Assembly: GCA_019636655.1 (NCBI GenBank)
Contig: JAHBXB010000001.1
Location: 496,001-560,000 of the forward strand
Length of the DNA: 64,000 nucleotides
Source of the DNA: Phycisphaeraceae bacterium
GTDB taxonomy: Bacteria > Planctomycetota > Phycisphaerae > Phycisphaerales > UBA1924
Direction of reading: 5' to 3'
The notes beneath the pieces were generated by a model. The model searched no databases, had not been told where the DNA came from, and worked only from the letters and a program-made list of their open reading frames with translations. The translations under genes were made by a program, and so were the position numbers. Shown here one piece after another: positions 1-64,000 of this stretch (positions within the stretch are counted from its first letter, which is position 1; each line of letters opens with the position of its first letter).

Positions 1-2779
<2,779 letters not shown>

Positions 2780-2811
2780 ATTCTGCCCCCGGATCGCGCC
2801 CACTGTCGTCA

Positions 2812-4530
2812 CTACTCGCTCCTGGCTTCGCGATCGACGGAGCCGTTGACGACCACGGACGTTCCCGCGGCCAGGTCGGCGATGTGGCGGCCCATCGGGT
2901 CAGAGAGCGCAAACACGCACAGCGGTGGGGCCGACCACTTGACGAAGTTCCGCACCGCCGCCTGCCAGATCGTGGGCCGGAACAGGCCCGACGGCGGCCT
3001 GCCGGAGGCGGGGAGCGCGTGGGTGGCCGGAGTGGTGGGGGGGCGGAGGTTGGCCACGCGGCAGCCTGTTGCCAGTTTCCCGATCGATCCGCCCACAGCC
3101 CACTCTCCGATCGTCCCCAGCGCGCCGGCGATGCCGAGTGTGGTGAGCAGCGGCCAGATGTCGTCGATCGGCGACAGGATGGCGGAGGGACCGATGATCT
3201 CCAAGACGTTCACATCGTGGATCCGGCCCGCGATGATCGCCGCGAGGCTCACGTCGATGGCTGTGGCAACGAGGCGCCGCATGGGCGGGGCCACCGCGCA
3301 CCGTGCGGGCAGCGACGGCGACAGGACACCCCTGGGTCGCAGCAGCGAAACGATCACCGCCGCGGTTACGCCCACCATCATCACAGCCAGCAGCCCAAGC
3401 TCACGCTTTGACAGGACCGTGGCCTGCACCGCCGGTCCCTCAAAGAGCAGACGGCCCGAGGCGAGCGAGACCTCGCGGATCTCAAACCGTGCGCCGCGGT
3501 GTGGATCTCCCTCGGGCCGCTCCTGGCACCAGAGAATCGCGACCGAGTCCGTGCTCGGGAGGGCGACGATCGATGCTGACCGCGGCACCCCCTTCACCAC
3601 AGCACGCTGCACCGGCCCCGCCGGACGCAATAGCGAGAGACTCACGTCACCCGCGTCCGTCCAGCGGGCCATGACCGGTGTGTCGTCAACAACTAGAAAC
3701 CGGCAGTCGTGCAACTGGGACGGCTCAAGCGGAAGATTGATTTGCTGTTTCGTCCACGCGACGAGTGGGCCCGCCGGGCTGTCCCCCGAGGGGGTCGACG
3801 GTCGAAGCTGCGCTGTCCACAGATCACGGGGTTCGCTGCGGTCAGCGGGCACAACGAGAAGTCCGACGCCCTGCAGGCTCGGCAGGAGCACTGCCGCATC
3901 ACGTGGTCCGGGCGGCTCCGGGGGCAGTTCGGGGAAGGCCGCACTCTCGTGCCACGGCAGTGGGACCTCTTCCCACCGGTCGCCGCCATCGATCAGAAGC
4001 CGCAGCCCAGGATCCTCACCAGAACCGATGACCAGAGCCGCCGGCCCGGCCAGGGTGCCGACAAGCCCCTTGACCGTGATCTCACCGGTGAGCGGTGGGA
4101 GCGACTCGTAGCGACCCTCCGGGGTGTTGTACCACGTGCTGCCCGTGCCCCGGGCCGCCTCGATCGTCGAAACGGCGAGTACCGGCGGAATGCGGGCGTC
4201 GACCGGGGGTTCGGTGATCACATAAACGCGGCGACCCCAGCTTGCGGTTGCAATCGGCGGCTCGTCGAGCCATCCGGCGATGCGAACCGACCCGCGTGGT
4301 ACTCGGTGCTCTCCCTCCCGCGGCGCCAGGTGGATCAGGACATACCGCGGCTCCGGCGCCGAGAGCGCCAGCCCAAGCCCGGTACCCTTCTTCTCCGGCG
4401 CGGGGCCCGTGTCGAGCACCACCCATCCGTGGCCGGCAACGGGTCCTGTTCCGTCACCCGCGCCAAAGGCCACGGCCGCCGCGAGCGCAGAAGTCAGAAT
4501 CAGGATGAACGCGGCCAGATGCAGTCTCAC
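2812..4530 (-). CDS. RDD-domain membrane protein with large exported N-terminal region
   Basis: Inner-membrane protein of 572 residues. A signal or anchor helix (MRLHLAAFILILTSALAAAV) leads into roughly 350 residues of predicted extracytoplasmic beta-rich sequence with no recognised domain. A TM helix around 365-385 follows, then an RDD domain (about 395-560). The RDD domain shows the defining Arg in RRLVATAIDVSLAAI, the Asp-containing loop, and a late helix pair with GSIGKLATGCRV. RDD proteins have been linked to ion or solute transport, but this long N-terminal addition is unusual. It lies 73 bp downstream of the lipoprotein gene in the same leftward operon. Confidence 0.8.
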   Translation of the reverse strand: MRLHLAAFILILTSALAAAVAFGAGDGTGPVAGHGWVVLDTGPAPEKKGTGLGLALSAPEPRYVLIHLAPREGEHRVPRGSVRIAGWLDEPPIATASWGRRVYVITEPPVDARIPPVLAVSTIEAARGTGSTWYNTPEGRYESLPPLTGEITVKGLVGTLAGPAALVIGSGEDPGLRLLIDGGDRWEEVPLPWHESAAFPELPPEPPGPRDAAVLLPSLQGVGLLVVPADRSEPRDLWTAQLRPSTPSGDSPAGPLVAWTKQQINLPLEPSQLHDCRFLVVDDTPVMARWTDAGDVSLSLLRPAGPVQRAVVKGVPRSASIVALPSTDSVAILWCQERPEGDPHRGARFEIREVSLASGRLLFEGPAVQATVLSKRELGLLAVMMVGVTAAVIVSLLRPRGVLSPSLPARCAVAPPMRRLVATAIDVSLAAIIAGRIHDVNVLEIIGPSAILSPIDDIWPLLTTLGIAGALGTIGEWAVGGSIGKLATGCRVANLRPPTTPATHALPASGRPPSGLFRPTIWQAAVRNFVKWSAPPLCVFALSDPMGRHIADLAAGTSVVVNGSVDREARSE

Positions 4531-4603
4531 GCTGCATCATTGCCTCGCACCGGCACCCCAGCCGGACCAGTCACCGCTTTGGGGCAGGCATCCCAGGCAC
4601 TGC

Positions 4604-5500
4604 TTAACGCGGAGAGTCAAGATCGGTCACCGATTCCACCTGGAACACCCTGACCAGTTCGTCGAAGTTGAACGCATCGGGCTTCATGACCCGCCGGCCG
4701 TCCTGCAGGTCGTAGAGGTTGAGCCGGATGAGCGAGCCGCTCGGGACATGGAGCACCGCGAGCTCCGACGCCATCCGCGGTCCCGAACTGGCGCCGGTGA
4801 TCCGCACGTAGGCATACTCGTTCAGGTCGGCGATGATCTCGACCGTGCGGTCCGGCGAGAACAGTTCGACCTTCCGAGGTTCGAACGATTCCGGATCGAG
4901 CCAGAGCCTCTGCAGACCCCCAGAGTCGGTGCGGGTCGTCACGCCAACCAGGCGGCCGTCGGCCGACCACTGCGTGGCGCCCAGTACCTGTCCGCCACCC
5001 GGCCCATTGGCGCCGACGGGGAGCGGCACAATCCCCAGGACCCGAATCACATCCAGCGGCCGAATGGTCAGCCCTGGCGTACGGGGATCAAGCCTTGCGG
5101 CATCGAACGTTGCGTGACGGCCGACGTGGGCAACCGGCGTGTCGACGACATCGAACCACCAGTAGCGATCCGCATCGCACCCAAACCAGAAAAGCCGCTT
5201 TCCTGCCTTGTTCAGGCTGAGCGCCAGGTGGTCGGGGCGGATAACTTGGAGGGTGCCCTCACCCTGTTCCGTGCGTTGTGTCCCGTCCTCGGAGAACGTC
5301 AGCCGCACCGTCGCGGGCGCGTACACCTGACTCAACAGCGAGACGCGGTTGTTGTACGCCTCGGCCACCGTCGCGTAGGCCGGCGGCGGCGATTCTCGTG
5401 CCACCGACGACGGCGCCTTCGGCCCATCCCCGTTGCAGCCGGATGCCGCGGCCGCGAGGCAGGCCAGGCCAAGCCTCATCCACCCGCGCCGGTTCATCAT
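4604..5500 (-). CDS. Exported lipoprotein, LolA/LppX-like (hypothetical)
   Basis: Secreted lipoprotein of 298 residues. The N-terminus MMNRRGWMRLGLACLAAAAS ends in a lipobox (AASGC), so it should be acylated and membrane-anchored. The mature part reads as alternating beta strands (GTLQVIRPDHLALSLNKAGK, RYWWFDVVDTP), reminiscent of the LolA/LppX half-barrel that binds lipids. That assignment is by pattern only. The start overlaps the upstream stop as ATGA, so the two genes are translationally coupled. The RDD gene follows. Confidence 0.75.
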   Translation of the reverse strand: MMNRRGWMRLGLACLAAAASGCNGDGPKAPSSVARESPPPAYATVAEAYNNRVSLLSQVYAPATVRLTFSEDGTQRTEQGEGTLQVIRPDHLALSLNKAGKRLFWFGCDADRYWWFDVVDTPVAHVGRHATFDAARLDPRTPGLTIRPLDVIRVLGIVPLPVGANGPGGGQVLGATQWSADGRLVGVTTRTDSGGLQRLWLDPESFEPRKVELFSPDRTVEIIADLNEYAYVRITGASSGPRMASELAVLHVPSGSLIRLNLYDLQDGRRVMKPDAFNFDELVRVFQVESVTDLDSPR

Positions 5501-6069
5501 GGCGCCGCATTCCCCGGCGATTCAGGCCCCGGGGTGCCGGTCTCGCCACTGCCTGCCATCACCGCCGTCAACTGCTCCGTGACATCGAGAATCGTGGCAT
5601 CGTCCAGACCCGGATCGATGACCTCGGTCGCTGCTGGCGTGCCTTCATCGCGGGGCCCCTTGGGCCTGACCAGCATCGTCGACCCACGGGTGGCCTCGCA
5701 GACGAGCAGACGCTTGCGGATCAGAATCAAGGCCAGGACGTATCGAAACGCAAGGCGTCTCGGCTCGGTTGTGTCGGCAAGTTGCTCGAATAGATCGACC
5801 AGGGCGGCATCGTCGACGAGCACCCGCCGTTTCGCATCCGGCGCCGCAACGACCGCCCGCCACGTCGCGAACACCAGATCCGGCCGCGGAGGGCGCGCCC
5901 CGGAATCCCACGCGTCAGCCGAGTAGTCCACACGGACCAGTTCCTCGGTCTCGTCGTGCTCCAGCAGCACCGCGACAAAGCGGTCCCCGGGACCCAGCGC
6001 CGACCCGGTGGCCGCGCACACACCCGTATTCGAGCCGATTTGGAAGTTGCCCCTGACCATCCGTGTCAT
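5497..6069 (-). CDS. Hypothetical protein with CAATG-like N-terminal motif
   Basis: About 190 residues, not assigned to a family. The N-terminus GNFQIGSNTGVCAATGSALG followed by PGDRFVAVLLE resembles a short zinc-ribbon-like opening that I associate with planctomycete proteins. A helical middle follows (LVDLFEQLADTTEPRRLAFRYVLALILIRKRLLV), then an acidic Pro/Gly-rich tail. No signal peptide or TM segment is seen, so it is probably cytoplasmic. ATG 6069 or ATG 6060 are the likely starts; ATG 6147 would run through a poorly coding leader. The stop overlaps the lipoprotein start codon. Confidence 0.7.
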   Translation of the reverse strand: MTRMVRGNFQIGSNTGVCAATGSALGPGDRFVAVLLEHDETEELVRVDYSADAWDSGARPPRPDLVFATWRAVVAAPDAKRRVLVDDAALVDLFEQLADTTEPRRLAFRYVLALILIRKRLLVCEATRGSTMLVRPKGPRDEGTPAATEVIDPGLDDATILDVTEQLTAVMAGSGETGTPGPESPGNAAP

Positions 6070-6103
6070 GCGCACAGTGTAGCGGCGGGCAACCCGGGCA
6101 TGC

Positions 6104-6361
6104 TCAGCATGACACCTCGAAACGGCGCTGCGACGTGCCACCGGCACCCACCCCGAACCGCACCTGCCTGGCGCACTTCGGGCAACGCCCCGTGTAGGCG
6201 GTGCCGGCGGCGTTCCTGTAGGCCCTCGCGTAGTGGTTCGAACAGCGGAACCATAATGACAGCCACGGCCTCGAACGGTCTGCCGAGGCCTCCGCTGGTT
6301 CGCGCGGAGTCGGGGATGACGTCAGTTCAACGCGGTCTTCCGGTTGCGGCACGTCGTCCAT
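6104..6361 (-). CDS. Small cysteine-containing orphan protein
   Basis: An 85-residue protein. The first 30 residues look disordered. The remainder is a compact, probably zinc-binding module: WLSLWFRCSNHYARAYRNAA, then GRCPKCARQVRFGVGAGGT and a terminal FEVSC. The CxxC (CPKC) pairs with the earlier RCSNHY cysteine and the final cysteine. Reading frame and composition look genuinely coding, and similar short proteins occur in Phycisphaerae-type genomes (from memory, unverified). It is the first gene of the leftward operon ending at 2153, 34 bp before the next start, and diverges from lpxI. Function unknown. Confidence 0.65.
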   Translation of the reverse strand: MDDVPQPEDRVELTSSPTPREPAEASADRSRPWLSLWFRCSNHYARAYRNAAGTAYTGRCPKCARQVRFGVGAGGTSQRRFEVSC

Positions 6362-6539
6362 ATCGGCTGACGGCCCGCTGGGCCTTCGAGCCGGTTCAAA
6401 CTCCGAAAAGTGCCCCTGGCGGCGTGCCAGGCCGGTCTCACCCCGATTGCTGGGGGCCGGTCCAGGTGTTTATCATGTCCGGATTGCTCGTGCCTGCGCA
6501 CTGGGAGCGCCGATGTGATTCTGCTCGACGGCCGATTCG

Positions 6540-7424
6540 ATGCCCAACACCCTCACCATCCTGCCGGACCCGCCCCCTCCTCCTACGCCGATCGGCCTGA
6601 TCGCCGGCGGCGGCCGGCTCCCGATCATCATCGCCGAGGGACTCCGCCGCGCCGGTCATCCCATCCACGCTCTTGGACTGGCGAACCAGTTCGATGAGGC
6701 CCTCCCCCGCCTGTGCGAGACGTTCCGCGAAGTCGGCGTCCTGCGGGTCGGCAGCTGGGGCCGCCTCCTGCGTCGCCGCGGAGTGGGCCACGCGATCATG
6801 GTCGGGCGGGTCGACAAGGCCCGGTTCATGTACAGCCCGGGCACCATTCTGCGGAACATCCCGGACTGGCGCACCATCATGGCGTGGTACCGCCATCTGC
6901 GGCACGATCGGCGCTCGCATGCCGTCCTCCAGGCGATTGCGGATGAGCTCGGCAGATCGGGGGTCCACTTGATCGACTCGACCGCTCCCATTCCAGACTC
7001 GCTCGCCGAGGCCGGCGTCCTGACCCGCTGCCAGCCGACGGCCCAGCAACGGGCCGATGTCGCGTTCGCCTGGCCGCTGCTCATCCAGACCCTCCGGCTT
7101 GATATCGGGCAGTCCATCGCCGTTCGGGACCGCGACGTGATCGCCGTTGAGGCCGCCGAGGGTACGGATCGCATGATGGAACGGACCGGCCAGCTCTGCC
7201 GTCTGGGCGGCTGGACGCTCTGCAAGGGCGCCCGCGCCGGCCACGACCGCCGCAGCGATGTTCCCACCGTCGGGGTGCAGACGATCGAAAACCTGTACCG
7301 CTACGGCGGCCGGTGCCTGGCCCTTGCCGCCGGCGATGTCATCATGATCGACAAGCCCGACATGCTCGACCTTGCCGATCGCCTCGGTATTTCCGTCATC
7401 GGCGTCCCTCCCGCCCAGGCCTGA
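6540..7424 (+). CDS. lpxI: UDP-2,3-diacylglucosamine diphosphatase LpxI
   Basis: Hydrolyses UDP-2,3-diacylglucosamine to lipid X and UMP in lipid A biosynthesis; the LpxI branch replaces LpxH in many non-enteric Gram-negatives. The 294-residue protein has the N-terminal glycine-rich opening IGLIAGGGRLPIIIAEGLRR, a middle rich in the GHAIMVGRVDKARF pattern, and the C-terminal catalytic signature AVEAAEGTDRMMERTG. Asp210 there corresponds to the catalytic Asp of the family. The C-terminal PTVGVQTIENL and AGDVIMIDKPDMLDLAD also match LpxI. The extra 15 N-terminal residues are Pro-rich. Lipid A synthesis implies an outer membrane with lipopolysaccharide. Confidence 0.93.
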   Translation: MPNTLTILPDPPPPPTPIGLIAGGGRLPIIIAEGLRRAGHPIHALGLANQFDEALPRLCETFREVGVLRVGSWGRLLRRRGVGHAIMVGRVDKARFMYSPGTILRNIPDWRTIMAWYRHLRHDRRSHAVLQAIADELGRSGVHLIDSTAPIPDSLAEAGVLTRCQPTAQQRADVAFAWPLLIQTLRLDIGQSIAVRDRDVIAVEAAEGTDRMMERTGQLCRLGGWTLCKGARAGHDRRSDVPTVGVQTIENLYRYGGRCLALAAGDVIMIDKPDMLDLADRLGISVIGVPPAQA

Positions 7425-7459
7425 CGCGGTGGCTGCCTCCAGGCAGGACGAGTTCCAAC

Positions 7460-8059
7460 ATGACGGCCGATCCAGCCCACACCTACGTTGGCCGAGGCGG
7501 GTTGAAGTTGCGATTTGCGCTCGACCGTTTCGGCGTGGACGTCTCCGGATGGACCTGTGCCGACTTTGGCTGCAACGTGGGGGGGTTTACGGATTGCCTC
7601 CTGCAAGCCGGCGCCGCGAGCGTCGTGGCGGTTGATACCGGCTACGGCACCCTGGCCTGGCGGCTGCGGAACGATCCCCGGGTCCGGGTCATGGAGCGGG
7701 CAAACGCCCTCCACGCCGCGCCCCCTCCCGGGCCAGGATTGGACCTCGTCGTCATCGACATGGGCTGGACGCCCCAGCGACTGTGCATCCCCGCCGCGCT
7801 GAGGTGGATCGGCGCGAGTGGAAGCATCATCTCCCTTCTCAAGCCCCACTATGAAATAACAAAGAGCAACCGCAGCGCCCCGGGAGGCCGCGGCGGGGTG
7901 CTCGATGAATCCGCCGCAAGGGATGTCGTCGACCGGGTGGTGACCGAGATGCCTTCTTTGGGCGCGTGCGTCCAAGCGCTGGCCCGGTCCCCTGTGCAGG
8001 GGGGGAAGGGTGGCAACACTGAATGGCTCGCGTGGCTGCGCCCCGCCGGATCTGCCTAG
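7460..8059 (+). CDS. TlyA/FtsJ-like SAM methyltransferase lacking the S4 domain
   Basis: A 199-residue Rossmann methyltransferase resembling the catalytic half of TlyA-type rRNA methyltransferases. Visible features are YVGRGGLKLRFAL (TlyA-type opening with a conserved Lys), SAM motif I DFGCNVGGFTDCLL, the acidic VVAVDTG, VVIDMGWTPQ and LLKPHYE, which together give a K-D-K-E style active site. The S4 RNA-binding domain usual at the TlyA N-terminus is absent, so RNA targeting must differ. ATG 7460 gives the domain start directly. It lies 35 bp after lpxI. Poly-G runs of seven occur near 7579 and 7989. Confidence 0.8.
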   Translation: MTADPAHTYVGRGGLKLRFALDRFGVDVSGWTCADFGCNVGGFTDCLLQAGAASVVAVDTGYGTLAWRLRNDPRVRVMERANALHAAPPPGPGLDLVVIDMGWTPQRLCIPAALRWIGASGSIISLLKPHYEITKSNRSAPGGRGGVLDESAARDVVDRVVTEMPSLGACVQALARSPVQGGKGGNTEWLAWLRPAGSA

Positions 8060-8071
8060 ATCGATGCGCAA

Positions 8072-8086
8072 TGGCGCAGATGGTGC
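8072..8086 (+). promoter_or_regulatory. Candidate sigma-54 promoter upstream of the TPR/FlgN/two-component genes
   Basis: TGGCGC, five bases, then GTGC: the invariant GG (-24) and GC (-12) are separated by exactly ten bases, and five of the six bases of the TGGCAC element match. The predicted transcription start is near 8098, leaving an 85-base leader before the GTG at 8183. GG-N10-GC is frequent by chance in GC-rich DNA, so this is only a candidate. It is supported by the sigma-54 activator encoded downstream. Confidence 0.3.
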
Positions 8087-8182
8087 GCGGATCCGTGAAG
8101 GGGGATCACCAGCCCGCCCGATAAGCAGACCCATGCCCGCTGCGGCCGGAGGATCCGGCCGTTCCCACGGGAGGCGACGACG

Positions 8183-10609
8183 GTGAGCGACAGCGCCAAC
8201 AAGCCGGTGGAATCCGGCGAGCCCCAATCGGCAGGACCACGCACGCCGAACCTGCGCGCGCTCCGCCCGTTCGCCCTGATGACGGTCGCCGGGGGGCTCC
8301 TGGCCGCGGGCGTGGTGGCGGCGTTCCTGAACAAGCCGAAGGCGGATCCCACGGCGCCTCTTAAGGAGGCCCGGGCCCTGATCGAGAAGTCGCAGTTCAA
8401 GGAAGCCGTGGCTGTCCTTAACGAGCGAATGGTGCCCGTGGTCAACAGCGGCACCGTCGGGCCCGAACTCCAGGCCGAGATGCTCCGGATGCGGGCCGAC
8501 GCATCGTTCCGCTGGCAAGAGGCGGGCGGGATCGATGTCGACGAGAACAACCGCCAGATCGTGGCGGACTACGAACGGGTTGAGAAACTCGGAGGCACGC
8601 TCTCGCCCCAGGAGGTCTTCCAGACGGGCTGGGCACAGACGAGTCTCGGCGAGTTCACGGCGGCGGCTCGCCGGGCGAAGTCGCTGCCCGACTCCGAGCG
8701 TCCCCTGCGCCACCGGATCGTGCGCCGTCTCGTGGATTCCGACCTGGCGAGGGGCGGCGGCGGGTCGGCCCTGACCCTGGACCTGCTCACCGATCTGCTG
8801 GCCGAGCCGGCGATCGAGGAGAACGAGCGGGCGTGGGGCGTGGCCAAGCAGGCTCAACTCATGCTTGCCGAGGGGCGCGCGGACGAGGCAATCGGCAAGT
8901 TGCTGCGGGAACTGCAGCGGATCGAGCACGCGCCGGCGAGGCAGCGGGCGGAACTGCTTGCGCTGCTCGGCCGCGCGTACATGACCACCGACGACAACGC
9001 CGCGGCGCTCCGGCAACTGGAACTCGCTGACGGCATGCTCGATCCGGCGGATCCCATGCGGGGGGACATCGGTGTGATGATCGGCCGGATTATTGAGGTG
9101 ACGGGGGGTGACCGCCAGGAAGCGATCGATCGGTACCGCTCGGTGGTGTCGGACTTCGGCAAGTCGAGGGCGGCTCTGCCCGCCAAGCTGGGCATCGCTC
9201 GCCTCCTCCGGGTCCAGGGACAGAACGAGGAGGCGATCACCACCTTCCGCGAGGTCGTCATGGCGGTGGTCCGCGGCGAGCCGGGGGCGACCGCCGACCA
9301 GGTGAAGACAGCCCTCATGGGGGCCTACACCGATCTGGCGACCGATGGCGAGTACGAGCAAGGGAAGCGGTACGCGGAACTTGCCGAGTTGCTGTATTCG
9401 ACCGGCAAGGCGCCCGGAGATGTCATGCGGGCGCTCGGCGAATCCCAGAAAAAGCTCGCCGCGGCTCGGCTGGGCGCGACGCCGTTCGACGAACTGAGCG
9501 CCGTCGCCCGAGAGGAGGTCAAGCGGCTCCTGCTGGGTGCCGGCCGCGCGTTCCACGAGCACGCCCAGCGCGAGCAGGACCCCGGGGCCTTCGCCGAGTC
9601 GCTCTGGGAGTCCGCTGACGCCTACGACATCGCGGGAGAGCCTAGAGAGGCCATTGCCGCCTTCACCGAGTACATCGATCACGCGACCGACAACGACCCC
9701 CGCAGGCCCGAGGCCAAGTGGCGTCTTGCTCAGGTTTTGCAATCCACGCGCCAGTATGCCTCGGCGGCCGAGCGATACCGCGAACTGCTCGGTGGCCGCG
9801 TCCCAGCGCAGGCCGTCCAGGGTGGCGCCTGGGCATCGCGGAGCATCGTGCCGCTGGCGCAATGCCTGCTCCGCGACGACGATCCCGCCAACGATGCAGA
9901 GGCCGAGAGCCTGCTCGTCTCGGCCGTGGATGGTCATGTCCTCTCCCCCGAGGCCCGCGAGTTCCGGGATGGTGTTATCGAACTGGGTCGCCTCCTGTAC
10001 GAGACGCGCCGGTATCCGGAAGCGATCGAGAGGCTGACCGAGGCGCTCGAGCGATACCCAGGCGACCGCGCGGCGGACTCGGTGCGATTCCGGCTCGCGG
10101 ACAGCTACCGCCTCTCCGCAGCACAGATCACCAAGCAACTTGAACAGGCCATGCCCGCTGCGGAACGAGCCCAGCTCGAGAGTGTCCGTCGAGAACGGCT
10201 CCGCAAGTCGATGGCCCTCATGGAGCAGTACCGGCGTGAGATCGACGCGAAGTCGGCCCGCGTGGGGCCGCTTGATCAGGCCCAGAAACGCAACGCCATG
10301 TTCTACCTGGGCGACTGCGCGTTCGAACTCGGCGACTATCCCGGCGCCATCGCCGCGTACGACGCGGCCCGGCAGATGTACCCGAACGAACCCGCATCCC
10401 TTGTCGCGATGGTGCAGATCGTGAACTGCTATGTCGCCCAGGGCGAGTACGACAAGGCCCGCACGGCGAACGAGGCCGCGAAGCGGCACATGGAGCGGTT
10501 CCCGCAGTCCGCCTGGAACTCGCCCGACATGCCGATGGAGCGTGAGCACTGGCAGCGATGGCTTGATTCCAGCATGCTCCTGCAGCGACAGGCCAGCGCG
10601 GAGCACTAA
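8183..10609 (+). CDS. Large TPR-repeat protein with N-terminal membrane anchor
   Basis: 808 residues. After a short Pro-rich cytoplasmic stretch, one hydrophobic helix (about 34-52, MTVAGGLLAAGVVAAFL) anchors the protein. The remainder is helical tetratricopeptide repeats, for example AKLGIARLLRVQGQNEEAIT, RRYPEAIERLTEALERYP and FELGDYPGAIAAYDAARQMY. TPR arrays are protein-binding scaffolds. Start is GTG 8183 with a GGGAGG ribosome site. It lies 37 bp upstream of the FlgN-like gene, so it is probably cotranscribed with the flagellar regulators. It could be a planctomycete cell-envelope TPR protein unrelated to motility. Confidence 0.85.
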   Translation: MSDSANKPVESGEPQSAGPRTPNLRALRPFALMTVAGGLLAAGVVAAFLNKPKADPTAPLKEARALIEKSQFKEAVAVLNERMVPVVNSGTVGPELQAEMLRMRADASFRWQEAGGIDVDENNRQIVADYERVEKLGGTLSPQEVFQTGWAQTSLGEFTAAARRAKSLPDSERPLRHRIVRRLVDSDLARGGGGSALTLDLLTDLLAEPAIEENERAWGVAKQAQLMLAEGRADEAIGKLLRELQRIEHAPARQRAELLALLGRAYMTTDDNAAALRQLELADGMLDPADPMRGDIGVMIGRIIEVTGGDRQEAIDRYRSVVSDFGKSRAALPAKLGIARLLRVQGQNEEAITTFREVVMAVVRGEPGATADQVKTALMGAYTDLATDGEYEQGKRYAELAELLYSTGKAPGDVMRALGESQKKLAAARLGATPFDELSAVAREEVKRLLLGAGRAFHEHAQREQDPGAFAESLWESADAYDIAGEPREAIAAFTEYIDHATDNDPRRPEAKWRLAQVLQSTRQYASAAERYRELLGGRVPAQAVQGGAWASRSIVPLAQCLLRDDDPANDAEAESLLVSAVDGHVLSPEAREFRDGVIELGRLLYETRRYPEAIERLTEALERYPGDRAADSVRFRLADSYRLSAAQITKQLEQAMPAAERAQLESVRRERLRKSMALMEQYRREIDAKSARVGPLDQAQKRNAMFYLGDCAFELGDYPGAIAAYDAARQMYPNEPASLVAMVQIVNCYVAQGEYDKARTANEAAKRHMERFPQSAWNSPDMPMEREHWQRWLDSSMLLQRQASAEH

Positions 10610-10646
10610 ACGAGCACGCGGGGGATCCCGCAAAGAAGGGTCACGG

Positions 10647-11156
10647 ATGACCGCACGGCAGGCAACGCCAGACGCAGCAACACGGGAGTGGTCCCCGGCG
10701 GACGATCCGCGCCGTTGGCTGGACGCGGTCTCCGGACTGGTCAGCGCACAGTGTGAACTTTGCCGCGAGATCGAAGCGATGGGAGACGACCAGTCCCGCA
10801 TGGTTCAGGAGGACCGGACCGAGGACCTCATCTCCTTGCTCGCGAAGCGGCAGAAGCTCGTTGACCGCCTCGGCGCCCTCGGCGGCGAGCTCGCTCCGCT
10901 ACGACGAAAGTGGGAGGTCTTCGAGCCCCGCTTGTCGCCGTCGCAACGGGCGACCGTGACGGGCCTGGCCGATCAACTCGCCGGCTTGATCGATCGCATC
11001 TCCCGCCGTGATGAGTCGGACCGGCTCTGCCTCGAGGAGCGGCGGGGCCGCATCGCCGCGGAGCTGGGTGGGGTGTCGGTCGGGCGCGGCGCGGTCAGCG
11101 CCTACCTGCCGGCCGAGAATCGATTCGGCGGTTCATTCCACGATGGGGAGGCCTGA
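10647..11156 (+). CDS. FlgN-like flagellar export chaperone
   Basis: A 169-residue mostly helical protein fitting the FlgN family, cytosolic chaperones of hook-filament junction proteins FlgK and FlgL. An early helix carries LVSAQCELCREIEAMGDDQS. It is followed by LISLLAKRQKLVDRLGALGG, which resembles the FlgN central LLEKRQALLEEL motif, and then a long amphipathic helix. The start ATG 10647 has an AAGAAGGG ribosome-binding site. It sits directly before the two-component genes and upstream of flgB. Sequence similarity in this family is weak, so the call leans on context. flgK and flgL are not in the window. Confidence 0.6.
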   Translation: MTARQATPDAATREWSPADDPRRWLDAVSGLVSAQCELCREIEAMGDDQSRMVQEDRTEDLISLLAKRQKLVDRLGALGGELAPLRRKWEVFEPRLSPSQRATVTGLADQLAGLIDRISRRDESDRLCLEERRGRIAAELGGVSVGRGAVSAYLPAENRFGGSFHDGEA

Positions 11157-11160
11157 TCGC

Positions 11161-12144
11161 ATGGCCGCCGTGGATACCCCCACCGTCAGCATAGCCGGAG
11201 CCGGCTTGGTCACCGAGGCCGATCTGGCGGAGATTGTCGGCGCGTTCCAGGACGCGGCGGGACGACTCCAGTCGGTGCACGAGTCGTTGCGTGCCGAAGT
11301 CGTGCGCCTCAAGGAAGAACTCCGAGAGGCGAACCTGCAGATCGAGCGGTCGGCCCGCCTTGCGGCGCTGGGCGAGATGGCGGCCGGCATTGCCCACGAG
11401 GTGCGCAACCCGCTCGGCTCCATCCGGCTGTATGCCAGGATCCTCGAAGAAGAGCTCGCCTCCAGGCCGTCCGAGCGGGACATCGCTCGAAAGATCCAGA
11501 CGTCGGTGGTTGGGCTGGATGCTGTAGTAACCGATGTGCTTGCATTCTCCCGCGAGATGCGGCTCCGACCCGAACCGGCGTCAGCAAGCGAGCTCTTCGA
11601 GCACGCGCTGGCCGATTGCGCGGCTCTCCTCGATGGAGAGCCCCGGGATTCCATCACCGTGAAGCGGGACGCTGCCCCGGGGCTCCTCGTCGACTGCGAC
11701 GCCACGCTGGTGCACCGCGCCCTGGTCAACGTTATCCGCAACGCCATCGAGGCGATGCGCCAGCTTCCGGACCGGAAGCACGCTTTGGCCCTCGATGCCG
11801 CGGTACGCCGCGTGCGTGGACCCAAGGGATCGCTGAGCGAAATGACCGCGTTGATCGTCTCCGATACCGGGCCCGGGATACCGCCCGAAGTCGCGAGCCG
11901 GATGTTCAATCCGTTCTTTACGACCCGCGCAACAGGGACGGGGCTCGGCCTGGCGATCGTTCACCGAATCGTCGATGCCCACGGCGGCCGGGTCAGCGTC
12001 AAGAACCGGGGAGCGGGCAAGGGCGGTCTGCCCGGCGGGGCTGTTGTCGAACTGCTGTTTCCGGTGACGCGGGGGCCCGCCTCCCTGCAGCCGGTTGAAG
12101 AACGCACGGATGGAGTTGTGTCGCGCACGGAGGCCAAGGAATGA
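11161..12144 (+). CDS. Sensor histidine kinase (FlrB/FleS/NtrB-like)
   Basis: Soluble histidine kinase of 327 residues that should phosphorylate the sigma-54 activator encoded next. An N-terminal helix/coiled-coil (25-70) leads to the H-box GEMAAGIAHEVRNPLGSIRL with His79. The HATPase domain follows: N-box NVIRNAIEAM, G1 DTGPGIPPEV, F-box FNPFFTTR and G2 GTGLGLAI. No TM segment or PAS domain is visible, as in cytoplasmic flagellar kinases of the FlrB/FleS/FlgS type. It overlaps the response regulator by ATGA, indicating translational coupling. ATG 11161 is preferred over ATG 11143. Confidence 0.88.
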   Translation: MAAVDTPTVSIAGAGLVTEADLAEIVGAFQDAAGRLQSVHESLRAEVVRLKEELREANLQIERSARLAALGEMAAGIAHEVRNPLGSIRLYARILEEELASRPSERDIARKIQTSVVGLDAVVTDVLAFSREMRLRPEPASASELFEHALADCAALLDGEPRDSITVKRDAAPGLLVDCDATLVHRALVNVIRNAIEAMRQLPDRKHALALDAAVRRVRGPKGSLSEMTALIVSDTGPGIPPEVASRMFNPFFTTRATGTGLGLAIVHRIVDAHGGRVSVKNRGAGKGGLPGGAVVELLFPVTRGPASLQPVEERTDGVVSRTEAKE

Positions 12145-13649
12145 GCACGGTATTGGTGGTGGACGACAAGGAGTTGATGCGCGACAGTGTGGCGGCAACG
12201 CTCACCCGCGCCGGGATGACGGTCATCACCGCCTCAAGCGGCGAAGCGGCCGTTGAACTGGCGGCGAAGCGGCGGCCGGACGCCATCGTGACCGACCTTC
12301 GCATGCCCGGGATGACCGGGATCGATCTGCTCGAGCAGGTCCGGCTCATCGACGAGGATCTCCCGGTCGTCATGATGACCGCCTTCGGCGCCGTTGAAAC
12401 CGCGGTGCAGGCGGTGAAGCTCGGCGCGTTCGATTACCTCACCAAGCCGTTCGAAGGAGACGAACTCGTTGTCGCTGTCAAGCGAGCCATCGAGCACGCC
12501 CGCCTCGTCCGCCAGAACGCCGTGCTCAAGCGTTCCGGCGAGAACGGCGGCAGCGCAGAGGGAATGGGACTCCCGCCGGGCCCCGCCGGGCGCCGCGGCA
12601 TCGACCGCATCATCGGTGACTCCCCGGCCATCCGCCGGGTGAAGGAGCAGGTCCTCGCCGTTGCCGAGTCGCACGGCACGGTCCTGATCTACGGCGAGTC
12701 CGGCTCCGGCAAGGAGATCGTGGCGAGGGCGGTGCACGACCTGAGCCCGCGCCATTCGGAGGCCTACCTGGCGGTGAACTGCGCCGCGCTGAGCGAATCG
12801 CTGCTGGAGAGCGAACTGTTCGGGCACGAAAAGGGCGCTTTCACCGGGGCCGAGAAGCTCCGCAAGGGGCGGTTCGAGCTCGCCGACCGTGGCACTCTCG
12901 TTCTTGACGAGATCAGCGAGGTGAGCCCGCGCGTTCAGGCCAAGCTTCTCCGGGTGCTTCAGGAGCGGACCCTGGAACGGGTCGGATCAAGTCTCTCTAT
13001 CGGGGTCGATGTGCGCGTCGTTGCCACCAGCAACCGCGACCTGCCCCGGGCCGTCGGCCGGGGCGAGTTCCGGCAGGACCTTTTCTTCCGCCTGAACGTT
13101 CTCCCCATCCACCTCCCGCCGCTCGCGGACCGGCTGGACGATGTCCCGCTGCTTTCTCAGTACTTTCTCGGAAACGTTTCCGAGCGTGAGGGCCGCCCGG
13201 CGAAGAGGTTCGATGATGAAGCTCTTTCCGTGCTCATGTCCTACTCCTGGCCCGGAAACGTGCGGGAACTGCAGAACATCTGCGAACGAGCCGCGGTGCT
13301 CTCCCGGGATCCGGTCATAGGCCGTTCGCTCATCGAATCGTGGCTCACGACGCCCGCCGCACTCGGGGCGCCCCCCCCGGCCGCGACGCCCGGCGCCGGC
13401 GCGATGATCGAGGCCAAGTCGCTCGGAGGTCTTGTCGCCAGCCACCGATTGAGCGGGCAGGCAACGGACTTCGTCGCCGTGCACGATCGGCCCCTCGAGG
13501 ACATCGAGCGTGACGCGATCGTCCGAACCCTCGGCCGCTTCAACGGCCACCGCCAGAAGGCCGCCAAGGCGCTCGGAATCGGGGTCCGCACCCTCGGCCT
13601 GAAACTCAAGAAGTGGAAGTCTCTCAACCTCGTCGAGCAGACGCTCTAA
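12141..13649 (+). CDS. Sigma-54-dependent response regulator (FlrC/FleR-like)
   Basis: NtrC-class transcription activator, 502 residues. The receiver domain (1-120) has acidic VVDDKE, phosphoacceptor Asp52 in TDLRMPG and Lys in LTKPFEG. The AAA+ domain has Walker A GESGSGKE, the sigma-54 contact loop GAFTGA (about 231-236), Walker B LVLDEI, and the sensor region SYSWPGNVREL. A Fis-type helix-turn-helix ends the protein (GHRQKAAKALGIGVRTL). With the kinase in front and flgB behind, it most likely switches on the middle class of flagellar genes. A candidate sigma-54 promoter sits 70 bp past its stop. Confidence 0.92.
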   Translation: MSTVLVVDDKELMRDSVAATLTRAGMTVITASSGEAAVELAAKRRPDAIVTDLRMPGMTGIDLLEQVRLIDEDLPVVMMTAFGAVETAVQAVKLGAFDYLTKPFEGDELVVAVKRAIEHARLVRQNAVLKRSGENGGSAEGMGLPPGPAGRRGIDRIIGDSPAIRRVKEQVLAVAESHGTVLIYGESGSGKEIVARAVHDLSPRHSEAYLAVNCAALSESLLESELFGHEKGAFTGAEKLRKGRFELADRGTLVLDEISEVSPRVQAKLLRVLQERTLERVGSSLSIGVDVRVVATSNRDLPRAVGRGEFRQDLFFRLNVLPIHLPPLADRLDDVPLLSQYFLGNVSEREGRPAKRFDDEALSVLMSYSWPGNVRELQNICERAAVLSRDPVIGRSLIESWLTTPAALGAPPPAATPGAGAMIEAKSLGGLVASHRLSGQATDFVAVHDRPLEDIERDAIVRTLGRFNGHRQKAAKALGIGVRTLGLKLKKWKSLNLVEQTL

Positions 13650-13719
13650 CCACAGCACGGCAGACCCCGCTGGCCGCGCACGCCTTGCGCGGCGGCACCG
13701 ATGCAACCGGTCTCGGGGA

Positions 13720-13734
13720 TGGCATCGCCCTTGC
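13720..13734 (+). promoter_or_regulatory. Candidate sigma-54 promoter for the flgB operon
   Basis: TGGCAT, five bases, TTGC: five of six bases of the -24 element and all four core bases of the -12 element, with GG-N10-GC spacing. It falls between the gene for a sigma-54 activator and flgB. The predicted start, about 13746, lies only two bases before the flgB GTG. Either flgB would be nearly leaderless from this promoter, or the match is fortuitous and flgB is read through from upstream. Confidence 0.4.
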
Positions 13735-13747
13735 GGAGCGGCGTACC

Positions 13748-14185
13748 GTGATCAACGACCTCACCACGTCTGGCGCCCTGCCCGCCCTGGAGATGGTCGT
13801 CCGCTTTGCCGGGCAGCGGCAGCGGCTGATCGCGCACAACATTGCCAATCTCGATACACCCAACTTCCAGCCGCGGGAGGTTTCGGCCGCCGGATTCCAG
13901 CGAACCCTTCGCGATGCCGTCGAGCAGCGCCGAGCAACGACCGGCGGCGAGGCCGGCGAACTCCCGTGGCGGGAATCGAGGGAACTTCGGCGCGACTCCG
14001 ACGGCGGCCTGAGCCTCCAGCCCGGGACGCCCTCCAGCGGCCTCCTCTTCCACGACCGGAACAACCGCGACATGGAAAGGCAGATGCAGGCGATGGTCGA
14101 GAATGTCAGCGCCTTCAGGATCGGCACCGACCTCCTGAGGTCACGGTTCGCCATCCTCCAGTCGGCGATTCAAGAGCGGGCCTAG
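13748..14185 (+). CDS. flgB: Flagellar basal-body rod protein FlgB
   Basis: Proximal rod subunit exported by the flagellar type III apparatus into the periplasm, 145 residues. The rod-protein N-terminal motif is clear: AGQRQRLIAHNIANLDTPNF. The C-terminal helix NNRDMERQMQAMVENVSAFR is the usual FlgB/FlgC coiled-coil partner. The distance from the GTG start to the QRQ motif fits other FlgB proteins, which is why GTG 13748 was chosen. It is first of the rod genes, 13 bp before flgC. Confidence 0.93.
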   Translation: MINDLTTSGALPALEMVVRFAGQRQRLIAHNIANLDTPNFQPREVSAAGFQRTLRDAVEQRRATTGGEAGELPWRESRELRRDSDGGLSLQPGTPSSGLLFHDRNNRDMERQMQAMVENVSAFRIGTDLLRSRFAILQSAIQERA

Positions 14186-14198
14186 GAGCACGTAGCGG

Positions 14199-14612
14199 AT
14201 GTTCGGCGCCCTCGACATCTCGACCAGCGGCATGATCGCACAGCGGACTCGCCTTGAGACGCTCGCCGCGAACATCGCCAGCAAGGACGTCCTGGAGGAC
14301 GCCAACGGCAACTACGCCCCATACCAGCGCCGCATCGCGGTCTTTGCCCCCGGAGACCCCTCCGCTTCCAGCCCCTCCGGCCGTGCCCTCGGCGTGCACG
14401 TTTCCGAGATCGCACTCTCCGACGATCTCCGCCGCCGGTACGACCCGACAAGCAAGTGGGCCGACGCCGAGGGGTATGTGATGACCCCGAACATCGACCC
14501 GGTGATCGAGCAGATCAACATGATCGAGGCATCACGGGCCTACGAGGCCAACGTCGCCGCCGCCGAGGCGACCAAGGCGATGACCGCCCAGGCCCTGCGC
14601 CTGATCGCATAG
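14199..14612 (+). CDS. flgC: Flagellar basal-body rod protein FlgC
   Basis: Second proximal rod protein, 137 residues. The N-terminus MFGALDISTSGMIAQRTRLE runs into the conserved LAANIAS block (NIANS in most FlgC). The C-terminus has NIDPVIEQINMIEASRAYEA and the terminal helix typical of the family. It differs from FlgB by the added middle beta region (YAPYQRRIAVFAP). It is cotranscribed with flgB and fliE, the canonical order for rod assembly on the MS ring. Confidence 0.95.
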   Translation: MFGALDISTSGMIAQRTRLETLAANIASKDVLEDANGNYAPYQRRIAVFAPGDPSASSPSGRALGVHVSEIALSDDLRRRYDPTSKWADAEGYVMTPNIDPVIEQINMIEASRAYEANVAAAEATKAMTAQALRLIA

Positions 14613-14675
14613 ACCCACGTTCGTTGCGGGTGACCGGTCGGCACGACCGATGAGCAGAGGGGACCGAGGAACGCC

Positions 14676-15008
14676 ATGACCGATCCACTTGGGCTGATTC
14701 GCGGTGCGGGAGTGGGGGGGGCCGCCGGCGTCGGCGGGCCGTCGCCGTTCCGCCCGCAGACCTCGACGCCCGCGACCACGCCCGACGGCGCCAGCTTCAA
14801 GGACGTGCTGATGGAGAACCTGCGGCAGGTCAACGAGCTGCAGCAGGAAGCGACCACCGCCATCGAGGACCTCTCGACCGGAAAGCGGAACGACCTTGAG
14901 GGCGTCCTGCTCGCCACGCAGAAGGCCGACACGGCGTTCCGCATGATGCTCGCGGTCAAGAACAAGGTCGCCGCGGCGTACGACGAGATCAAGCAACTCC
15001 GCGTCTAG
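14676..15008 (+). CDS. fliE: Flagellar hook-basal body protein FliE
   Basis: Small adaptor linking the MS ring to the rod and the first substrate of flagellar export; 110 residues. A Gly/Pro-rich N-terminus, encoded in part by an eight-G run near 14715, precedes the conserved C-terminal half: SFKDVLMENLRQVNELQQEA, then LLATQKADTAFRMMLAVKNK and VAAAYDEIKQL, the two helices diagnostic of FliE. Start ATG 14676 has AGGGGACCGAGGA upstream. Confidence 0.94.
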   Translation: MTDPLGLIRGAGVGGAAGVGGPSPFRPQTSTPATTPDGASFKDVLMENLRQVNELQQEATTAIEDLSTGKRNDLEGVLLATQKADTAFRMMLAVKNKVAAAYDEIKQLRV

Positions 15009-15189
15009 GACCGCTCGTGCTGGTGCCCGGTCGCGCAGAGATTGCGCTCGGCACGCGCAGTTCCAGCGTATCTCAAGGCTTGCGTCCGTGCCGTCCGAAA
15101 ACACCTGTCGCGAACCGCCCCGCGGAGCCGGGGACTGATCGCACCGGCGCCCGTGCGCCGGCCGTACCCAGGCACGGAGGCCACGGTCC

Positions 15190-16902
15190 ATGGAGCAACT
15201 GCGTCGGGCGCTGACGACGATCCAGCAGCAGCTGGCGCGCCTGAACGCGAGCCAGCGGCTGCTGATCCTCAGCCTGTGCGTCGTTGCCGCGATGGCGTTG
15301 GTGGTCGTCAGCCTCATCTCCGGCCGGTCGCAACTCGTGGCGCTCCCGGGCTTCTCGCCCGCCGAGCAGGACCAGGCCGCCGCGTTCCTCCAGGGCCAGG
15401 GGATTACCGCCAAGGTGGTCTCCGGGACGCTGATGGTCCACCCCGACAGCCGCTACATCGCCCTGGCCCAGCTTCAGCAGGGCCAGAAGCTCCCGGGCGA
15501 CAAGAAGCTCCTGTTCGAGAATCTCGCCCAGTCCCAGAACTGGATGATGTCTCGCCTGCAACTGGAGCAGCAGGCCAACGTCGCGCTGCAGAACGAACTC
15601 GCCAAGGTCGCGGCGAGTTTTCCTGGCATTGAAGCCGCGGATGTGTTCATCAGCAGCCCGCCCCCGTCGGGGCTGGGGACCTCCTTTCGCAAGCCGACCG
15701 CCACCGTGCGAGTCCATACCCGGGCGGACCGCACCCTGACGCAGGACATGGTCGACTCGCTCGCCGACCTGGTCGCGGGCTCGACACCCGGGCTGGCCGT
15801 CGGCGAGGTCCGCGTCATGGACAGCGCCAAGGGCCGCCGCTACCGCCCCCGCAGCGCCGACGACATTGCCGCGACTGGCTATCTCGAGCAGGCGATGAAG
15901 GTCGAGCAGCACGTTCAGGACAAGCTGCTCGAGAGCCTTCGGTACATCGACGACGTCATTGTGACCGTCAACGCCCAGGTCGATCTCACCCGCAAGGAGA
16001 TGAGCGAGCGGCAGGTGCTCCCCAAGGGCAAGGGAACCGAGGCGCTGGTCTCTTCGGAAACCACATCTACCAGCACGCAAACACAGCCATCTGGCGGCGG
16101 TGAGACCGGTGTTCGGCCCAACACCCAGGCGTCGATCGGCATCTCATCTGCCACGTCGAATGGCGGCTCCACGCAGGAACAGACCGAGACAAGGATGGAG
16201 AACGCGTTCGGAGCACGCGAGACGCGGGAGATCGACCCCAGCGGCCGCCCCATCCGGATCAATGTCACCATCGGCGTGCCGATGAGTTGGGCCGCCTCTA
16301 TCGCCCGGCAGCGAAAGGCCGCCGCCGCCCCCGCCGGTGGAGCCGCCGCGACCACTTCCGATGTCTCCGATGCCGAGGTCCAGGCCGCGTGGGGCGACGA
16401 GAAGAAGCGGCTGGAGCAGGCCGTGCAGCCGCTGGTCGATACCGAGGCCGGTCGCGGCGGGCAGTCGGCCGGAACCGTCATCGCCACCCTGATACCCGTG
16501 CTCACGCCTGCTTCGTCCACCGGCGGCGCCGCACAGAGCGCCGGTGTCGCCGGCACGTTCGGCTCTGTCACGAACCTCGTCGGCAGCGGCGCCGCCAAGA
16601 CCACGGCCCTCGGGGCCCTCGCGGCGATCGCGATCGGCATGATGGTCCTCATGGTCCGCAAGGCCGGCCGCGCCGAGCCGCTGCCCTCCGCCGAGGAACT
16701 CGCAGGAATCCCGCCCCAGATCACCGGCGACAGCGACCTGATCGGCGAGGCCGGCGAGGGAGACACGGCCATGGCGGGCATCGAGATCGACGACACCGCT
16801 CTCAAGACCAAGAAGATGCTCGAGCAGGTCTCCTCGTTCGTGAAGAAGGATCCGGCAGCCGCGGCGTCGCTGTTCAGCCGGTGGATGACCCCGGAACTCT
16901 GA
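15190..16902 (+). CDS. fliF: Flagellar MS-ring protein FliF
   Basis: Inner-membrane ring that templates the rotor and houses the export gate, 570 residues. TM1 lies at about 20-44 (LLILSLCVVAAMALVVVSLI). The periplasmic ring-building motifs include VALPGFSPAEQDQAAAFL, NWMMSRLQLEQQANVALQNE and ATVRVHTRADRTL. A long Ser/Thr/Gln-rich linker (about 290-330) follows, then TM2 (about 475-495, ALGALAAIAIGMMVLMV). The C-terminal tail, SFVKKDPAAAASLFSRWM, is the FliG-binding segment. A 181-bp gap before it may hold a promoter, but I see no convincing match. Confidence 0.95.
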   Translation: MEQLRRALTTIQQQLARLNASQRLLILSLCVVAAMALVVVSLISGRSQLVALPGFSPAEQDQAAAFLQGQGITAKVVSGTLMVHPDSRYIALAQLQQGQKLPGDKKLLFENLAQSQNWMMSRLQLEQQANVALQNELAKVAASFPGIEAADVFISSPPPSGLGTSFRKPTATVRVHTRADRTLTQDMVDSLADLVAGSTPGLAVGEVRVMDSAKGRRYRPRSADDIAATGYLEQAMKVEQHVQDKLLESLRYIDDVIVTVNAQVDLTRKEMSERQVLPKGKGTEALVSSETTSTSTQTQPSGGGETGVRPNTQASIGISSATSNGGSTQEQTETRMENAFGARETREIDPSGRPIRINVTIGVPMSWAASIARQRKAAAAPAGGAAATTSDVSDAEVQAAWGDEKKRLEQAVQPLVDTEAGRGGQSAGTVIATLIPVLTPASSTGGAAQSAGVAGTFGSVTNLVGSGAAKTTALGALAAIAIGMMVLMVRKAGRAEPLPSAEELAGIPPQITGDSDLIGEAGEGDTAMAGIEIDDTALKTKKMLEQVSSFVKKDPAAAASLFSRWMTPEL

Positions 16903-16917
16903 CGACCGGGAGACCCG

Positions 16918-17958
16918 ATGCCCCGCAAGCCAAACGACAAACTGCCCGATTCTCCGAGCGAGCTCGACGGGCTCACCAAGGCGGCGATCCTGCTGATGAC
17001 GCTCGAAGCGGCGGTGGCGGGCGAACTCCTCAAGAAGCTGCCGCCCGAAGCCATCGAGGAGGTCACCCGGGAGCTCGCCGGCCTGGGCCGGGTGCCGGAC
17101 CACCTCCGCCGCGCCGTGGTCGAGGAGTTCTACAGCGTCTCGATCGCAAGCGAGTACGTGAACGAGGGCGGCCTCGACTACGCCAAGGTGCTGCTCAAGC
17201 AGTCACTGGATTCCACCGTTGCCGACCGGGTCGTCCAGCAGATCCAGACGCAGGTGCAGAAGACCCCGTTCTCCTTCCTTCAGAAGGCCGAGAGCGAGAA
17301 CCTCCTCACGTTCATCCAGGAGGAGCACCCGCAGACCATCGCCCTGATCACCTGCCACCTGGCGCACCACAAGGCCGCGGAGATCCTCAGCGGCCTCCCG
17401 CTCCAGAAGCAGATCGAGGTCATCAAGCGCATCGCCAACATGGAGCAGACCAATCCGGAGGTCATCCGCGAGGTGGAGAAGGGACTGGAGAGCCGTCTCT
17501 CCAACATGCTGCTCCAGTCGATGGAGAAGGCGGGCGGCATCCCGACGGTCTCCGAGATCCTCAACCTCGCCGACCGCGCCACAGAGAAATCGATCATGGA
17601 GGGCCTCGAGGCCGAGGACCCGGAACTCGTCGAAGAGATCCGTCGCCTGATGTTCGTCTTCGAGGACATCAAGCTCGTCGACGACAAGGGCATCCAGACC
17701 ATCCTTAAGGAGATCGACAACGACGAGCTCTCGCTGGCGCTCAAGACCGCATCCCCCGAGCTCCAGCAGAAGATCTTCGGCAACATGTCCGAGCGGGCCG
17801 CCGCGCTCATCAAGGAGGACATGCAGTACATGGGCCCGGTCCGCGTCAGCGACGTCGAATCAGCGCAGCAGCGGATCGTCGACATCGTGCGCCGGCTCGA
17901 GGACGCGGGCGAGATCATCATCGCGGGCCGCGGCGGCGAATCGGAGCTCATCGTCTGA
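16918..17958 (+). CDS. fliG: Flagellar motor switch protein FliG
   Basis: Rotor protein that contacts FliF and the stator and sets torque direction, 346 residues. The N-terminal FliF-binding domain (LTKAAILLMTLEA; LPPEAIEEVTRELAGLGRV) precedes the EHPQ middle-domain signature IQEEHPQTIALITCHL. The C-terminal domain includes MFVFEDIKLVDDKGIQTILK and AAALIKEDMQYMGPVRVSDV, carrying charged residues used for stator interaction. It starts 15 bp after fliF. fliN is the only other switch gene here; fliM is missing from the window. Confidence 0.96.
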   Translation: MPRKPNDKLPDSPSELDGLTKAAILLMTLEAAVAGELLKKLPPEAIEEVTRELAGLGRVPDHLRRAVVEEFYSVSIASEYVNEGGLDYAKVLLKQSLDSTVADRVVQQIQTQVQKTPFSFLQKAESENLLTFIQEEHPQTIALITCHLAHHKAAEILSGLPLQKQIEVIKRIANMEQTNPEVIREVEKGLESRLSNMLLQSMEKAGGIPTVSEILNLADRATEKSIMEGLEAEDPELVEEIRRLMFVFEDIKLVDDKGIQTILKEIDNDELSLALKTASPELQQKIFGNMSERAAALIKEDMQYMGPVRVSDVESAQQRIVDIVRRLEDAGEIIIAGRGGESELIV

Positions 17959-17979
17959 TCGGCACTCGCCGGCGAACCC

Positions 17980-18759
17980 ATGGCTCTCATCAAGCACTCC
18001 AGGGCGAAAGAGATCACGCGAGAGGCCATCGTCCTCGACCTGGGGGACCTCGCGCGCCAGGGCGATCAGCTCGTTCGTGCCGCCCGTCTCAAGGCCCAGG
18101 AGATCATCCGCCAGGCCGAGTCCGAGCGGGACCGCCTCGTGGCCGGCGCCCGCGAACGCGGCCACGCCGAGGGCCTCGCGGCGGGCCGCGCGGAGGGCCT
18201 GACGCAGGGCCGCGAACAGGGCCGCACCGAGTCGCTCGCCCAGTGGGAATCCCAGATCCGCGCCGCGACCGAGGCGTGGTCCGCCGCCGCGGACTCGTTC
18301 CTCCGGCAGCGGGACAGCATGCTCCACGAGGCCCGCACCGATGTCGTCCGCCTCGCGGTGCAGATCGCCGAGAAGGTCACTAAGCGCACGATCGAGCTTG
18401 ATCCCGGCGTCGCTGCGGCCCAGATCGCCGAGGTGCTCGCCCTGATCGTGCGACCCACCGCGGTCGTTGTCGCGATCAGCCCCCGGGATCGAGGCGCGGT
18501 GGAGACCGCGCTGCCCGGAGTCATCGCCCGGTTCTCCAGCATCATCCACGCCGAACTTGTCGACGATCCCCAGCTCTCCCCCGGCTCGTGCATCGTGCGG
18601 ATGCGCGGCGAGCAGGCCGGGGCGGCGAGCCCGCCCGGCGGCGAGGTTGATGCCACTATCGAGTTGCAACTGGACCGAATCGTCCGGGCCCTGCTTCCCG
18701 ATTCCGCGAAGGGCGGCGACCCCGACGCCCCGCCCACAGCAGAGAGCGCGACGCCATGA
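17980..18759 (+). CDS. fliH: Flagellar assembly protein FliH
   Basis: Negative regulator and peripheral stalk of the FliI export ATPase, 259 residues. The N-terminal half is an Ala/Arg/Glu-rich amphipathic helix with glycine repeats (ARERGHAEGLAAGRAEGLTQ), the GxxxG pattern typical of FliH. The C-terminal globular part has VVRLAVQIAEKVTKRTIELD, as in FliH/YscL. The stop overlaps the fliI start by four bases. Confidence 0.9.
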   Translation: MALIKHSRAKEITREAIVLDLGDLARQGDQLVRAARLKAQEIIRQAESERDRLVAGARERGHAEGLAAGRAEGLTQGREQGRTESLAQWESQIRAATEAWSAAADSFLRQRDSMLHEARTDVVRLAVQIAEKVTKRTIELDPGVAAAQIAEVLALIVRPTAVVVAISPRDRGAVETALPGVIARFSSIIHAELVDDPQLSPGSCIVRMRGEQAGAASPPGGEVDATIELQLDRIVRALLPDSAKGGDPDAPPTAESATP

Positions 18760-20105
18760 GCGTCCTCTCGCCCCAGATCGAAACAGTGGCCCGCCTCCAG
18801 CCGATGCGGGTGACCGGCCGGGTGATCGCGCTTCGCGGCTTGGTCGTCCTCGTCGGCGATCTCCCGCTCCCGGTTGGATCGCTGGTCAACGTCGCGGGTG
18901 CTCTCGGCGAAGTCGTCGGATTCGACGGCAAGCACTCGGTCATCATGATGCTCGCGGGAACATCGGGCATCCGCGCCGGCGATCGCGTGCTCGGCCTGCA
19001 GTCCGCGCCGACCGTCGCGATCGGGCACCGCCTGCTTGGCCGGTGCATCGACGGACTCGGGCGTCCGATCGACGGCGCCGGACCGGTCACCGGCACCACC
19101 CCCCGCCTGATCGACCCCGAGCCGCTGGGCGCCATGTCCCGCCGCCGCATCACCGAGCCGATGCACACCGGTGTCCGCGCCATCGACCTGTTCACCACCA
19201 TCGGCCGCGGCCAGCGCCTGGGCATCTTTGCTGGGCCCGGTGTCGGGAAATCAACGCTGCTCGGCTCCATCGCACGCAACGCGGCCTCCGACGTCAATGT
19301 CGTGGCGCTCATCGGCGAGCGCGGCCGGGAAGTCGGGGACTTCATCGCCCACAGCCTCGGGCCCGCCGGTCTCGCCCGCTCCGTCGTCGTCGTCTCCACC
19401 AGCGATGAATCTCCCCTGATGCGGATCCGCGCCGCCATGGTCGCCTGCGCCGCGGCCGAGCACTTCCGTGATCAGGGAGCCCAGGTCCTGTTGATGATGG
19501 ATTCCGTCACACGCCTGGCCCACGCGCAGCGCCAGATCGGGCTGTCTGTCGGCGAGCCTCCCGCCACCCGGGGCTACACGCCCAGCGTTTTCTCGTTGCT
19601 CGCGAGGCTGCTCGAACGCGCCGGAGCACTGGCCCCTCGACCCGGTCACCCAGTCGGCGGATCGATCACCGGGCTCTACACCATCCTCGTCGAGGGGGAC
19701 GACATGACCGAGCCGGTCGCCGACGCGGCCCGCGGCATCCTCGACGGCCACCTCATGCTCTCCCGCTCCCTCGCTCAGCGGGCTCACTTTCCCGCGATCG
19801 ACGTGCTCGACTCGGTCAGCCGCGTCGCCGACGACGTCACCGACGACATCCACCGCGCGGCCAGACGCCAGATCATCCGGCTCATGGCCGCCTACCGCGA
19901 AGTCGAGGACCTGGTCCAGATCGGCGCGTACGCCAAGGGCTCCAGCACCGAATCGGATGTGGCAATCCGCTACCACCAGGTGATCGGCGACCTGCTCCGC
20001 CAGGGTTCTGGCGAGCGGGAGGCGTTCGAGGCGGGGCGCGCCCGGATGGTCAAGATCGCGCTGGAGGCCGGCGCTGCGCTCGCCGCCCCGACTCGAAAGG
20101 CATGA
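18756..20105 (+). CDS. fliI: Flagellum-specific ATP synthase FliI
   Basis: ATPase that energises substrate unfolding at the type III export gate, 449 residues, related to F1 beta. Walker A is FAGPGVGKST (about 159-168). The GERGREV segment, Walker B LLMMDSVTRLAHAQRQIGLS and the GEPPATRGYTPSVFSLLARL signature are all present. The C-terminal helical domain includes EVEDLVQIGAYAKGS. It is translationally coupled to fliH and followed three bases later by fliJ. Confidence 0.97.
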   Translation: MSVLSPQIETVARLQPMRVTGRVIALRGLVVLVGDLPLPVGSLVNVAGALGEVVGFDGKHSVIMMLAGTSGIRAGDRVLGLQSAPTVAIGHRLLGRCIDGLGRPIDGAGPVTGTTPRLIDPEPLGAMSRRRITEPMHTGVRAIDLFTTIGRGQRLGIFAGPGVGKSTLLGSIARNAASDVNVVALIGERGREVGDFIAHSLGPAGLARSVVVVSTSDESPLMRIRAAMVACAAAEHFRDQGAQVLLMMDSVTRLAHAQRQIGLSVGEPPATRGYTPSVFSLLARLLERAGALAPRPGHPVGGSITGLYTILVEGDDMTEPVADAARGILDGHLMLSRSLAQRAHFPAIDVLDSVSRVADDVTDDIHRAARRQIIRLMAAYREVEDLVQIGAYAKGSSTESDVAIRYHQVIGDLLRQGSGEREAFEAGRARMVKIALEAGAALAAPTRKA

Positions 20106-20108
20106 TCG

Positions 20109-20588
20109 ATGAGCCGCTTTGTCTTCGAGCTTGAATCCGTTCTTGCCCTGCGGCAGCGCCAGGAGAAGGACCGCCAGCGGGCAGTTGCCGCCATTCAGAG
20201 GGAACGGGTGGTGATCGAGGAGAAGATCTCGGGATACCAGCGGCAGATCGCCCTCGCCAAGCAAGCAATGCGGGCCCAGCTCTCATCCGCCAGCCCCGCG
20301 GGCGGTGTCGCGGTGAGCAGCGTGCGGATGGAGGCCGTCGCAGTCTCCCACATGATGGTGCTCGCGCAGCGGGCGGTGCTCGACCTCGCCGCCGTGCACG
20401 CCCGCCTCGAGGCCGCCCGGACCGAACTCGTCCGCGCCGCCACGGCGCGCAAGGCCGTAGAAACCCTGAGATCGCGTCGATTCGAACGCTGGAGGCTCGA
20501 ACAATCCCGCAAGGAGACCGCGGCCATGGACGAGATCGGCAGCCTCCTGACCGACCGCCGGCGCCGCGAAGCGGAGGGCACCACATGA
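20109..20588 (+). CDS. fliJ: Flagellar export protein FliJ
   Basis: Soluble coiled-coil stalk that links the FliI ring to FlhA, 159 residues. The N-terminus FVFELESVLALRQRQEKDRQ is characteristic, followed by a long alpha-helical hairpin rich in Arg, Ala and Glu. The C-terminal helix has RRFERWRLEQSRKETAAMDE. The sequence is low in family-diagnostic positions, but length, coiled-coil character and the place right after fliI make the call secure. It overlaps the next gene by four bases. Confidence 0.88.
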   Translation: MSRFVFELESVLALRQRQEKDRQRAVAAIQRERVVIEEKISGYQRQIALAKQAMRAQLSSASPAGGVAVSSVRMEAVAVSHMMVLAQRAVLDLAAVHARLEAARTELVRAATARKAVETLRSRRFERWRLEQSRKETAAMDEIGSLLTDRRRREAEGTT

Positions 20589-21283
20589 GAACGATCTGGT
20601 CCATCGTGTCCGTCCTCGCGGTCGCGAACCTGCTCGCGCTCGCCGGCTTCTTTGTCTGGCTCAAGACCTCGGGCCGCCTCAGCACGGAGCGCATCGAGCA
20701 GGTCCGCCTCGCCTTCCGCGAGACCCTCGAAGCCGAGCAGCAGAGGGCATCCATCGAGCTCGCCCAGAGGCTCGAGGAGGAATCGAAGCAGGCCGAGGCG
20801 GCGCGGCTGGCCTCGCCGCCGGAATCCGCGGCCACGGTCATCGACCGCAACGTCGAGGCGGAGCAGGTCCGGATGCAGCACATGCTGCTCCTCCAGCAGG
20901 AGCAGCGCACGCTCCGCGCCTCGCTCGAGCGAATGCGCACCGCCAACGAGGAAGAGCGTCTCCAACTCGCGAGGGAGAAGCAGGAGTTCGCGGAGTACCG
21001 CGCCCGTCTCGCCGATACGGAGGGCGCCGAGCAATTCAAGAAGGCCCTCGACACTCTCCAGGGCCAGAAGCCCAAGGACGCCAAAGACGTTCTCCAGTCG
21101 CTGTTGGCCGAGAGCAAGGCCGAGCAGGTGGTCTCCTACCTGAGCGCGATGGACGACCGCGCCAGGTCCCGAATCGTCGCAGAGTTCGTGAAAGTCGATC
21201 CTGCCGTGGCAGGCGACTTGCTGGAGCGGCTCAGAACCCGTGGCGTCGCTGTGCCGCCCGGGACTGAGATCGCTGGTCGATGA
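20585..21283 (+). CDS. MotE-like membrane-anchored coiled-coil protein
   Basis: 232 residues: an N-terminal TM helix (7-26, IVSVLAVANLLALAGFFVWL), a long Glu/Arg/Gln coiled coil (about 40-150), and a C-terminal MgtE_N-like module (KPKDAKDVLQSLLAESKAEQ; VVSYLSAMDDRARSRIVAEF). This resembles MotE/FliJ-downstream proteins of other clusters, which are membrane-bound and help anchor stators or the motor. It sits exactly between fliJ and fliK with overlaps on both sides, so a flagellar role is very likely. The precise role is inferred from position. Confidence 0.7.
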   Translation: MRTIWSIVSVLAVANLLALAGFFVWLKTSGRLSTERIEQVRLAFRETLEAEQQRASIELAQRLEEESKQAEAARLASPPESAATVIDRNVEAEQVRMQHMLLLQQEQRTLRASLERMRTANEEERLQLAREKQEFAEYRARLADTEGAEQFKKALDTLQGQKPKDAKDVLQSLLAESKAEQVVSYLSAMDDRARSRIVAEFVKVDPAVAGDLLERLRTRGVAVPPGTEIAGR

Positions 21284-22719
21284 CGGCAACGCCCATCCAG
21301 GTGACAACTCGATTCGCCCTGCCCCACCGGGCCAGTTCCGCGCCGTCTCAGGCCGCGGTAGCGCCCATGCCCCGGTTTGATGAAACGCTCGCCGCCGCCT
21401 CTGAGCCCTCCGAGAAGCTCACTCGCCCCCAAGTCGAAGAGGCTGCTCCCTCCGCAGAAACCGACGACCCGGCGCAATCCCCGCTCGATGAAGCGCAGGA
21501 ACAGGCAGAGGCCACCCCCATTGATGCGGACACGCCCTCCTCGTCCACTGAGCAGCCCAGCAAGAGCGAGCCCGATGCGGCCGCCGAGCAGCTCCAGACA
21601 GAACCCCAGCCGGAGTCCTCGGCCCGTCTTGAGCAGCCGCTCACCATCCAGGGCCTGAATCGGCTTCTCCTGAGCGGCCTGCACCCCGGCCCCGCGCCGA
21701 GTCGACTCGGCTCCACCGTGCCAGATCAGACGCCGGCGCCAAATGCTCGCTCCACACGCGAGCGGGAACCTGCTCAGGCCTCGGACTCTCGCAGCCATCC
21801 GCCCGCGCCGGAGTCTTCCGCTTCCAAGGAGGACACGGCCCAGTGTGACACCCCCCGCGAAGCCGAGAGCGCCGCGGCGCAGACCGCCGAATCCGCGCCC
21901 GGGCGAACCGCGACAGAGCGGCGCGACCCCTCGGATGCCGAGCCGCCGAGCAAGAGCCTGCCACCGCTCGAATCCGCAACGCGCTCCCCTTCGCTCCCGC
22001 CCCAGCCCGCCGCCGCGGCAGTCCTCCCCGCCGCGACCCCCAAGGCCGTGACTGCCTCGTCGCGGGCCGAGAGCCTTCCGGCGATCGGCGCCCCGTCAGC
22101 CGCTTCTCGCCTTCGTTGGATCGGCGGGGCTCCTCCTAACCAGCCCACTGCCCCCGCGGCGCCCCAGAGCGACGTCGAATCCGCCTTCGCCGCGCAACTC
22201 TCCCGCGGCCTCACCGCCGCGATGGCGCGCAAAGACGGCTCCGTTACCCTTCGGATCGAGCCCGAGCACCTCGGCCACCTGCGCATCCAAGTCGGCATGA
22301 AGGGCGGCTCGGTTACCGCCCAGTTCGAGGCATCCACGCCACAGGCACGCGACTTGCTCGGGAAGTCAATGGCGATGCTAAAGTCGTCGCTCGAAGCCCG
22401 CGGTCTGGAGGTGGACCGCCTTCATGTACAGGTCGCGGTCAGGCCGGAGGCCCCCGCGGCCACCTCCCCGCACCCGGCACCCGGTGCGGTGGATCCTGAG
22501 CCCGCGTGGAACGCGGCGCAGCAGGCGCCCTTCTGGTCCGATGCCGGCACGGGCGGACACGCAGGGAGCCAATCGGAACAGCATCAGGGCGACGCGGAGC
22601 GGAGCCACGCGTCAAGCGAATCGTGGTCGGACGACGGCGAATCGCCGCCGCGCCCCGGTCCTACCGACCGCTCATTCGCTGATGCCCGCCTGTACCTGGG
22701 GATCGACACGCTGGCCTAG
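21280..22719 (+). CDS. fliK: Flagellar hook-length control protein FliK
   Basis: Secreted molecular ruler that sets hook length and triggers the FlhB substrate switch, 479 residues. About 290 residues of Pro/Ser/Ala/Glu-rich disordered sequence form the ruler. The conserved Flg_hook domain follows: GSVTLRIEPEHLGHLRIQVG, then VTAQFEASTPQARDLLGKSM and LEARGLEVDRLHVQVA. The Pro/Gln-rich tail is unremarkable. The start overlaps the MotE-like gene stop; flgD follows after 23 bp. Confidence 0.92.
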   Translation: MTATPIQVTTRFALPHRASSAPSQAAVAPMPRFDETLAAASEPSEKLTRPQVEEAAPSAETDDPAQSPLDEAQEQAEATPIDADTPSSSTEQPSKSEPDAAAEQLQTEPQPESSARLEQPLTIQGLNRLLLSGLHPGPAPSRLGSTVPDQTPAPNARSTREREPAQASDSRSHPPAPESSASKEDTAQCDTPREAESAAAQTAESAPGRTATERRDPSDAEPPSKSLPPLESATRSPSLPPQPAAAAVLPAATPKAVTASSRAESLPAIGAPSAASRLRWIGGAPPNQPTAPAAPQSDVESAFAAQLSRGLTAAMARKDGSVTLRIEPEHLGHLRIQVGMKGGSVTAQFEASTPQARDLLGKSMAMLKSSLEARGLEVDRLHVQVAVRPEAPAATSPHPAPGAVDPEPAWNAAQQAPFWSDAGTGGHAGSQSEQHQGDAERSHASSESWSDDGESPPRPGPTDRSFADARLYLGIDTLA

Positions 22720-22742
22720 GCCGCCGCAAGAGGAGCCTCTCG

Positions 22743-23168
22743 ATGGACGCGATCTCGTCGCTCGGATCCAACCAGGCCCAGGCCTCCGCCACCCCCGACG
22801 CGTTCAGCGCGCTCAACAGCGAGCAGTTCGTCAAGATCATGTTCACTGAGCTGACCCGCCAGGATCCCCTCAAGCCAAACGACACCTCCAATCTTCTGCA
22901 GCAGATGTCGAGCCTCCGCTCGATCCAGTCCAGCCTCGACCTCTCCAAACGGCTCGAATCGCTCGTGCTCCAGAACCAGACCTCCGCCGCCGGCACGCTC
23001 ATCGGCAAGAGCGTCAGCGGTCTCGATGAACGCAACCTCCGCGTCACCGGCGTAGTCGAGAGTGTCAGCATCACCAAGGACGGCCCGGTCCTCGGCCTCA
23101 CCAACGGCTCGCGCGTCTCGTTCGATCGCGTGGATTCCCTCGCCGCCGCCTCCCAGTCCGCTCGCTAG
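22743..23168 (+). CDS. flgD: Flagellar hook scaffold protein FlgD
   Basis: Hook-capping protein required for FlgE polymerisation, 141 residues. The N-terminal signature is complete: LNSEQFVKIMFTELTRQDPL, then KPNDTSNLLQQMSSLRSIQS. A short beta domain follows (TLIGKSVSGLDERNLRVTGV). This is the short form of FlgD, lacking the C-terminal FlgD Ig-like and Tudor-like domains found in enteric bacteria. It precedes the hook gene, as expected. Confidence 0.93.
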   Translation: MDAISSLGSNQAQASATPDAFSALNSEQFVKIMFTELTRQDPLKPNDTSNLLQQMSSLRSIQSSLDLSKRLESLVLQNQTSAAGTLIGKSVSGLDERNLRVTGVVESVSITKDGPVLGLTNGSRVSFDRVDSLAAASQSAR

Positions 23169-23192
23169 CACGCCGATCCACGGAGACCGCTC

Positions 23193-23681
23193 ATGTTCCT
23201 CAATCCGCTCGGCCTGCTCGGAATCCTCGGCGGCATTGTCAGCGCCGCCACCAAGCCACACGCTCCCGCTGCCGATGGGCCACAGTTTGCCGACAAACTC
23301 GACGATGCACGAAGCGCCGACGTCGCATCCAACCTGCCGGTTCATGTCGACGCCAGCCTCGGCCTCAACCTCACCGGCGACCAGGTGGAACGACTCAGCA
23401 TCGCCGCCGACAAGGCCGAGGCCGCCGGCCTCCGCCGCGCCCTCGTGCACCTCGATGGCAAGGCGGTTGTTCTCGACGTCAAGTCACGCACAGTCCTCCG
23501 AGCCGCCGACCGCGAGGCGCCGCTGCCGGCCGACGTCGATGGCGTGGTCACCGCACCCGCCCTCGGCGAAACCGGCCAGGGCGTGATGCGAGTCCCCGGC
23601 GGCCTCGCCGCCAACACCTCGGTGAACGCGCTGCTGGAGCGCATGGAGCAGCAGACCAGCCAGCCGGCCATCGCGGCCTGA
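23193..23681 (+). CDS. Flagellar operon protein (TIGR02530-like)
   Basis: 162 residues. The middle, SLGLNLTGDQVERLSIAADK followed by AEAAGLRRALVHLDGKAVVL and DVKSRTVLRAAD, matches the pattern of the uncharacterised flagellar operon protein found between flgD and flgE in Firmicutes and spirochaetes (helix SxxDLxxLxxAxxKAxxKG, then strands ending in an NRTVxTA-like motif). An N-terminal hydrophobic segment (LGLLGILGGIVSAA) may be a membrane or export element. Its location exactly between flgD and flgE supports the call. Its molecular role is unknown. Confidence 0.7.
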   Translation: MFLNPLGLLGILGGIVSAATKPHAPAADGPQFADKLDDARSADVASNLPVHVDASLGLNLTGDQVERLSIAADKAEAAGLRRALVHLDGKAVVLDVKSRTVLRAADREAPLPADVDGVVTAPALGETGQGVMRVPGGLAANTSVNALLERMEQQTSQPAIAA

Positions 23682-23703
23682 TCGACCCACAAGGAACTCC
23701 CCG

Positions 23704-25437
23704 ATGTCGTCCACCACCACCCTGTACACCGGGCTCTCCGGCCTCAACGCCAACAGCGCCTACCTCAACGTCATCGGCAACAACGTTGCCAACGTCAACA
23801 CCACCGCGTACAAGTCTAACCGCATGCTCTTTGCCAGCGCGTTCTCGCGCACCCTGAGCATCGGCACCCCGCCAAGCGCCGACACCGGCGGCTCCAACCC
23901 GACCCAGGTCGGCCTCGGCACCGTCATCGCCGGCACCCAGCGCAACTTCGGCGGCGGATCCCTCTCGCCCACCGGCGTCAAGACCGACCTCGCGATCGAA
24001 GGCGACGGCATGTTCGTCGTCGACCGCGGCGGATCAACGTACTTCACCCGCGCCGGCTCGTTCGGCCGCAACTCGAGCAACCAGCTCACCACGATCGGCG
24101 GCGACATCCTCCAGGGGTTCGGCGTCGATAGCGACTTCAACATCATCCCCGGCCAGCTCACCGACCTGTCCATCCCCCTCGGCTCCCTCGGCCCCGCGCA
24201 GGCCACCCGCAACGCCGACTTCGCCGGCAACCTCAACGCCGCCGGCACCATCGGGACCACCGGCACCAACATCGTCTTTGGCGCACTCGCCCTGATCACA
24301 GGCCCCATCGGCGGCCCCGGCGGCAACGCCCTCGACCCCGGCAGTCTCCTCGTCGACGTCGTCAGCAGCACCGCGCCGACCCAACTCCTCTTCTCCGCCG
24401 GTCAGTCCATCCTCATGAGCGGAGCCGAGAAGGGCGGCCAGACTCTCCCCGACGCCCGCCTCGATATCTCCGCGGCGACCACCGTCCAGAACTTCCTCGA
24501 CTTCCTCACCGGCGCCCTGGGCATCACCACCAGCGGTGGGGCCAACCCCAACGGCCAAACCCCCGGCGCCCAGCTCAACCCCGCCACCGGCGTCGTCACA
24601 GTCGTCGGCAACACCGGCACCGTCAATGACCTCGACCTCGCCACGTCGGACCTTCGCCTCATGAACGCCGATGGCAGCAGCGCCGGCCAACCCTTCACCA
24701 CCACCCGCCCCGTTCAGGCTGACGGCGAATCCGTCCGCACCACGTTCATCGTGTACAACTCCCTCGGCACACCGGTGAGCGTCGACGTCTCGATGGTCCT
24801 CGCCGGACGCTCCAACCAGGGCACGCAGTGGCAATACTCGATCGAATCCGAAGATGACACCGACGCCGACCTTCTCGTCGGCAGCGGGGTGCTCTCATTC
24901 GACACCTCCGGGCAGCTCATCGGGCCCAAGTCCGTCTCCGCGACGATCGACCAGAACAACACCGGCGCCCTTTCGCCCCTGACCTTCAACCTCAACTTTG
25001 ATTCCCCCGCCGGCCGCGTGACCGCCCTCGCGGATACCCCTTCGGCCCTCGCCTCGACCTACCAGGACGGTTTCCCTCCCGGCACCCTCAATGACTATGC
25101 CGTCGGTATCGACGGCATCATCACCGGAGCTTTCAGCAACGGTACCACCCGAACCCTCGGTCAGGTCGTCCTCGCCAAGTTCAACAACCCCGAGGGGCTC
25201 GTCGACGTCGGACAGAATCTCTACTCTGTCGGCCCAAACTCTGGCACCGCCGTGATCGCCGCGCCGACAACCCTCGGCACCGGCCGGATCGTCGGCGGCT
25301 CGCTGGAACTCTCCAACGTCGATCTCTCGCAGGAGTTCATCAACATGATCCAGGCCTCGACCGGCTTCAGCGCCTCGTCGAGGGTTATCACGACCACGGA
25401 TCAGTTGATGCAGCAACTCCTGGTTCTCGGCCGGTAG
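23704..25437 (+). CDS. flgE: Flagellar hook protein FlgE
   Basis: Structural subunit of the extracellular hook, 577 residues, longer than the roughly 400 of enteric FlgE because of an enlarged central domain. The N-terminus has LYTGLSGLNANSAYLNVIGN followed by NVANVNTTAYKSNR. The C-terminus shows GGSLELSNVDLSQEFINMIQ and the final heptad-rich helix. The N-terminus is not a Sec signal; export is by the flagellar apparatus. FliK and FlgD, upstream, control its assembly. A candidate sigma-28 promoter begins 31 bp past its stop. Confidence 0.95.
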   Translation: MSSTTTLYTGLSGLNANSAYLNVIGNNVANVNTTAYKSNRMLFASAFSRTLSIGTPPSADTGGSNPTQVGLGTVIAGTQRNFGGGSLSPTGVKTDLAIEGDGMFVVDRGGSTYFTRAGSFGRNSSNQLTTIGGDILQGFGVDSDFNIIPGQLTDLSIPLGSLGPAQATRNADFAGNLNAAGTIGTTGTNIVFGALALITGPIGGPGGNALDPGSLLVDVVSSTAPTQLLFSAGQSILMSGAEKGGQTLPDARLDISAATTVQNFLDFLTGALGITTSGGANPNGQTPGAQLNPATGVVTVVGNTGTVNDLDLATSDLRLMNADGSSAGQPFTTTRPVQADGESVRTTFIVYNSLGTPVSVDVSMVLAGRSNQGTQWQYSIESEDDTDADLLVGSGVLSFDTSGQLIGPKSVSATIDQNNTGALSPLTFNLNFDSPAGRVTALADTPSALASTYQDGFPPGTLNDYAVGIDGIITGAFSNGTTRTLGQVVLAKFNNPEGLVDVGQNLYSVGPNSGTAVIAAPTTLGTGRIVGGSLELSNVDLSQEFINMIQASTGFSASSRVITTTDQLMQQLLVLGR

Positions 25438-25467
25438 CCATCCGGAGCCCGCCCAGGCAGGACCGAA

Positions 25468-25495
25468 TAAAGGTGACCCCGCTTCGGGCCGATGA
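25468..25495 (+). promoter_or_regulatory. Candidate sigma-28 (FliA) promoter for the MotA-like gene
   Basis: TAAA at 25468-25471, 16 bases, then GCCGATGA at 25488-25495. The flagellar sigma-28 consensus is TAAA-N15-GCCGATAA, so seven of eight -10 bases match and the spacing is one base long. The predicted start is about 25502, 33 bases before the gene start. motA is a classic sigma-28 target, and fliA lies downstream in the same cluster. Confidence 0.5.
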
Positions 25496-25534
25496 CTCGC
25501 CCGTGGGCGATCGACCGCCCCGCGGAGCCCGAAC

Positions 25535-26233
25535 GTGAGCCTGGCCTCCTGGCTGTCCATGCCGATCGTCCCCTTCCTGGTCGCCGCCGCCGCGGTCCCC
25601 GCCGCGTTCCTGGCCGTCCGACTCCTCGGCCTCGACCGCCGCTGGCGTCGCGTTCTCATCCGCGAGAGCATCGACCTCTCCGCCACCATCGACCATCTCA
25701 CCCTCATCGCCCGCGCGGCAGAAAAGAACGGCGTTTCCGCACTCCAAGGCCACCTGGAGCGCCCCGCCGATCCGTTCCTTGCCAACGCGATCTCGCTGGT
25801 TTCCCGCGGTGCCACCCCCGCCCACCTGCGTGCCATCCTCGAGCACGACCTCGACACCCGCCTCGCCAGGCACGCGGGCATCAACCGCTGGCTCGCCGTC
25901 GCCGGACGAGTCCTTCCGGCGATTGGAGTCTGCGGCGTGGCGCTCGCCATCACCCTCCTGGTGTCATGGTCCTCCTCGCCCAGCGGTGTGACCACCCTCC
26001 ACGCCTCCTCGGTCTTGGTCATTGTCTTCTTCTCCCTCCTCGTTCTGGGGGTGAGAGTCCCGGACGCCGACTCGCTCGCCCACACCGAAGCACAGCGGGC
26101 CCTCGCCCACACGCTCGTCGTCGCCGCCATGACCGGAATTGCCTCCGGGGAGCACTCGGTCGCCCTCAACCAGCGACTCCGGGCGATGCTGACTCCCACG
26201 CCACCCCGTCCCGCAGACGCCGTCGCCGCGTAG
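25535..26233 (+). CDS. Divergent MotA-like flagellar stator protein
   Basis: 232 residues aligning by pattern with MotA: an N-terminal membrane helix, the cytoplasmic stretch RADPFLANAISLVSRGATPA-like region, LRAILEHDLDTRLARHAGIN, then two close TM helices (about 125-147 and 150-172) and the C-terminal TGIASGEHSVALNQRLRAML. MotA normally has four TM helices and a proline-rich, glycine-rich TM3. Here only about three helices are visible and the TM3 signature is eroded. fliL follows after 149 bp, with no motB between them. It may be a stator paralogue, a degenerate MotA or a repurposed protein. Confidence 0.6.
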   Translation: MSLASWLSMPIVPFLVAAAAVPAAFLAVRLLGLDRRWRRVLIRESIDLSATIDHLTLIARAAEKNGVSALQGHLERPADPFLANAISLVSRGATPAHLRAILEHDLDTRLARHAGINRWLAVAGRVLPAIGVCGVALAITLLVSWSSSPSGVTTLHASSVLVIVFFSLLVLGVRVPDADSLAHTEAQRALAHTLVVAAMTGIASGEHSVALNQRLRAMLTPTPPRPADAVAA

Positions 26234-26382
26234 CGCCAGTCCGAGAACTTCCCGCGGAGTTCCCCCCTCGCTACACACCGAACCAGGGGGGGGTGCCCGC
26301 TCGCTACGCTGTTGCCCGCCGCCTCCCACCGGTCGATGTTGCTCTGCCGCCCTTCCCCGCGGCAACCAAGGACGACACGACC

Positions 26383-26919
26383 ATGGCCGACAAGAAAAGC
26401 GAATCCAAGCCCCAGGCATCCACCACTGAGGAGGCCCCCAAGCGGGGCCTGCCGATCAAGACCATTGGCATCGTCGCGGGGCTCATGATCGCCGAAGCGG
26501 CCGGCGTCTACTTCCTGCTCGGCGCGACCAGCCCCGCCACGAGCGATGCCCAGGTCACCCACGGCCTGCACGACGACGAGTCCGAGAAAACCGCCGAAGT
26601 CCTTATCGTCGAGGACAAGTTCCAGAACCTCCAGACCGGCAAGGTCTGGCTCTGGGATGCCGCGATCTACGTCCAGGTCAAGCAAAAGAACGTCGAGCGC
26701 GTCGAAAAGGAACTCGAGCGCCGCAACGCCGAGATCAAGGAACAGGTCAGCCAGATCTTCAGCCGAGCCCAGCACGCTCAGCTCAAAGAACCCGACCGCC
26801 AGACCCTCAACCGCCAGCTTAATAACTACCTCCAGGATCTCTTCTCCTCCAAGTCCGATGAGCACCCCGTCATCGAGCGGCTGATCATCGCCCGCTGTCG
26901 CGGTTTCCCGGCCGAGTAG
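26383..26919 (+). CDS. fliL: Flagellar basal-body-associated protein FliL
   Basis: Single-pass inner-membrane protein that forms a ring around the stator and supports torque, 178 residues. Charged N-terminal tail, TM helix at about 27-48 ([20 protein letters not shown]), then a periplasmic stomatin-like domain ([40 protein letters not shown]). Start ATG 26383 gives the typical short cytoplasmic N-terminus. An eight-G run lies in the leader near 26286. In related clusters motB precedes and fliM follows fliL; neither is present here. Confidence 0.85.
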
Positions 26920-27128
26920 GCCGCTGCCTACGAATGGGCTCGGCACATTCTGCGCGTTTCTCGGCAGCCCTCGTCCCAAGTCGGCGAAATCTGCGGACGG
27001 TGCGTCCGGGCTGTCGATGTGACTCGCCCGGGGTGATGCGCCGTCGCGGGTCGTCCGCCGGCTCGGTCGCAGGCAGGATGCCCGCGTCGATGCCGGCTCG
27101 CGGCGGGCACCCTCGCCAGGGGCCACGG

Positions 27129-27635
27129 ATGGCCGATACGCAGCCAACACCCGACCCGGCTCCCCAGCCCGAGGTACACGAGACCGAAACCTCGCCCGCC
27201 GAGAACACGGCCGAGTCCATGGCCGCCGAAGCCCTCCGCGCCGCGCAGGACGCCGTCGCCGCGCTCAAGCAGCAGGTGCCGCAGGGCGGCGACGCCGATC
27301 CGCTCGGAATGGGATCCGGCGCCCCGACCTCACCGCTCGACTTCCCCGCCCTCTCGCCCAGCCTCGGCGCCGGTCGCGCCGAACCAATCGACCTGCTCGC
27401 CGACGTCAACCTCAACGTCAAGATCGAACTCGGCCGCACCCGGATGCTCGTCGAGGACGTCCTGCGACTCGGCGAAGGCTCAGTTGTTGAACTCGACAAG
27501 CTCGCCGGCGACCCCGTCGACGTCTATGTCAACGAGCGTCATGTTGCCCGTGGCGAGGTGCTTGTCCTCAACGACAACTTCTGCGTGCGCATCAACGAGA
27601 TCATTCCTCAGACGTCTGGTTCAACCAAGCAGTGA
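27129..27635 (+). CDS. fliN: Flagellar motor switch protein FliN
   Basis: C-ring component of 168 residues. The N-terminal 85 residues are Pro/Ala/Glu-rich and unlike the family. The SpoA domain (about 92-160) is canonical: [58 protein letters not shown] and [15 protein letters not shown] 27129 is the first good start after a 209-bp gap with poor coding content. Without FliM the switch would need FliM from another locus or a FliG-FliN arrangement; which applies cannot be told here. Confidence 0.93.
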
Positions 27636-27701
27636 CACGTTCGTGCCGGTGTTCGTAGATCCAGCCTTCGCGGCGGCGGAGCCCGCCTTGGACAAGCCAG
27701 G

Positions 27702-28559
27702 ATGGCGATGGCGACCAGATCACAATCCCGCGCCTTCTTCTCGCGGCCACGATGCATTGCCGCGGCGGTCATCGCGCTCGCGTCGCTCGGAGCCGCTGCC
27801 CCCGCTCAGACCGGTCCCGACCCCGCGACCGTTCTCTCGGACGTATCCACTCAGTCCAGCCAGGCGCCCGCGAGCGAGACCCGTCCCATCGGCCCCCGCC
27901 GCGCGGCGGATTCGGCAGGCATCGCCGCCCGGCAGGACGCCCAGGCGTCGAGCGTCGGCATCCTCAAGACCGGCGTCTCGCTCGCCACCGTCGTGTCGCT
28001 GATCTTCGCCTGCGCGATGCTGCTCAAGCGGTTCAGCCGACGCGGCGGCGGCCTTGCCGCCGCATTCGGACCCGGCGGCCCGAGCCCCGCCGGCGTCCTC
28101 GAAGTGCTCGGCCGATACCCCGTCGCACCAGGTCAATGTTTCATCCTCCTCCGCTGCGAACGGCGGATCCTGCTGCTCGCCCAGAACAGCCCTCGTTTCG
28201 GCCGCGGCGGCGCCGGGTCCATCACGCCGCTCACCGAGATCACCGACCCCGAAGAGGCCGCTTCGATCATCTCCTCGACTCGGCACGCCGACGGCGAGTC
28301 CATCGCGGCGAAGTTCACATCGCTGCTCTCCCGCTTCGGTGGTCCGGCCGAACCCCAGAGTCCATTCGACGATGCGCCCGGTCGCAACCTCGTCGCCGAG
28401 ACCGACGAGGGCGATCGCGCCGAAGTCTGGAGCGACGGCCGCGAGCCCGTGCGCACGCCCGCCAGCCGTCCGGCCTCTGCCCCGGCACCGATCGACGATG
28501 CGGTCGGCTCCCTCCGCCGCCGCCTCGAAACGATGAAGAGCGCGGGAGTCGGCGCATGA
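27702..28559 (+). CDS. fliO: Flagellar protein FliO
   Basis: Membrane assembly factor of the FliPQR export gate, 285 residues. N-terminal signal-like helix (CIAAAVIALASLGAAA), a Ser/Pro-rich periplasmic stretch, then a TM helix at about 88-107 (GVSLATVVSLIFACAMLL). The cytoplasmic domain resembles FliO (VLEVLGRYPVAPGQCFILLR, RRILLLAQ). A low-complexity C-terminal tail follows. It directly precedes fliP with an ATGA overlap, the standard fliO-fliP arrangement. Confidence 0.82.
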   Translation: MAMATRSQSRAFFSRPRCIAAAVIALASLGAAAPAQTGPDPATVLSDVSTQSSQAPASETRPIGPRRAADSAGIAARQDAQASSVGILKTGVSLATVVSLIFACAMLLKRFSRRGGGLAAAFGPGGPSPAGVLEVLGRYPVAPGQCFILLRCERRILLLAQNSPRFGRGGAGSITPLTEITDPEEAASIISSTRHADGESIAAKFTSLLSRFGGPAEPQSPFDDAPGRNLVAETDEGDRAEVWSDGREPVRTPASRPASAPAPIDDAVGSLRRRLETMKSAGVGA

Positions 28560-29524
28560 CCGCGTCGGCCACCACCCCTCGATTCCTCACCGCTATCGTG
28601 ATCGCGGTCACGATGGCCCTCGCCCCCGCATCCCTTGCCCAGGGGCTCTACGGCCCATCCCCCACCCCGCAGACCCCGGCCGTGAGTGGGGGAGCGGCGC
28701 TCGCAGACCTCGGGGCCGACCCCGATGCCCCCTTCTCGCTCAACCCGGCCTCGATCCTCGGCGCCGCGGCCGGCGCCCTGCCGGGTCAGTCCGGCGCCGG
28801 CGCCCCCGCCGACGCCTCCCGCTCAACCGGCCTGTCGACGGCGATCAACATCGTCATCCTGCTCACGGTGCTCACGCTGGTGCCGTCGATCATGCTGATG
28901 ACGACCTGCTTCGTGCGCATCATCGTCGTCCTCGGGCTGCTCAAGCAGGCCATGGGCACCCAGCAGCTTCCCCCTCCACAGGTGATCGTCGGCCTCGCCA
29001 TGTTCCTCACGCTCCTGGTGATGGCGCCGACGATCGACCGCATCAACACCGAGGCCATCGCTCCCTACCGCGCCGGCCAGATCAAGGACTACGAAGAACT
29101 CTGGGACAAGGCCAAGCAGCCCGTCCGCGACTTCATGTTCGACCAGATCGAGGCCTCCGGCAACTGGTCGAGTGTCTACATGGTCCTCAACTACCGCGGC
29201 ATCGACACCTCCGAGCCGGACCGCCTCACCCGCGCCGACGTCGACATGGTCTCGCTGATCCCCGCGTTCATGCTCAGCGAACTCAAGATCGCGTTCCTGA
29301 TGGGGTTCCGCGTCTACCTCCCCTTCCTCGTCATCGACATGGTCATCTCCAGCCTGCTGATTTCCATGAGCATGATGATGCTCCCGCCGGTGCTCATCAG
29401 CCTCCCCTTCAAACTCTTGCTCTTCGTCCTGGTCGACGGTTGGCAGCTCATCGCCGGAAGCCTCATGAACAGTTTCGTGACCCACGGCCCAGCCGTCGCC
29501 GCGGCCGCCGCGTCCTCTCCATAG
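28556..29524 (+). CDS. fliP: Flagellar export gate protein FliP
   Basis: Core subunit of the type III export gate in the inner membrane, 322 residues. A cleavable N-terminal signal peptide (FLTAIVIAVTMALAPASLAQ) and a Gly/Pro-rich spacer precede the FliP domain. Diagnostic segments are LTLVPSIMLMTTCFVRIIVV, LLKQAMGTQQLPPPQVIVGL, LIPAFMLSELKIAFLMGFRV and YLPFLVIDMVISSLLISMSM. The final hydrophobic region has LPFKLLLFVLVDGWQLIAGS. Start overlaps the fliO stop. Confidence 0.96.
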   Translation: MTASATTPRFLTAIVIAVTMALAPASLAQGLYGPSPTPQTPAVSGGAALADLGADPDAPFSLNPASILGAAAGALPGQSGAGAPADASRSTGLSTAINIVILLTVLTLVPSIMLMTTCFVRIIVVLGLLKQAMGTQQLPPPQVIVGLAMFLTLLVMAPTIDRINTEAIAPYRAGQIKDYEELWDKAKQPVRDFMFDQIEASGNWSSVYMVLNYRGIDTSEPDRLTRADVDMVSLIPAFMLSELKIAFLMGFRVYLPFLVIDMVISSLLISMSMMMLPPVLISLPFKLLLFVLVDGWQLIAGSLMNSFVTHGPAVAAAAASSP

Positions 29525-29546
29525 GGCCGCACCGGAGCAACACCGC

Positions 29547-29804
29547 ATGCACTACGACGACTCGACAGTCGAACTGGTCCGCTGGACGCTGGTCCTCACG
29601 CTGAAAGTCGCCGCGCCGATCCTGGCCGCGGGCGTTGTCGTCGGCCTTGTGATCAGCATCTTCCAGTCCGTGACCTCGATCCAGGACCAGAGCCTGTCGT
29701 TCGTCCCCAAGATCATCGTGATGGGCCTCGTGGCGGTCCTGCTCACGCCGTGGATCGTGCAGCGGCTGGTCGAGTTCGCCTCCGAGATGTTCACGCTGAT
29801 GTAG
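29547..29804 (+). CDS. fliQ: Flagellar export gate protein FliQ
   Basis: Two-helix inner-membrane subunit of the export gate, 85 residues, close to the usual 89. TM1 ILAAGVVVGLVISIFQSVTS runs into the conserved IQDQSLSFVPKIIVMGLVAV of TM2, ending with WIVQRLVEFASEMF. It lies between fliP and fliR with short spacers (22 and 19 bp), as in essentially all flagellar clusters. Confidence 0.96.
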   Translation: MHYDDSTVELVRWTLVLTLKVAAPILAAGVVVGLVISIFQSVTSIQDQSLSFVPKIIVMGLVAVLLTPWIVQRLVEFASEMFTLM

Positions 29805-29823
29805 GAAGCATGAGGGGTGATCC

Positions 29824-30630
29824 GTGACCGGGATTCCGACCGAGTTGGCGACGCACGCCGTTGCGTACACGCTGGTGCTGGCGCGATTGGCCGGGCTCTT
29901 TGTCTTTGCGCCCATGCTCGCCAGCACGGCCGTCCCGCTCAAGGTCCGGTCGCTCTTCGCCGTGATGCTCGCCGCCGCGCTCTACCCCACCATCGCCACG
30001 ATCGTCGTCCCCCCGGCGACCGACATCTTCGGCCTGCTCCCGCTGGTGATCGGCGAGTCGCTCGTCGGTGTCACCATCGGCCTGCTCGCCGCCATCCCCA
30101 TCTTCAGCGTGCAGCTCGCCGGCCTCATCATGAGCCAGCAGATGGGCATCTCGCTCGCCGCCGCCTACAACCCCGCCCTCGACACCGAGTCCGACGTCAT
30201 GGGCGAACTGCTCCTCTATGTCGCCTTCAGCGTCTTCATCTTCTCGGGCGGCCTCGAATCGCTCTTCCTCTGCGTCGGCCACTCGTTCCAGACCCTGCCG
30301 GTCGGGGGCTTCGTCCCGGCGATGGCGCCGGCCACCCTGCTCATCTCCCTGATCTCCGCCGGGTTCGAACTGGCGATCCGCGTCTCCGCCCCGGTCCTCG
30401 TGATCATCCTGCTCGAGACGCTCGCCTCCGCCTTCGTCATGAAGACCATCCCGCAGATCAACATCCTGACCATCGGGTTCGCCATCAAGATCGTCCTCGG
30501 CCTGCTCGGTCTCACGCTCGCCATCGCCACCATCGACCGTGTCGTCGGCGACGACGTGACCGGCGTTTCACGGGTGATCTTCAACTGGGTCCAGTCGCTC
30601 GGCCCAGCCCCCGCCCCGTCCGCTGACTGA
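29824..30630 (+). CDS. fliR: Flagellar export gate protein FliR
   Basis: Inner-membrane protein that forms the export pore with FliP and FliQ, 268 residues. It is highly hydrophobic, with about six helices. Typical motifs are ARLAGLFVFAPMLASTAVPL, KVRSLFAVMLAAALYP, VQLAGLIMSQQMGISLAAAY and FELAIRVSAPVLVIILLETL. GTG start with an upstream GGGGTGATCC. flhB follows after eight bases. Confidence 0.95.
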   Translation: MTGIPTELATHAVAYTLVLARLAGLFVFAPMLASTAVPLKVRSLFAVMLAAALYPTIATIVVPPATDIFGLLPLVIGESLVGVTIGLLAAIPIFSVQLAGLIMSQQMGISLAAAYNPALDTESDVMGELLLYVAFSVFIFSGGLESLFLCVGHSFQTLPVGGFVPAMAPATLLISLISAGFELAIRVSAPVLVIILLETLASAFVMKTIPQINILTIGFAIKIVLGLLGLTLAIATIDRVVGDDVTGVSRVIFNWVQSLGPAPAPSAD

Positions 30631-30638
30631 AGGAACAC

Positions 30639-31706
30639 ATGGCCGAGGAACTCGGAGAACGCACCGAACAGCCCACCGGCCGACGCCGGGCCGATGCCCG
30701 CGAGGACGGCAAGGTCGCCAAGAGCACCGACCTCGCCGCCGCGGTCGAACTCGGCGCCGCGCTGATCCTTATCGCCCTCTACGGCCCCGTGCTCATGGCC
30801 GGCTTCTCCCGCCTCCTCCGCGACGTGCTCGATTCCCGCGGCCTCGACGCCGTCACCACCCCGGACTCCATCGGCGAACTCCTCAGCGGCGTCCTCACCC
30901 GCTCCCTCTGGCTCGCCGCTCCCGTCGCGGGAGTCATGTTCGCCGTCGTCATGCTCGCCCACGTCGCCCAGATCGGCTGGTTCATCACCACCAAGCCGCT
31001 GCAGCCCAAGCTCTCCAACCTCAACCCGCTCTCGGGGCTCAAGAAGCTCGTCGGCCGCCGCAACTGGATCAAGACCGCCGTCAGCAGCGTCAAGCTCGTC
31101 GTCGCCATCGGCGTCGCCGCCGCCGCGGTCGCCCGCGATGCCCCCGCCATCGCCGCGATCCCCGCCCTCGACCTCGGCCCCGCCATGCAGGCCGGCGCCG
31201 CCATCGTCCTCCACGCCGCCATCTGGATCATCGTCCTGATGCTGGTCATCGGCATCATCGACTTCCTCTTCCAGCGCTGGCAACTCACCCAGGACCTCAA
31301 GATGACCCGCCAGGAGGTCAAGGACGAGCGCCGCTCCATGGAGGGCGACATGGAGACCCGGGCCCGCCGCCTCCGCATGGCCCGCTCCATGATCTACCAG
31401 CGCATCCAGCAGGCCGTTCCCACCGCCGACGTCATCGTCACCAACCCCACGCACTTCGCCGTCGCCCTCAAGTACGACGCCGACTCCATGGACGCCCCCC
31501 GCGTCGTCGCCAAGGGCGCCGACCTCCTCGCCTTCCGCATCCGAGAGATCGCATCCCTCCACCAGATCCCCATCGTCGAGAAGCCGCCCCTCGCCCGTGC
31601 CCTGTACGCCAACGTCGAGGTCGGCCGCTCCATCACCCCCGAGTTCTTCGAGGCCGTCGCCGAGATCCTCGCCTACGTCTACCGCCTCGAAGGCCGCGCC
31701 GCCTGA
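30639..31706 (+). CDS. flhB: Flagellar export switch protein FlhB
   Basis: Autocleaving export-gate protein that changes specificity from rod/hook to filament substrates, 355 residues. The N-terminal tail has the EERTEQPTGRRRADAREDGK-like opening, then four TM helices and the cytoplasmic domain with the autocleavage motif NPTH. Asn269 and Pro270 match the canonical numbering. The flanking KYDADSMDAPRVVAKGAD and IPIVEKPPLARALYANVEVG are standard. Together with FliK it provides hook-length control. Confidence 0.96.
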   Translation: MAEELGERTEQPTGRRRADAREDGKVAKSTDLAAAVELGAALILIALYGPVLMAGFSRLLRDVLDSRGLDAVTTPDSIGELLSGVLTRSLWLAAPVAGVMFAVVMLAHVAQIGWFITTKPLQPKLSNLNPLSGLKKLVGRRNWIKTAVSSVKLVVAIGVAAAAVARDAPAIAAIPALDLGPAMQAGAAIVLHAAIWIIVLMLVIGIIDFLFQRWQLTQDLKMTRQEVKDERRSMEGDMETRARRLRMARSMIYQRIQQAVPTADVIVTNPTHFAVALKYDADSMDAPRVVAKGADLLAFRIREIASLHQIPIVEKPPLARALYANVEVGRSITPEFFEAVAEILAYVYRLEGRAA

Positions 31707-31737
31707 CCCGTTCGCCCCCTGAGAACCACCGCCCGCC

Positions 31738-33936
31738 GTGCCAAAGTCACCCGTCATCATGGCTCCCCAGTCCGGCTTCACCCTCCCAAGGTGGGTTCTG
31801 GGCGTGAACCGCTACCGCGGCCTGCTCGTGCCGCTGGCGTTCATGAGCCTGCTCGTGGTGATCCTCGTCCCCCTCCCGCCCTGGCTGATGGACATCCTCA
31901 TCTCGGCCAACATCAGCCTCGCCGTCATCGTCCTCCTCACGACCATCCACATGCAGGAACCGCTGGACTTCAGCGTCTTCCCCTCGCTCCTGCTCGGCAC
32001 GACGCTCTTCCGCCTCGTCCTTAACGTCGCCTCCACGCGCCTCATCCTCTCCGCCGACGCCAGCACCCCGCAGGAGGCCATGGGCGTCGCCGGCGATGTC
32101 ATCAGCGCCTTCGGCAACTTCGTCGCCGGCGATTCCCTCGCCGTCGGCATCGTCATCTTCGTCCTTCTCATCATCGTCCAGTTCGTCGTCATCACCAAGG
32201 GCGCCACGCGCATCTCCGAGGTTGCCGCCCGCTTCACCCTCGATGCGATGCCCGGCAAACAGATGGCCATCGACGCCGATCTCAACGCCGGCCTGATCAA
32301 GGAGGACGAAGCCCGCCGCCGCCGCGAACGCATCTCCCAGGAGGCCGACTTCTTCGGCGCCATGGACGGTGCCAGCAAGTTCGTCCGCGGCGACGCCGTC
32401 GCCGGCCTGCTCATCACCGCGCTCAACGTCGCCGGCGGTTTCGCCGTCGGCGTCCTCCAGCGCGGCTGGCCCGCCGGACAGGCCGCCGAAGTCTTCACCA
32501 AGCTCACCATTGGCGACGGCCTCACCTCCCAGATCCCCGCCTTCGTCGTCTCCATCGCCGCAGCTCTCATCGTCACCCGCTCCGGCTCCAAGGCCGACCT
32601 CGGCACCGAACTCACCGGCCAAGTCCTCAGCCAGCCCACCGGCCTCTACATGACCGCCGGCTTCCTCGGCTTGCTCTCCCTCACCCCGCTCCCGACCATC
32701 CCCCTCCTCGCCACCGCCGCCCTCCTCGCCGCCATCGCCTATGGCACCACTCGCTCCCGCCGCGCCGCCGCGGCGGAGTCCGCCAACGCCATCAACCCCG
32801 CATCCGGCCGCCCCGAGCCACCTCCGCCCGAGCAACTCCTCAAGGTCGACACCCTCGAACTCGAGGTCGGCTACGGCCTCGTCTCCCTCGTTGACTCCAA
32901 CCAGGGCGGCGACCTCCTCGACCGCATCTCCTCCATCCGCCGCCAACTCGCCGCCGAGATGGGCTTCATCCTGCCCCCCGTCCGCATCCGCGACAACATG
33001 CGCCTCCCCGCCAACGAGTACCGCGTCAAGATCCGCGGCAGCCCCGTCGGCAAGGGCCAGACCGTCCCCGGCCGCCTCCTCGCCATGGATTCCGGTATCG
33101 CCTCCGGCCCCATCGACGGCATCCCGACCAAGGAGCCCGCCTTCGGCCTCGATGCCTGGTGGATCGATCCCTCCCTCAAGAACCGCGCCGAGACGATGAA
33201 CTACACCGTCGTCGACCCCAGCAGCGTCCTCGCCACCCACATCACCGAACTCGTCAAGCTCCACGCCGACGAACTGCTCACCCGCGAGGAGGTCAACAAC
33301 CTCACCACCCAGCTCGCCGAACGCTGCCCCAAGCTCGTCAAGGAAACCGTCCCCGAGGTCGTCAAGCCCGCCGACCTCCAGAAGATCCTCCAGAACCTCC
33401 TCCGCGAGCGAGTCCCCGTCCGCGACCTCGAGACCATCCTGGAGACCATCGCCGACTGGGGCGCCAAGACCAAGGATCTCGATGTCCTCACCGAATACGT
33501 CCGAAACGCCCTCCGCCGCACCATCTGCCTCCAATACGCCTCCGCCGTCGACGACCGCCCCGGCGCCGCACCCGGAAAGGGCGCCGGCCCCATGCTCTTC
33601 AGGCTCGTCTGCGTCACCCTTGACCCCGCGCTGGAAGACCGCATCAACGGCTACATCGAGCGCACCACCGCCGGCACCGCCGTCACCATGCCCGCCAGCG
33701 TCGCCAACCAGATCGCCGGCCAGATCCTCAGGGCCCTGCAGCAGGTCGCCGCCGCCGGTCACCACCCCGTCGTCCTCTCCTCCCCGCAGGTCCGCGGCGT
33801 CGTCCGCCAGTTGATCGCCCCGCAGGTCCCGACCGTGGCCGTCCTCTCCTACAACGAGATCGTCCCCGGCGTCGAGGTCGAATCGCTCGCCCTCGTCGGC
33901 TCGCCGGATGCCGAAGCCGCGGTTGCCGCGGCATGA
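31738..33936 (+). CDS. flhA: Flagellar export gate protein FlhA
   Basis: Largest subunit of the export gate, probably the proton-motive-force converter, 732 residues. About eight TM helices (30-330) are interrupted by the conserved FHIPEP-type loop region: EPLDFSVFPSLLLGTTLFRL, RISEVAARFTLDAMPGKQMA and IDADLNAGLIKEDEARRRRE. The cytoplasmic domain (350-700), which binds chaperone-substrate complexes, has LGYGLVSLVD-like sequence and TIGDGLTSQIPAFVVSIAAA nearby. GTG start. Confidence 0.96.
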   Translation: MPKSPVIMAPQSGFTLPRWVLGVNRYRGLLVPLAFMSLLVVILVPLPPWLMDILISANISLAVIVLLTTIHMQEPLDFSVFPSLLLGTTLFRLVLNVASTRLILSADASTPQEAMGVAGDVISAFGNFVAGDSLAVGIVIFVLLIIVQFVVITKGATRISEVAARFTLDAMPGKQMAIDADLNAGLIKEDEARRRRERISQEADFFGAMDGASKFVRGDAVAGLLITALNVAGGFAVGVLQRGWPAGQAAEVFTKLTIGDGLTSQIPAFVVSIAAALIVTRSGSKADLGTELTGQVLSQPTGLYMTAGFLGLLSLTPLPTIPLLATAALLAAIAYGTTRSRRAAAAESANAINPASGRPEPPPPEQLLKVDTLELEVGYGLVSLVDSNQGGDLLDRISSIRRQLAAEMGFILPPVRIRDNMRLPANEYRVKIRGSPVGKGQTVPGRLLAMDSGIASGPIDGIPTKEPAFGLDAWWIDPSLKNRAETMNYTVVDPSSVLATHITELVKLHADELLTREEVNNLTTQLAERCPKLVKETVPEVVKPADLQKILQNLLRERVPVRDLETILETIADWGAKTKDLDVLTEYVRNALRRTICLQYASAVDDRPGAAPGKGAGPMLFRLVCVTLDPALEDRINGYIERTTAGTAVTMPASVANQIAGQILRALQQVAAAGHHPVVLSSPQVRGVVRQLIAPQVPTVAVLSYNEIVPGVEVESLALVGSPDAEAAVAAA

Positions 33937-34043
33937 TCCGAGTCCCTCCAGCACGCGGAGCGAAGTTTGTGTAGGATGGCCACACATTCCGATCATTGAG
34001 ACGGGCAGGACGCCCATCTGTCTCGCTGCCATGGACGGCGTTC

Positions 34044-35414
34044 ATGAGACTCAAGACTTTTCGTGCTCCCACCATCGCCGACGCTCTCGCCGCGGTCAAG
34101 AAAGACCTCGGCCGTGACGCTGTCATTCTCCACACCCGGACCACCAAGTCCGGCGGCTGGCTCGGCGGCTGGCTCAAGATCGGCGCCAAGCCCATCGTCG
34201 AGGTCATCGCCTCCGATGACGTCAACGTCCGCGCACCGCGCCTCCGGCAGGCCCCTCCCGCCGCCGCGCCCGCTCCGATGAACAAGCCTCCCGCCGTCGC
34301 CGTCAGCCCCGCCTCCGTCGCAAAGGCCTACGGCGACACCGCCGCTGCCACTCCGGCCCGGACACAGCGTCCGGCGCCCGCCGCGCCGCCCCCGCCCGCG
34401 GAGGTCGCCACGCTCCCCGTCCGCCAACGGTCCCGGCCCGATCCCGCGGCTGCCAGGGAACGGACCTCTCGCCTTGCCATCCCCGCCCCCTTCGCTCCCC
34501 AGGACGCCACCGCTGCCTCCTCGCTCGAGGCCGAACTCGGCGCCATCAAGCGCATGGTCGGCCAGGTCCTCCAGTCCGCGTCCCCGGCCCAGCACGCCGG
34601 CATCATGCCCGAGGCCCTCTTCCGCCACTACCTCCGGCTTCTCGAATGCCAGGTCGCCCGCGACCTCGCCGACCAGCTCGTCGGCGCCGTCCGCGACGAA
34701 CTCACCCCCGCCGAACTCTCGGATGAGTCCATCGTCCGCCAGACCGTCCTCCGCCGCATCGCCGAGATGATCCCTGTCTCCCCCGGCATCTCGACCCCAT
34801 CCCGCGGCCCCGACGGCCGGCCGTTCACCATCGCCCTCGTCGGCCCCACCGGCGTCGGCAAGACCACCACCCTTGCCAAACTCGCCGCCACCTACCGCCT
34901 CCGCCACGGCCGAAAGGTCGGCGTCATCACCAGCGACACCTACCGCATCGCCGCCGTCGAGCAGCTCCGCACCTACGCCGACATCATCGCCGTCCCCCTC
35001 AAGGTCGCTCTCACGCCCGCCGACATGGCCGCCGCCTGCCAGTCGTTCGCCGATTGCGACGTCGTCCTCATCGATACCGCCGGCCGCTCCCAGAACGACG
35101 CGACCCGCCTCGACGAACTCCGCGCCTTCATCGAGTCCGCCGACCCGCACCAGACCCACCTCGTCCTCTCCTCGACCGCCAGCGAAGCCGTGTTGCTCAA
35201 GACCGCCGACCGGTTCGCCGCCACCTGCCCCACCCACCTCATCCTCACCAAGCTCGACGAGGCCGTGAACTTCGGCGTCCTGCTCAGCGTCGCCCGACGC
35301 ACCAACGCCGCCCTCAGCTTCGTGACCACCGGCCAGGAAGTGCCCGACCACATCGAGCCCGGGCACGCCGACCGCCTCGCTCGCCTCGTGCTCGATGGGG
35401 AACTCGCGCGATGA
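34044..35414 (+). CDS. flhF: Flagellar placement GTPase FlhF
   Basis: SRP-type GTPase that marks the pole or site for flagellum assembly, 456 residues. The N-terminal B domain begins MRLKTFRAPTIADALAAVKK and continues DLGRDAVILHTRTTKSGG. A Pro/Ala-rich linker, an N domain, and the GTPase domain follow: G1 GPTGVGKTTTLAKLAA (about 266-281), SDTYRIAAVEQLRTYADIIA, G3 DTAGRSQND and G4 TKLDEAVNFG. ATG 34044 is chosen because it gives the conserved N-terminus. Coupled to flhG by an ATGA overlap. Confidence 0.94.
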   Translation: MRLKTFRAPTIADALAAVKKDLGRDAVILHTRTTKSGGWLGGWLKIGAKPIVEVIASDDVNVRAPRLRQAPPAAAPAPMNKPPAVAVSPASVAKAYGDTAAATPARTQRPAPAAPPPPAEVATLPVRQRSRPDPAAARERTSRLAIPAPFAPQDATAASSLEAELGAIKRMVGQVLQSASPAQHAGIMPEALFRHYLRLLECQVARDLADQLVGAVRDELTPAELSDESIVRQTVLRRIAEMIPVSPGISTPSRGPDGRPFTIALVGPTGVGKTTTLAKLAATYRLRHGRKVGVITSDTYRIAAVEQLRTYADIIAVPLKVALTPADMAAACQSFADCDVVLIDTAGRSQNDATRLDELRAFIESADPHQTHLVLSSTASEAVLLKTADRFAATCPTHLILTKLDEAVNFGVLLSVARRTNAALSFVTTGQEVPDHIEPGHADRLARLVLDGELAR

Positions 35415-36487
35415 CCGCCGGCGCCCTCCGGCCGCCCACACTCGCGCCCACGGGCGCCGACCAGGCCTCCCGACTGCGGGCCTTGATGGAGGCGATGTCG
35501 GCTCCCCCAGCCCCCGCGGCTGCCGACGAGCCCTCCGCGCACGCGCCCACGCCCGCCCCGCCCCGCATCCTGCCGCCGCACCCCCGCGCTGCCCGCCTCG
35601 TCGCGATCGGGTCCGGCAAGGGCGGTGTCGGCAAGTCCAGCCTCGCCGTGAACCTCGCGATCGCCGTCGCTCGGCAGCGCCTCCGCGTCACCCTCCTCGA
35701 CGCCGACCTGGGCACCGCCAACGCCGATGTCCTCTGCGGCGTCATGCCCCGCAACCGTCTCGAGCACGTCCTCCGCCACGACTCCGAGTCCCGGCCGTCG
35801 CTCGCCGACATCGCCATCGACGCACCGGGCGGATTCCGTCTCGTCCCCGGCACTGCAGGAATCGCCCGTCTCGCCGATCTCTCGCCACACGACCGCGCCG
35901 CCATGATCGATTCCCTCGATGAACTCGAGGCCGGCGCCGACCTGGTCCTGATCGACACCGCCGCGGGCGTCGGCTCAAGCGTCACCTCCTTCCTCCTCGC
36001 CGCCGACTTGTCGCTCATCGTGACCACCCCCGAGCCCACCGCGATCGCGGACGCCTACGCGTTGATCAAGTGCCTCGCCACCGTTCCGGAAAGCGATGGT
36101 GGCGGACGATCAGCGAGTGAGTGGGGGGGACGGGGAGAGCCGTGGGACCGGGGGGGGCGACTCCCCTCCCTTCGACTGGTCGTGAATCAGGCCAGGGACC
36201 AGGACGAGGCGGCCTCAGTCCACGCCCGGATCTCCGGCGTCAGCGAGCGATTCCTCGGCCTGACCATCCCGCTCGCCGGCTGGATTGCGCAGGATCTGCG
36301 GGTCTCCCAGGCCGTCCGCTCGCGCCGGCCGCTGCTCCTCGAACACGAGGCCTCCCCGGCCGGCCGGGCCATCACCGATCTCGGCGGGTTCATCACCCGG
36401 AATCTGGGGATCGAACCCCCACCCAGGCCCGCCGCCGCCGCTTTCTCCGGACGTAGGAGCCTGTTCGCACGGCTGTTTCGCACCTGA
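35411..36487 (+). CDS. flhG: Flagellar number regulator FlhG (MinD/ParA-like ATPase)
   Basis: MinD-family ATPase controlling flagellar number and FlhF activity, 358 residues. The N-terminal FlhF-activating motif DQASRLR is at 17-23. Deviant Walker A SGKGGVGKSS (about 69-78), LLDADLGTANADVL and LVLIDTAAGVGSSV follow. An atypical Gly/Arg/Trp-rich insertion of about 28 residues (around 225-252) falls between PEPTAIADAYALIKCLATVP and LRLVVNQARD. It is encoded by DNA with G7 and G8 runs. A C-terminal basic amphipathic segment could serve membrane binding. Confidence 0.9.
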   Translation: MTAGALRPPTLAPTGADQASRLRALMEAMSAPPAPAAADEPSAHAPTPAPPRILPPHPRAARLVAIGSGKGGVGKSSLAVNLAIAVARQRLRVTLLDADLGTANADVLCGVMPRNRLEHVLRHDSESRPSLADIAIDAPGGFRLVPGTAGIARLADLSPHDRAAMIDSLDELEAGADLVLIDTAAGVGSSVTSFLLAADLSLIVTTPEPTAIADAYALIKCLATVPESDGGGRSASEWGGRGEPWDRGGRLPSLRLVVNQARDQDEAASVHARISGVSERFLGLTIPLAGWIAQDLRVSQAVRSRRPLLLEHEASPAGRAITDLGGFITRNLGIEPPPRPAAAAFSGRRSLFARLFRT

Positions 36488-36612
36488 TCGCGCCATTCGT
36501 GCGCGTTCTTGCTCAAGTCCCGCCGCGCGCCTTGATTTGGCCCGGCCTGAATCCGATATCCGATGCATGCCCAGGCCGCGTCGCTCGACCGCGTGCCTTC
36601 CGAGGAGTGTTC

Positions 36613-36900
36613 GTGACACGCGGCGTACCGACCAGAGTCATCGCAGCGTCGATGGGCCTCGCCGCGTTCGCGGTCGCCGTGATCGCCGGCCTCGCCGTCA
36701 ACAACCCCGCCGACTTCATCCTGGCACGCGCCCTGCTGAGCATGTTCGTCTGCTGGGCCGTCGGCCTTGCCGTCGGCGCCGTCGCCGAGCGGACCATGAT
36801 CGAATCGCTCACCACACCACCCGCGACGGGGTCGGACTCCCAATCCGCCACCCCGTCCATGCCGCAGGAGGGCTCCACCGTTGAAGCCGTCGCGGCCTAG
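36613..36900 (+). CDS. Small two-helix membrane protein of the flagellar cluster
   Basis: 95 residues, unrecognised. Two hydrophobic helices (about 9-29 ASMGLAAFAVAVIAGLAV and 36-57 LARALLSMFVCWAVGLAVGA) are followed by a polar Ser/Thr/Pro tail. Start GTG 36613 has GAGGAG eight bases upstream. It lies between flhG and fliA, where several clusters carry a small membrane protein of unknown role. A weak sigma-28-like pattern (TGAT, 15 bases, TCCGATAT) ends 53 bases before the start; I give it little weight. Confidence 0.6.
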   Translation: MTRGVPTRVIAASMGLAAFAVAVIAGLAVNNPADFILARALLSMFVCWAVGLAVGAVAERTMIESLTTPPATGSDSQSATPSMPQEGSTVEAVAA

Positions 36901-36946
36901 TTCTTCCACAGGTTGTTCACGTTCGCGCAGGAAAGTGACGGACCAC

Positions 36947-36976
36947 TTGCTTGCGTGCGCGACTCTCAGGTATAGT
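36947..36976 (+). promoter_or_regulatory. Sigma-70-like promoter upstream of fliA
   Basis: TTGCTT, 18 bases, TATAGT: four of six -35 bases and five of six -10 bases match the consensus. It lies in the 169-bp gap before fliA, about 90 bases upstream of its ATG. This would let fliA be expressed independently of the long upstream operon. Confidence 0.5.
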
Positions 36977-37069
36977 GACCGCTTCGCCGCTCATGGATCG
37001 AGAGGCGGGTCAAAGACAAGCCCGTTGCTTCAGCAGCAGGCAGATTGATCAGTGGTCAAGGAGCCGACC

Positions 37070-37942
37070 ATGTCGACACGGACCAGTCGCAGGGGCGCGG
37101 GCGGGGTACGAGCAAGCACGAAATCCACGGCCGAACAGGCCGAGTCACGCCGCCTCATGGTGGCCGCTTTCGATGAGATGCCCATCAGGGAAGTCTGGGA
37201 GGAGTACAAGAAGACCCACTCCCAGGACATCCGCAACTACCTCATCGAGAAGTTCCTCCCGCTCGTCCGCTACGCGGCCGAACGCATCTCCACCCGCCTC
37301 CCCGACGAGGTCGACACCAACGACCTCATGCAGGCCGGCCTCTTCGGCCTCATGGACGCCATCGACGCCTTCGATCTCGGCCGCGGCGTCAAGTTCGAGA
37401 CCTACTGCGCCCCCCGCATCCGCGGCGCCATCCTCGACGAACTCCGCGCCATGGACTGGGTCCCCCGGCTCGTCCGCCACCGCACCGCCCGCGTCGAGTC
37501 CGCCCGCCAGAAGTTCATCATGGAGAGCGGCCGCGAGCCCACCGAGGATGAACTCTCCGGCAACCTCCAGCTCGAGGGCGAGGAGTTCGACAAGTTCCGC
37601 CGCGATTCCTCCGCCGTCGCCACCTTCAGCCTCACCCGCCGCTGCTTCCAGTCCGATGGCTCCCGCGACGTCCGCGAGATCGACGTCATCAAGGACGAGT
37701 CCCAGCGCAACCCCTTCGCCGACGTCCAGCGCAAGGACATCAAGGACCTGATCACCAAGGGCCTTTCCCGCGCCGAGCGCCTCATCGTCATCCTCTACTA
37801 CTACGAGGAACTCACGATGAAGGAGATCGGCGCCACCCTCGATCTCTCCGAGTCCCGCGTCAGTCAGATGCACTCCAGCATCCTCGCCCGCCTCAAGGCC
37901 CAGATGCAGCACCGCGTCCGCGAGCTCGAACCCGCCGAATAG
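37070..37942 (+). CDS. fliA: Flagellar sigma factor FliA (sigma-28)
   Basis: RNA polymerase sigma factor of the FliA/WhiG group directing late flagellar transcription, 290 residues. Region 2 has LVRYAAERISTRLPDEVDTN followed by DLMQAGLFGLMDAIDAFDLG. The region 3 equivalent contains ILDELRAMDWVPRLVRHRTA. Region 4 ends with the helix-turn-helix LTMKEIGATLDLSESRVSQM. ATG 37070 has a strong AAGGAG six bases upstream; GTG 37052 is in frame but less likely. The anti-sigma factor FlgM is not seen nearby. Confidence 0.95.
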   Translation: MSTRTSRRGAGGVRASTKSTAEQAESRRLMVAAFDEMPIREVWEEYKKTHSQDIRNYLIEKFLPLVRYAAERISTRLPDEVDTNDLMQAGLFGLMDAIDAFDLGRGVKFETYCAPRIRGAILDELRAMDWVPRLVRHRTARVESARQKFIMESGREPTEDELSGNLQLEGEEFDKFRRDSSAVATFSLTRRCFQSDGSRDVREIDVIKDESQRNPFADVQRKDIKDLITKGLSRAERLIVILYYYEELTMKEIGATLDLSESRVSQMHSSILARLKAQMQHRVRELEPAE

Positions 37943-37974
37943 CCGGCCTCCCGGCACAACCAGTGTCTCCACTC

Positions 37975-38011
37975 AGGCCTGCGTCGCCCCTCCACGGGAC
38001 GGCGCAGGCCT
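37975..38011 (+). terminator. Candidate terminator after fliA
   Basis: A nine-base-pair perfect stem, AGGCCTGCG paired with CGCAGGCCT, encloses a 19-base GC-rich loop and is followed by CTACGCTTT. The T-tract is weak, so it may act with Rho. It closes the flagellar block 33 bases after the fliA stop. Confidence 0.45.
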
Positions 38012-38027
38012 CTACGCTTTCCGCCAG

Positions 38028-38567
38028 ATGACGACGCCGCACGCATCCCCCGCCTGCATTGGCCTCGGCTCCAACCTCGGCGACCGCGCCGCCCACCTCG
38101 ACGCCGCCCTCGCCATGCTCGCCCGGCTCCCCGGCACCGCCCTCTACGCAGTCTCCCGCCGGATCGAGACCCCACCGGTCGCCCCACTCGGGATCGAAGC
38201 CGGCGGCCCATACCTGAACGCGGCGGCGCTCCTCCATACTTCTCTGCCCCCGCGCGACCTGCTCCGCCATCTCCTCGCGATCGAAGCCGCCCGCGGCCGC
38301 GACCGCGTCAACGTCCCGCGCTTCGGCCCGCGCACCCTTGATCTCGACTTGCTCCTCTACGCCGACGCCGTCATCGACGAGCCCGGCCTCCACCTCCCGC
38401 ACCCCCGTCTCGCCGATCGCCTCTTCGTCCTCGAGCCGCTCGCGGAAATCGCCGGCGCCATGCCCGTCCCGGGCGTGGGGGGCGGCCGGTCCGTCGCCGA
38501 CCTCCTTCAGGCCCTCCGCTCCCGCTCCATCGTCGGCCGTGCGTCGCGGCAAGGAAGCGCCCCATGA
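38028..38567 (+). CDS. folK: 2-amino-4-hydroxy-6-hydroxymethyldihydropteridine pyrophosphokinase FolK
   Basis: Folate biosynthesis enzyme transferring pyrophosphate from ATP to the hydroxymethyl-pterin, 179 residues. Diagnostic segments: IGLGSNLGDRAAHLDAALAM, the YLNAAALL strand, and the ATP-binding region RFGPRTLDLDLLLYADAVID followed by LHLPHPRLADRLFVLEPLAE. The next gene overlaps its stop by four bases. No folP or folB is adjacent. Confidence 0.95.
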   Translation: MTTPHASPACIGLGSNLGDRAAHLDAALAMLARLPGTALYAVSRRIETPPVAPLGIEAGGPYLNAAALLHTSLPPRDLLRHLLAIEAARGRDRVNVPRFGPRTLDLDLLLYADAVIDEPGLHLPHPRLADRLFVLEPLAEIAGAMPVPGVGGGRSVADLLQALRSRSIVGRASRQGSAP

Positions 38568-39883
38568 TCCTCCTCCGGGTCCCGATGCTTCGCGCCCTCC
38601 CGGTACTCGCAGCCGCGATTGCCCTCGGTGCTGCGGCGCCCGCGCCGGCCCCGTCCGGACCGATGCCCGTCCCTGTCGAGTCCGCGTTCCGTGATCTCCG
38701 CGCGGCATACCGCTCCGCACCGACCACCGAGCGCATCACCCTCTCGCTCCGGCGGCCCCCGGCCCCCAGCTTGCCCGCGATCGACCGCTCCGAAACCTAC
38801 ATCGTCACACTCAATCCGTCGGCGCTCGCGCCGGCCGATCCGCCCCCCGCTGCGCCGCTGCTCCACATCGACTTCGGCCCGCTCCAACTCTGGGCCACCC
38901 AGCGCCGCGTGATCGGCCTCCTCGCATCAGACTCCGCACGCTACGCCGACCTGCCCGTTTCCCCACCATTCTCCGCCGAGTCCCTCGCCCGCGCGATCCC
39001 CCCGTTGGCCCTGCCGCAACTGGACCTCGCCCTCTCCGACTCTGCACGCCCACCCACGACCATCACGCCGTACGCACGAGGAATCGCCTGGACCCAGGCC
39101 ACGGTCGACGACGCCGACGATCCCACGGAAGTGACCATCAACGGCGCCACGGATGCGGGCCCGATCACGCTCGTCTCCGACGCCAAGTCAGGCATGCTTC
39201 GCGAAGTCAGGATCAACAGCCGCGGCACCCTGCTCCGGCTCACCCTCGAGCCGCTCGCCACCCAGCCGGGATCGCTGACCCTTCCCAACGTCGACGACCG
39301 GCAGCGCCTCGACTCCCTCGCCGATCTCCGATCCTCGATCGAGCCGGCAAAAATCGGCGCCCGCACACCGCCCCTCTCGCTGATGAGGACCGACAACACG
39401 GCGTGGACACCGCCCCCGGCTCCGGTCGTACTCATCATGTTCCGCGCCTCCGCGGCAGGTCCCGATCCCGGCGACCCCGAAGCGGTCGCCCTGGCCGCGC
39501 GCCGCGCATGGACCGACACCACCCCGGCATCATCCCCGCTCGACATCAGGCCCGTAGCGGTCTTCGATCTCGCGACCGCCGGCTTGTACGACCGCGTCCG
39601 CGAGACCGCCCGCCGCTGGACCCAGCCCCCGGCCGATCGAACCGCCGAGAGCGGAAACGCCGCGGACCCGGCGAAGGGGGAGGGGGGGATGGGGGGGGTG
39701 CTGTGGAGCCACTCGGAGACCACAACCCTCGCCTACTTCGCTCCCGGCTCGACCGCCGCCGCCGTGGTCATCGATCCCCAGCAGCGCCTTCGCGCCGTGA
39801 TCCCGCTGACGCGAGAGATCACGCCCGATGCGTTGAGAGACCAGGTTCGCCGAAGCCTCGCCGCGCCCGACCCCGACCCGTGA
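38564..39883 (+). CDS. Exported protein of unknown function
   Basis: 439 residues, secreted: N-terminal signal sequence (LRALPVLAAAIALGAAAPA). The middle (40-260) looks like a LolA/LppX-style beta fold (ERITLSLRRPPAPSL, ETYIVTLNPSAL, LVSDAKSGMLREVRINSRGT). Later, KIGARTPPLSLMRTDNTAWT and PPAPVVLIMFRA resemble the opening of a redoxin or AhpC/TSA domain, but no CxxC is visible, so any such domain is decayed or redox-inactive. G7 and G8 runs near 39682-39698 encode Gly-rich residues. It overlaps folK and precedes a terminator. Confidence 0.7.
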   Translation: MILLRVPMLRALPVLAAAIALGAAAPAPAPSGPMPVPVESAFRDLRAAYRSAPTTERITLSLRRPPAPSLPAIDRSETYIVTLNPSALAPADPPPAAPLLHIDFGPLQLWATQRRVIGLLASDSARYADLPVSPPFSAESLARAIPPLALPQLDLALSDSARPPTTITPYARGIAWTQATVDDADDPTEVTINGATDAGPITLVSDAKSGMLREVRINSRGTLLRLTLEPLATQPGSLTLPNVDDRQRLDSLADLRSSIEPAKIGARTPPLSLMRTDNTAWTPPPAPVVLIMFRASAAGPDPGDPEAVALAARRAWTDTTPASSPLDIRPVAVFDLATAGLYDRVRETARRWTQPPADRTAESGNAADPAKGEGGMGGVLWSHSETTTLAYFAPGSTAAAVVIDPQQRLRAVIPLTREITPDALRDQVRRSLAAPDPDP

Positions 39884-39895
39884 TCCCAAAAACAA

Positions 39896-39926
39896 CCGGA
39901 GCCCACGCGGCGAGCGCAGGCTCCGG
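39896..39926. terminator. Bidirectional rho-independent terminator
   Basis: A perfect eight-base-pair stem, CCGGAGCC with GGCTCCGG, and a 15-base loop lie between two converging genes. Read leftward, the stem is followed by TTGTTTTT, a good T-tract for the recombinase operon. Read rightward it is followed only by a loosely T-rich ATACGCATTTC. It is likely to stop transcripts from both sides, mainly the leftward one. Confidence 0.7.
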
Positions 39927-39951
39927 ATACGCATTTCATTAGACCGGTCGA

Positions 39952-40980
39952 TCAACCCGCTTCCGCTCGCGGGTGGGCGCTGTTGTACGCATCCTTGAGC
40001 CGCTGCGCGGTCAGGTGCGTATACACCTGCGTCGTGCTCAGCGACTGGTGGCCCAGCAGTTCCTGCACGCTCCGCAGGTCGGCCCCGTTCTCCAGCAGGT
40101 GCGTGGCGAACGAGTGCCGCAGCGTGTGCGGGCTGATGTCCGCGTCCAGGCCGGAGGCCTTCAGGTACTTGTCCAGTTTGCGGCGAACCGACCGCGTCGA
40201 CAGCCGCTTGCCGTGCTTGTTGACGAACAGCGGGCCCGACTGCCCGTGATCGGGCCAGAACTTCGAGTACCGCGGGTCCGCCCGCAGCAGCGCGACATAC
40301 CGCTTGATCGCCGCGAGTGCGTGCGTGCCCAGCGGCACCAGTCGCTCCTTCTTGCCCTTGCCCCGCACCCGCATCGCCTCGCCCGCCTCGTCGAGGTCCT
40401 CGACGTTCAGGCCGACCAGCTCGCTCACCCGGATGCCCGTCGAGTACAGCGTCTCGAGCATCCCGCGGTCGCGCATCCCCAGCACGTCCCGGTCGCTGGG
40501 CGTCGCCAGCAGCCTCTCGATCTGTTCGATGCTGATTGCCTTGGGCAGCCGCTTGCTCTGCTTGGGCGTGCGGATCGCCGTCATCGGGTTGGACTTCGCG
40601 ATCCCGCCCTTGGCCGCCCACTTGTAGAACGACCGCAGCGTCGCGATCTTCCGCGCCATGGTCGCCGCCGAATAGTCCTTGGTGCCGAGGAAGTTCAGGA
40701 AGTTCCGGATCGTGTCCGGCGTCGCCTCGCAGATGATCCGCGTCACCGACTGGGGCTGCGTCCCGGATGGCGCCTGCGGCTGGGGCTGCGGCGATCCACC
40801 TGACCGCAGCTGGAACGCGGTCTGCTCCCGCGCATCGGCCAGGTCAAGCCCGCTCTCGTCGGCGAGGAACTCCACGAACTGTCGGAGGTCGGCCCCGTAA
40901 CACCGCGCGGTGTACGGGCTGAAGTGCCGCTCATCGATCAGATACGTGGTAAAGGCGTTGGTCAGTGGAAGTGTTGACAT
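39952..40980 (-). CDS. xerC: Tyrosine recombinase XerC/XerD
   Basis: Chromosome-dimer resolving recombinase, 342 residues. Core-binding domain at 1-125; catalytic domain with Arg184 (TGIRVSEL), a Lys in RVRGKGKKERLVPLG, His285 and Arg288 (HTLRHSFATHLLENGADLRS), His311 and nucleophile Tyr320 (GHQSLSTTQVYTHL). The VQELLGH signature is closer to XerC than XerD. An unusual Gln/Pro/Ser-rich insertion (about 60-80) sits in the core-binding domain. ATG 40980 gives the typical N-terminus. It is the last gene of a leftward operon and ends at a strong terminator. Confidence 0.9.
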   Translation of the reverse strand: MSTLPLTNAFTTYLIDERHFSPYTARCYGADLRQFVEFLADESGLDLADAREQTAFQLRSGGSPQPQPQAPSGTQPQSVTRIICEATPDTIRNFLNFLGTKDYSAATMARKIATLRSFYKWAAKGGIAKSNPMTAIRTPKQSKRLPKAISIEQIERLLATPSDRDVLGMRDRGMLETLYSTGIRVSELVGLNVEDLDEAGEAMRVRGKGKKERLVPLGTHALAAIKRYVALLRADPRYSKFWPDHGQSGPLFVNKHGKRLSTRSVRRKLDKYLKASGLDADISPHTLRHSFATHLLENGADLRSVQELLGHQSLSTTQVYTHLTAQRLKDAYNSAHPRAEAG

Positions 40981-41035
40981 GCGAGTCGCTCCGTTGTCCC
41001 TCGGCGCCCTTCGGCGGGAGGCGTTCCTGTCTGCG

Positions 41036-41323
41036 TTATCTGACCGAGTCCCCTGCCCCATCGACCCTTCTCAGGCCGGGCTTGAGCCGCTGCGCAATCT
41101 GGTGGCTCACCAGCGCCGCGTCGAAATAGTCAAACGGCACCCCCGCCGCCGCGGCCAACTCCGAGAGAGAGGCCAGCAACGAAGATTCCTCGCCCGGGCC
41201 GCACGAGAACAGCCAGCGGTGCGCCCCCTTAACCAGGGTGACCGTCTGACCGCCCGTCGCCGCGGGCGCCGAGTAGGCGCCGTGCGACCCGGTGTGCTTG
41301 GCCTGCTTTGGTGAACCGCTCAT
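41036..41323 (-). CDS. Small orphan protein upstream of xerC
   Basis: 95 residues, no recognised family. The disordered basic start is followed by TVTLVKGAHRWLFSCGPGEE and a helix-rich part SSLLASLSELAAAAGVPFDY, then FDAALVSHQIAQRLKPGL. The compact alternation of strand and helices and clean coding pattern suggest a real, perhaps Planctomycetota-restricted, protein. It sits 55 bp upstream of xerC and 42 bp downstream of the lipoprotein gene on the same strand, so it is probably cotranscribed. No TM or signal sequence. Confidence 0.6.
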   Translation of the reverse strand: MSGSPKQAKHTGSHGAYSAPAATGGQTVTLVKGAHRWLFSCGPGEESSLLASLSELAAAAGVPFDYFDAALVSHQIAQRLKPGLRRVDGAGDSVR

Positions 41324-41365
41324 TCCGTCGCTCCGTTCCCGCGTCCCGCGGGCCGAAGCCGGCGG

Positions 41366-42163
41366 TCAGCGGGAGGATTCCATCGCTGTCGACGCTGTCC
41401 GCGCGAGCCGGAGTCGCTCTTCATCGAGCAGCCGGTTCACCGTCCAGAACGCCGCAAACTCTGTGTACAGGTCCATGCTCGCCAGGTATGTCCGCCACCC
41501 CATCGGGCTGTTCTGCGGGTTGTGGCGTCCCTCGGCGTAGTTCTTCAGATCAAACTGCACCCCGTGGTTCGAGCCGTCCAGGTAGTCGCTGACCACCGCC
41601 GACGGCTCGTCCTCGTTCCGTTGCTTGAGAGAGGGATCCTGATCCGAGTACGCCTTCTGCAGCGACGACGGATCAAACCCGCGTGCGGGGACCGAGCGTC
41701 CCGGCGCTGCGTACAGCGCCAGGGCCATCCCGACCTTCGGCGGGTTGTACGGATCCCAGGCCGTGATCACGCCGACGATCACGCCGTCGGCGCCGAGCGC
41801 CTGGGCCAGGCGCCTCGCGTCGGACCCGGACCGCACGCCGTTCATCCCCAGCGCCCGCATCGCCAGCAGTGTCCGGTTCATGGGAACCGCTGCCAGCCCC
41901 TGCGTCGCCGTGACGGTGTTCACGACGGTGTCGCTGACCGCGAGCGAGTCCACGGATGATGTCCCGGACTCGTTCATCAGCGGGGCCACCGCCCACAGCA
42001 CGTCACCCCTGGTCGTGTCGTAGGGCGACACGGCCACTTGAGGTGGGACCAGTTGGGGCTCGCTGCACGCCGTCGCCGCGAGAACCCACGCCGCCGCCAG
42101 CACGCACGCGGCGAACGCCGCGGGCGCACGACGGCACCTGAGCATGTTCTGCACACTTGTCAT
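41366..42163 (-). CDS. Lipoprotein, FlgO/CsgG-like fold (hypothetical)
   Basis: 265 residues with a long signal peptide ending in a lipobox (LAATAC), so probably a periplasm-facing lipoprotein. The mature domain reads as the alpha/beta fold of FlgO/CsgG/TolB-N-like proteins: LWAVAPLMNESGTSSVDSLA, VTATQGLAAVPMNRTLLAMR, ALGADGVIVGVITAWDPYNP and KVGMALALYA. A polar C-terminal domain follows (ASMDLYTEFAAFWTVNRLLD). It lies between the TolB-like gene and the small orphan gene. I cannot say whether it belongs to the flagellum or to envelope maintenance. Confidence 0.65.
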   Translation of the reverse strand: MTSVQNMLRCRRAPAAFAACVLAAAWVLAATACSEPQLVPPQVAVSPYDTTRGDVLWAVAPLMNESGTSSVDSLAVSDTVVNTVTATQGLAAVPMNRTLLAMRALGMNGVRSGSDARRLAQALGADGVIVGVITAWDPYNPPKVGMALALYAAPGRSVPARGFDPSSLQKAYSDQDPSLKQRNEDEPSAVVSDYLDGSNHGVQFDLKNYAEGRHNPQNSPMGWRTYLASMDLYTEFAAFWTVNRLLDEERLRLARTASTAMESSR

Positions 42164-42180
42164 GGCGTCCTGCCGTGACG

Positions 42181-42255
42181 CCGGGGCTCAGCCCCGGCCA
42201 ACGATCCTGCTCGCCCACCGCCCGGCGGCTCCTGCCTCCGGTGGTGCGGTGGGCG
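42181..42255. repeat. Paired GC hairpins between the TolB-like and lipoprotein genes
   Basis: Two inverted repeats. CCGGGGCT, one base, AGCCCCGG occupies 42181-42197. A ten-base-pair perfect stem, CGCCCACCGC with GCGGTGGGCG, spans 42212-42221 and 42246-42255 around a loop that can itself pair. The gap between genes is 131 bp, downstream of the TolB-like stop on the leftward strand. They may act as a transcript-end or stability structure; no T-tract is present. Confidence 0.5.
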
Positions 42256-42294
42256 AAAGAAGCAGCCCCGCCGTCAGGCGAGGCCGCTCGACGA

Positions 42295-43686
42295 TCAGTG
42301 TTCCGCGGCCGGAGTGTGCTCCGGCGCGGTGGCCGTTTCGGTGTGGCGGGCCCGACCGGTGCCCGTCGCAGCAAACACAGCCTTCTCGGTCCCGATCGAC
42401 CAGATGTTGTCGACACCGCCGCGGTCGGAGACGAAATAAATCCGTCCGTCCGGGCTCCATGTCGGCATCAGGTTCACGAACCGGCCGGCCGTGAGGTTCA
42501 CGCGTCCGCCGCCGGTGATGTCAGCCATCCAGAGGTCCGCCATCTGCGGGCGGGTGGCGCCGCCGGTCGCGGCGCCCGGGTTGGGGACCACGCCGAAGAC
42601 GATGCGCTGCCCGTCGGGGCTCCACGCGGGATTGATCAGCGCGGCGCTCTGGCTGCTGGCGATCTCGGTCGGGCTGCTGGTGTCGCCGGGCTTGTAGTCG
42701 AGCGTCCACACGCTGAAGGCGCGGTCGCCGCGCTCGCGGCTGCGCTGGAACAGGATCTTGTCGCGCCCGCCCTCGCCGCCCGCGGCGACGGGGGACCACG
42801 AGGGGAACAGGCCGTAGCCGATGAACTCGCTCGAGGCGGTCTGGTTCACGTCACTGACCCACATCTCCCAGCGGCCGCTCACCTCGCCCAGCCGGCAGAA
42901 GACAAGGCGCGTGCCGTCCGGGGACCACGACGGGTGCAGCTCGTGGGTCTTGTCGCTGGTCACCTGCACCGCCTGGCCGCCGTTGACGGACATCACGTAG
43001 ATGTCCCACGATCCGGCCCGGTTGCTGGCGAAGGCGATCCGCTGCCCGTCGGGGCTGATCACCGGCATGATGTCGTGGGCCGGATCGGCGGTGAGCTGGG
43101 TCAGCGTGCGGCCGTTGACCGGCTTGATGTAGATGTCCGCGGTGGGGCGGTGCTGCGTGCTGGTGAAGACAATCATCTTGCCGTCGCGGGAGACGCAGGG
43201 ATCGAACGCGCCGCCCTCGGCGGCGAAGGTCACCTGGGAGAGGCTCTCCATGCCGTCGAGCAGCAGGGCCTCGTTGGTCATCGCGGGGTTGCCGGGCGTC
43301 TCGCCGTACATGTTGACGGCGGGCTCGGCTTGGCGCCGGGCGGCGGGCGCGGCGGCGAAGACCGGGGCCTGCGTGCCCTGGGCCTCCCACTCGCTCAGCG
43401 CGTTCTTGGTCATGCGGTCCAGTTCGAGCGGATCGGGGTAGGCGCCGGGCGCGGCCGCGATGGCGCCGTTCTGCCGGTTCAGCGGTTTGCCGACAATCGT
43501 GTCGCTCGGATTGGTCGCCGGGGACGTTGCGATCGAGCCGCCCGTTGCGAGCGGCGCCTTATCGGGGGGGACCGTCGAGAAGACGGATCGAGAGTTGTTC
43601 GAGCACCCCGAACCCGCCATCAGGCCCGCAACAGCAACCAGGGCTGCGGCGGAGCCCACGCCAACGGTCTTCCTTGAAGTCTTCAT
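42295..43686 (-). CDS. TolB-like beta-propeller lipoprotein
   Basis: 463 residues. Signal peptide with lipobox (VAGLMAGSGC), a Ser/Pro linker, then a WD40-like PD40 propeller with about five blades. Each blade carries the SPDG-type motif, for example ISPDGQRIAFASNRAGSWDI, WSPDGTRLVFCRLG, AWSPDGQRIVFGVVPN and WSPDGRIYFVSDRGGVDNIW. TolB propellers work with Pal and TolA at the outer membrane; no pal or tolQRA genes are visible, so it may have another binding role. ATG 43686 was chosen for the signal peptide. It heads the leftward operon ending in xerC. Confidence 0.78.
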   Translation of the reverse strand: MKTSRKTVGVGSAAALVAVAGLMAGSGCSNNSRSVFSTVPPDKAPLATGGSIATSPATNPSDTIVGKPLNRQNGAIAAAPGAYPDPLELDRMTKNALSEWEAQGTQAPVFAAAPAARRQAEPAVNMYGETPGNPAMTNEALLLDGMESLSQVTFAAEGGAFDPCVSRDGKMIVFTSTQHRPTADIYIKPVNGRTLTQLTADPAHDIMPVISPDGQRIAFASNRAGSWDIYVMSVNGGQAVQVTSDKTHELHPSWSPDGTRLVFCRLGEVSGRWEMWVSDVNQTASSEFIGYGLFPSWSPVAAGGEGGRDKILFQRSRERGDRAFSVWTLDYKPGDTSSPTEIASSQSAALINPAWSPDGQRIVFGVVPNPGAATGGATRPQMADLWMADITGGGRVNLTAGRFVNLMPTWSPDGRIYFVSDRGGVDNIWSIGTEKAVFAATGTGRARHTETATAPEHTPAAEH

Positions 43687-44061
43687 TCGGCCAGGCCTCC
43701 CGGTCGGACCATCACCACGTCCGACCCTCTTCCCGCGGCACACGCGGGCGAGGTATTGCCCGTGCTCCGCGACTGCGGTCCCCGCCGAGACTCCGCGGCG
43801 GCGGGTTCCGACACGAGTTCGTCCGGCCCGGCCTCCGGCCGTGCTTCCGTTACGCACGCGGCGTCCTGCCGCGCCTGGCCTGGGTTTATCGGACTGCCCT
43901 GGCCCGGCGCTTGAGGACCACCGCGAATGCGCACCACAGCATCGGACCAAACAAAGGCCCGCATAAGCAGCCGGTGGAATTTCGGACGCTCCCCTGCCCA
44001 TCCCCTCCCCCTTCCCCTCTGACAATTCCGCTCCCCCGTCTCTCTCCCCCTGATTGAGTCG
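43687..44061. other. Intergenic region upstream of the TolB-like gene
   Basis: 375 bp without a gene. It should carry the leftward promoter of the TolB-like operon, although I find no convincing -35/-10 pair. Between about 43985 and 44053 the plus strand is a long pyrimidine tract of C and T, so the leftward strand is purine-rich. There are no clear inverted repeats. Confidence 0.4.
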
Positions 44062-44355
44062 CTATTCGTCGCGGCCGGCCACCGGGACGCTGAGGATGGC
44101 TGGGGTATCACCCGGGCGTTCCCAGACGGCGTCGCGGCCGCGGGGGCGCTGGGCGCTGACCAGGTGGTCGAGGTAGACGGAGAGAGCGCGGTCGGTGAAC
44201 CGGTCCAGGAAGCCGGCGGTGGCGGAGGGGTTCATGGAGAGGATGCGGTCGACGATCTGCGGCCGCGTGAGCGTGCGGGAAGCGAGCGTTTCTCGGATTG
44301 AGCTCGGACCCTCATCGCCAGCCCAACGCCCTGCACGATCGTTCTCGGTCACCAT
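44062..44355 (-). CDS. Small orphan protein
   Basis: 97 residues, no recognised family. After a 20-residue polar start, the sequence becomes strongly patterned and helical: SRTLTRPQIVDRILSMNPSA, TAGFLDRFTDRALSVYLDHL and VSAQRPRGRDAVWERPGDTP, ending in AILSVP. This resembles short proteins I associate with Planctomycetota, and the frame here is coding-like, unlike the long overlapping opposite frames. It diverges from the gene at 44555. No TM or signal peptide. Confidence 0.55.
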   Translation of the reverse strand: MVTENDRAGRWAGDEGPSSIRETLASRTLTRPQIVDRILSMNPSATAGFLDRFTDRALSVYLDHLVSAQRPRGRDAVWERPGDTPAILSVPVAGRDE

Positions 44356-44554
44356 TGCTATGGACTCCACGACTCGCCCAACCCGCCCAGCCTCGGGATC
44401 GAGGCGGCAGGTCATCGGACTGACGTCATCGGGGAACCCAGCATGTAACCCCGAGCGGTCCTTGCAGGCGGTGCGAGCAAGCGACGGGCCAGGGCTGAAT
44501 TGCGCAGAAACGGCGCGTTTCAATCCGGGTGCGGCGGTCATAGGCTCTGCGATC

Positions 44555-45196
44555 GTGGCACTCCTGCTCTCTACAAGGAATGGCGAGATCCGGTCGGCCG
44601 GGGGTGGTGGCGCGGTGTGGGGGCGGTGGTGGGCACGGAACGTGGCGGGCGGCGAGGTCGTGCGCGGGGAGGAAATGAGCCGGGACGAAGTGGCGGTGGC
44701 GTGGTCGGGGACGGTCGCCGACGGGTTGTTCGAGGCGGATCCGCGCACGTGGGGGGCGGCGGGGTGGGGGGCGCTGAAGGCGGGGTGCATAGCGCTGGCG
44801 CCGACGGCGATCGGCGCGGGGGCGATGGTGGCGCTGCGGACCCATGCGATGCACGTGCTCTCGGATGCGCCGTCGTGCCGGCGGTTCGGCGAGTGGTGCC
44901 GGGAGCAGTTCGGCGCGGAGAGCCCGTTCAGGATCGTGGTGGATCCGGAATCGAACCTGACCGAGTCCATGCTGGGCGCGGCGGAGGACCACATTGCGCG
45001 GCTGCTGCAGTGGGTTGCGGACCTGGACGTGGTTGCGGCGATCGTGGTGCCGCGGATGGCGGTGCTGCCGGGGCCGGTGGTGGTTGATCTGCTGCGGGCG
45101 CACGCGCCGGCGGGGGCGCCGCTGATGGTGACCGACGAGCAAGGGGATCCGGCGGAGGTGCTGGCCCGTCTCGCCGCTGGGGGGCTTGGCGCATAA
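44555..45196 (+). CDS. Hypothetical protein upstream of nuoC
   Basis: About 213 residues, not recognised. The N-terminal third is Gly/Ala/Trp-rich (AWSGTVADGLFEADPRTWGA). The rest has helices and a Rossmann-like second half: HAMHVLSDAPSCRRFGEWCR, FRIVVDPESNLTESMLGAAE, DVVAAIVVPRMAVLPGPVVV and APLMVTDEQGDPAEVLARL. Start GTG 44555 is plausible; ATG 44675 with GGGAGG close by is an alternative. It ends 32 bp before nuoC. The gene is real by coding character, but its role is unknown. Confidence 0.6.
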   Translation: MALLLSTRNGEIRSAGGGGAVWGRWWARNVAGGEVVRGEEMSRDEVAVAWSGTVADGLFEADPRTWGAAGWGALKAGCIALAPTAIGAGAMVALRTHAMHVLSDAPSCRRFGEWCREQFGAESPFRIVVDPESNLTESMLGAAEDHIARLLQWVADLDVVAAIVVPRMAVLPGPVVVDLLRAHAPAGAPLMVTDEQGDPAEVLARLAAGGLGA

Positions 45197-45228
45197 CCTT
45201 GCGGGTCTGCCTGAGGGAGCCCACGCGC

Positions 45229-45789
45229 ATGCCACCTGCCCCGCCCGTTCTGGATCACCCCGCGTTCAAACTCGTGAAGGAGGCGTTCCCCGACGCCGCG
45301 TTTCGCGCTACGGAGTTTCGCGGGCAGTCGACGCTGATCGTGGAGCCGGGGGACCTGCACAAGGTGATGGCGTTCCTCAAGCAGGACCCGCGGGCGAACT
45401 ACTGCTTCCTGAGCGATGTTGTCGGCATCGATTACCTGAACTACCCGGCGAAGACGATCGGCCGGTTTGCGGTGGTGTACAACCTGGTCTGCTTCGACCG
45501 CGACGACCGGTTCTTTGTGAAGGTGTTTCTCGATCCCTCGCTCCCCACGGACGGCATCGTCGAAGACCCGGCGCTGTATGTCGACTCGGTTACGGACCTG
45601 TGGCCGGGGGCGGAGTGGCTGGAGCGGGAGGTGTTCGACATGTTCGGCATCCGCTTCCGCAACCACCCGGACCTGCGGCGGATTCTGACGTGGGAGGAAT
45701 ACCCGGCGCACCCGCTGCGCAAGGACTACCCGCTCCGCGGGCGCGGCGAGCGGGAGACATACAAGATTGTCGATCGGTCGACGGCGTGA
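45229..45789 (+). CDS. nuoC: NADH-quinone oxidoreductase subunit C (NuoC)
   Basis: Peripheral-arm 30-kDa subunit of respiratory complex I, 186 residues. Motifs: LHKVMAFLKQDPRANYCFLS, DLWPGAEWLEREVFDMFGIR and FRNHPDLRRILTWEEYPAHP followed by LRKDYPLRG, the complex-I 30-kDa signature. Start ATG 45229 has GAGGGAG upstream. No other nuo genes are present in the window; the downstream gene is on the opposite strand. An isolated nuoC implies that complex I genes are dispersed or that this is an extra copy. Confidence 0.93.
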   Translation: MPPAPPVLDHPAFKLVKEAFPDAAFRATEFRGQSTLIVEPGDLHKVMAFLKQDPRANYCFLSDVVGIDYLNYPAKTIGRFAVVYNLVCFDRDDRFFVKVFLDPSLPTDGIVEDPALYVDSVTDLWPGAEWLEREVFDMFGIRFRNHPDLRRILTWEEYPAHPLRKDYPLRGRGERETYKIVDRSTA

Positions 45790-45817
45790 GCCGCGGGGGG
45801 CGCGGGGCGGGGTGAAC

Positions 45818-46495
45818 CTAGCCGGAGTCGGTGGGGCAGGGGGTTTGCGGTGTCGGTGCGCGCGTCGCGAGGGAGGAGCGGTGGGGGAGCGGGGGTTGGC
45901 GGGGGGAGTCGGCGTGGTGAAGGGTTGAGGATGAGGGGCCGGCTTGAGCTGGCGCTCGCGCTGTGGCTGCGGGAAGCGGCGAGGTGGGCTGAGGGAGAGG
46001 GGCGGGTTCGAGGGCGCGCGACGGAGAGGGTGCGGAGGAGGGGGCGGGCGTGAGAGGTGGGGTGGGGGCCGGGCGGGTGGAGTAGAAGATGCGGCGCGGG
46101 CCTGGGGTGAAGTTGGCGAGGCGAAGCAGGAGGGCGGCGGCGCGGCGGGCGGTTTCCCGGGAGCGGCGGCGGAGTTCTAACCCTCGCTGGTCGCCGGGGC
46201 GGACGGGGAAGTGGGCTTCGTCGGCGTTGTGCTCGTCGATGGAGCGGCCCAGGGCGATGGTGGCCGCGGGGAGGAAGTTGCTGGCGACGATGCGGGTGCG
46301 GCGGGCGATGGTGGACTCGATCTGGTCCAGCCGTTCCGCGATCTCGGGCTCGGCGAACCAGAGGACGAGGGCTTCGACGGTGGTGTTGTGGAGGTCGGCG
46401 ACGTCGCGGAGGGTGAGGGTGGGGTCGGTGACGGAATCGAGGATCTTCGCCGCGAGGTCGGGGGAGGGGTTGAAGGAGGAGGGGAGGGTGAGCAT
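45818..46495 (-). CDS. Hypothetical protein with helix-turn-helix-like N-terminus
   Basis: 225 residues. The first 110 are helical and well patterned (LAAKILDSVTDPTLTLRDVA, DLHNTTVEALVLWFAEPEIA, ERLDQIESTIARRTRIVASN). The DLHNTTVEAL helix looks like part of a helix-turn-helix, so DNA binding is possible but unproven. A long Arg/Ala-rich helix follows. The last 90 residues are a Pro/Ser/Ala-rich disordered tail of low coding strength, so the true C-terminus may be shorter. It converges with nuoC, 28 bp apart. Confidence 0.5.
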   Translation of the reverse strand: MLTLPSSFNPSPDLAAKILDSVTDPTLTLRDVADLHNTTVEALVLWFAEPEIAERLDQIESTIARRTRIVASNFLPAATIALGRSIDEHNADEAHFPVRPGDQRGLELRRRSRETARRAAALLLRLANFTPGPRRIFYSTRPAPTPPLTPAPSSAPSPSRALEPAPLPQPTSPLPAATARAPAQAGPSSSTLHHADSPRQPPLPHRSSLATRAPTPQTPCPTDSG

Positions 46496-46614
46496 GACCC
46501 GTGCAGCATACGGGTTTTTGACGGTGTGTCAATAGGGTTTTGATAGGAATACGAAGAATGCCGCAAGTGGTGGGTGGGGCTTGGGTTGTGTGATGTGGTG
46601 GAGATGCAATGCCA

Positions 46615-46656
46615 GGGGGCTGCTGCCCCCCGGCACCCCCTGCCGGGACACGGCAG
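46615..46656. repeat. Overlapping short hairpins (REP-like)
   Basis: Three nested or overlapping inverted repeats: GGGGGC-TGCT-GCCCCC at 46615-46630, CCGGCA-CCCCC-TGCCGG at 46630-46646, and CTGCCG-GGACA-CGGCAG at 46640-46656. The shared bases mean alternative folds. This density of short stems resembles extragenic palindromic elements. Confidence 0.5.
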
Positions 46657-46788
46657 GTCCGTCGCGACTGCTGAAGCGGGCGGAGGGGGAGGGGGAGGCC
46701 GCAGATGGCCAAGGGCGGAGGGTTGCGGGTGCAACCCTGCTACTCCCTCCGGCGGGGAGTGGCGGGGTGGTGCCGGAGGGCAGGATGC

Positions 46789-46840
46789 ACCGACTCAACC
46801 GCAGAGCCGGTTGAGTCGGTGGCACGATGTCGGTGCCACC
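46789..46840. repeat. Strong hairpin pair upstream of paiB
   Basis: A perfect 13-base-pair stem, ACCGACTCAACCG with CGGTTGAGTCGGT, and six-base loop spans 46789-46820. It shares its last bases with a second eight-base-pair stem, GGTGGCAC with GTGCCACC, at 46818-46840. The two structures are mutually exclusive at their junction. No T-tract follows. It marks the left edge of the lower-GC region. Confidence 0.6.
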
Positions 46841-46990
46841 TGCCTGCTCGGCGAGCCGGTGACGGTTGGCCGAGTCTTCTTCCGTGTTTGCTCGTGGCCG
46901 CGATTGTTGGAATCAAAATCACGACACCCACGGTGGTGACATGAACTTGCGGCTTGAATCGACCAGGAATCTCTCACGGAGAACACTTTG

Positions 46991-47620
46991 ATGTACATAC
47001 CTCCGGCCTTTCGAGAGGACCGCATCGAGGTCCTGCATGTCGCCGTCCGGTCGCACCCATTGGCATTGCTGGTCACGCATGGGGCGTCCGGCCTCACCGC
47101 GAACTTGATTCCGTTCACTTTGGTTGCGGATCGGGGCGACAAAGGCACGCTTCAGGCGCACCTGTCCAAAGCGAACCCTCAACTCGCCGACCTTCGCCTA
47201 GACGCGGAAGTGCTCGTGGTGTTTCAGGGGCCACAAGCGTACATCAGCCCATCCTGGTACTCGACCAAACAAGAGCACGGGAAGGTGGTACCTACATGGA
47301 ACTATGTGATTGTTCAGGCTCGTGGAAGACCTCGGGTCATTGACAATGCGGACTGGTTGCTGGATCAGATAGGCGTGCTGACCGCGCAGCAGGAAGGATT
47401 ATTTGAGGAACCTTGGTCGGTCAACGATGCACCTCACTCCTTCATCACGAATCAGTTGAAAGGAATCTCTGGCGTCGAGATTCCGATTGACAGCATCATT
47501 GGCAAGTGGAAAGCGAGCCAGAACCAGCCCGCTGCAAACCGGGCTGGTGTCGTCGCCGGACTGCAACGAGTCGATCCTGCGTCGCCGATGGCCGAGATTG
47601 TCAAACGAGCGAAAGAGTAA
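46991..47620 (+). CDS. paiB: FMN-binding PaiB-family protein
   Basis: Split-barrel flavin-binding protein of the PaiB family (named after a Bacillus negative regulator), 209 residues. Family features: start MYIPPAFREDRIEVLHVAVR, HPLALLVTHGASGLTANLIP, TLQAHLSKANPQLADL, LVVFQGPQAYISPSWYSTKQ and VPTWNYVIVQARGRPRVIDN. The C-terminal GVEIPIDSIIGKWKASQNQP is the family ending. Length equals the family norm. Codon use and GC are lower than in surrounding genes. It is followed 14 bp later by a PLP enzyme gene, suggesting a two-gene operon. Confidence 0.9.
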   Translation: MYIPPAFREDRIEVLHVAVRSHPLALLVTHGASGLTANLIPFTLVADRGDKGTLQAHLSKANPQLADLRLDAEVLVVFQGPQAYISPSWYSTKQEHGKVVPTWNYVIVQARGRPRVIDNADWLLDQIGVLTAQQEGLFEEPWSVNDAPHSFITNQLKGISGVEIPIDSIIGKWKASQNQPAANRAGVVAGLQRVDPASPMAEIVKRAKE

Positions 47621-47634
47621 CGAAGGAACACACG

Positions 47635-48765
47635 ATGAACCAGCCTATCAGCACAGGACAACCCCTCTCTCCGGCAACGTGGCTCATCTCCGCCGGTCGG
47701 CCTTCGGGGATCGGCGATCCCTTGAACCCTCCCCTTATGCCCGCATCGAACTTCGTCCTGGGCGGCCCACGCGCCTATTCCCGCGATGATGCGACCCCGG
47801 CATGGGAAGCGTTTGAAACAGTGGTTGGTGGGTTGGAGGGTGGAAGCGCTGTCGCGTTCGCGTCTGGAATGGCCGCTGCTGCCGCGCTGTTCGGCACGTT
47901 GAAGGTCGGAGCGTCGATTGTCCTCCCGACCGATTGCTATACCGCCGTGGCGGGCCTCGCAGAGCAAGGGGTATCCCGTCGCGGCTGGAAGTGCGTTCGT
48001 CTGCCCGTGATGGACACAGAGGCATGGATCGAACATGCGCGGAGCGCGGACCTTATCTGGCTCGAATCGCCTACGAACCCGATGCTGGATGTGGCGAACC
48101 TTCCTCGCATTTGCGCAGCGCCCCGAAAGTCCGGGTCGCTCTTGGCGGTGGACAATACCTTCGCTACGCCCCTGAATCAGTGTCCGCTCACTATGGGCGC
48201 GGATGCCGTCATGCACTCGGCGACGAAATACATGGGCGGACACTCCGACTTGCTGGCGGGCGTCGCAGTCGCGCGTGACCCGGCGCTGGCGCACGAGCTG
48301 CGCAAGGCCCGCGAGCTGTCCGGCGGAACGCCCGGCACGCTGGAAATGTTCCTGACACTTCGCGGGCTTCGGACGATGGCGCTGCGCGTCACGTCGAGCC
48401 AAGCAAACGCACAAATCATCGCTACGCGGCTGGGTGAGCACCCGCAGGTCCGTTCGATCCGCTACCCCGGCTTGTCGTCGCATCCCCAACACAAACTCGC
48501 TTCGACGTTCATGCGCGGCTTCGGCGGGGTAGTGGCGTTCGAGATTCATGGTGACGCGGCGCAGGCCGATGTGGTCTGCGCGTCGCTCAAGATCGTGCGT
48601 CACGCAACCAGTCTGGGCGCTGTCGAGTCCACGATTGAACGCCGTGCCGCCGTGCCGGGCCAAGAGCACCTGCCGCCCAGCCTGTTACGGATGAGCGTCG
48701 GCTGTGAGGATGTCGAAGACCTGTGGCACGACTTGGAGCAAGCCCTGGGCACGACTCGCAAGTAA
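47635..48765 (+). CDS. Trans-sulfuration family PLP enzyme (cystathionine gamma-synthase/lyase-like)
   Basis: Fold-type I PLP enzyme of the Cys/Met metabolism family, 376 residues. VAFASGMAAAAALFGTLKVG, LIWLESPTNPMLDVANLPRI and LAVDNTFATPLNQ precede the PLP Lys198 in HSATKYMGGHSDLLAGV. HATSLGAVESTIERRAAVPG and LLRMSVGCEDVEDLWHDLEQ complete the family. The segment usually reading YGGT is TDCYTAVAG here, so substrate choice may differ. Reaction (synthase, lyase or other) cannot be fixed. It is cotranscribed with paiB in the lower-GC patch. Confidence 0.85.
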   Translation: MNQPISTGQPLSPATWLISAGRPSGIGDPLNPPLMPASNFVLGGPRAYSRDDATPAWEAFETVVGGLEGGSAVAFASGMAAAAALFGTLKVGASIVLPTDCYTAVAGLAEQGVSRRGWKCVRLPVMDTEAWIEHARSADLIWLESPTNPMLDVANLPRICAAPRKSGSLLAVDNTFATPLNQCPLTMGADAVMHSATKYMGGHSDLLAGVAVARDPALAHELRKARELSGGTPGTLEMFLTLRGLRTMALRVTSSQANAQIIATRLGEHPQVRSIRYPGLSSHPQHKLASTFMRGFGGVVAFEIHGDAAQADVVCASLKIVRHATSLGAVESTIERRAAVPGQEHLPPSLLRMSVGCEDVEDLWHDLEQALGTTRK

Positions 48766-48837
48766 CCTACGCGCCCGATACGCGCGTCCGCCTGCCGCAC
48801 GCGCCGGGATCGTCGTGCCAGAGGCGTTTTCAAGCGA

Positions 48838-48878
48838 GGCGGACGGGACTCGAACTCGCAACCACCGGATCGACAGTC
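48838..48878 (-). pseudogene. tRNA-Asp (GTC)-like 3' fragment
   Basis: Read leftward, the sequence has an anticodon loop CTGTCGA (anticodon GTC, U33 present), the descending stem TCCGG, and a T-arm GCGAG-TTCGAGT-CCCGT with one mismatch, followed by acceptor-like CCGCCTC. The upstream half of a tRNA is missing: no D-arm or 5' acceptor strand can be folded, and the 5' anticodon stem does not pair properly. It looks like the 3' half of a tRNA-Asp gene, as left by an integrated element or by decay. Confidence 0.55.
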
Positions 48879-49184
48879 TCGCCTTATCCGTTACAGACGA
48901 TGCACACTGATGCACCTATGCGGGGCCCGGGTTCAGAGGAGTCGTGCCTGGTCCGTCGCTCATGGCCGCATGCAACCAAAGAAGGGTCCATCGCCGCGGC
49001 AAACAGGCGGCGCCGAACGACGTCGCTGTCTTCACGGGAAGGGGCGGAACGAGGCACTGGCGGCGCGATCGTCTGTGTCGCCCGATGCCGAACGGTCTTG
49101 ATCTGGCCGTTCATGTGGGGAGGGGCGGGGCCTGGGCGACGGCCCGGCTCGGAGATCCGGGCCACCAGGGGGGAGTCTGCAGAT

Positions 49185-49203
49185 GGCAGGCGGGACGCCT
49201 GCC
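49185..49203. repeat. Short perfect hairpin
   Basis: GGCAGGCG, three-base loop GGA, CGCCTGCC: an eight-base-pair perfect stem in the gap before the DUF1905 gene, followed by CCACC. I recall similar hairpins as recurrent extragenic elements in high-GC genomes; the copy number here cannot be judged. Confidence 0.5.
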
Positions 49204-49315
49204 CCACCTAAGGACGCAGAGGTTCGGCACGTCCTAGCGTGGGGCTGGAGTTTGGAGGACACCGAAGTCGCCGCGAAGTTCTGCGGGCGCAGCGCCGGAA
49301 CTGGAGTGAGGACTA

Positions 49316-49966
49316 ATGGCACGACGAGCGGCGCGGCGAACCGAGGCGGCGGGGACGATCGGGTTCACGGCGGCGCTGCTGCGGCCGGCGCGGGAGGCGG
49401 GGGCGAGGGCTGTTTCGTGGGCTTTTGTGGTGCTGCCGGCGGCGGCGAGTGCGAGGTTGCCGTCGCGGGGTATGGTGTCGGTGGCTGGGTCGTTCGGCGG
49501 CGTGCCGTTCAGGGCCACGCTTGAACCGGATGGGGAGGGCGGGCACTGGCTGAAGGTGACCCGGGCGTTGCGCGACACGGCGGGGGTGGATGTCGGCGAC
49601 GTCGTGACGCTGGAGATTGCGCCGGTGCCGCTCGAGGAGGAGCCGGAGCCGGGGGTGCCGGCGGACTTGCGGAAGGCGCTGGCGGGGGCTTCGGCGAGGG
49701 CGCGGGAGGTGTGGTCGGACATCACGCCGGTGGCGCGGCGGGATTGGATTCAGTGGATCACGTCCGGCAAGCGGGCCGAGACTCGTATGAAGCGGATCGC
49801 CGCGGCGTGCGACATGCTCGGCAAGGGGAAGCGGCGGGCGTGCTGCTTCGATCGGTCGGGGATGTATGGGAAGAGCCTGAGCTGTCCAACGCCCGAGCCC
49901 CCCATTTCCCCGACTGGCGGGGCGATGCCGGGCGCTGGTCGGCGTTCGCGGGGGTCGGGGCGTTAG
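49316..49966 (+). CDS. DUF1905 + YdeI/OmpD-associated (bacteriocin-protection) protein
   Basis: 216 residues of two adjacent modules. The N-terminal DUF1905 barrel: FTAALLRPAREAGARAVSWA, VVLPAAASARLPSRGMVSVA, ATLEPDGEGGHWLKVTRALR and VDVGDVVTLEIAPVP. The C-terminal OmdA/YdeI helical module: AREVWSDITPVARRDWIQWI followed by TSGKRAETRMKRIAAACDML. The combination is common in stand-alone accessory genes. The last 35 residues beyond the OmdA core are Pro/Gly-rich and may be non-native. The next gene follows after eight bases. Confidence 0.82.
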   Translation: MARRAARRTEAAGTIGFTAALLRPAREAGARAVSWAFVVLPAAASARLPSRGMVSVAGSFGGVPFRATLEPDGEGGHWLKVTRALRDTAGVDVGDVVTLEIAPVPLEEEPEPGVPADLRKALAGASARAREVWSDITPVARRDWIQWITSGKRAETRMKRIAAACDMLGKGKRRACCFDRSGMYGKSLSCPTPEPPISPTGGAMPGAGRRSRGSGR

Positions 49967-49974
49967 CATTGCGC

Positions 49975-50403
49975 GTGCGCCTCTGGACGCTCCATCCCAG
50001 GCACCTCGACACAAAGGGGCTTGTCGCCGCGTGGCGCGAGGCGCTGCTTGCACAGAAGGTGCTGGCGGGCGGGACGACGGGGTATCGCCATCATCCGCAA
50101 CTGGTCCGGTTCCGAGACCACGTCGATCCGGCCGGGGCGATCGGGGCATTTCTTGAGGGCCTGCTGCACGAGTCCGTGCGCCGCGGCTATGAGTTCGACG
50201 GCCGCAGAATCGCTGAGCACGTGCGGCCGCGGCGGATCGTCGAGACACGCGGGCAGGTAATGTTCGAGTGGGAGCACTTGAAGCGCAAGCTTCGAACTCG
50301 CTCGCCGGAGGCGTATCGGAGGATCAGGGGGGTGGACGTGCCCGAGGTGCACCCGCTGTTTCGGGTGGTGGAGGGGGCGGTGCGGGATTGGGAGCGGGGG
50401 TGA
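49975..50403 (+). CDS. Pyrimidine-dimer DNA glycosylase family protein (PF03013-type)
   Basis: 142 residues. The opening MRLWTLHPRHLDTKGLVAAW followed by REALLAQKVLAGGTTGYRHH and PQLVRFRDH matches the T4 endonuclease V-like Pyr_excise family, which cleaves N-glycosyl bonds at UV photoproducts. FEWEHLKRKLRTRSPEAYRR and HPLFRVVEGAVRDWERG complete it. GTG 49975 aligns with the family start; TTG 49969 would add two residues. It lies eight bases downstream of the DUF1905 gene and converges with tetR. Confidence 0.8.
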   Translation: MRLWTLHPRHLDTKGLVAAWREALLAQKVLAGGTTGYRHHPQLVRFRDHVDPAGAIGAFLEGLLHESVRRGYEFDGRRIAEHVRPRRIVETRGQVMFEWEHLKRKLRTRSPEAYRRIRGVDVPEVHPLFRVVEGAVRDWERG

Positions 50404-50443
50404 GGGAGGGGTATGAAACGACGATTCGGCGCAGGTTCCGCTC

Positions 50444-51091
50444 TCATGTCCGGCTCTGCGATTCGCTCAGGGCTGCCCGGACCAGGGCGGCCGCTGCCCA
50501 GCTCTTGACCTTGCGGGCTGACTTGGCGTCCATCCCGAGCACATCACCGAAGACGATCATCGATTCGACCCCGAAGAGGAGGGCGAGGGAGGCGCGGAGG
50601 CGGTGGTAGGCGGGTTGGGTGAAGCGGTGGCGCGCGGGGGCGAGGGCGGCTTCGATCAGCGGGGTGCGTCGGTTCTGGCGTACCGGGACGCCGGTGTCCC
50701 CGGGGCTTGCGCGGGCGACTTGCTCCAGGCTGGCCGCGAGCATGATCCGGAGTTGGGCTTCGTTGCGGACGCACATGTCGTGGAGGCGTGCCTCGGCCTT
50801 GTCGATGCGGGCCACGGGGTCGGTCGAGTGGTCGTCGGCGAAGACGGACTCCGGGTCGGGGGCGGCGCCGTCGAGGGGGGCTTCGACCAGCATCGATTCG
50901 ATGCTGGGGAAGTAGCGGTAGGCGGTGGCGCGGGAGACCATCGCCTCGTCGGCGACGGCGTCCATGTCGGGGGCGCGGCCGCCGCCGCGCTTGAGGAGAC
51001 GGGCCGCCGCGGCGAGGAGGTCCTTGCGCGTGCGCCGGCGCTGGTTGATGCGGCCGGCCGGCGGGGGTGACTTGCTGCGGGGCCTGGGCAT
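50444..51091 (-). CDS. TetR-family transcriptional regulator
   Basis: 215 residues. The N-terminal helix-turn-helix includes TRKDLLAAAARLLKRGGGRA, PDMDAVADEAMVSRATAYRY and FPSIESMLVEAPL, the TetR pattern. The C-terminal ligand-binding domain is helical (AQLRIMLAASLEQVARA; RHRFTQPAYHRLRASLALLF) with no recognised ligand signature. It is the third gene of a leftward operon after GNAT and NTF2 genes and probably represses that operon through a site in its promoter (52499-52514). Confidence 0.85.
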   Translation of the reverse strand: MPRPRSKSPPPAGRINQRRRTRKDLLAAAARLLKRGGGRAPDMDAVADEAMVSRATAYRYFPSIESMLVEAPLDGAAPDPESVFADDHSTDPVARIDKAEARLHDMCVRNEAQLRIMLAASLEQVARASPGDTGVPVRQNRRTPLIEAALAPARHRFTQPAYHRLRASLALLFGVESMIVFGDVLGMDAKSARKVKSWAAAALVRAALSESQSRT

Positions 51092-51094
51092 CGC

Positions 51095-51529
51095 TTAGTC
51101 CTGCGGCAGTTGCTGCATGATTGAGGCCATGTCGAGCCAGACGTTTTCGCGCTGGATGCGGCCGTCGTCGGAGAACTCGACCACGTGCAGGAGGCGGAAC
51201 TTGAGGGGGCGGTTTCGCCCTTCCAGGCCGAAGGGTGTTCCTGGGGCGCGGCCTTCCCACATGGACTCGTCGACGAGGAAGCGGTCGCCGTAGAGGCGTT
51301 TGATGACAGTGACCTTGCTCTCGGCGAGGTCGGCGAAGGTCTGCTCGTAGAACGCGCGGGCGGCTTCGCGGCCGCGGGTCGGGCCGGCCGGCCAGCCGAC
51401 GATGTCGTGGACCGCATCGGGCGCGAGGGTTTCGAGCACACCCTGGACGTTGTCGGCGGCTTCGAATGCGAAGTGCTCGTCGATGGTGCGGTCCATCTGT
51501 TCTCTGGTCAGGGGCACGCGGGCCTCCAT
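51095..51529 (-). CDS. NTF2-like/SnoaL-type protein
   Basis: 144 residues of the cone-shaped NTF2-like fold that houses ketosteroid isomerases and SnoaL cyclases. TREQMDRTIDEHFAFEAADN, VQGVLETLAPDAVHDIVGWP, RGREAARAFYEQTFADLAES and LKFRLLHVVEFSDDGRIQRE, then NVWLDMASIMQQLP. No diagnostic catalytic residue can be assigned with certainty, so the substrate is open. It lies 3 bp upstream of tetR and 39 bp downstream of the GNAT gene, in one operon. Confidence 0.78.
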   Translation of the reverse strand: MEARVPLTREQMDRTIDEHFAFEAADNVQGVLETLAPDAVHDIVGWPAGPTRGREAARAFYEQTFADLAESKVTVIKRLYGDRFLVDESMWEGRAPGTPFGLEGRNRPLKFRLLHVVEFSDDGRIQRENVWLDMASIMQQLPQD

Positions 51530-51568
51530 TTTCTGTGTTGCGGCGGGGTGTCGCGGGGGGCGAGGGGA

Positions 51569-52435
51569 TCAGTTGAGGATTGACGGCAACCAGACCGAGC
51601 GGGGCGTCTCGAAGGGCCCGACGGTCATGTAGCTCATGACCTTGAGCGTTCGGCAGCCGCGGCTCAGGAGTTCGCGGAAGAGTTCCCGCTGGCTCAGCGG
51701 CACGAGAATCCGCTGGAACGGCGCGGGGGCGTTGGCGCTGGCGTGCCCGATGAGATCGGCCATGTCGGGCACGGAATCGGCGAAGCCGTGTCCGAGGAAT
51801 CCGGGGATCAGGTAGCCGGCGGTGCGGCCGTTCCGCTCGCGGACGAACGCGGGGAATCCCGCGGCGAGCGCGGATGCGACTTCGTTTCGGCGCGTATGTC
51901 CGTACTGGGCCTCGGAGCGTGCGTGGACGGCGGGCAGGTCGGACTCGGTCATCGCGCGGATGCCGTTGCTGTCCGCCGCGCCCGGCGCGGCCTGCATGAT
52001 GGCGACCGAGTCCTGCCAGTCGAAGCCGAGCGCGGTGTACAGGGAGAGGGAGGTCGTGTTGATCGCCTCCTGGAGCAGTCGCACGCGCGGGACTCGCCGC
52101 TTCGCGGCCTCATCGAGGACGGCCTGCATCAGCGCGCGACCGACCCCGCGGCCCTGGCACGATGGATCGACGGTGATGGGCCCGACGCCCGCCACGGGAT
52201 CGGTGAAGGCGATGAAGTTGGAGCCGACCGCTTTGCCGTCGAGGGTGGCGACGAACCCTGCGAAGGTCGAGTTCCGCACGATCATGCCCACGAGGTGGGT
52301 CGCGGTTTCGAGCGTCTCAAAGTCGCGCGGGGTGCTGTGGCGGTCGTGGAGGGAGCCGAAGGCCTCGAAGCAGATGCGGGCCAGGTCGGGGGCGTGGTCT
52401 GGCGTTGCGGGGACGAGTTGGAGGGCGCTCTTCAT
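51569..52435 (-). CDS. Tandem GNAT-family N-acetyltransferase
   Basis: 288 residues containing one clear and one weaker GNAT unit. Unit one (1-135) has LARICFEAFGSLHDRHSTPR, FVATLDGKAVGSNFIAFTD and the acetyl-CoA loop SCQGRGVGRALMQAVLDEAA, which fits the Q/R-x-x-G-x-G/A signature. Unit two (about 150-288) keeps the NGIRAMTESDLPAVHARSEA opening but has a poor acetyl-CoA loop and probably serves as a structural or substrate-binding domain. First gene of the GNAT-NTF2-TetR operon. Confidence 0.8.
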   Translation of the reverse strand: MKSALQLVPATPDHAPDLARICFEAFGSLHDRHSTPRDFETLETATHLVGMIVRNSTFAGFVATLDGKAVGSNFIAFTDPVAGVGPITVDPSCQGRGVGRALMQAVLDEAAKRRVPRVRLLQEAINTTSLSLYTALGFDWQDSVAIMQAAPGAADSNGIRAMTESDLPAVHARSEAQYGHTRRNEVASALAAGFPAFVRERNGRTAGYLIPGFLGHGFADSVPDMADLIGHASANAPAPFQRILVPLSQRELFRELLSRGCRTLKVMSYMTVGPFETPRSVWLPSILN

Positions 52436-52491
52436 GGGGCGTGTTCCTAGGTGCGTGGCGAGGGCGTTCGCGGGCGTATCGAGACAGTGGT

Positions 52492-52520
52492 ATTATCATT
52501 AGACTCTCGTCTCATGTCAA
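52492..52520 (-). promoter_or_regulatory. Near-consensus promoter with TetR-type operator for the GNAT operon
   Basis: Read leftward: TTGACA (-35), a 17-base spacer, GATAAT (-10). The spacer contains an inverted repeat, GAGAC-GAGA-GTCT with flanks TGAGAC/GTCTAA (5 of 6 positions symmetric), which would lie under polymerase. The operator position fits repression by the TetR protein encoded as the last gene. A separate GAGAC half-site at 52481-52485 lies just past the -10. Confidence 0.65.
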
Positions 52521-52614
52521 GCGCCGCCGGCGCGGCGGGCGAGGGCTGGGCGTGGGGACCGAATACCGTTTGACGTGAGGGCCGGTTGTAGCGGCCGCTC
52601 AGGAGTCCCGCCCG

Positions 52615-53079
52615 ATGCTCGAAGGTCCCGAGATCACCCAGTCCACGGCCCAGGCCGCGGCCGTCATCCGGCTCACGATCCCGCGGGATCAGATCCAGCA
52701 GGTGATGGGGCCTGCCATCGGGGAGTTGATGGCGGCGCTTGCCGCGTGCGGCGTCTCGCCCGCGGGGCCGGTGTACTCGTATCACCATCGGATGTGCCCG
52801 ACGGTGTTTGACTTTGAGGTCGGGGTGCCGGTGCGGTCGGTGGTGGAGGGGACGGGGCGGGTGCGGTCTGGCGAGCTGCCCGCAGCGCGGGTGGCGAGGG
52901 CCGTGTACCGCGGGCCGTATGAGGGGCTGGGCGATGCGTGGCGAGAGTTCGATGGATGGATCAAGGCGAACGGCCACGCGACGGGGCCGGGGCTGTGGGA
53001 GTCCTACATCGCCGGGCCCGAATCGAGCCGCGACCCGGGGATGTGGCGGACGGAGTTGAACCGGCCGCTGCTGGGCTGA
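52615..53079 (+). CDS. GyrI-like small-molecule-binding protein
   Basis: 154 residues of the GyrI-like effector-binding family, stand-alone and without a DNA-binding domain. Features: VIRLTIPRDQIQQVMGPAIG, VSPAGPVYSYHHRMCPTVFD, FEVGVPV and AARVARAVYRGPYEGLGDAW (the strand-helix boundary that forms the pocket), then LWESYIAGPESSRDPGMWRT. Divergent from the GNAT operon, sharing the 179-bp promoter region, and convergent with mscS. Possible role: xenobiotic sensing or sequestration. Confidence 0.8.
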   Translation: MLEGPEITQSTAQAAAVIRLTIPRDQIQQVMGPAIGELMAALAACGVSPAGPVYSYHHRMCPTVFDFEVGVPVRSVVEGTGRVRSGELPAARVARAVYRGPYEGLGDAWREFDGWIKANGHATGPGLWESYIAGPESSRDPGMWRTELNRPLLG

Positions 53080-53099
53080 CGCCGGGCGGGGCCGGCTTG

Positions 53100-54266
53100 C
53101 TAGCGGATCCGGCGGCGCTGGCCGGGTGAATCGTCGCCGGCGGGCACGGTGGCGTGCTCGTGGCCGTTGTCGCTGCTCTGCCGGTTCAGGTAGAGGGTCT
53201 GCGTCGGGAAGGCGAACTCGATGCCGCGCTCGCGGAAGGCCCGCGCGATCGCGAGGAGGATCTCCTGCTGGACATCCATGTGGACGTTGTATTCCGGGGA
53301 GTTGACGAAGTAAACGACCTCGAAATCGAGCGATGAGGCGCCGAAGCGGTGGAAGTGGCAGCGGTCGAACCGGGTGCGGTCGATCGATTCGATGCGTTCG
53401 CGCACCAGGCGTGGGATCTGTTCGAGGACATCCGGCTCGGTGCCGTAAATCACGCCGAAGCCGAACACGATGCGGCGCTCCTTCATCCGCTTGAAATTGC
53501 GGATGCGGCTGGAGAGCAGGTCGGAGTTGGCGAACACCAGTTGCTCGCCGGAGAGGCTGCGCACCCGCGTGGTCTTGAGGCCGACGTATTCGACGGCGCC
53601 GACTTCGGAGCCGACGACGAGGAAGTCGCCGACGACAAAGGGCTTGTCAAGGGCGATGGTCAGGGACGCGAAGAGGTCGCCGAGGATGTTCTGCACGGCG
53701 AGCGCGACGGCGATTCCGCCGATCCCCAGGCCGGCGACCATAGCGGTGACATCGACGCCCAGGTTCTGGAGCGAGATGAGCAGGATGAAGGCGTAGAGAA
53801 CGAAGAGAGCGAGCCACCGGAGCCCGGTGAGCGTGCTGCGGGCCGCCAGTTCGGCTTCCTCGCTTCCGCCGTTGCCCTTCGACTTGGCGCGCCCGATGCG
53901 GTGGATTCCCCACTCGACGAGGTCGCCGGCGAAGAGCATCGCCTGGAGCGTGAGCGCCACGATCAGCGCGATCCGGGCGATCGCCATGCCGGGGGGGGCC
54001 GGCTGGAACACCATGACCGCCACCGCCGCCGCGATGACGAGCGTGACGAGCCGGAACCAGCGGGCGTTCATCCGACCGATGAGGTGCCGCCAGGAGCCGG
54101 GCTCCTGCCGGGCGGGATCGAAGCGGCGGCGGATCGCCGCCCGGATCAGTGGCACCAGAATCGCGATTGCGAGGAAGGTTCCGATCGCGAAGATCCACGA
54201 CGACATGTTCTGCTCGAGCAGGCCCCACCACGCTTTTACCTGCTGGTCGATCTGATCCCAGCTCAT
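53100..54266 (-). CDS. Small-conductance mechanosensitive channel (MscS family)
   Basis: 388 residues. Three or more N-terminal TM helices, then the pore helix and beta domain with the MscS signature: DVTAMVAGLGIGGIAVALAV, QNILGDLFASLTIALDKPFV and VGDFLVV. A C-terminal cytoplasmic alpha/beta portion contains RVRSLSGEQLVFANSDLLSS. It opens on membrane tension to release solutes in hypo-osmotic shock. No fused extra domains are visible; the Arg-rich C-terminus (GDDSPGQRRRIR) is short. Confidence 0.9.
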   Translation of the reverse strand: MSWDQIDQQVKAWWGLLEQNMSSWIFAIGTFLAIAILVPLIRAAIRRRFDPARQEPGSWRHLIGRMNARWFRLVTLVIAAAVAVMVFQPAPPGMAIARIALIVALTLQAMLFAGDLVEWGIHRIGRAKSKGNGGSEEAELAARSTLTGLRWLALFVLYAFILLISLQNLGVDVTAMVAGLGIGGIAVALAVQNILGDLFASLTIALDKPFVVGDFLVVGSEVGAVEYVGLKTTRVRSLSGEQLVFANSDLLSSRIRNFKRMKERRIVFGFGVIYGTEPDVLEQIPRLVRERIESIDRTRFDRCHFHRFGASSLDFEVVYFVNSPEYNVHMDVQQEILLAIARAFRERGIEFAFPTQTLYLNRQSSDNGHEHATVPAGDDSPGQRRRIR

Positions 54267-54438
54267 ACCTGACCCTACCCACCTCGGGCGGAATTGAAAG
54301 CACCCGGGTCATGTTTTTTGTTGTGATCCCGGGCGGCGGCACCCGCGTGCACGGCCTGATTGCGGTCGGTTCGCTACGATGGTGGAGGCTGGCGTCGACG
54401 CGGCGCCGTCAAGGTTTTGCGGACTGTCGACGCCGCCC

Positions 54439-56751
54439 ATGGCCAACGCCCAATCACCAGTCAAGGCCGGTTCCGGAGCGCGTCTGGGCACGTTCGCGGG
54501 CGTTTTCACGCCGAGCATCCTGACGATCCTCGGGATCATCCTGTTCCAGCGGTTCGGGTTTGTCGTCGGCGCGGGCGGGCTGCTCAGGGCGCTGGGGATT
54601 GTCGCGCTCGCGACGTGTGTCTCGATCCTGACGAGCCTGTCGCTGGCCGCGATCGCGACGAATCTCCGGATCAAGGGGGGCGGTGATTACTACCTGATCT
54701 CCCGCACGCTCGGGGTGCAGTTCGGCGGAGCGATCGGCCTGGTGCTGTTCCTTGCCCAATCGGTGTCGGTCGCGTTCTACTGCATCGGTTTCGGCGAGGC
54801 GGTAGCGGCCCTGTTTGGCCAAGCGGGCGAACCCGCGGTGGTGGCGGGGATCGCGGCGGTGGCGACGCTGCTGGTGGGCACGATCGCGTACGTGGGGGCC
54901 GACCTGGCGACCCGCTTTCAGTTCGTGGTGATGGGGGCGCTCGTTGTCGCGCTGGGATCGTTTTACGTGGGCGCGTTCGGGCTGGCCTCCGAGCGGACTC
55001 TCGTCGCCTCGCTGACGCCGCCGGAGGATGGCTCGGGGTTCTGGATCCTGTTCGCGATCTTCTTCCCGGCGGTCACGGGGTTTACGCAGGGGGTCAGCAT
55101 GTCGGGCGATCTCCGCGACTCGGCGAGGAGCCTGCCGCGGGGCACGTTCTGGGCGGTCGGGGTCTCGACCGCGGTGTACGTCAGTATTGCGCTGCTGCTT
55201 GCGGCGTCGATGCCGCTGAGCGAACTGGCGTCGGACTACGGGGCGTTTCGGCGGGTCGCCGCGGTCCCGTGGCTCATTGACGTCGGCGTGATCGCGGCGA
55301 CGCTCTCCTCGGCGATGGCCTCGTTCCTCGGGGGGCCGAGGATCATGCAATCGCTGGCCCGGGACGAGGTCATCCCCCCGCTGCGCGCGTTCGCCAAGGG
55401 ATCGGGGCCGTCGGAGAATCCGAGGCGCGCGGTGCTCCTGGCCGGGGCCATCGCGCTCACGACGATTTCGCTGGGCAATCTCAACGCGATCGCGTCGCTG
55501 GTGGGCATGTGCTTCCTGCTGTCGTACGGGCTCATCAACTACGCGACGTTCTTCGAGGCGAGGGCCAACAGCCCGGCGTTCCGGCCGCGGTTCAAGATCT
55601 ATTCCGCGTGGCTGAGCCTGGCGGGCGCGTTGCTGTGCGTTGCCTGCGGGGTGGCGATCAGCCCGTTCGCGGCGGCCGTGGCCGGGGCGCTGATGGTGGC
55701 GCTGTACCAGTACCTGTCCCGCACATCGCCGCAGTCGGCGTGGGCCGACAGCCGGTACGCCAGCCACGTCAGGCAGGTGAGGGACCACCTGGTGGCGATC
55801 CGAGATGGCTCTTCGCACCCGCGTGACTGGCGGCCCCATGTGCTTGCGGTGTGCAACGAGCCGTCGGACCGGGCTCGCCTGCTGCGGTTCGCTTCGTGGA
55901 TCGACGGCGACAGCGGATTCACGACCGCCGTTCAGATAGTCGTGCAGACCGATGCGGGCACGCCCGCGAGGACGGCCGCCGCGGAGGAGTCGTTTCGCGC
56001 GGAGGTCCGCGGCGCGGGGTTGCAGACGTTCACGCGTGTGGTCTCGGCGCCGAGCATCCTGGACGGGTTCACGATGGTGACGCAGGCGCACGGGCTGGGT
56101 CCGCTCAGGGCGAACACCATCTTGATGAGCGCTGATGAGCACCTTGGGGAGCCGGTCTGGGCCGGCGAGGCCCCGCCGGCGGAGGCGCTTGATGCGGCGC
56201 TGCACCAGGGCCGCAACGTGATCCTGCTCGAGGCTCGGCCCGAGGCGTGGGAGCGGATGCTGGCCGTTCCCGAGGACGACCGAGTCATCGACGTCTGGTG
56301 GCAGGATGACACAACGAGTTCGCTCTCGCTCATGCTCGCGCACCTGATGACCCGCAGCGCGGGCTGGCGCGACGCCCAGATCCGGATCCACGCCATTGCT
56401 CAGGGCTCCCACGACCAGCACACCACGCTGCAGAAGGTCGAGGAGATGCTGGAGAACGTGCGGATCGAGGCTCGCGTCGACGTGGTGGAGTTCGAGGGTC
56501 CTCGAACGCTTCTCGAGCACTCGCGGAACGCCTCGGTCGTGTTCATTCCGCTGCGGATTCGCGGCCGGCGTCTGGTGGGGCCAAAGGGAGGCTCGCTGTC
56601 GGCGGTGCTGGCGGACCTTCCGGTCACGGCGCTCGCCGTTGCCGGAGAGGACATCGACCTGGACGCCGAACCGGAGGACCCACCCGCGAAGACCGGAGCG
56701 GACCGGCCGGTGTCCGGTGGGGCCGAGGTCGTCGGCGCCTCGCCCCCGTAG
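54439..56751 (+). CDS. APC/cation-chloride cotransporter-like permease
   Basis: 770 residues. About 12 TM helices cover the first 440 residues: GVFTPSILTILGIILFQRFG opens TM1 and is typical of bacterial SLC12-like (NKCC-type) proteins; LRIKGGGDYYLISRTLGVQF and AVTGFTQGVSMSGDLRDSAR follow. The C-terminal 320 residues form a soluble domain resembling the cytosolic half of CCC proteins (LRFASWIDGDSGFTTAVQIV, LEHSRNASVVFIPLRIRGRR). ATG 54439 gives the cleanest N-terminus. It converges with mgtE with six bases between stops. Ion specificity is not decidable here. Confidence 0.82.
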   Translation: MANAQSPVKAGSGARLGTFAGVFTPSILTILGIILFQRFGFVVGAGGLLRALGIVALATCVSILTSLSLAAIATNLRIKGGGDYYLISRTLGVQFGGAIGLVLFLAQSVSVAFYCIGFGEAVAALFGQAGEPAVVAGIAAVATLLVGTIAYVGADLATRFQFVVMGALVVALGSFYVGAFGLASERTLVASLTPPEDGSGFWILFAIFFPAVTGFTQGVSMSGDLRDSARSLPRGTFWAVGVSTAVYVSIALLLAASMPLSELASDYGAFRRVAAVPWLIDVGVIAATLSSAMASFLGGPRIMQSLARDEVIPPLRAFAKGSGPSENPRRAVLLAGAIALTTISLGNLNAIASLVGMCFLLSYGLINYATFFEARANSPAFRPRFKIYSAWLSLAGALLCVACGVAISPFAAAVAGALMVALYQYLSRTSPQSAWADSRYASHVRQVRDHLVAIRDGSSHPRDWRPHVLAVCNEPSDRARLLRFASWIDGDSGFTTAVQIVVQTDAGTPARTAAAEESFRAEVRGAGLQTFTRVVSAPSILDGFTMVTQAHGLGPLRANTILMSADEHLGEPVWAGEAPPAEALDAALHQGRNVILLEARPEAWERMLAVPEDDRVIDVWWQDDTTSSLSLMLAHLMTRSAGWRDAQIRIHAIAQGSHDQHTTLQKVEEMLENVRIEARVDVVEFEGPRTLLEHSRNASVVFIPLRIRGRRLVGPKGGSLSAVLADLPVTALAVAGEDIDLDAEPEDPPAKTGADRPVSGGAEVVGASPP

Positions 56752-56757
56752 CGTGGC

Positions 56758-58116
56758 CTAGGCGGCGACCCAGCTGACGAGGCCGAGTGTCATGGTGAAT
56801 CCGGTCACATCGGCGAGCGTTGTGATGATCGGCCCGGAGGCGAGGGCCGGATCGACTCCAAGGCGCCGGAGCGCCAGCGGGCAGAGGGCGCCGAGGCCGA
56901 CCGCAACGAGCGAGTTCCCGGCCATGGCGACTCCCACCGCCGCGCCCACCGCGCCGTCCGCACCCCCCAGCCGGGCGAGGATCGCCACGGCCAGTCCGAG
57001 CGGCAAGGACATCAGGATCGCGAGCAGCACCTCGCGGGCGAGCACACGCCGCCACGCGGAAGGATCGATGATGCCGAGCGTCAGTTCGCGGATGCTCACC
57101 GCGGCGGCCTGGATCGCGGCGTTGCCGCTGGTGGCCGAGATGATTGGTAGCACGGCGACGACGACGAGGGCCTTGGCGATGGTTCCCTGGTTCAGGGCGA
57201 TGACCGCGGCGCCACCCAGGCACAGGACGAGGTTCACGCCGAGCCAGGCCGTTCGACGCCGCAGGCGCAGCAGCACCGGCATGGACCGCAGTTCCTCACC
57301 GCCGACGATGCCCTGGCTTACGCGGTAGCGCTCCTCGCTCTGGTGATGCTCCGCCTCGGTGACGTCGGCGCGGCTGACCACGCCGAGGAGGACGCCTCGC
57401 TCATCGACAACGGGAAGCCCCTGGTAGCCGTATTCGGCAAAGAGGTCGTCGACTTCCTGCATGGTGGCGGTGTCGCGGACGGTGGCGGGCTCGCCGCGCA
57501 GCAGGGCGTCGAGCCGCGACTCTTCGGGAGCGAGCAGCAAGTCCCGGATGGGGGCGACTCCCAGGAGTCGGCGCTCATCGTCGAGGACGTAGAGGTATTG
57601 AACCCCGATTGTGGAGTACCGCATCTGGTTTGCCCGCACATCGCGGATGACCTCGCTGATCTTCGTGGAGGCGGGGAACGCGAGGACCTCGGTTTCCATC
57701 AGGCCGCCGGCGGTGTCGGGGGCGTACTTGAGCAGCCGCGCGGCGTCGTCGCGGATCAGTTCCGGGAGGCTCTCCTGGATTTCGGACCGGGCCTGGTCCG
57801 GAACGGATGCAAGCAGGTCCGCTCGTTCATCGCTGGGGAGCCCGCGGAGCACCCTCGCGGCGACCGGGACGGGGAGTTGTTCGAGCACCGCGGTCGCCTG
57901 CTCGGCCGGGAGCCAGGAGAGGAGTTCGCTCGCCTTCTCATCGCTGAGCAGGGACACGAGTTCGGCGGACATGGCCGGGGATACCAGATCGAAGAGGCGG
58001 CGAACGCCTGCCGGATCGAGGTCGACCTCGGCGTAGATCCGTGCGGCGACCGCGGGCTCCCCGCCTTCGAGGGCGTCACGGATGGAATCGACGGGGGTTG
58101 CGCTTTCCGCATGCAT
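56758..58116 (-). CDS. mgtE: Magnesium transporter MgtE
   Basis: 452 residues in the standard order. MgtE N domain (1-125: RIYAEVDLDPAGVRRLFDLV, LLSDEKASELLSWLPAEQAT, GLPSDERADLLASV); tandem CBS domains (140-260, YLYVLDDERRLLGVAPIRDL and GYQGLPVVDERGVLLGVVSR); then five TM helices (LPIISATSGNAAIQAAAVSI, then GVAMAGNSLVAVGLGALCPL). ATG 58116 gives the typical N-terminus; the ATG at 58209 is less likely. Cytosolic Mg2+ gates the channel via the CBS/N domains. Confidence 0.94.
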   Translation of the reverse strand: MHAESATPVDSIRDALEGGEPAVAARIYAEVDLDPAGVRRLFDLVSPAMSAELVSLLSDEKASELLSWLPAEQATAVLEQLPVPVAARVLRGLPSDERADLLASVPDQARSEIQESLPELIRDDAARLLKYAPDTAGGLMETEVLAFPASTKISEVIRDVRANQMRYSTIGVQYLYVLDDERRLLGVAPIRDLLLAPEESRLDALLRGEPATVRDTATMQEVDDLFAEYGYQGLPVVDERGVLLGVVSRADVTEAEHHQSEERYRVSQGIVGGEELRSMPVLLRLRRRTAWLGVNLVLCLGGAAVIALNQGTIAKALVVVAVLPIISATSGNAAIQAAAVSIRELTLGIIDPSAWRRVLAREVLLAILMSLPLGLAVAILARLGGADGAVGAAVGVAMAGNSLVAVGLGALCPLALRRLGVDPALASGPIITTLADVTGFTMTLGLVSWVAA

Positions 58117-58189
58117 GCGGCCATTATCGTAGGATGACGCCCTCGCGCCCCCTACTCCTCCGAGAGCGCGTTGAAAGAGATGCCACTCC

Positions 58190-59023
58190 ATGACGTTCGA
58201 CGAAGACAAGACGCCGGGAATCCTGCAGCAGTTGCGCGCCTCGGTTGCCAGCGGGAACTACAAGGACGCCGTCCTGCTCCTGCGGCACGCCGATGCGGGA
58301 GGCCGGATGAGGGCGGACCCTGGTGTGCTGCGGAGCCTCCGGAAGGCGGTCGGGGAAAAGAAGACGTCGGGCATCCTCGACGCGATGGCGTTCGAGGTCT
58401 GCCGGTATTGCCAGGGCGGGCGGGGCTTGTGCGAGGAATGCGAGGGCAAGGGCGTTTTCAGCGACGGCCGCGTCTGCCGGGCCTGTGCGGGGTTCGGACT
58501 CGTGCGCTGCCCGTTCTGCAACGGCACCGCGCTCGCGGGCTACGACTTTGTACCCCGCGGCCTGCGGCCGGCGGTGCTGGCGCTGCGGCTGGCGCACGGG
58601 GACAAGCGGATCAACGACCTGTCGCGGGTCGATCCGGACGCGGATGCGTCGCCGAAGGATCTTGTGCGGCTGCTGCTCGAGATCGACCGGTACCGGGGCA
58701 TTCTCGCGAACGCGATCGAGCAGGTGCGGATCCAGGGCTCTGGTGCTTCCGGCGAGACATCGATGTACTCCTCGCCGATCCGTTCCCGGATTCTCGCACG
58801 ATGCGAGAAGGCAAACGACCGGGCTGAGGAGGCGCTCCGGAGTGTCCTTGACCGACTCGCCAAGCGGTGCGCTTCAAAGGCGGAACGGCTGGGAAAATCG
58901 ACGCCGAAGGGCTCTGTGTACGCCCGCCGGGCGACCGCCTTTGGTCGGCTGAGCACGACGAAGCGATTCGACGACTCGCCGCTTGCGACGCCGCGGGCGC
59001 TCCGCGGACCGGCTGTTTCCTAG
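58190..59023 (+). CDS. DnaJ-type zinc-finger protein without a J domain
   Basis: 277 residues. The centre carries four CxxC motifs within 45 residues (CRYC, CEEC, CRAC, CPFC), in CxxCxGxG-like arrangement (CRYCQGGRGLCEECEGKG, CRACAGFGLVRCPFCNGTAL), matching the DnaJ zinc-finger domain. No J domain, TM or signal sequence is seen. The flanks are helical, with a Lys/Arg-rich C-terminal third. Divergent from mgtE; overlaps the next, opposite gene's stop by four bases. Function unknown. Confidence 0.7.
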   Translation: MTFDEDKTPGILQQLRASVASGNYKDAVLLLRHADAGGRMRADPGVLRSLRKAVGEKKTSGILDAMAFEVCRYCQGGRGLCEECEGKGVFSDGRVCRACAGFGLVRCPFCNGTALAGYDFVPRGLRPAVLALRLAHGDKRINDLSRVDPDADASPKDLVRLLLEIDRYRGILANAIEQVRIQGSGASGETSMYSSPIRSRILARCEKANDRAEEALRSVLDRLAKRCASKAERLGKSTPKGSVYARRATAFGRLSTTKRFDDSPLATPRALRGPAVS

Positions 59024-61167
59024 CCGCGTGCGTCCAGAGGCCGAGGGGGGTTGCCGGCCACGCCGGATTCGAGCGGAAGGCGCGTGCGGCGCTGCGCGAT
59101 TGCCGCGGCGGTGTACGCCGCGGCACAGACCATCACGGGCAGGAACGGAACAGCGAACCTGTCCGAGGGCGCCGCGACCGTGATGGCCGTTATGGCGATC
59201 GACAACAGGACGAGCATGGCCGCGACGAAGATGGCCCGGTCACCGCGCCTCCACGCGAGCACCGGGCACGCGAGGACGCCGATCGCGATGACGGGGCGCA
59301 TCGCCTGCGACACCCAGAACCACTCGTTCAGGGGCCTGGTCCATGGCTGGTACTGCAGGAACGCCGTCGGCGCCTGGACCGGGTCGAAGACCGCCTTCAG
59401 TCGCTTGGCATCGTCGGGCTTGCGCGTGCTCGTGATGTCCCAGTCGTAGTTGAAGCAGAAGTTGGTCTTGTAGGGGAAGGGCCGGCCGCGGATCGGGCGC
59501 GACCACCATTCGTTCGAGGGCGCCCCCTCGATGTCATAGAAGTTCCAAAGCCCCAACTGGTTCATGAAGGCCGCGGCGACGGCGGCGGTGCTCCGCAGCG
59601 GATGCCTTGCCAGTGCTTCGTTCGTCAAGGAGCGGCTCACGGCTTCGCTGTCCCGTACATCAAGGACGTCCCGCTTCTTCACGGCCCCGGCGTAGAGGCG
59701 GTCTCGCTCCGCCGCGAACACGCGGCCGACGAAGTCGTAGTCTGACACCTTGCCGGAGGCTTGCGCCGCGCGGAGGGCATCGAGTTGCTCTCGGCTGAAG
59801 ATCGCCGTGTCGTTGCCGTCGGCAACGCCGTTGGACCAGGCGTTGAGCGCGCGGTTGATCTGGAGCTTGGGCGACACGATACCGAAGGCGCCAAAGCCTG
59901 CGTAGTTCCGGTAGGACCATGGGAGGACCATCGCGACCGCAACCACCGCGATCCCGGCCCCGCGCCCGATCCGCACGAGCCACGGGGTGGCGGCTCCGCC
60001 GATGGCGACCGCCAGGACCGGGAGAAAGAGGATCAGGAGCTGGAAGTTCTCCCGAACGTGCGAGCCGAATGCGATCAGCAGGCCGATCACGATGCAGCAC
60101 CAGGCGGCCAGAGACCGCGGCGACCTCCGGTCGATCGCCTCCAGCCAGCAGACGGCTACAGCGATGGCCGTGAAGCAGAGCGCGGCGAGCGACTCACGCA
60201 ACAGGTAGGTGTGGTAGGTCAGAAGCACGGGGTGCAGGCCGACCACGAGCGCGGCGGCGAGCGCCCATGAACGGCCGGCGCGGCGCCGGACGACGGCGTA
60301 GGCCAGCGCCGCGGTGCCGATTCCCATCACAGCATGGATCCACGCCAGCGCGATGAGGAAGTCGGGGGTGATGGCCATCGCGCCGGCGACGACCAGGGCG
60401 AGCGCGGGCGCCTTGTAGGGCACGAACTTGGCGAACGAGCCGGTCGCCACCAGCCAGTCCGCCGCATCGATGTAGTCCATCCCATCGGACGTCACACAGC
60501 AGGGAACCACCAGCGCCACCCAACAGGTCACGGCTGCCACGGAGGTCCACACGCACGCAGGGGCGAACCACCGGCGGTGTGAGAGGATCGGGAGCGCGAT
60601 CGCGAGAGTCGCGGCACCAAGGACGGCACTCCCTATCGCAAGTGTGACGAAAAGGACGCCCATTGTGCCGAGCGAGAGCCGACCGACAAGGCGAAGGGTC
60701 GGGCCTGCGTCTGTCGAAATCCACCGGTCATCGGCTCGTTCGACGCCCGAGATGGGCTCGATGCCGACGGCCCGCTGCAGGACGGTGAACCCGAGCAGCC
60801 GGAACTCAAGGATGGGATTCTCGATGCGCACCCACGCACCGGGCTCGGCCTTCCACTGAACGACAAGACTCCGGAGCCTGTAGGACGGGAGGAACACGCG
60901 GAACGGCGGGGCCGCATCGGGCACTGGCTCGGCATCGACGGCTTGGGTCGGGGCGTTCGTGGTCGTGTCCGGCTCGATCCACGCCCCACGAGGCGTCGGA
61001 TTCCCCTTGGTTGTCCACTGGACCGACACATCGGACGCGCCGGGACCGATCTCAAGCCGTCCGGACAACTCGCGCTGAACAAGTCCGGGGCCTGCGAACT
61101 GCCACAGGACAACAGCCAGCGAGAGCCACACCACAAGCCACACGGCCAGTCGGAATCGAACGTGCAT
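59020..61167 (-). CDS. Large polytopic membrane protein, GT39/glycosyltransferase-like
   Basis: 715 residues. An N-terminal signal-anchor helix precedes an approximately 140-residue extracytoplasmic domain. About ten TM helices follow, resembling a dolichol/undecaprenyl-phosphate-mannosyltransferase (GT39-type) fold: DGMDYIDAADWLVATGSFAK, YHTYLLRESLAALCFTAIAV, GSHVRENFQLLILFLPVLAV. The acidic DGMDYIDAAD near an early loop could hold the GT-C catalytic Asp. A large soluble loop (about 430-600) precedes the last helices. Donor and acceptor unknown. Confidence 0.65.
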   Translation of the reverse strand: MHVRFRLAVWLVVWLSLAVVLWQFAGPGLVQRELSGRLEIGPGASDVSVQWTTKGNPTPRGAWIEPDTTTNAPTQAVDAEPVPDAAPPFRVFLPSYRLRSLVVQWKAEPGAWVRIENPILEFRLLGFTVLQRAVGIEPISGVERADDRWISTDAGPTLRLVGRLSLGTMGVLFVTLAIGSAVLGAATLAIALPILSHRRWFAPACVWTSVAAVTCWVALVVPCCVTSDGMDYIDAADWLVATGSFAKFVPYKAPALALVVAGAMAITPDFLIALAWIHAVMGIGTAALAYAVVRRRAGRSWALAAALVVGLHPVLLTYHTYLLRESLAALCFTAIAVAVCWLEAIDRRSPRSLAAWCCIVIGLLIAFGSHVRENFQLLILFLPVLAVAIGGAATPWLVRIGRGAGIAVVAVAMVLPWSYRNYAGFGAFGIVSPKLQINRALNAWSNGVADGNDTAIFSREQLDALRAAQASGKVSDYDFVGRVFAAERDRLYAGAVKKRDVLDVRDSEAVSRSLTNEALARHPLRSTAAVAAAFMNQLGLWNFYDIEGAPSNEWWSRPIRGRPFPYKTNFCFNYDWDITSTRKPDDAKRLKAVFDPVQAPTAFLQYQPWTRPLNEWFWVSQAMRPVIAIGVLACPVLAWRRGDRAIFVAAMLVLLSIAITAITVAAPSDRFAVPFLPVMVCAAAYTAAAIAQRRTRLPLESGVAGNPPRPLDARG

Positions 61168-61556
61168 GCGTCGGGGGGCGAGTCTAACGGTTTTCCGTTG
61201 TGCCTGCGCTTTAGGGCGTGTGCCGCGATCACATTAGCGAGCCCCGCGCGGCGGTGGGTCGGCCGGGGTGGTTCAACGAGAGGGCTCGATCTGTATTGCC
61301 TCGATGACTCCAAATTCCTGAAGAGCGCAGCGGATGTCCCCGATGGGTGGTTCAGGGGAGGCCGTCCGGATAGACTGAAATCGAGCGGCATCAGCCGTTC
61401 CCGCCGCGGATTGGGCAGTTCTGTTCGCCGCAGGCATGGTTGCGGCCGGAATTGCTCGGCGAGTTGAACGTGTGATCGGCCTTTGATGGGAATCGGCGTC
61501 GCGTTCCGTGCGGCGATTGCATGCCACTTTGAACCACCAACCTCGGAGCCCGCTCC
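61168..61556. other. Intergenic region before glgE
   Basis: 389 bp, divergent promoter region for the membrane-protein gene and glgE. An 84-residue leftward ORF (61273-61527) crosses it, but it is Arg/Ala-rich with no recognised pattern and is not annotated. I see no convincing promoter or terminator. glgE has only a weak purine stretch upstream of its ATG. Confidence 0.4.
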
Positions 61557-63599
61557 ATGACCCGAGTCCTCAAGGCTGCCGTCAACCGGGCGACGGACCC
61601 GCGGCCAACCGGGGTAGGGGTCGGTGACGGGGGCCGGTCCCGTGTCGTCATTGAGTTGGTCTCGCCGTGCGTTGACAACGGGCGCTTCCCGGCGAAGCGG
61701 GCCACGGGGGAGTCGGTCCGTGTGACAGCCGACATCTTTGCTGATGGGCACGATCGAATTACGGCGGTCGTGCGTCACCGGCATTCCGGGGCCTCGGACT
61801 GGCTCGAGTCGCCGATGTCGGGTGTGGGGAATGACCGATGGGTCGGGGAGTTCATCGTCCCGGCCGCGGGCCGGCACGAGTACGTGGTTCAGGCCTGGAT
61901 CAACCCCTTTGTGACGTGGCGGGCGGACCTGGAGAAGCGGCTGAAGGCCGCGCAGGACGTGTCGGTCGACCTGTTGATCGGGGCCGACTTGGTCGCCGCT
62001 ACGGCTGCTGCAATCGATGGCGATGACAGCAGGGCGCTCGCGGAGGCGGCGCGGCAGTTGCGTTCGGATTCGGCGTCTGATGAGCGCGCGGAGGCGGCGC
62101 TGGACGAGCGGATCCTGCAGTTGATGCTGCGGCATGCCGAGCGGTCGTATGCAACGACGTCGCCGACCATGAGCATCGTCGTCGACCGGCTCCGCGCGCT
62201 CTACAGCACGTGGTATGAGCTGTTCCCCAGATCCGCATCACCGGATCCCTCGCGGCATGGCACGTTCAAGGATGTCGAGGGGCTGCTGCCGGATATTGCC
62301 CGCATGGGATTCGACGTCCTCTACCTGCCGCCGATCCATCCGATCGGCAGGTCCTTCAGGAAGGGGCCGAACAACTCGGCCACCGCGGGGCCCGATGATG
62401 TGGGAAGCCCGTGGGCGATCGGGGCCAAGGAAGGCGGGCACAGGTCGATCCATCCGGACCTGGGGACGATGGCCGACTTTGAGGGCCTGGTCGCGGCCGC
62501 GGGCCGGCATGGGATGGAGATCGCGCTGGACCTTGCGTTCCAGTGCTCGCCCGACCATCCATATGTACGGGAGCATCCGGAGTGGTTCCGCAGGCGGCCG
62601 GACGGCACGATCCAGTACGCGGAGAACCCCCCGAAAAAGTACCAGGATATCTATCCCTTCGACTTTGAGAGCGAGGCATGGGAGTCGCTCTGGGCGGAAC
62701 TCCTGGGTGTTGTGCTCCATTGGTGCGACCGCGGCGTACGGATCTTCAGGGTTGACAATCCGCACACTAAGGCGTTTCCGTTCTGGGAATGGCTGATCGA
62801 GAGCGTCAAGCGGAAGCACCAGGACGTGCTCTTCCTTGCGGAGGCGTTTACCAGGCCGCGTGTGATGCAGCGGCTGGCCAAGCTCGGCTTTACGCAGTCG
62901 TACACGTACTTTGCGTGGAGGAACCTGCCCTGGGAGATCCGCGAGTACTTCACGGAACTGACGCGGACGGGAGTTGCCGAGTACTTCCGCCCCAATGCCT
63001 GGCCGAACACGCCGGACATTTTGACCGAGTACCTGCAGCACGGGGGCCGGCCGGCGGCGATGGCCCGGATCGTGCTCGCCGCGACGCTCTGCGCCAGTTA
63101 CGGTGTGTATGGACCGCCGCTCGAAACCGGGGACTGCACGCCGGTCGCGCCGGGCTCCGAGGAGTATCTGAACTCGGAGAAGTACCAGCGCCGCGTGTGG
63201 GATTTCTCGCGGCCGGACTCCCTTCGCGAGTTCCTGACGCGGATCAACCGGATCCGGCGAGAGAACGCGGCGCTCCAGCAGGATCGGACCCTGACGTTCC
63301 ACGATGCGGACAACCCGTCCGTGGTGTGTTACAGCAAGTCGGCCGGGCCGAATCGGGTCCTCTGCATCGTGAATACCGATCCGCACCGAGTGCAGTGGTC
63401 CGGCCTCGGGCTGGATCTCGGAGCGCTGGGTCTGAAGCCGGATGAGCCGTTCCAAGTGCATGACTTGCTGACGGATGCGCGGTACCTGTGGAAGGGGCCA
63501 CGGAACGTGGTAGGGCTCGATCCCGCCGTGTGCCCGGCGCACGTGTTCGCCATCCGGTCCCGCGGGCGGTCCGAGCGGGACTTTGAGTACTTCCTCTAG
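61557..63599 (+). CDS. glgE: Alpha-1,4-glucan:maltose-1-phosphate maltosyltransferase GlgE
   Basis: GH13_3 enzyme that extends alpha-1,4-glucan from maltose 1-phosphate, 680 residues. N-terminal beta domains include VIELVSPCVDNGRFPAKRAT. The TIM barrel shows YLPPIHPIGRSFRKGPNNS, DDVGSPWAIGAKEGGHRSIH and PDLGTMADFEGLVAAAGRHG. The catalytic nucleophile Asp400 is in FRVDNPHTKAFPFW and the acid/base Glu429 in LAEAFTRPRVM; the 29-residue spacing is the same as in the characterised actinobacterial enzymes. Followed 14 bp later by treS, the source of maltose in the same pathway. Confidence 0.95.
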   Translation: MTRVLKAAVNRATDPRPTGVGVGDGGRSRVVIELVSPCVDNGRFPAKRATGESVRVTADIFADGHDRITAVVRHRHSGASDWLESPMSGVGNDRWVGEFIVPAAGRHEYVVQAWINPFVTWRADLEKRLKAAQDVSVDLLIGADLVAATAAAIDGDDSRALAEAARQLRSDSASDERAEAALDERILQLMLRHAERSYATTSPTMSIVVDRLRALYSTWYELFPRSASPDPSRHGTFKDVEGLLPDIARMGFDVLYLPPIHPIGRSFRKGPNNSATAGPDDVGSPWAIGAKEGGHRSIHPDLGTMADFEGLVAAAGRHGMEIALDLAFQCSPDHPYVREHPEWFRRRPDGTIQYAENPPKKYQDIYPFDFESEAWESLWAELLGVVLHWCDRGVRIFRVDNPHTKAFPFWEWLIESVKRKHQDVLFLAEAFTRPRVMQRLAKLGFTQSYTYFAWRNLPWEIREYFTELTRTGVAEYFRPNAWPNTPDILTEYLQHGGRPAAMARIVLAATLCASYGVYGPPLETGDCTPVAPGSEEYLNSEKYQRRVWDFSRPDSLREFLTRINRIRRENAALQQDRTLTFHDADNPSVVCYSKSAGPNRVLCIVNTDPHRVQWSGLGLDLGALGLKPDEPFQVHDLLTDARYLWKGPRNVVGLDPAVCPAHVFAIRSRGRSERDFEYFL

Positions 63600-63613
63600 A
63601 GCGGAGATTCGTG

Positions 63614-64000
63614 ATGCCGGCAACACGACGACGAGGCTCCACGGCTCGTACCGCTCCGGCGGGATCGCCAAACGGCACCGGCTCCACGGGCGAGCAGGAC
63701 CCGCTCTGGTACAAGAACGCGATCATCTATGAGCTGCATGTCCGGTCGTTCTGCGATTCCACGGGGGACGGGATTGGGGACTTCAACGGCTTGATCTCGA
63801 AGCTGGACTATCTCCAGGATCTCGGGGTCACGGCGGTCTGGCTGCTGCCGTTCTACCCGTCTCCGCTCAAGGACGACGGCTACGACATCGCGGACTACAT
63901 GAACGTGAACCCGTCCTACGGGACGTTCCGCGATGTCGAGAGGTTCATCAAGGAGGCCCACCGGCGCGGGCTGCGGGTGATCACCGAACTGGTCGTCAAC
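63614..64000 (+). CDS. treS: Trehalose synthase TreS, partial
   Basis: First 129 residues of a GH13_16 enzyme that interconverts trehalose and maltose; the gene continues past the right edge. After a 30-residue Ser/Thr/Arg-rich leader comes LWYKNAIIYELHVRSFCDST followed by GDGIGDFNGLISKLDYLQDL and GVTAVWLLPFYPSPLKDDGY, then IADYMNVNPSYGTFRDVERF. This is the classic TreS N-terminus. Whether a maltokinase domain is fused at the C-terminus cannot be seen. ATG 63614 has GGAG seven bases upstream. Confidence 0.92.
   Translation, partial: MPATRRRGSTARTAPAGSPNGTGSTGEQDPLWYKNAIIYELHVRSFCDSTGDGIGDFNGLISKLDYLQDLGVTAVWLLPFYPSPLKDDGYDIADYMNVNPSYGTFRDVERFIKEAHRRGLRVITELVVN

Follow-up and report, generated by a model that had tools for sequence, protein, structure and literature searches.

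The flagellar cluster of this genome raises a simple question: does the organism lack two common motor genes, or do they stand elsewhere? The window, which is the whole stretch of 64,000 nucleotides that was analysed, corresponds to C1:496001-560000 of a 3.66 Mb genome in 8 contigs (98% complete). In the window, the hook protein gene flgE (23704..25437, plus strand) is followed by a lone MotA-like gene, called the orphan below, which encodes 232 amino acids from a GTG start (25535..26233, plus strand). An intergenic stretch of 149 bp (26234..26382, plus strand) comes next, at the place that motB occupies in relatives whose stator operon is intact, and then fliL (26383..26919, plus strand, 178 amino acids). 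A stretch of 209 bp (26920..27128, plus strand) separates fliL from the switch protein gene fliN (27129..27635, plus strand, 168 amino acids). The original prediction described these open reading frames and both gap sizes correctly, and neither gap has room for motB or fliM. It left two choices, separate motB and fliM loci or a stator and switch that differ from the textbook.

Location of fliM, motA and motB

The genes flgE and fliL served as the left and right anchors for comparing the locus among relatives. A flgE homologue was found in 162 of 163 family genomes. The FliL protein of the window scored 18 bits with Pfam FliL, under the cut-off of 24.6, and matched its relatives by phmmer at 1e-15 or better. 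FliN reached 85.7 bits with Pfam FliMN_C and passed TIGR02480 above its cut-off; a possible alternative in-frame start upstream, at 26934, would give a longer frame. Two other conserved ORFs of the window gave no Pfam match above cut-off. One (20585-21283) lies between fliJ and fliK in relatives and may be MotE, and the other, a small one (23193-23681), separates flgD from flgE in many relatives.

A profile search of the genome for fliM and motB homologues, proposed together with the original prediction, recovered canonical forms of both. The single FliM match was located at C1:586922-587497 on the minus strand (E 1.8e-63), about 27 kb beyond the window end on the same contig. The gene (L007:6719-7735, 338 amino acids) encodes a FliM domain (PF02154, 213 bits) and a C-terminal FliN-like domain (PF01052, 55 bits), and scored 289.9 with TIGR01397 against a cut-off of 219.6. 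It stands directly upstream of nusA and infB, which were both named by eye from their ORFs. At C1:586.6 kb fliM is solitary, distant from every other flagellar gene observed. FliM was present in 153 of the 163 family genomes and in 108 of the 112 best ones.

The expectation, for this lineage, of a fliM between fliL and fliN was not borne out. FliM was found in none of 95 cluster loci from the family and its neighbours, so its absence from the locus is ordinary for the lineage; the 209-bp stretch holds no fliM in the window or in relatives, and the distance between fliL and fliN was 194-695 nt in the 63 loci with both matches. In one locus (L136) fliL was found with no fliN match in the fetched stretch, and the cluster may be split there.

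The genome also had a single MotB_plug match, at C2:266032-266130, in a protein of 280 amino acids with plug (PF13677, 37 bits against 24) and OmpA (PF00691, 41.1 bits against 27.2) domains. There were three MotA_ExbB matches: the window gene, an ExbB-like protein on C4 (53 kb), which is a separate family member, and a full motA on C2 (266 kb), which directly adjoins motB and has the invariant motor residues. Canonical motA, motB and fliM elsewhere in the genome had been named in advance as the observation that would speak against an unusual motor, and because FliM and this motAB pair are present, this is what was found. The choice of separate loci is therefore the right one, with FliM on C1 and the motAB pair on C2, and the missing genes are explained and ordinary. 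The working motor should use this second motAB (type II, see below) and an ordinary FliM/FliN switch.

A stator and switch of another kind, in an organism without motB and fliM, is thus practically untenable: the two gaps do lack both genes, but each was found with strong family scores, fliM even on the contig of the window, and contamination by binning would be the sole escape. That motB was removed by an assembly error, or that the MotA-like ORF is wrong or arises by chance, is very unlikely too. The Pfam score of the ORF (MotA_ExbB, 24.1 bits) is barely above the cut-off of 22.9, and some of its shorter counterparts in relatives have no recognisable homology; but a profile HMM built from 23 type I MotAs, the cluster copies of relatives, matched it at 5.5e-26, and the same layout recurs in 26 loci of 13 genera in separately assembled genomes.

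The flgE-fliL interval in relatives and two types of stator

In the same family and order the gene order is fliG-H-I-J-x-fliK-flgD-x-flgE-motA-motB-fliL-fliN-fliO and onwards. Comparing the locus in relatives had also been suggested at the outset. The interval between flgE and fliL was readable in 77 of 88 family loci; the other 11 had no fliL match and received no gap class. An intact flgE-motA-motB-fliL order, with the type I stator, was kept in 23 of the 77 loci (20 genera). A lone MotA-like ORF of 224-276 amino acids without motB was found in 26 loci (13 genera), a mini ORF of 99-173 amino acids in 20 loci (9 genera), and nothing at all in eight loci (7 genera), where the gene has vanished and is thus dispensable. 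Together motB is gone in 54 of the 77 loci, window included, and its absence is a derived state. The minis (L094, L097, L099, L105, L115, L165-L169 and others) have two to four predicted hydrophobic helices, and several show by eye an aRxLrLDR-like motif after the first helix. A search of 39 flgE loci from other phyla (L176-L214) turned up no MotA inside those loci.

The motA on C2 was used as query against the 163 family genomes, and this search defined the second type of stator. It matched 154 genomes in two separate classes: 74 genomes matched at E 1.1e-81 or better (type II), and the next match was at 1.1e-57. MotB matches were bimodal as well, with 147 of the 163 genomes matching. The type I motAB is the cluster copy. 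Type II was present in 53 of 54 genomes without cluster motB and in only 2 of 23 intact genomes (Fisher p = 1.3e-15, relatedness ignored). The one exception among the former, G298, is 76% complete, and neither stator type was seen in it. Because the loss of motB tracks the second motAB in this way, the most fitting reading of the window gene is that it descends from a type I motA that was displaced.

The two intact genomes with type II, G219 (L108) and G235 (L147), carry both pairs and may be midway through the stator swap. Within the order, a further family (L056, L058) has type II motAB as well. Four flagellar proteins were combined in a tree, built by a quick method for the 61 of 94 loci with at least two of the four genes; it needs at least 4 changes of the intact or lost label, of which the starred branches force 2, so independent events may be few. 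The ancestor may have had both stators, with differing losses later, or type II may have been gained more than once.

Homology and lost motor parts of the orphan protein, and constraint in relatives

The orphan is homologous to positions 45-256 of the type I MotA HMM. When this HMM was extended through the orphans, at E<1e-3 it picked up 25 of the 26 orphans together with 8 of the 20 minis, while the best of 32 membrane-protein-like controls reached 0.16; with this the chance ORF is rejected. Among the 46 gap ORFs (orphans and minis), 13 could not be recognised as MotA by sequence, including 12 minis, and their MotA descent is taken from their place, their helices and their Ala-Ala end. The codon-position GC of the window ORF (0.72/0.52/0.86) is coding-like. 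With the NCBIfam MotA/PomA/MotP equivalogs the orphan reached 55.6 bits at best against a cut-off of 237, and the type I and type II MotAs of the family also stay under the NCBIfam cut-offs (185 and 249 bits at best), which gives this comparison little weight.

All PDB sequence matches of the orphan were MotA or PomA. Its structure was predicted, as had been recommended, from a three-row alignment and with moderate confidence (mean pLDDT 71.5, pTM 0.55), and all 18 PDB fold matches of the model at E<=0.001 were MotA/PomA chains; ExbB appeared at E 0.036 and worse. The model matches these chains without TM1. Hydrophobic helices lie at residues 10-28, 126-144 and 155-173, which makes three, as originally described, against the four expected in MotA. 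TM1 is the one that is lacking, and the stop-to-stop frame, of only 245 codons, leaves no room for it upstream. TM3, originally described as eroded, remains hydrophobic and retains its Pro, though its Thr and one Gly are gone; TM4 has lost more than TM3.

The threonine in TM3 and the threonine, tyrosine and asparagine in TM4 are invariant in types I and II, and the window protein has Val, Ile, Phe and Leu instead. The residue table covers 25 of the 26 orphans (L119 was left out). TM3 Thr is kept in 1 of them, TM4 Thr in 1, Tyr in 2 and Asn in 1; of three further residues that are likewise invariant in both types, the cytoplasmic Arg and Glu are kept in 1 each, and the Asn after the conserved Gly-Asp in 0. 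Structural Gly and Pro columns are kept in 18-20 of the 25. The TM4 tyrosine is probably the counterpart of E. coli Y217, which is reported as important (PMC10117855). Because invariant motor residues are lost, the orphan is expected neither to conduct ions nor to turn the rotor. The MotA fold, the homology and the place in a flagellar cluster would suit a working second stator, in which the orphan still conducts ions together with the type II MotB or an unrecognised B subunit. Since the invariant motor columns are lost, this was rejected; TM1 is absent as well, the only MotB_plug match of the genome adjoins the type II motA, and we regard such a stator as highly improbable.

The loss of motor parts also fits a plain relic, that is, a cluster motA that became a functionless pseudogene after the stator swap and is now at various stages of deletion. 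The series of sizes from orphan through mini to nothing, with complete loss in 8 of 77 loci, is what such decay would leave. In the most distant pairs of relatives dN/dS is near 0.4-1.1, with a maximum of 1.10, on alignments that are poor at this distance; at least some relaxation of selection is therefore real. The dN/dS of fliL is itself 0.33-0.57 in many distant pairs. Against a relic, the ten closest pairs, which were picked from 61 dN/dS pairs and of which two are minis, have dN/dS 0.13-0.31 in the gap ORF (binomial p between 1.5e-24 and 1.3e-5), and fliL in those pairs has 0.01-0.18. In all 9 measurable pairs, pN was lower than the divergence measured in the intergenic sequence next to the ORF. 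The gap ORF thus evolves faster than its neighbours but is under purifying selection in close pairs, and the gene of the window itself would be under the same selection as the ORFs of its relatives. The coding-like base composition of the window ORF argues against decay too, as do the open reading frames of all 46 picked gap ORFs and their common end, described next. A relic is therefore unlikely, more probable all the same than the readings rejected above.

The orphan of the window ends in VAA (last codons 26225-26233). An Ala-Ala end was found in 46 of 46 gap ORFs, which were picked without regard to their ends, in all 23 type I and all 6 type II MotAs, and in 27 of 29 class-level MotAs, partly from the same loci. 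The MotA at L008:8255-9238 is one of those in the lineage with this end. Other ORFs in the same gaps ended so in 5 of 287 cases. Outside the family it was seen in only 4 of 27 MotA loci from other Planctomycetota and in 1 of 5 MotAs from plasmid records, so the Ala-Ala end is a feature of the lineage and not of MotA at large. In the same clusters, where several control frames, those of fliP and fliR in particular, come from a mechanical choice and could be incorrect, the end occurred in flhB (22 of 52), fliN (10 of 57), fliO (8 of 56), flhA (3 of 6), the ORF before flgE (2 of 8) and fliI (1 of 8), and never in fliL (0 of 76), flgE (0 of 44) or motB (0 of 23). Because of the flhB and fliN counts it is weakened as a specific mark. 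As a conceivable protease tag the end has a parallel in the tmRNA tag of this genome (L215), which ends in ALAA; ends of that type are read by ClpX-type proteases.

Proposed history and comparison with known systems

These computations establish a displaced stator gene, the loss of MotB and of motor residues, and constraint in relatives. The original prediction was right that the MotA-like protein is divergent: its gene has no motB beside it and descends from a stator gene which relatives still keep intact at this place. The alternative that it offered, an unusual stator and switch, is not supported for the working motor, and an assembly error in the gaps, which it had allowed for, is unlikely. 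We consider it probable that a stator was replaced and its A subunit retained, leaving the orphan as a MotB-less, non-motor membrane protein. The ancestral operon would have been flgE-motA-motB-fliL-fliN, with fliM already elsewhere. In the lineage of the window, a second motAB at another locus (type II) would have taken over as stator, and the motB of the operon would have been lost. The old motA would then have lost TM1 and the residues of the ion path and rotor contact, while its reading frame, fold and C-terminal Ala-Ala would have stayed. The product would be a non-conducting MotA-like protein of the inner membrane, beside FliL, that has no MotB.

What such a protein does is a matter of more cautious suggestion. 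It is quite conceivable, if somewhat short of probable, that the old MotA was stripped stepwise into a new MotB-less class in which selection kept the membrane core and the Ala-Ala end, with TM1 going first and the rotor-binding cytoplasmic part following in some genera. The Ala-Ala end hardly varies in either of the working MotA types of the lineage and may therefore be a shared signal for docking or turnover, and the shortened protein might serve as a stator helper, placeholder or decoy that is recognised through, and reads, the same machinery. As a tentative guess, the orphan may be a small accessory membrane protein that works alongside FliL and the type II stator and helps, for instance, to assemble, place or stabilise the stator units.

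A literature search on orphan, degenerate or MotB-less MotA, or on Phycisphaerales flagella, found nothing on such a variant. The divergent MotA is apparently a real variant, undescribed as far as this search reaches. The apparent gap in the operon is a natural experiment, with near-exclusive stator types and a displaced A subunit that survives in graded stages. These stages show which parts of MotA can be lost while selection persists, and the genome set offers a test bed for MotA without MotB, with the Ala-Ala end, kept when almost all else is gone, as a concrete handle. It is also a warning for annotation, as the gene will be named MotA though the essentials of a stator are absent.

Compared with MotA/PomA (PF01618), the orphan shares the fold, TM3-TM4, the cytoplasmic helices and a type-I-like Ala-Ala end, but it differs in the absence of TM1, the motor residues and a motB partner. 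It belongs to the same Pfam family as the A subunits of the ExbB/TolQ/ZorA type, but its fold and sequence matches rank MotA/PomA first. FlgX of Campylobacter jejuni is described as a chaperone that shields stator units from FtsH (PMC6686046). By analogy, a membrane-associated helper of stators may be a role open to a non-motor MotA-like protein; the likeness is one of possible function alone, and no homology is claimed. Dual or exchanged stators have been reviewed (PMC9039648), and MotAB/MotPS of Bacillus subtilis is such a case (PMC5380961); according to PMC12505986, flagellar stators of both of its groups occur in Planctomycetota. The likeness to dual stators is that two motAB types occur in one family and occasionally in one genome. 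The difference is that here the two types nearly exclude each other, and the loser leaves behind an A subunit without MotB.
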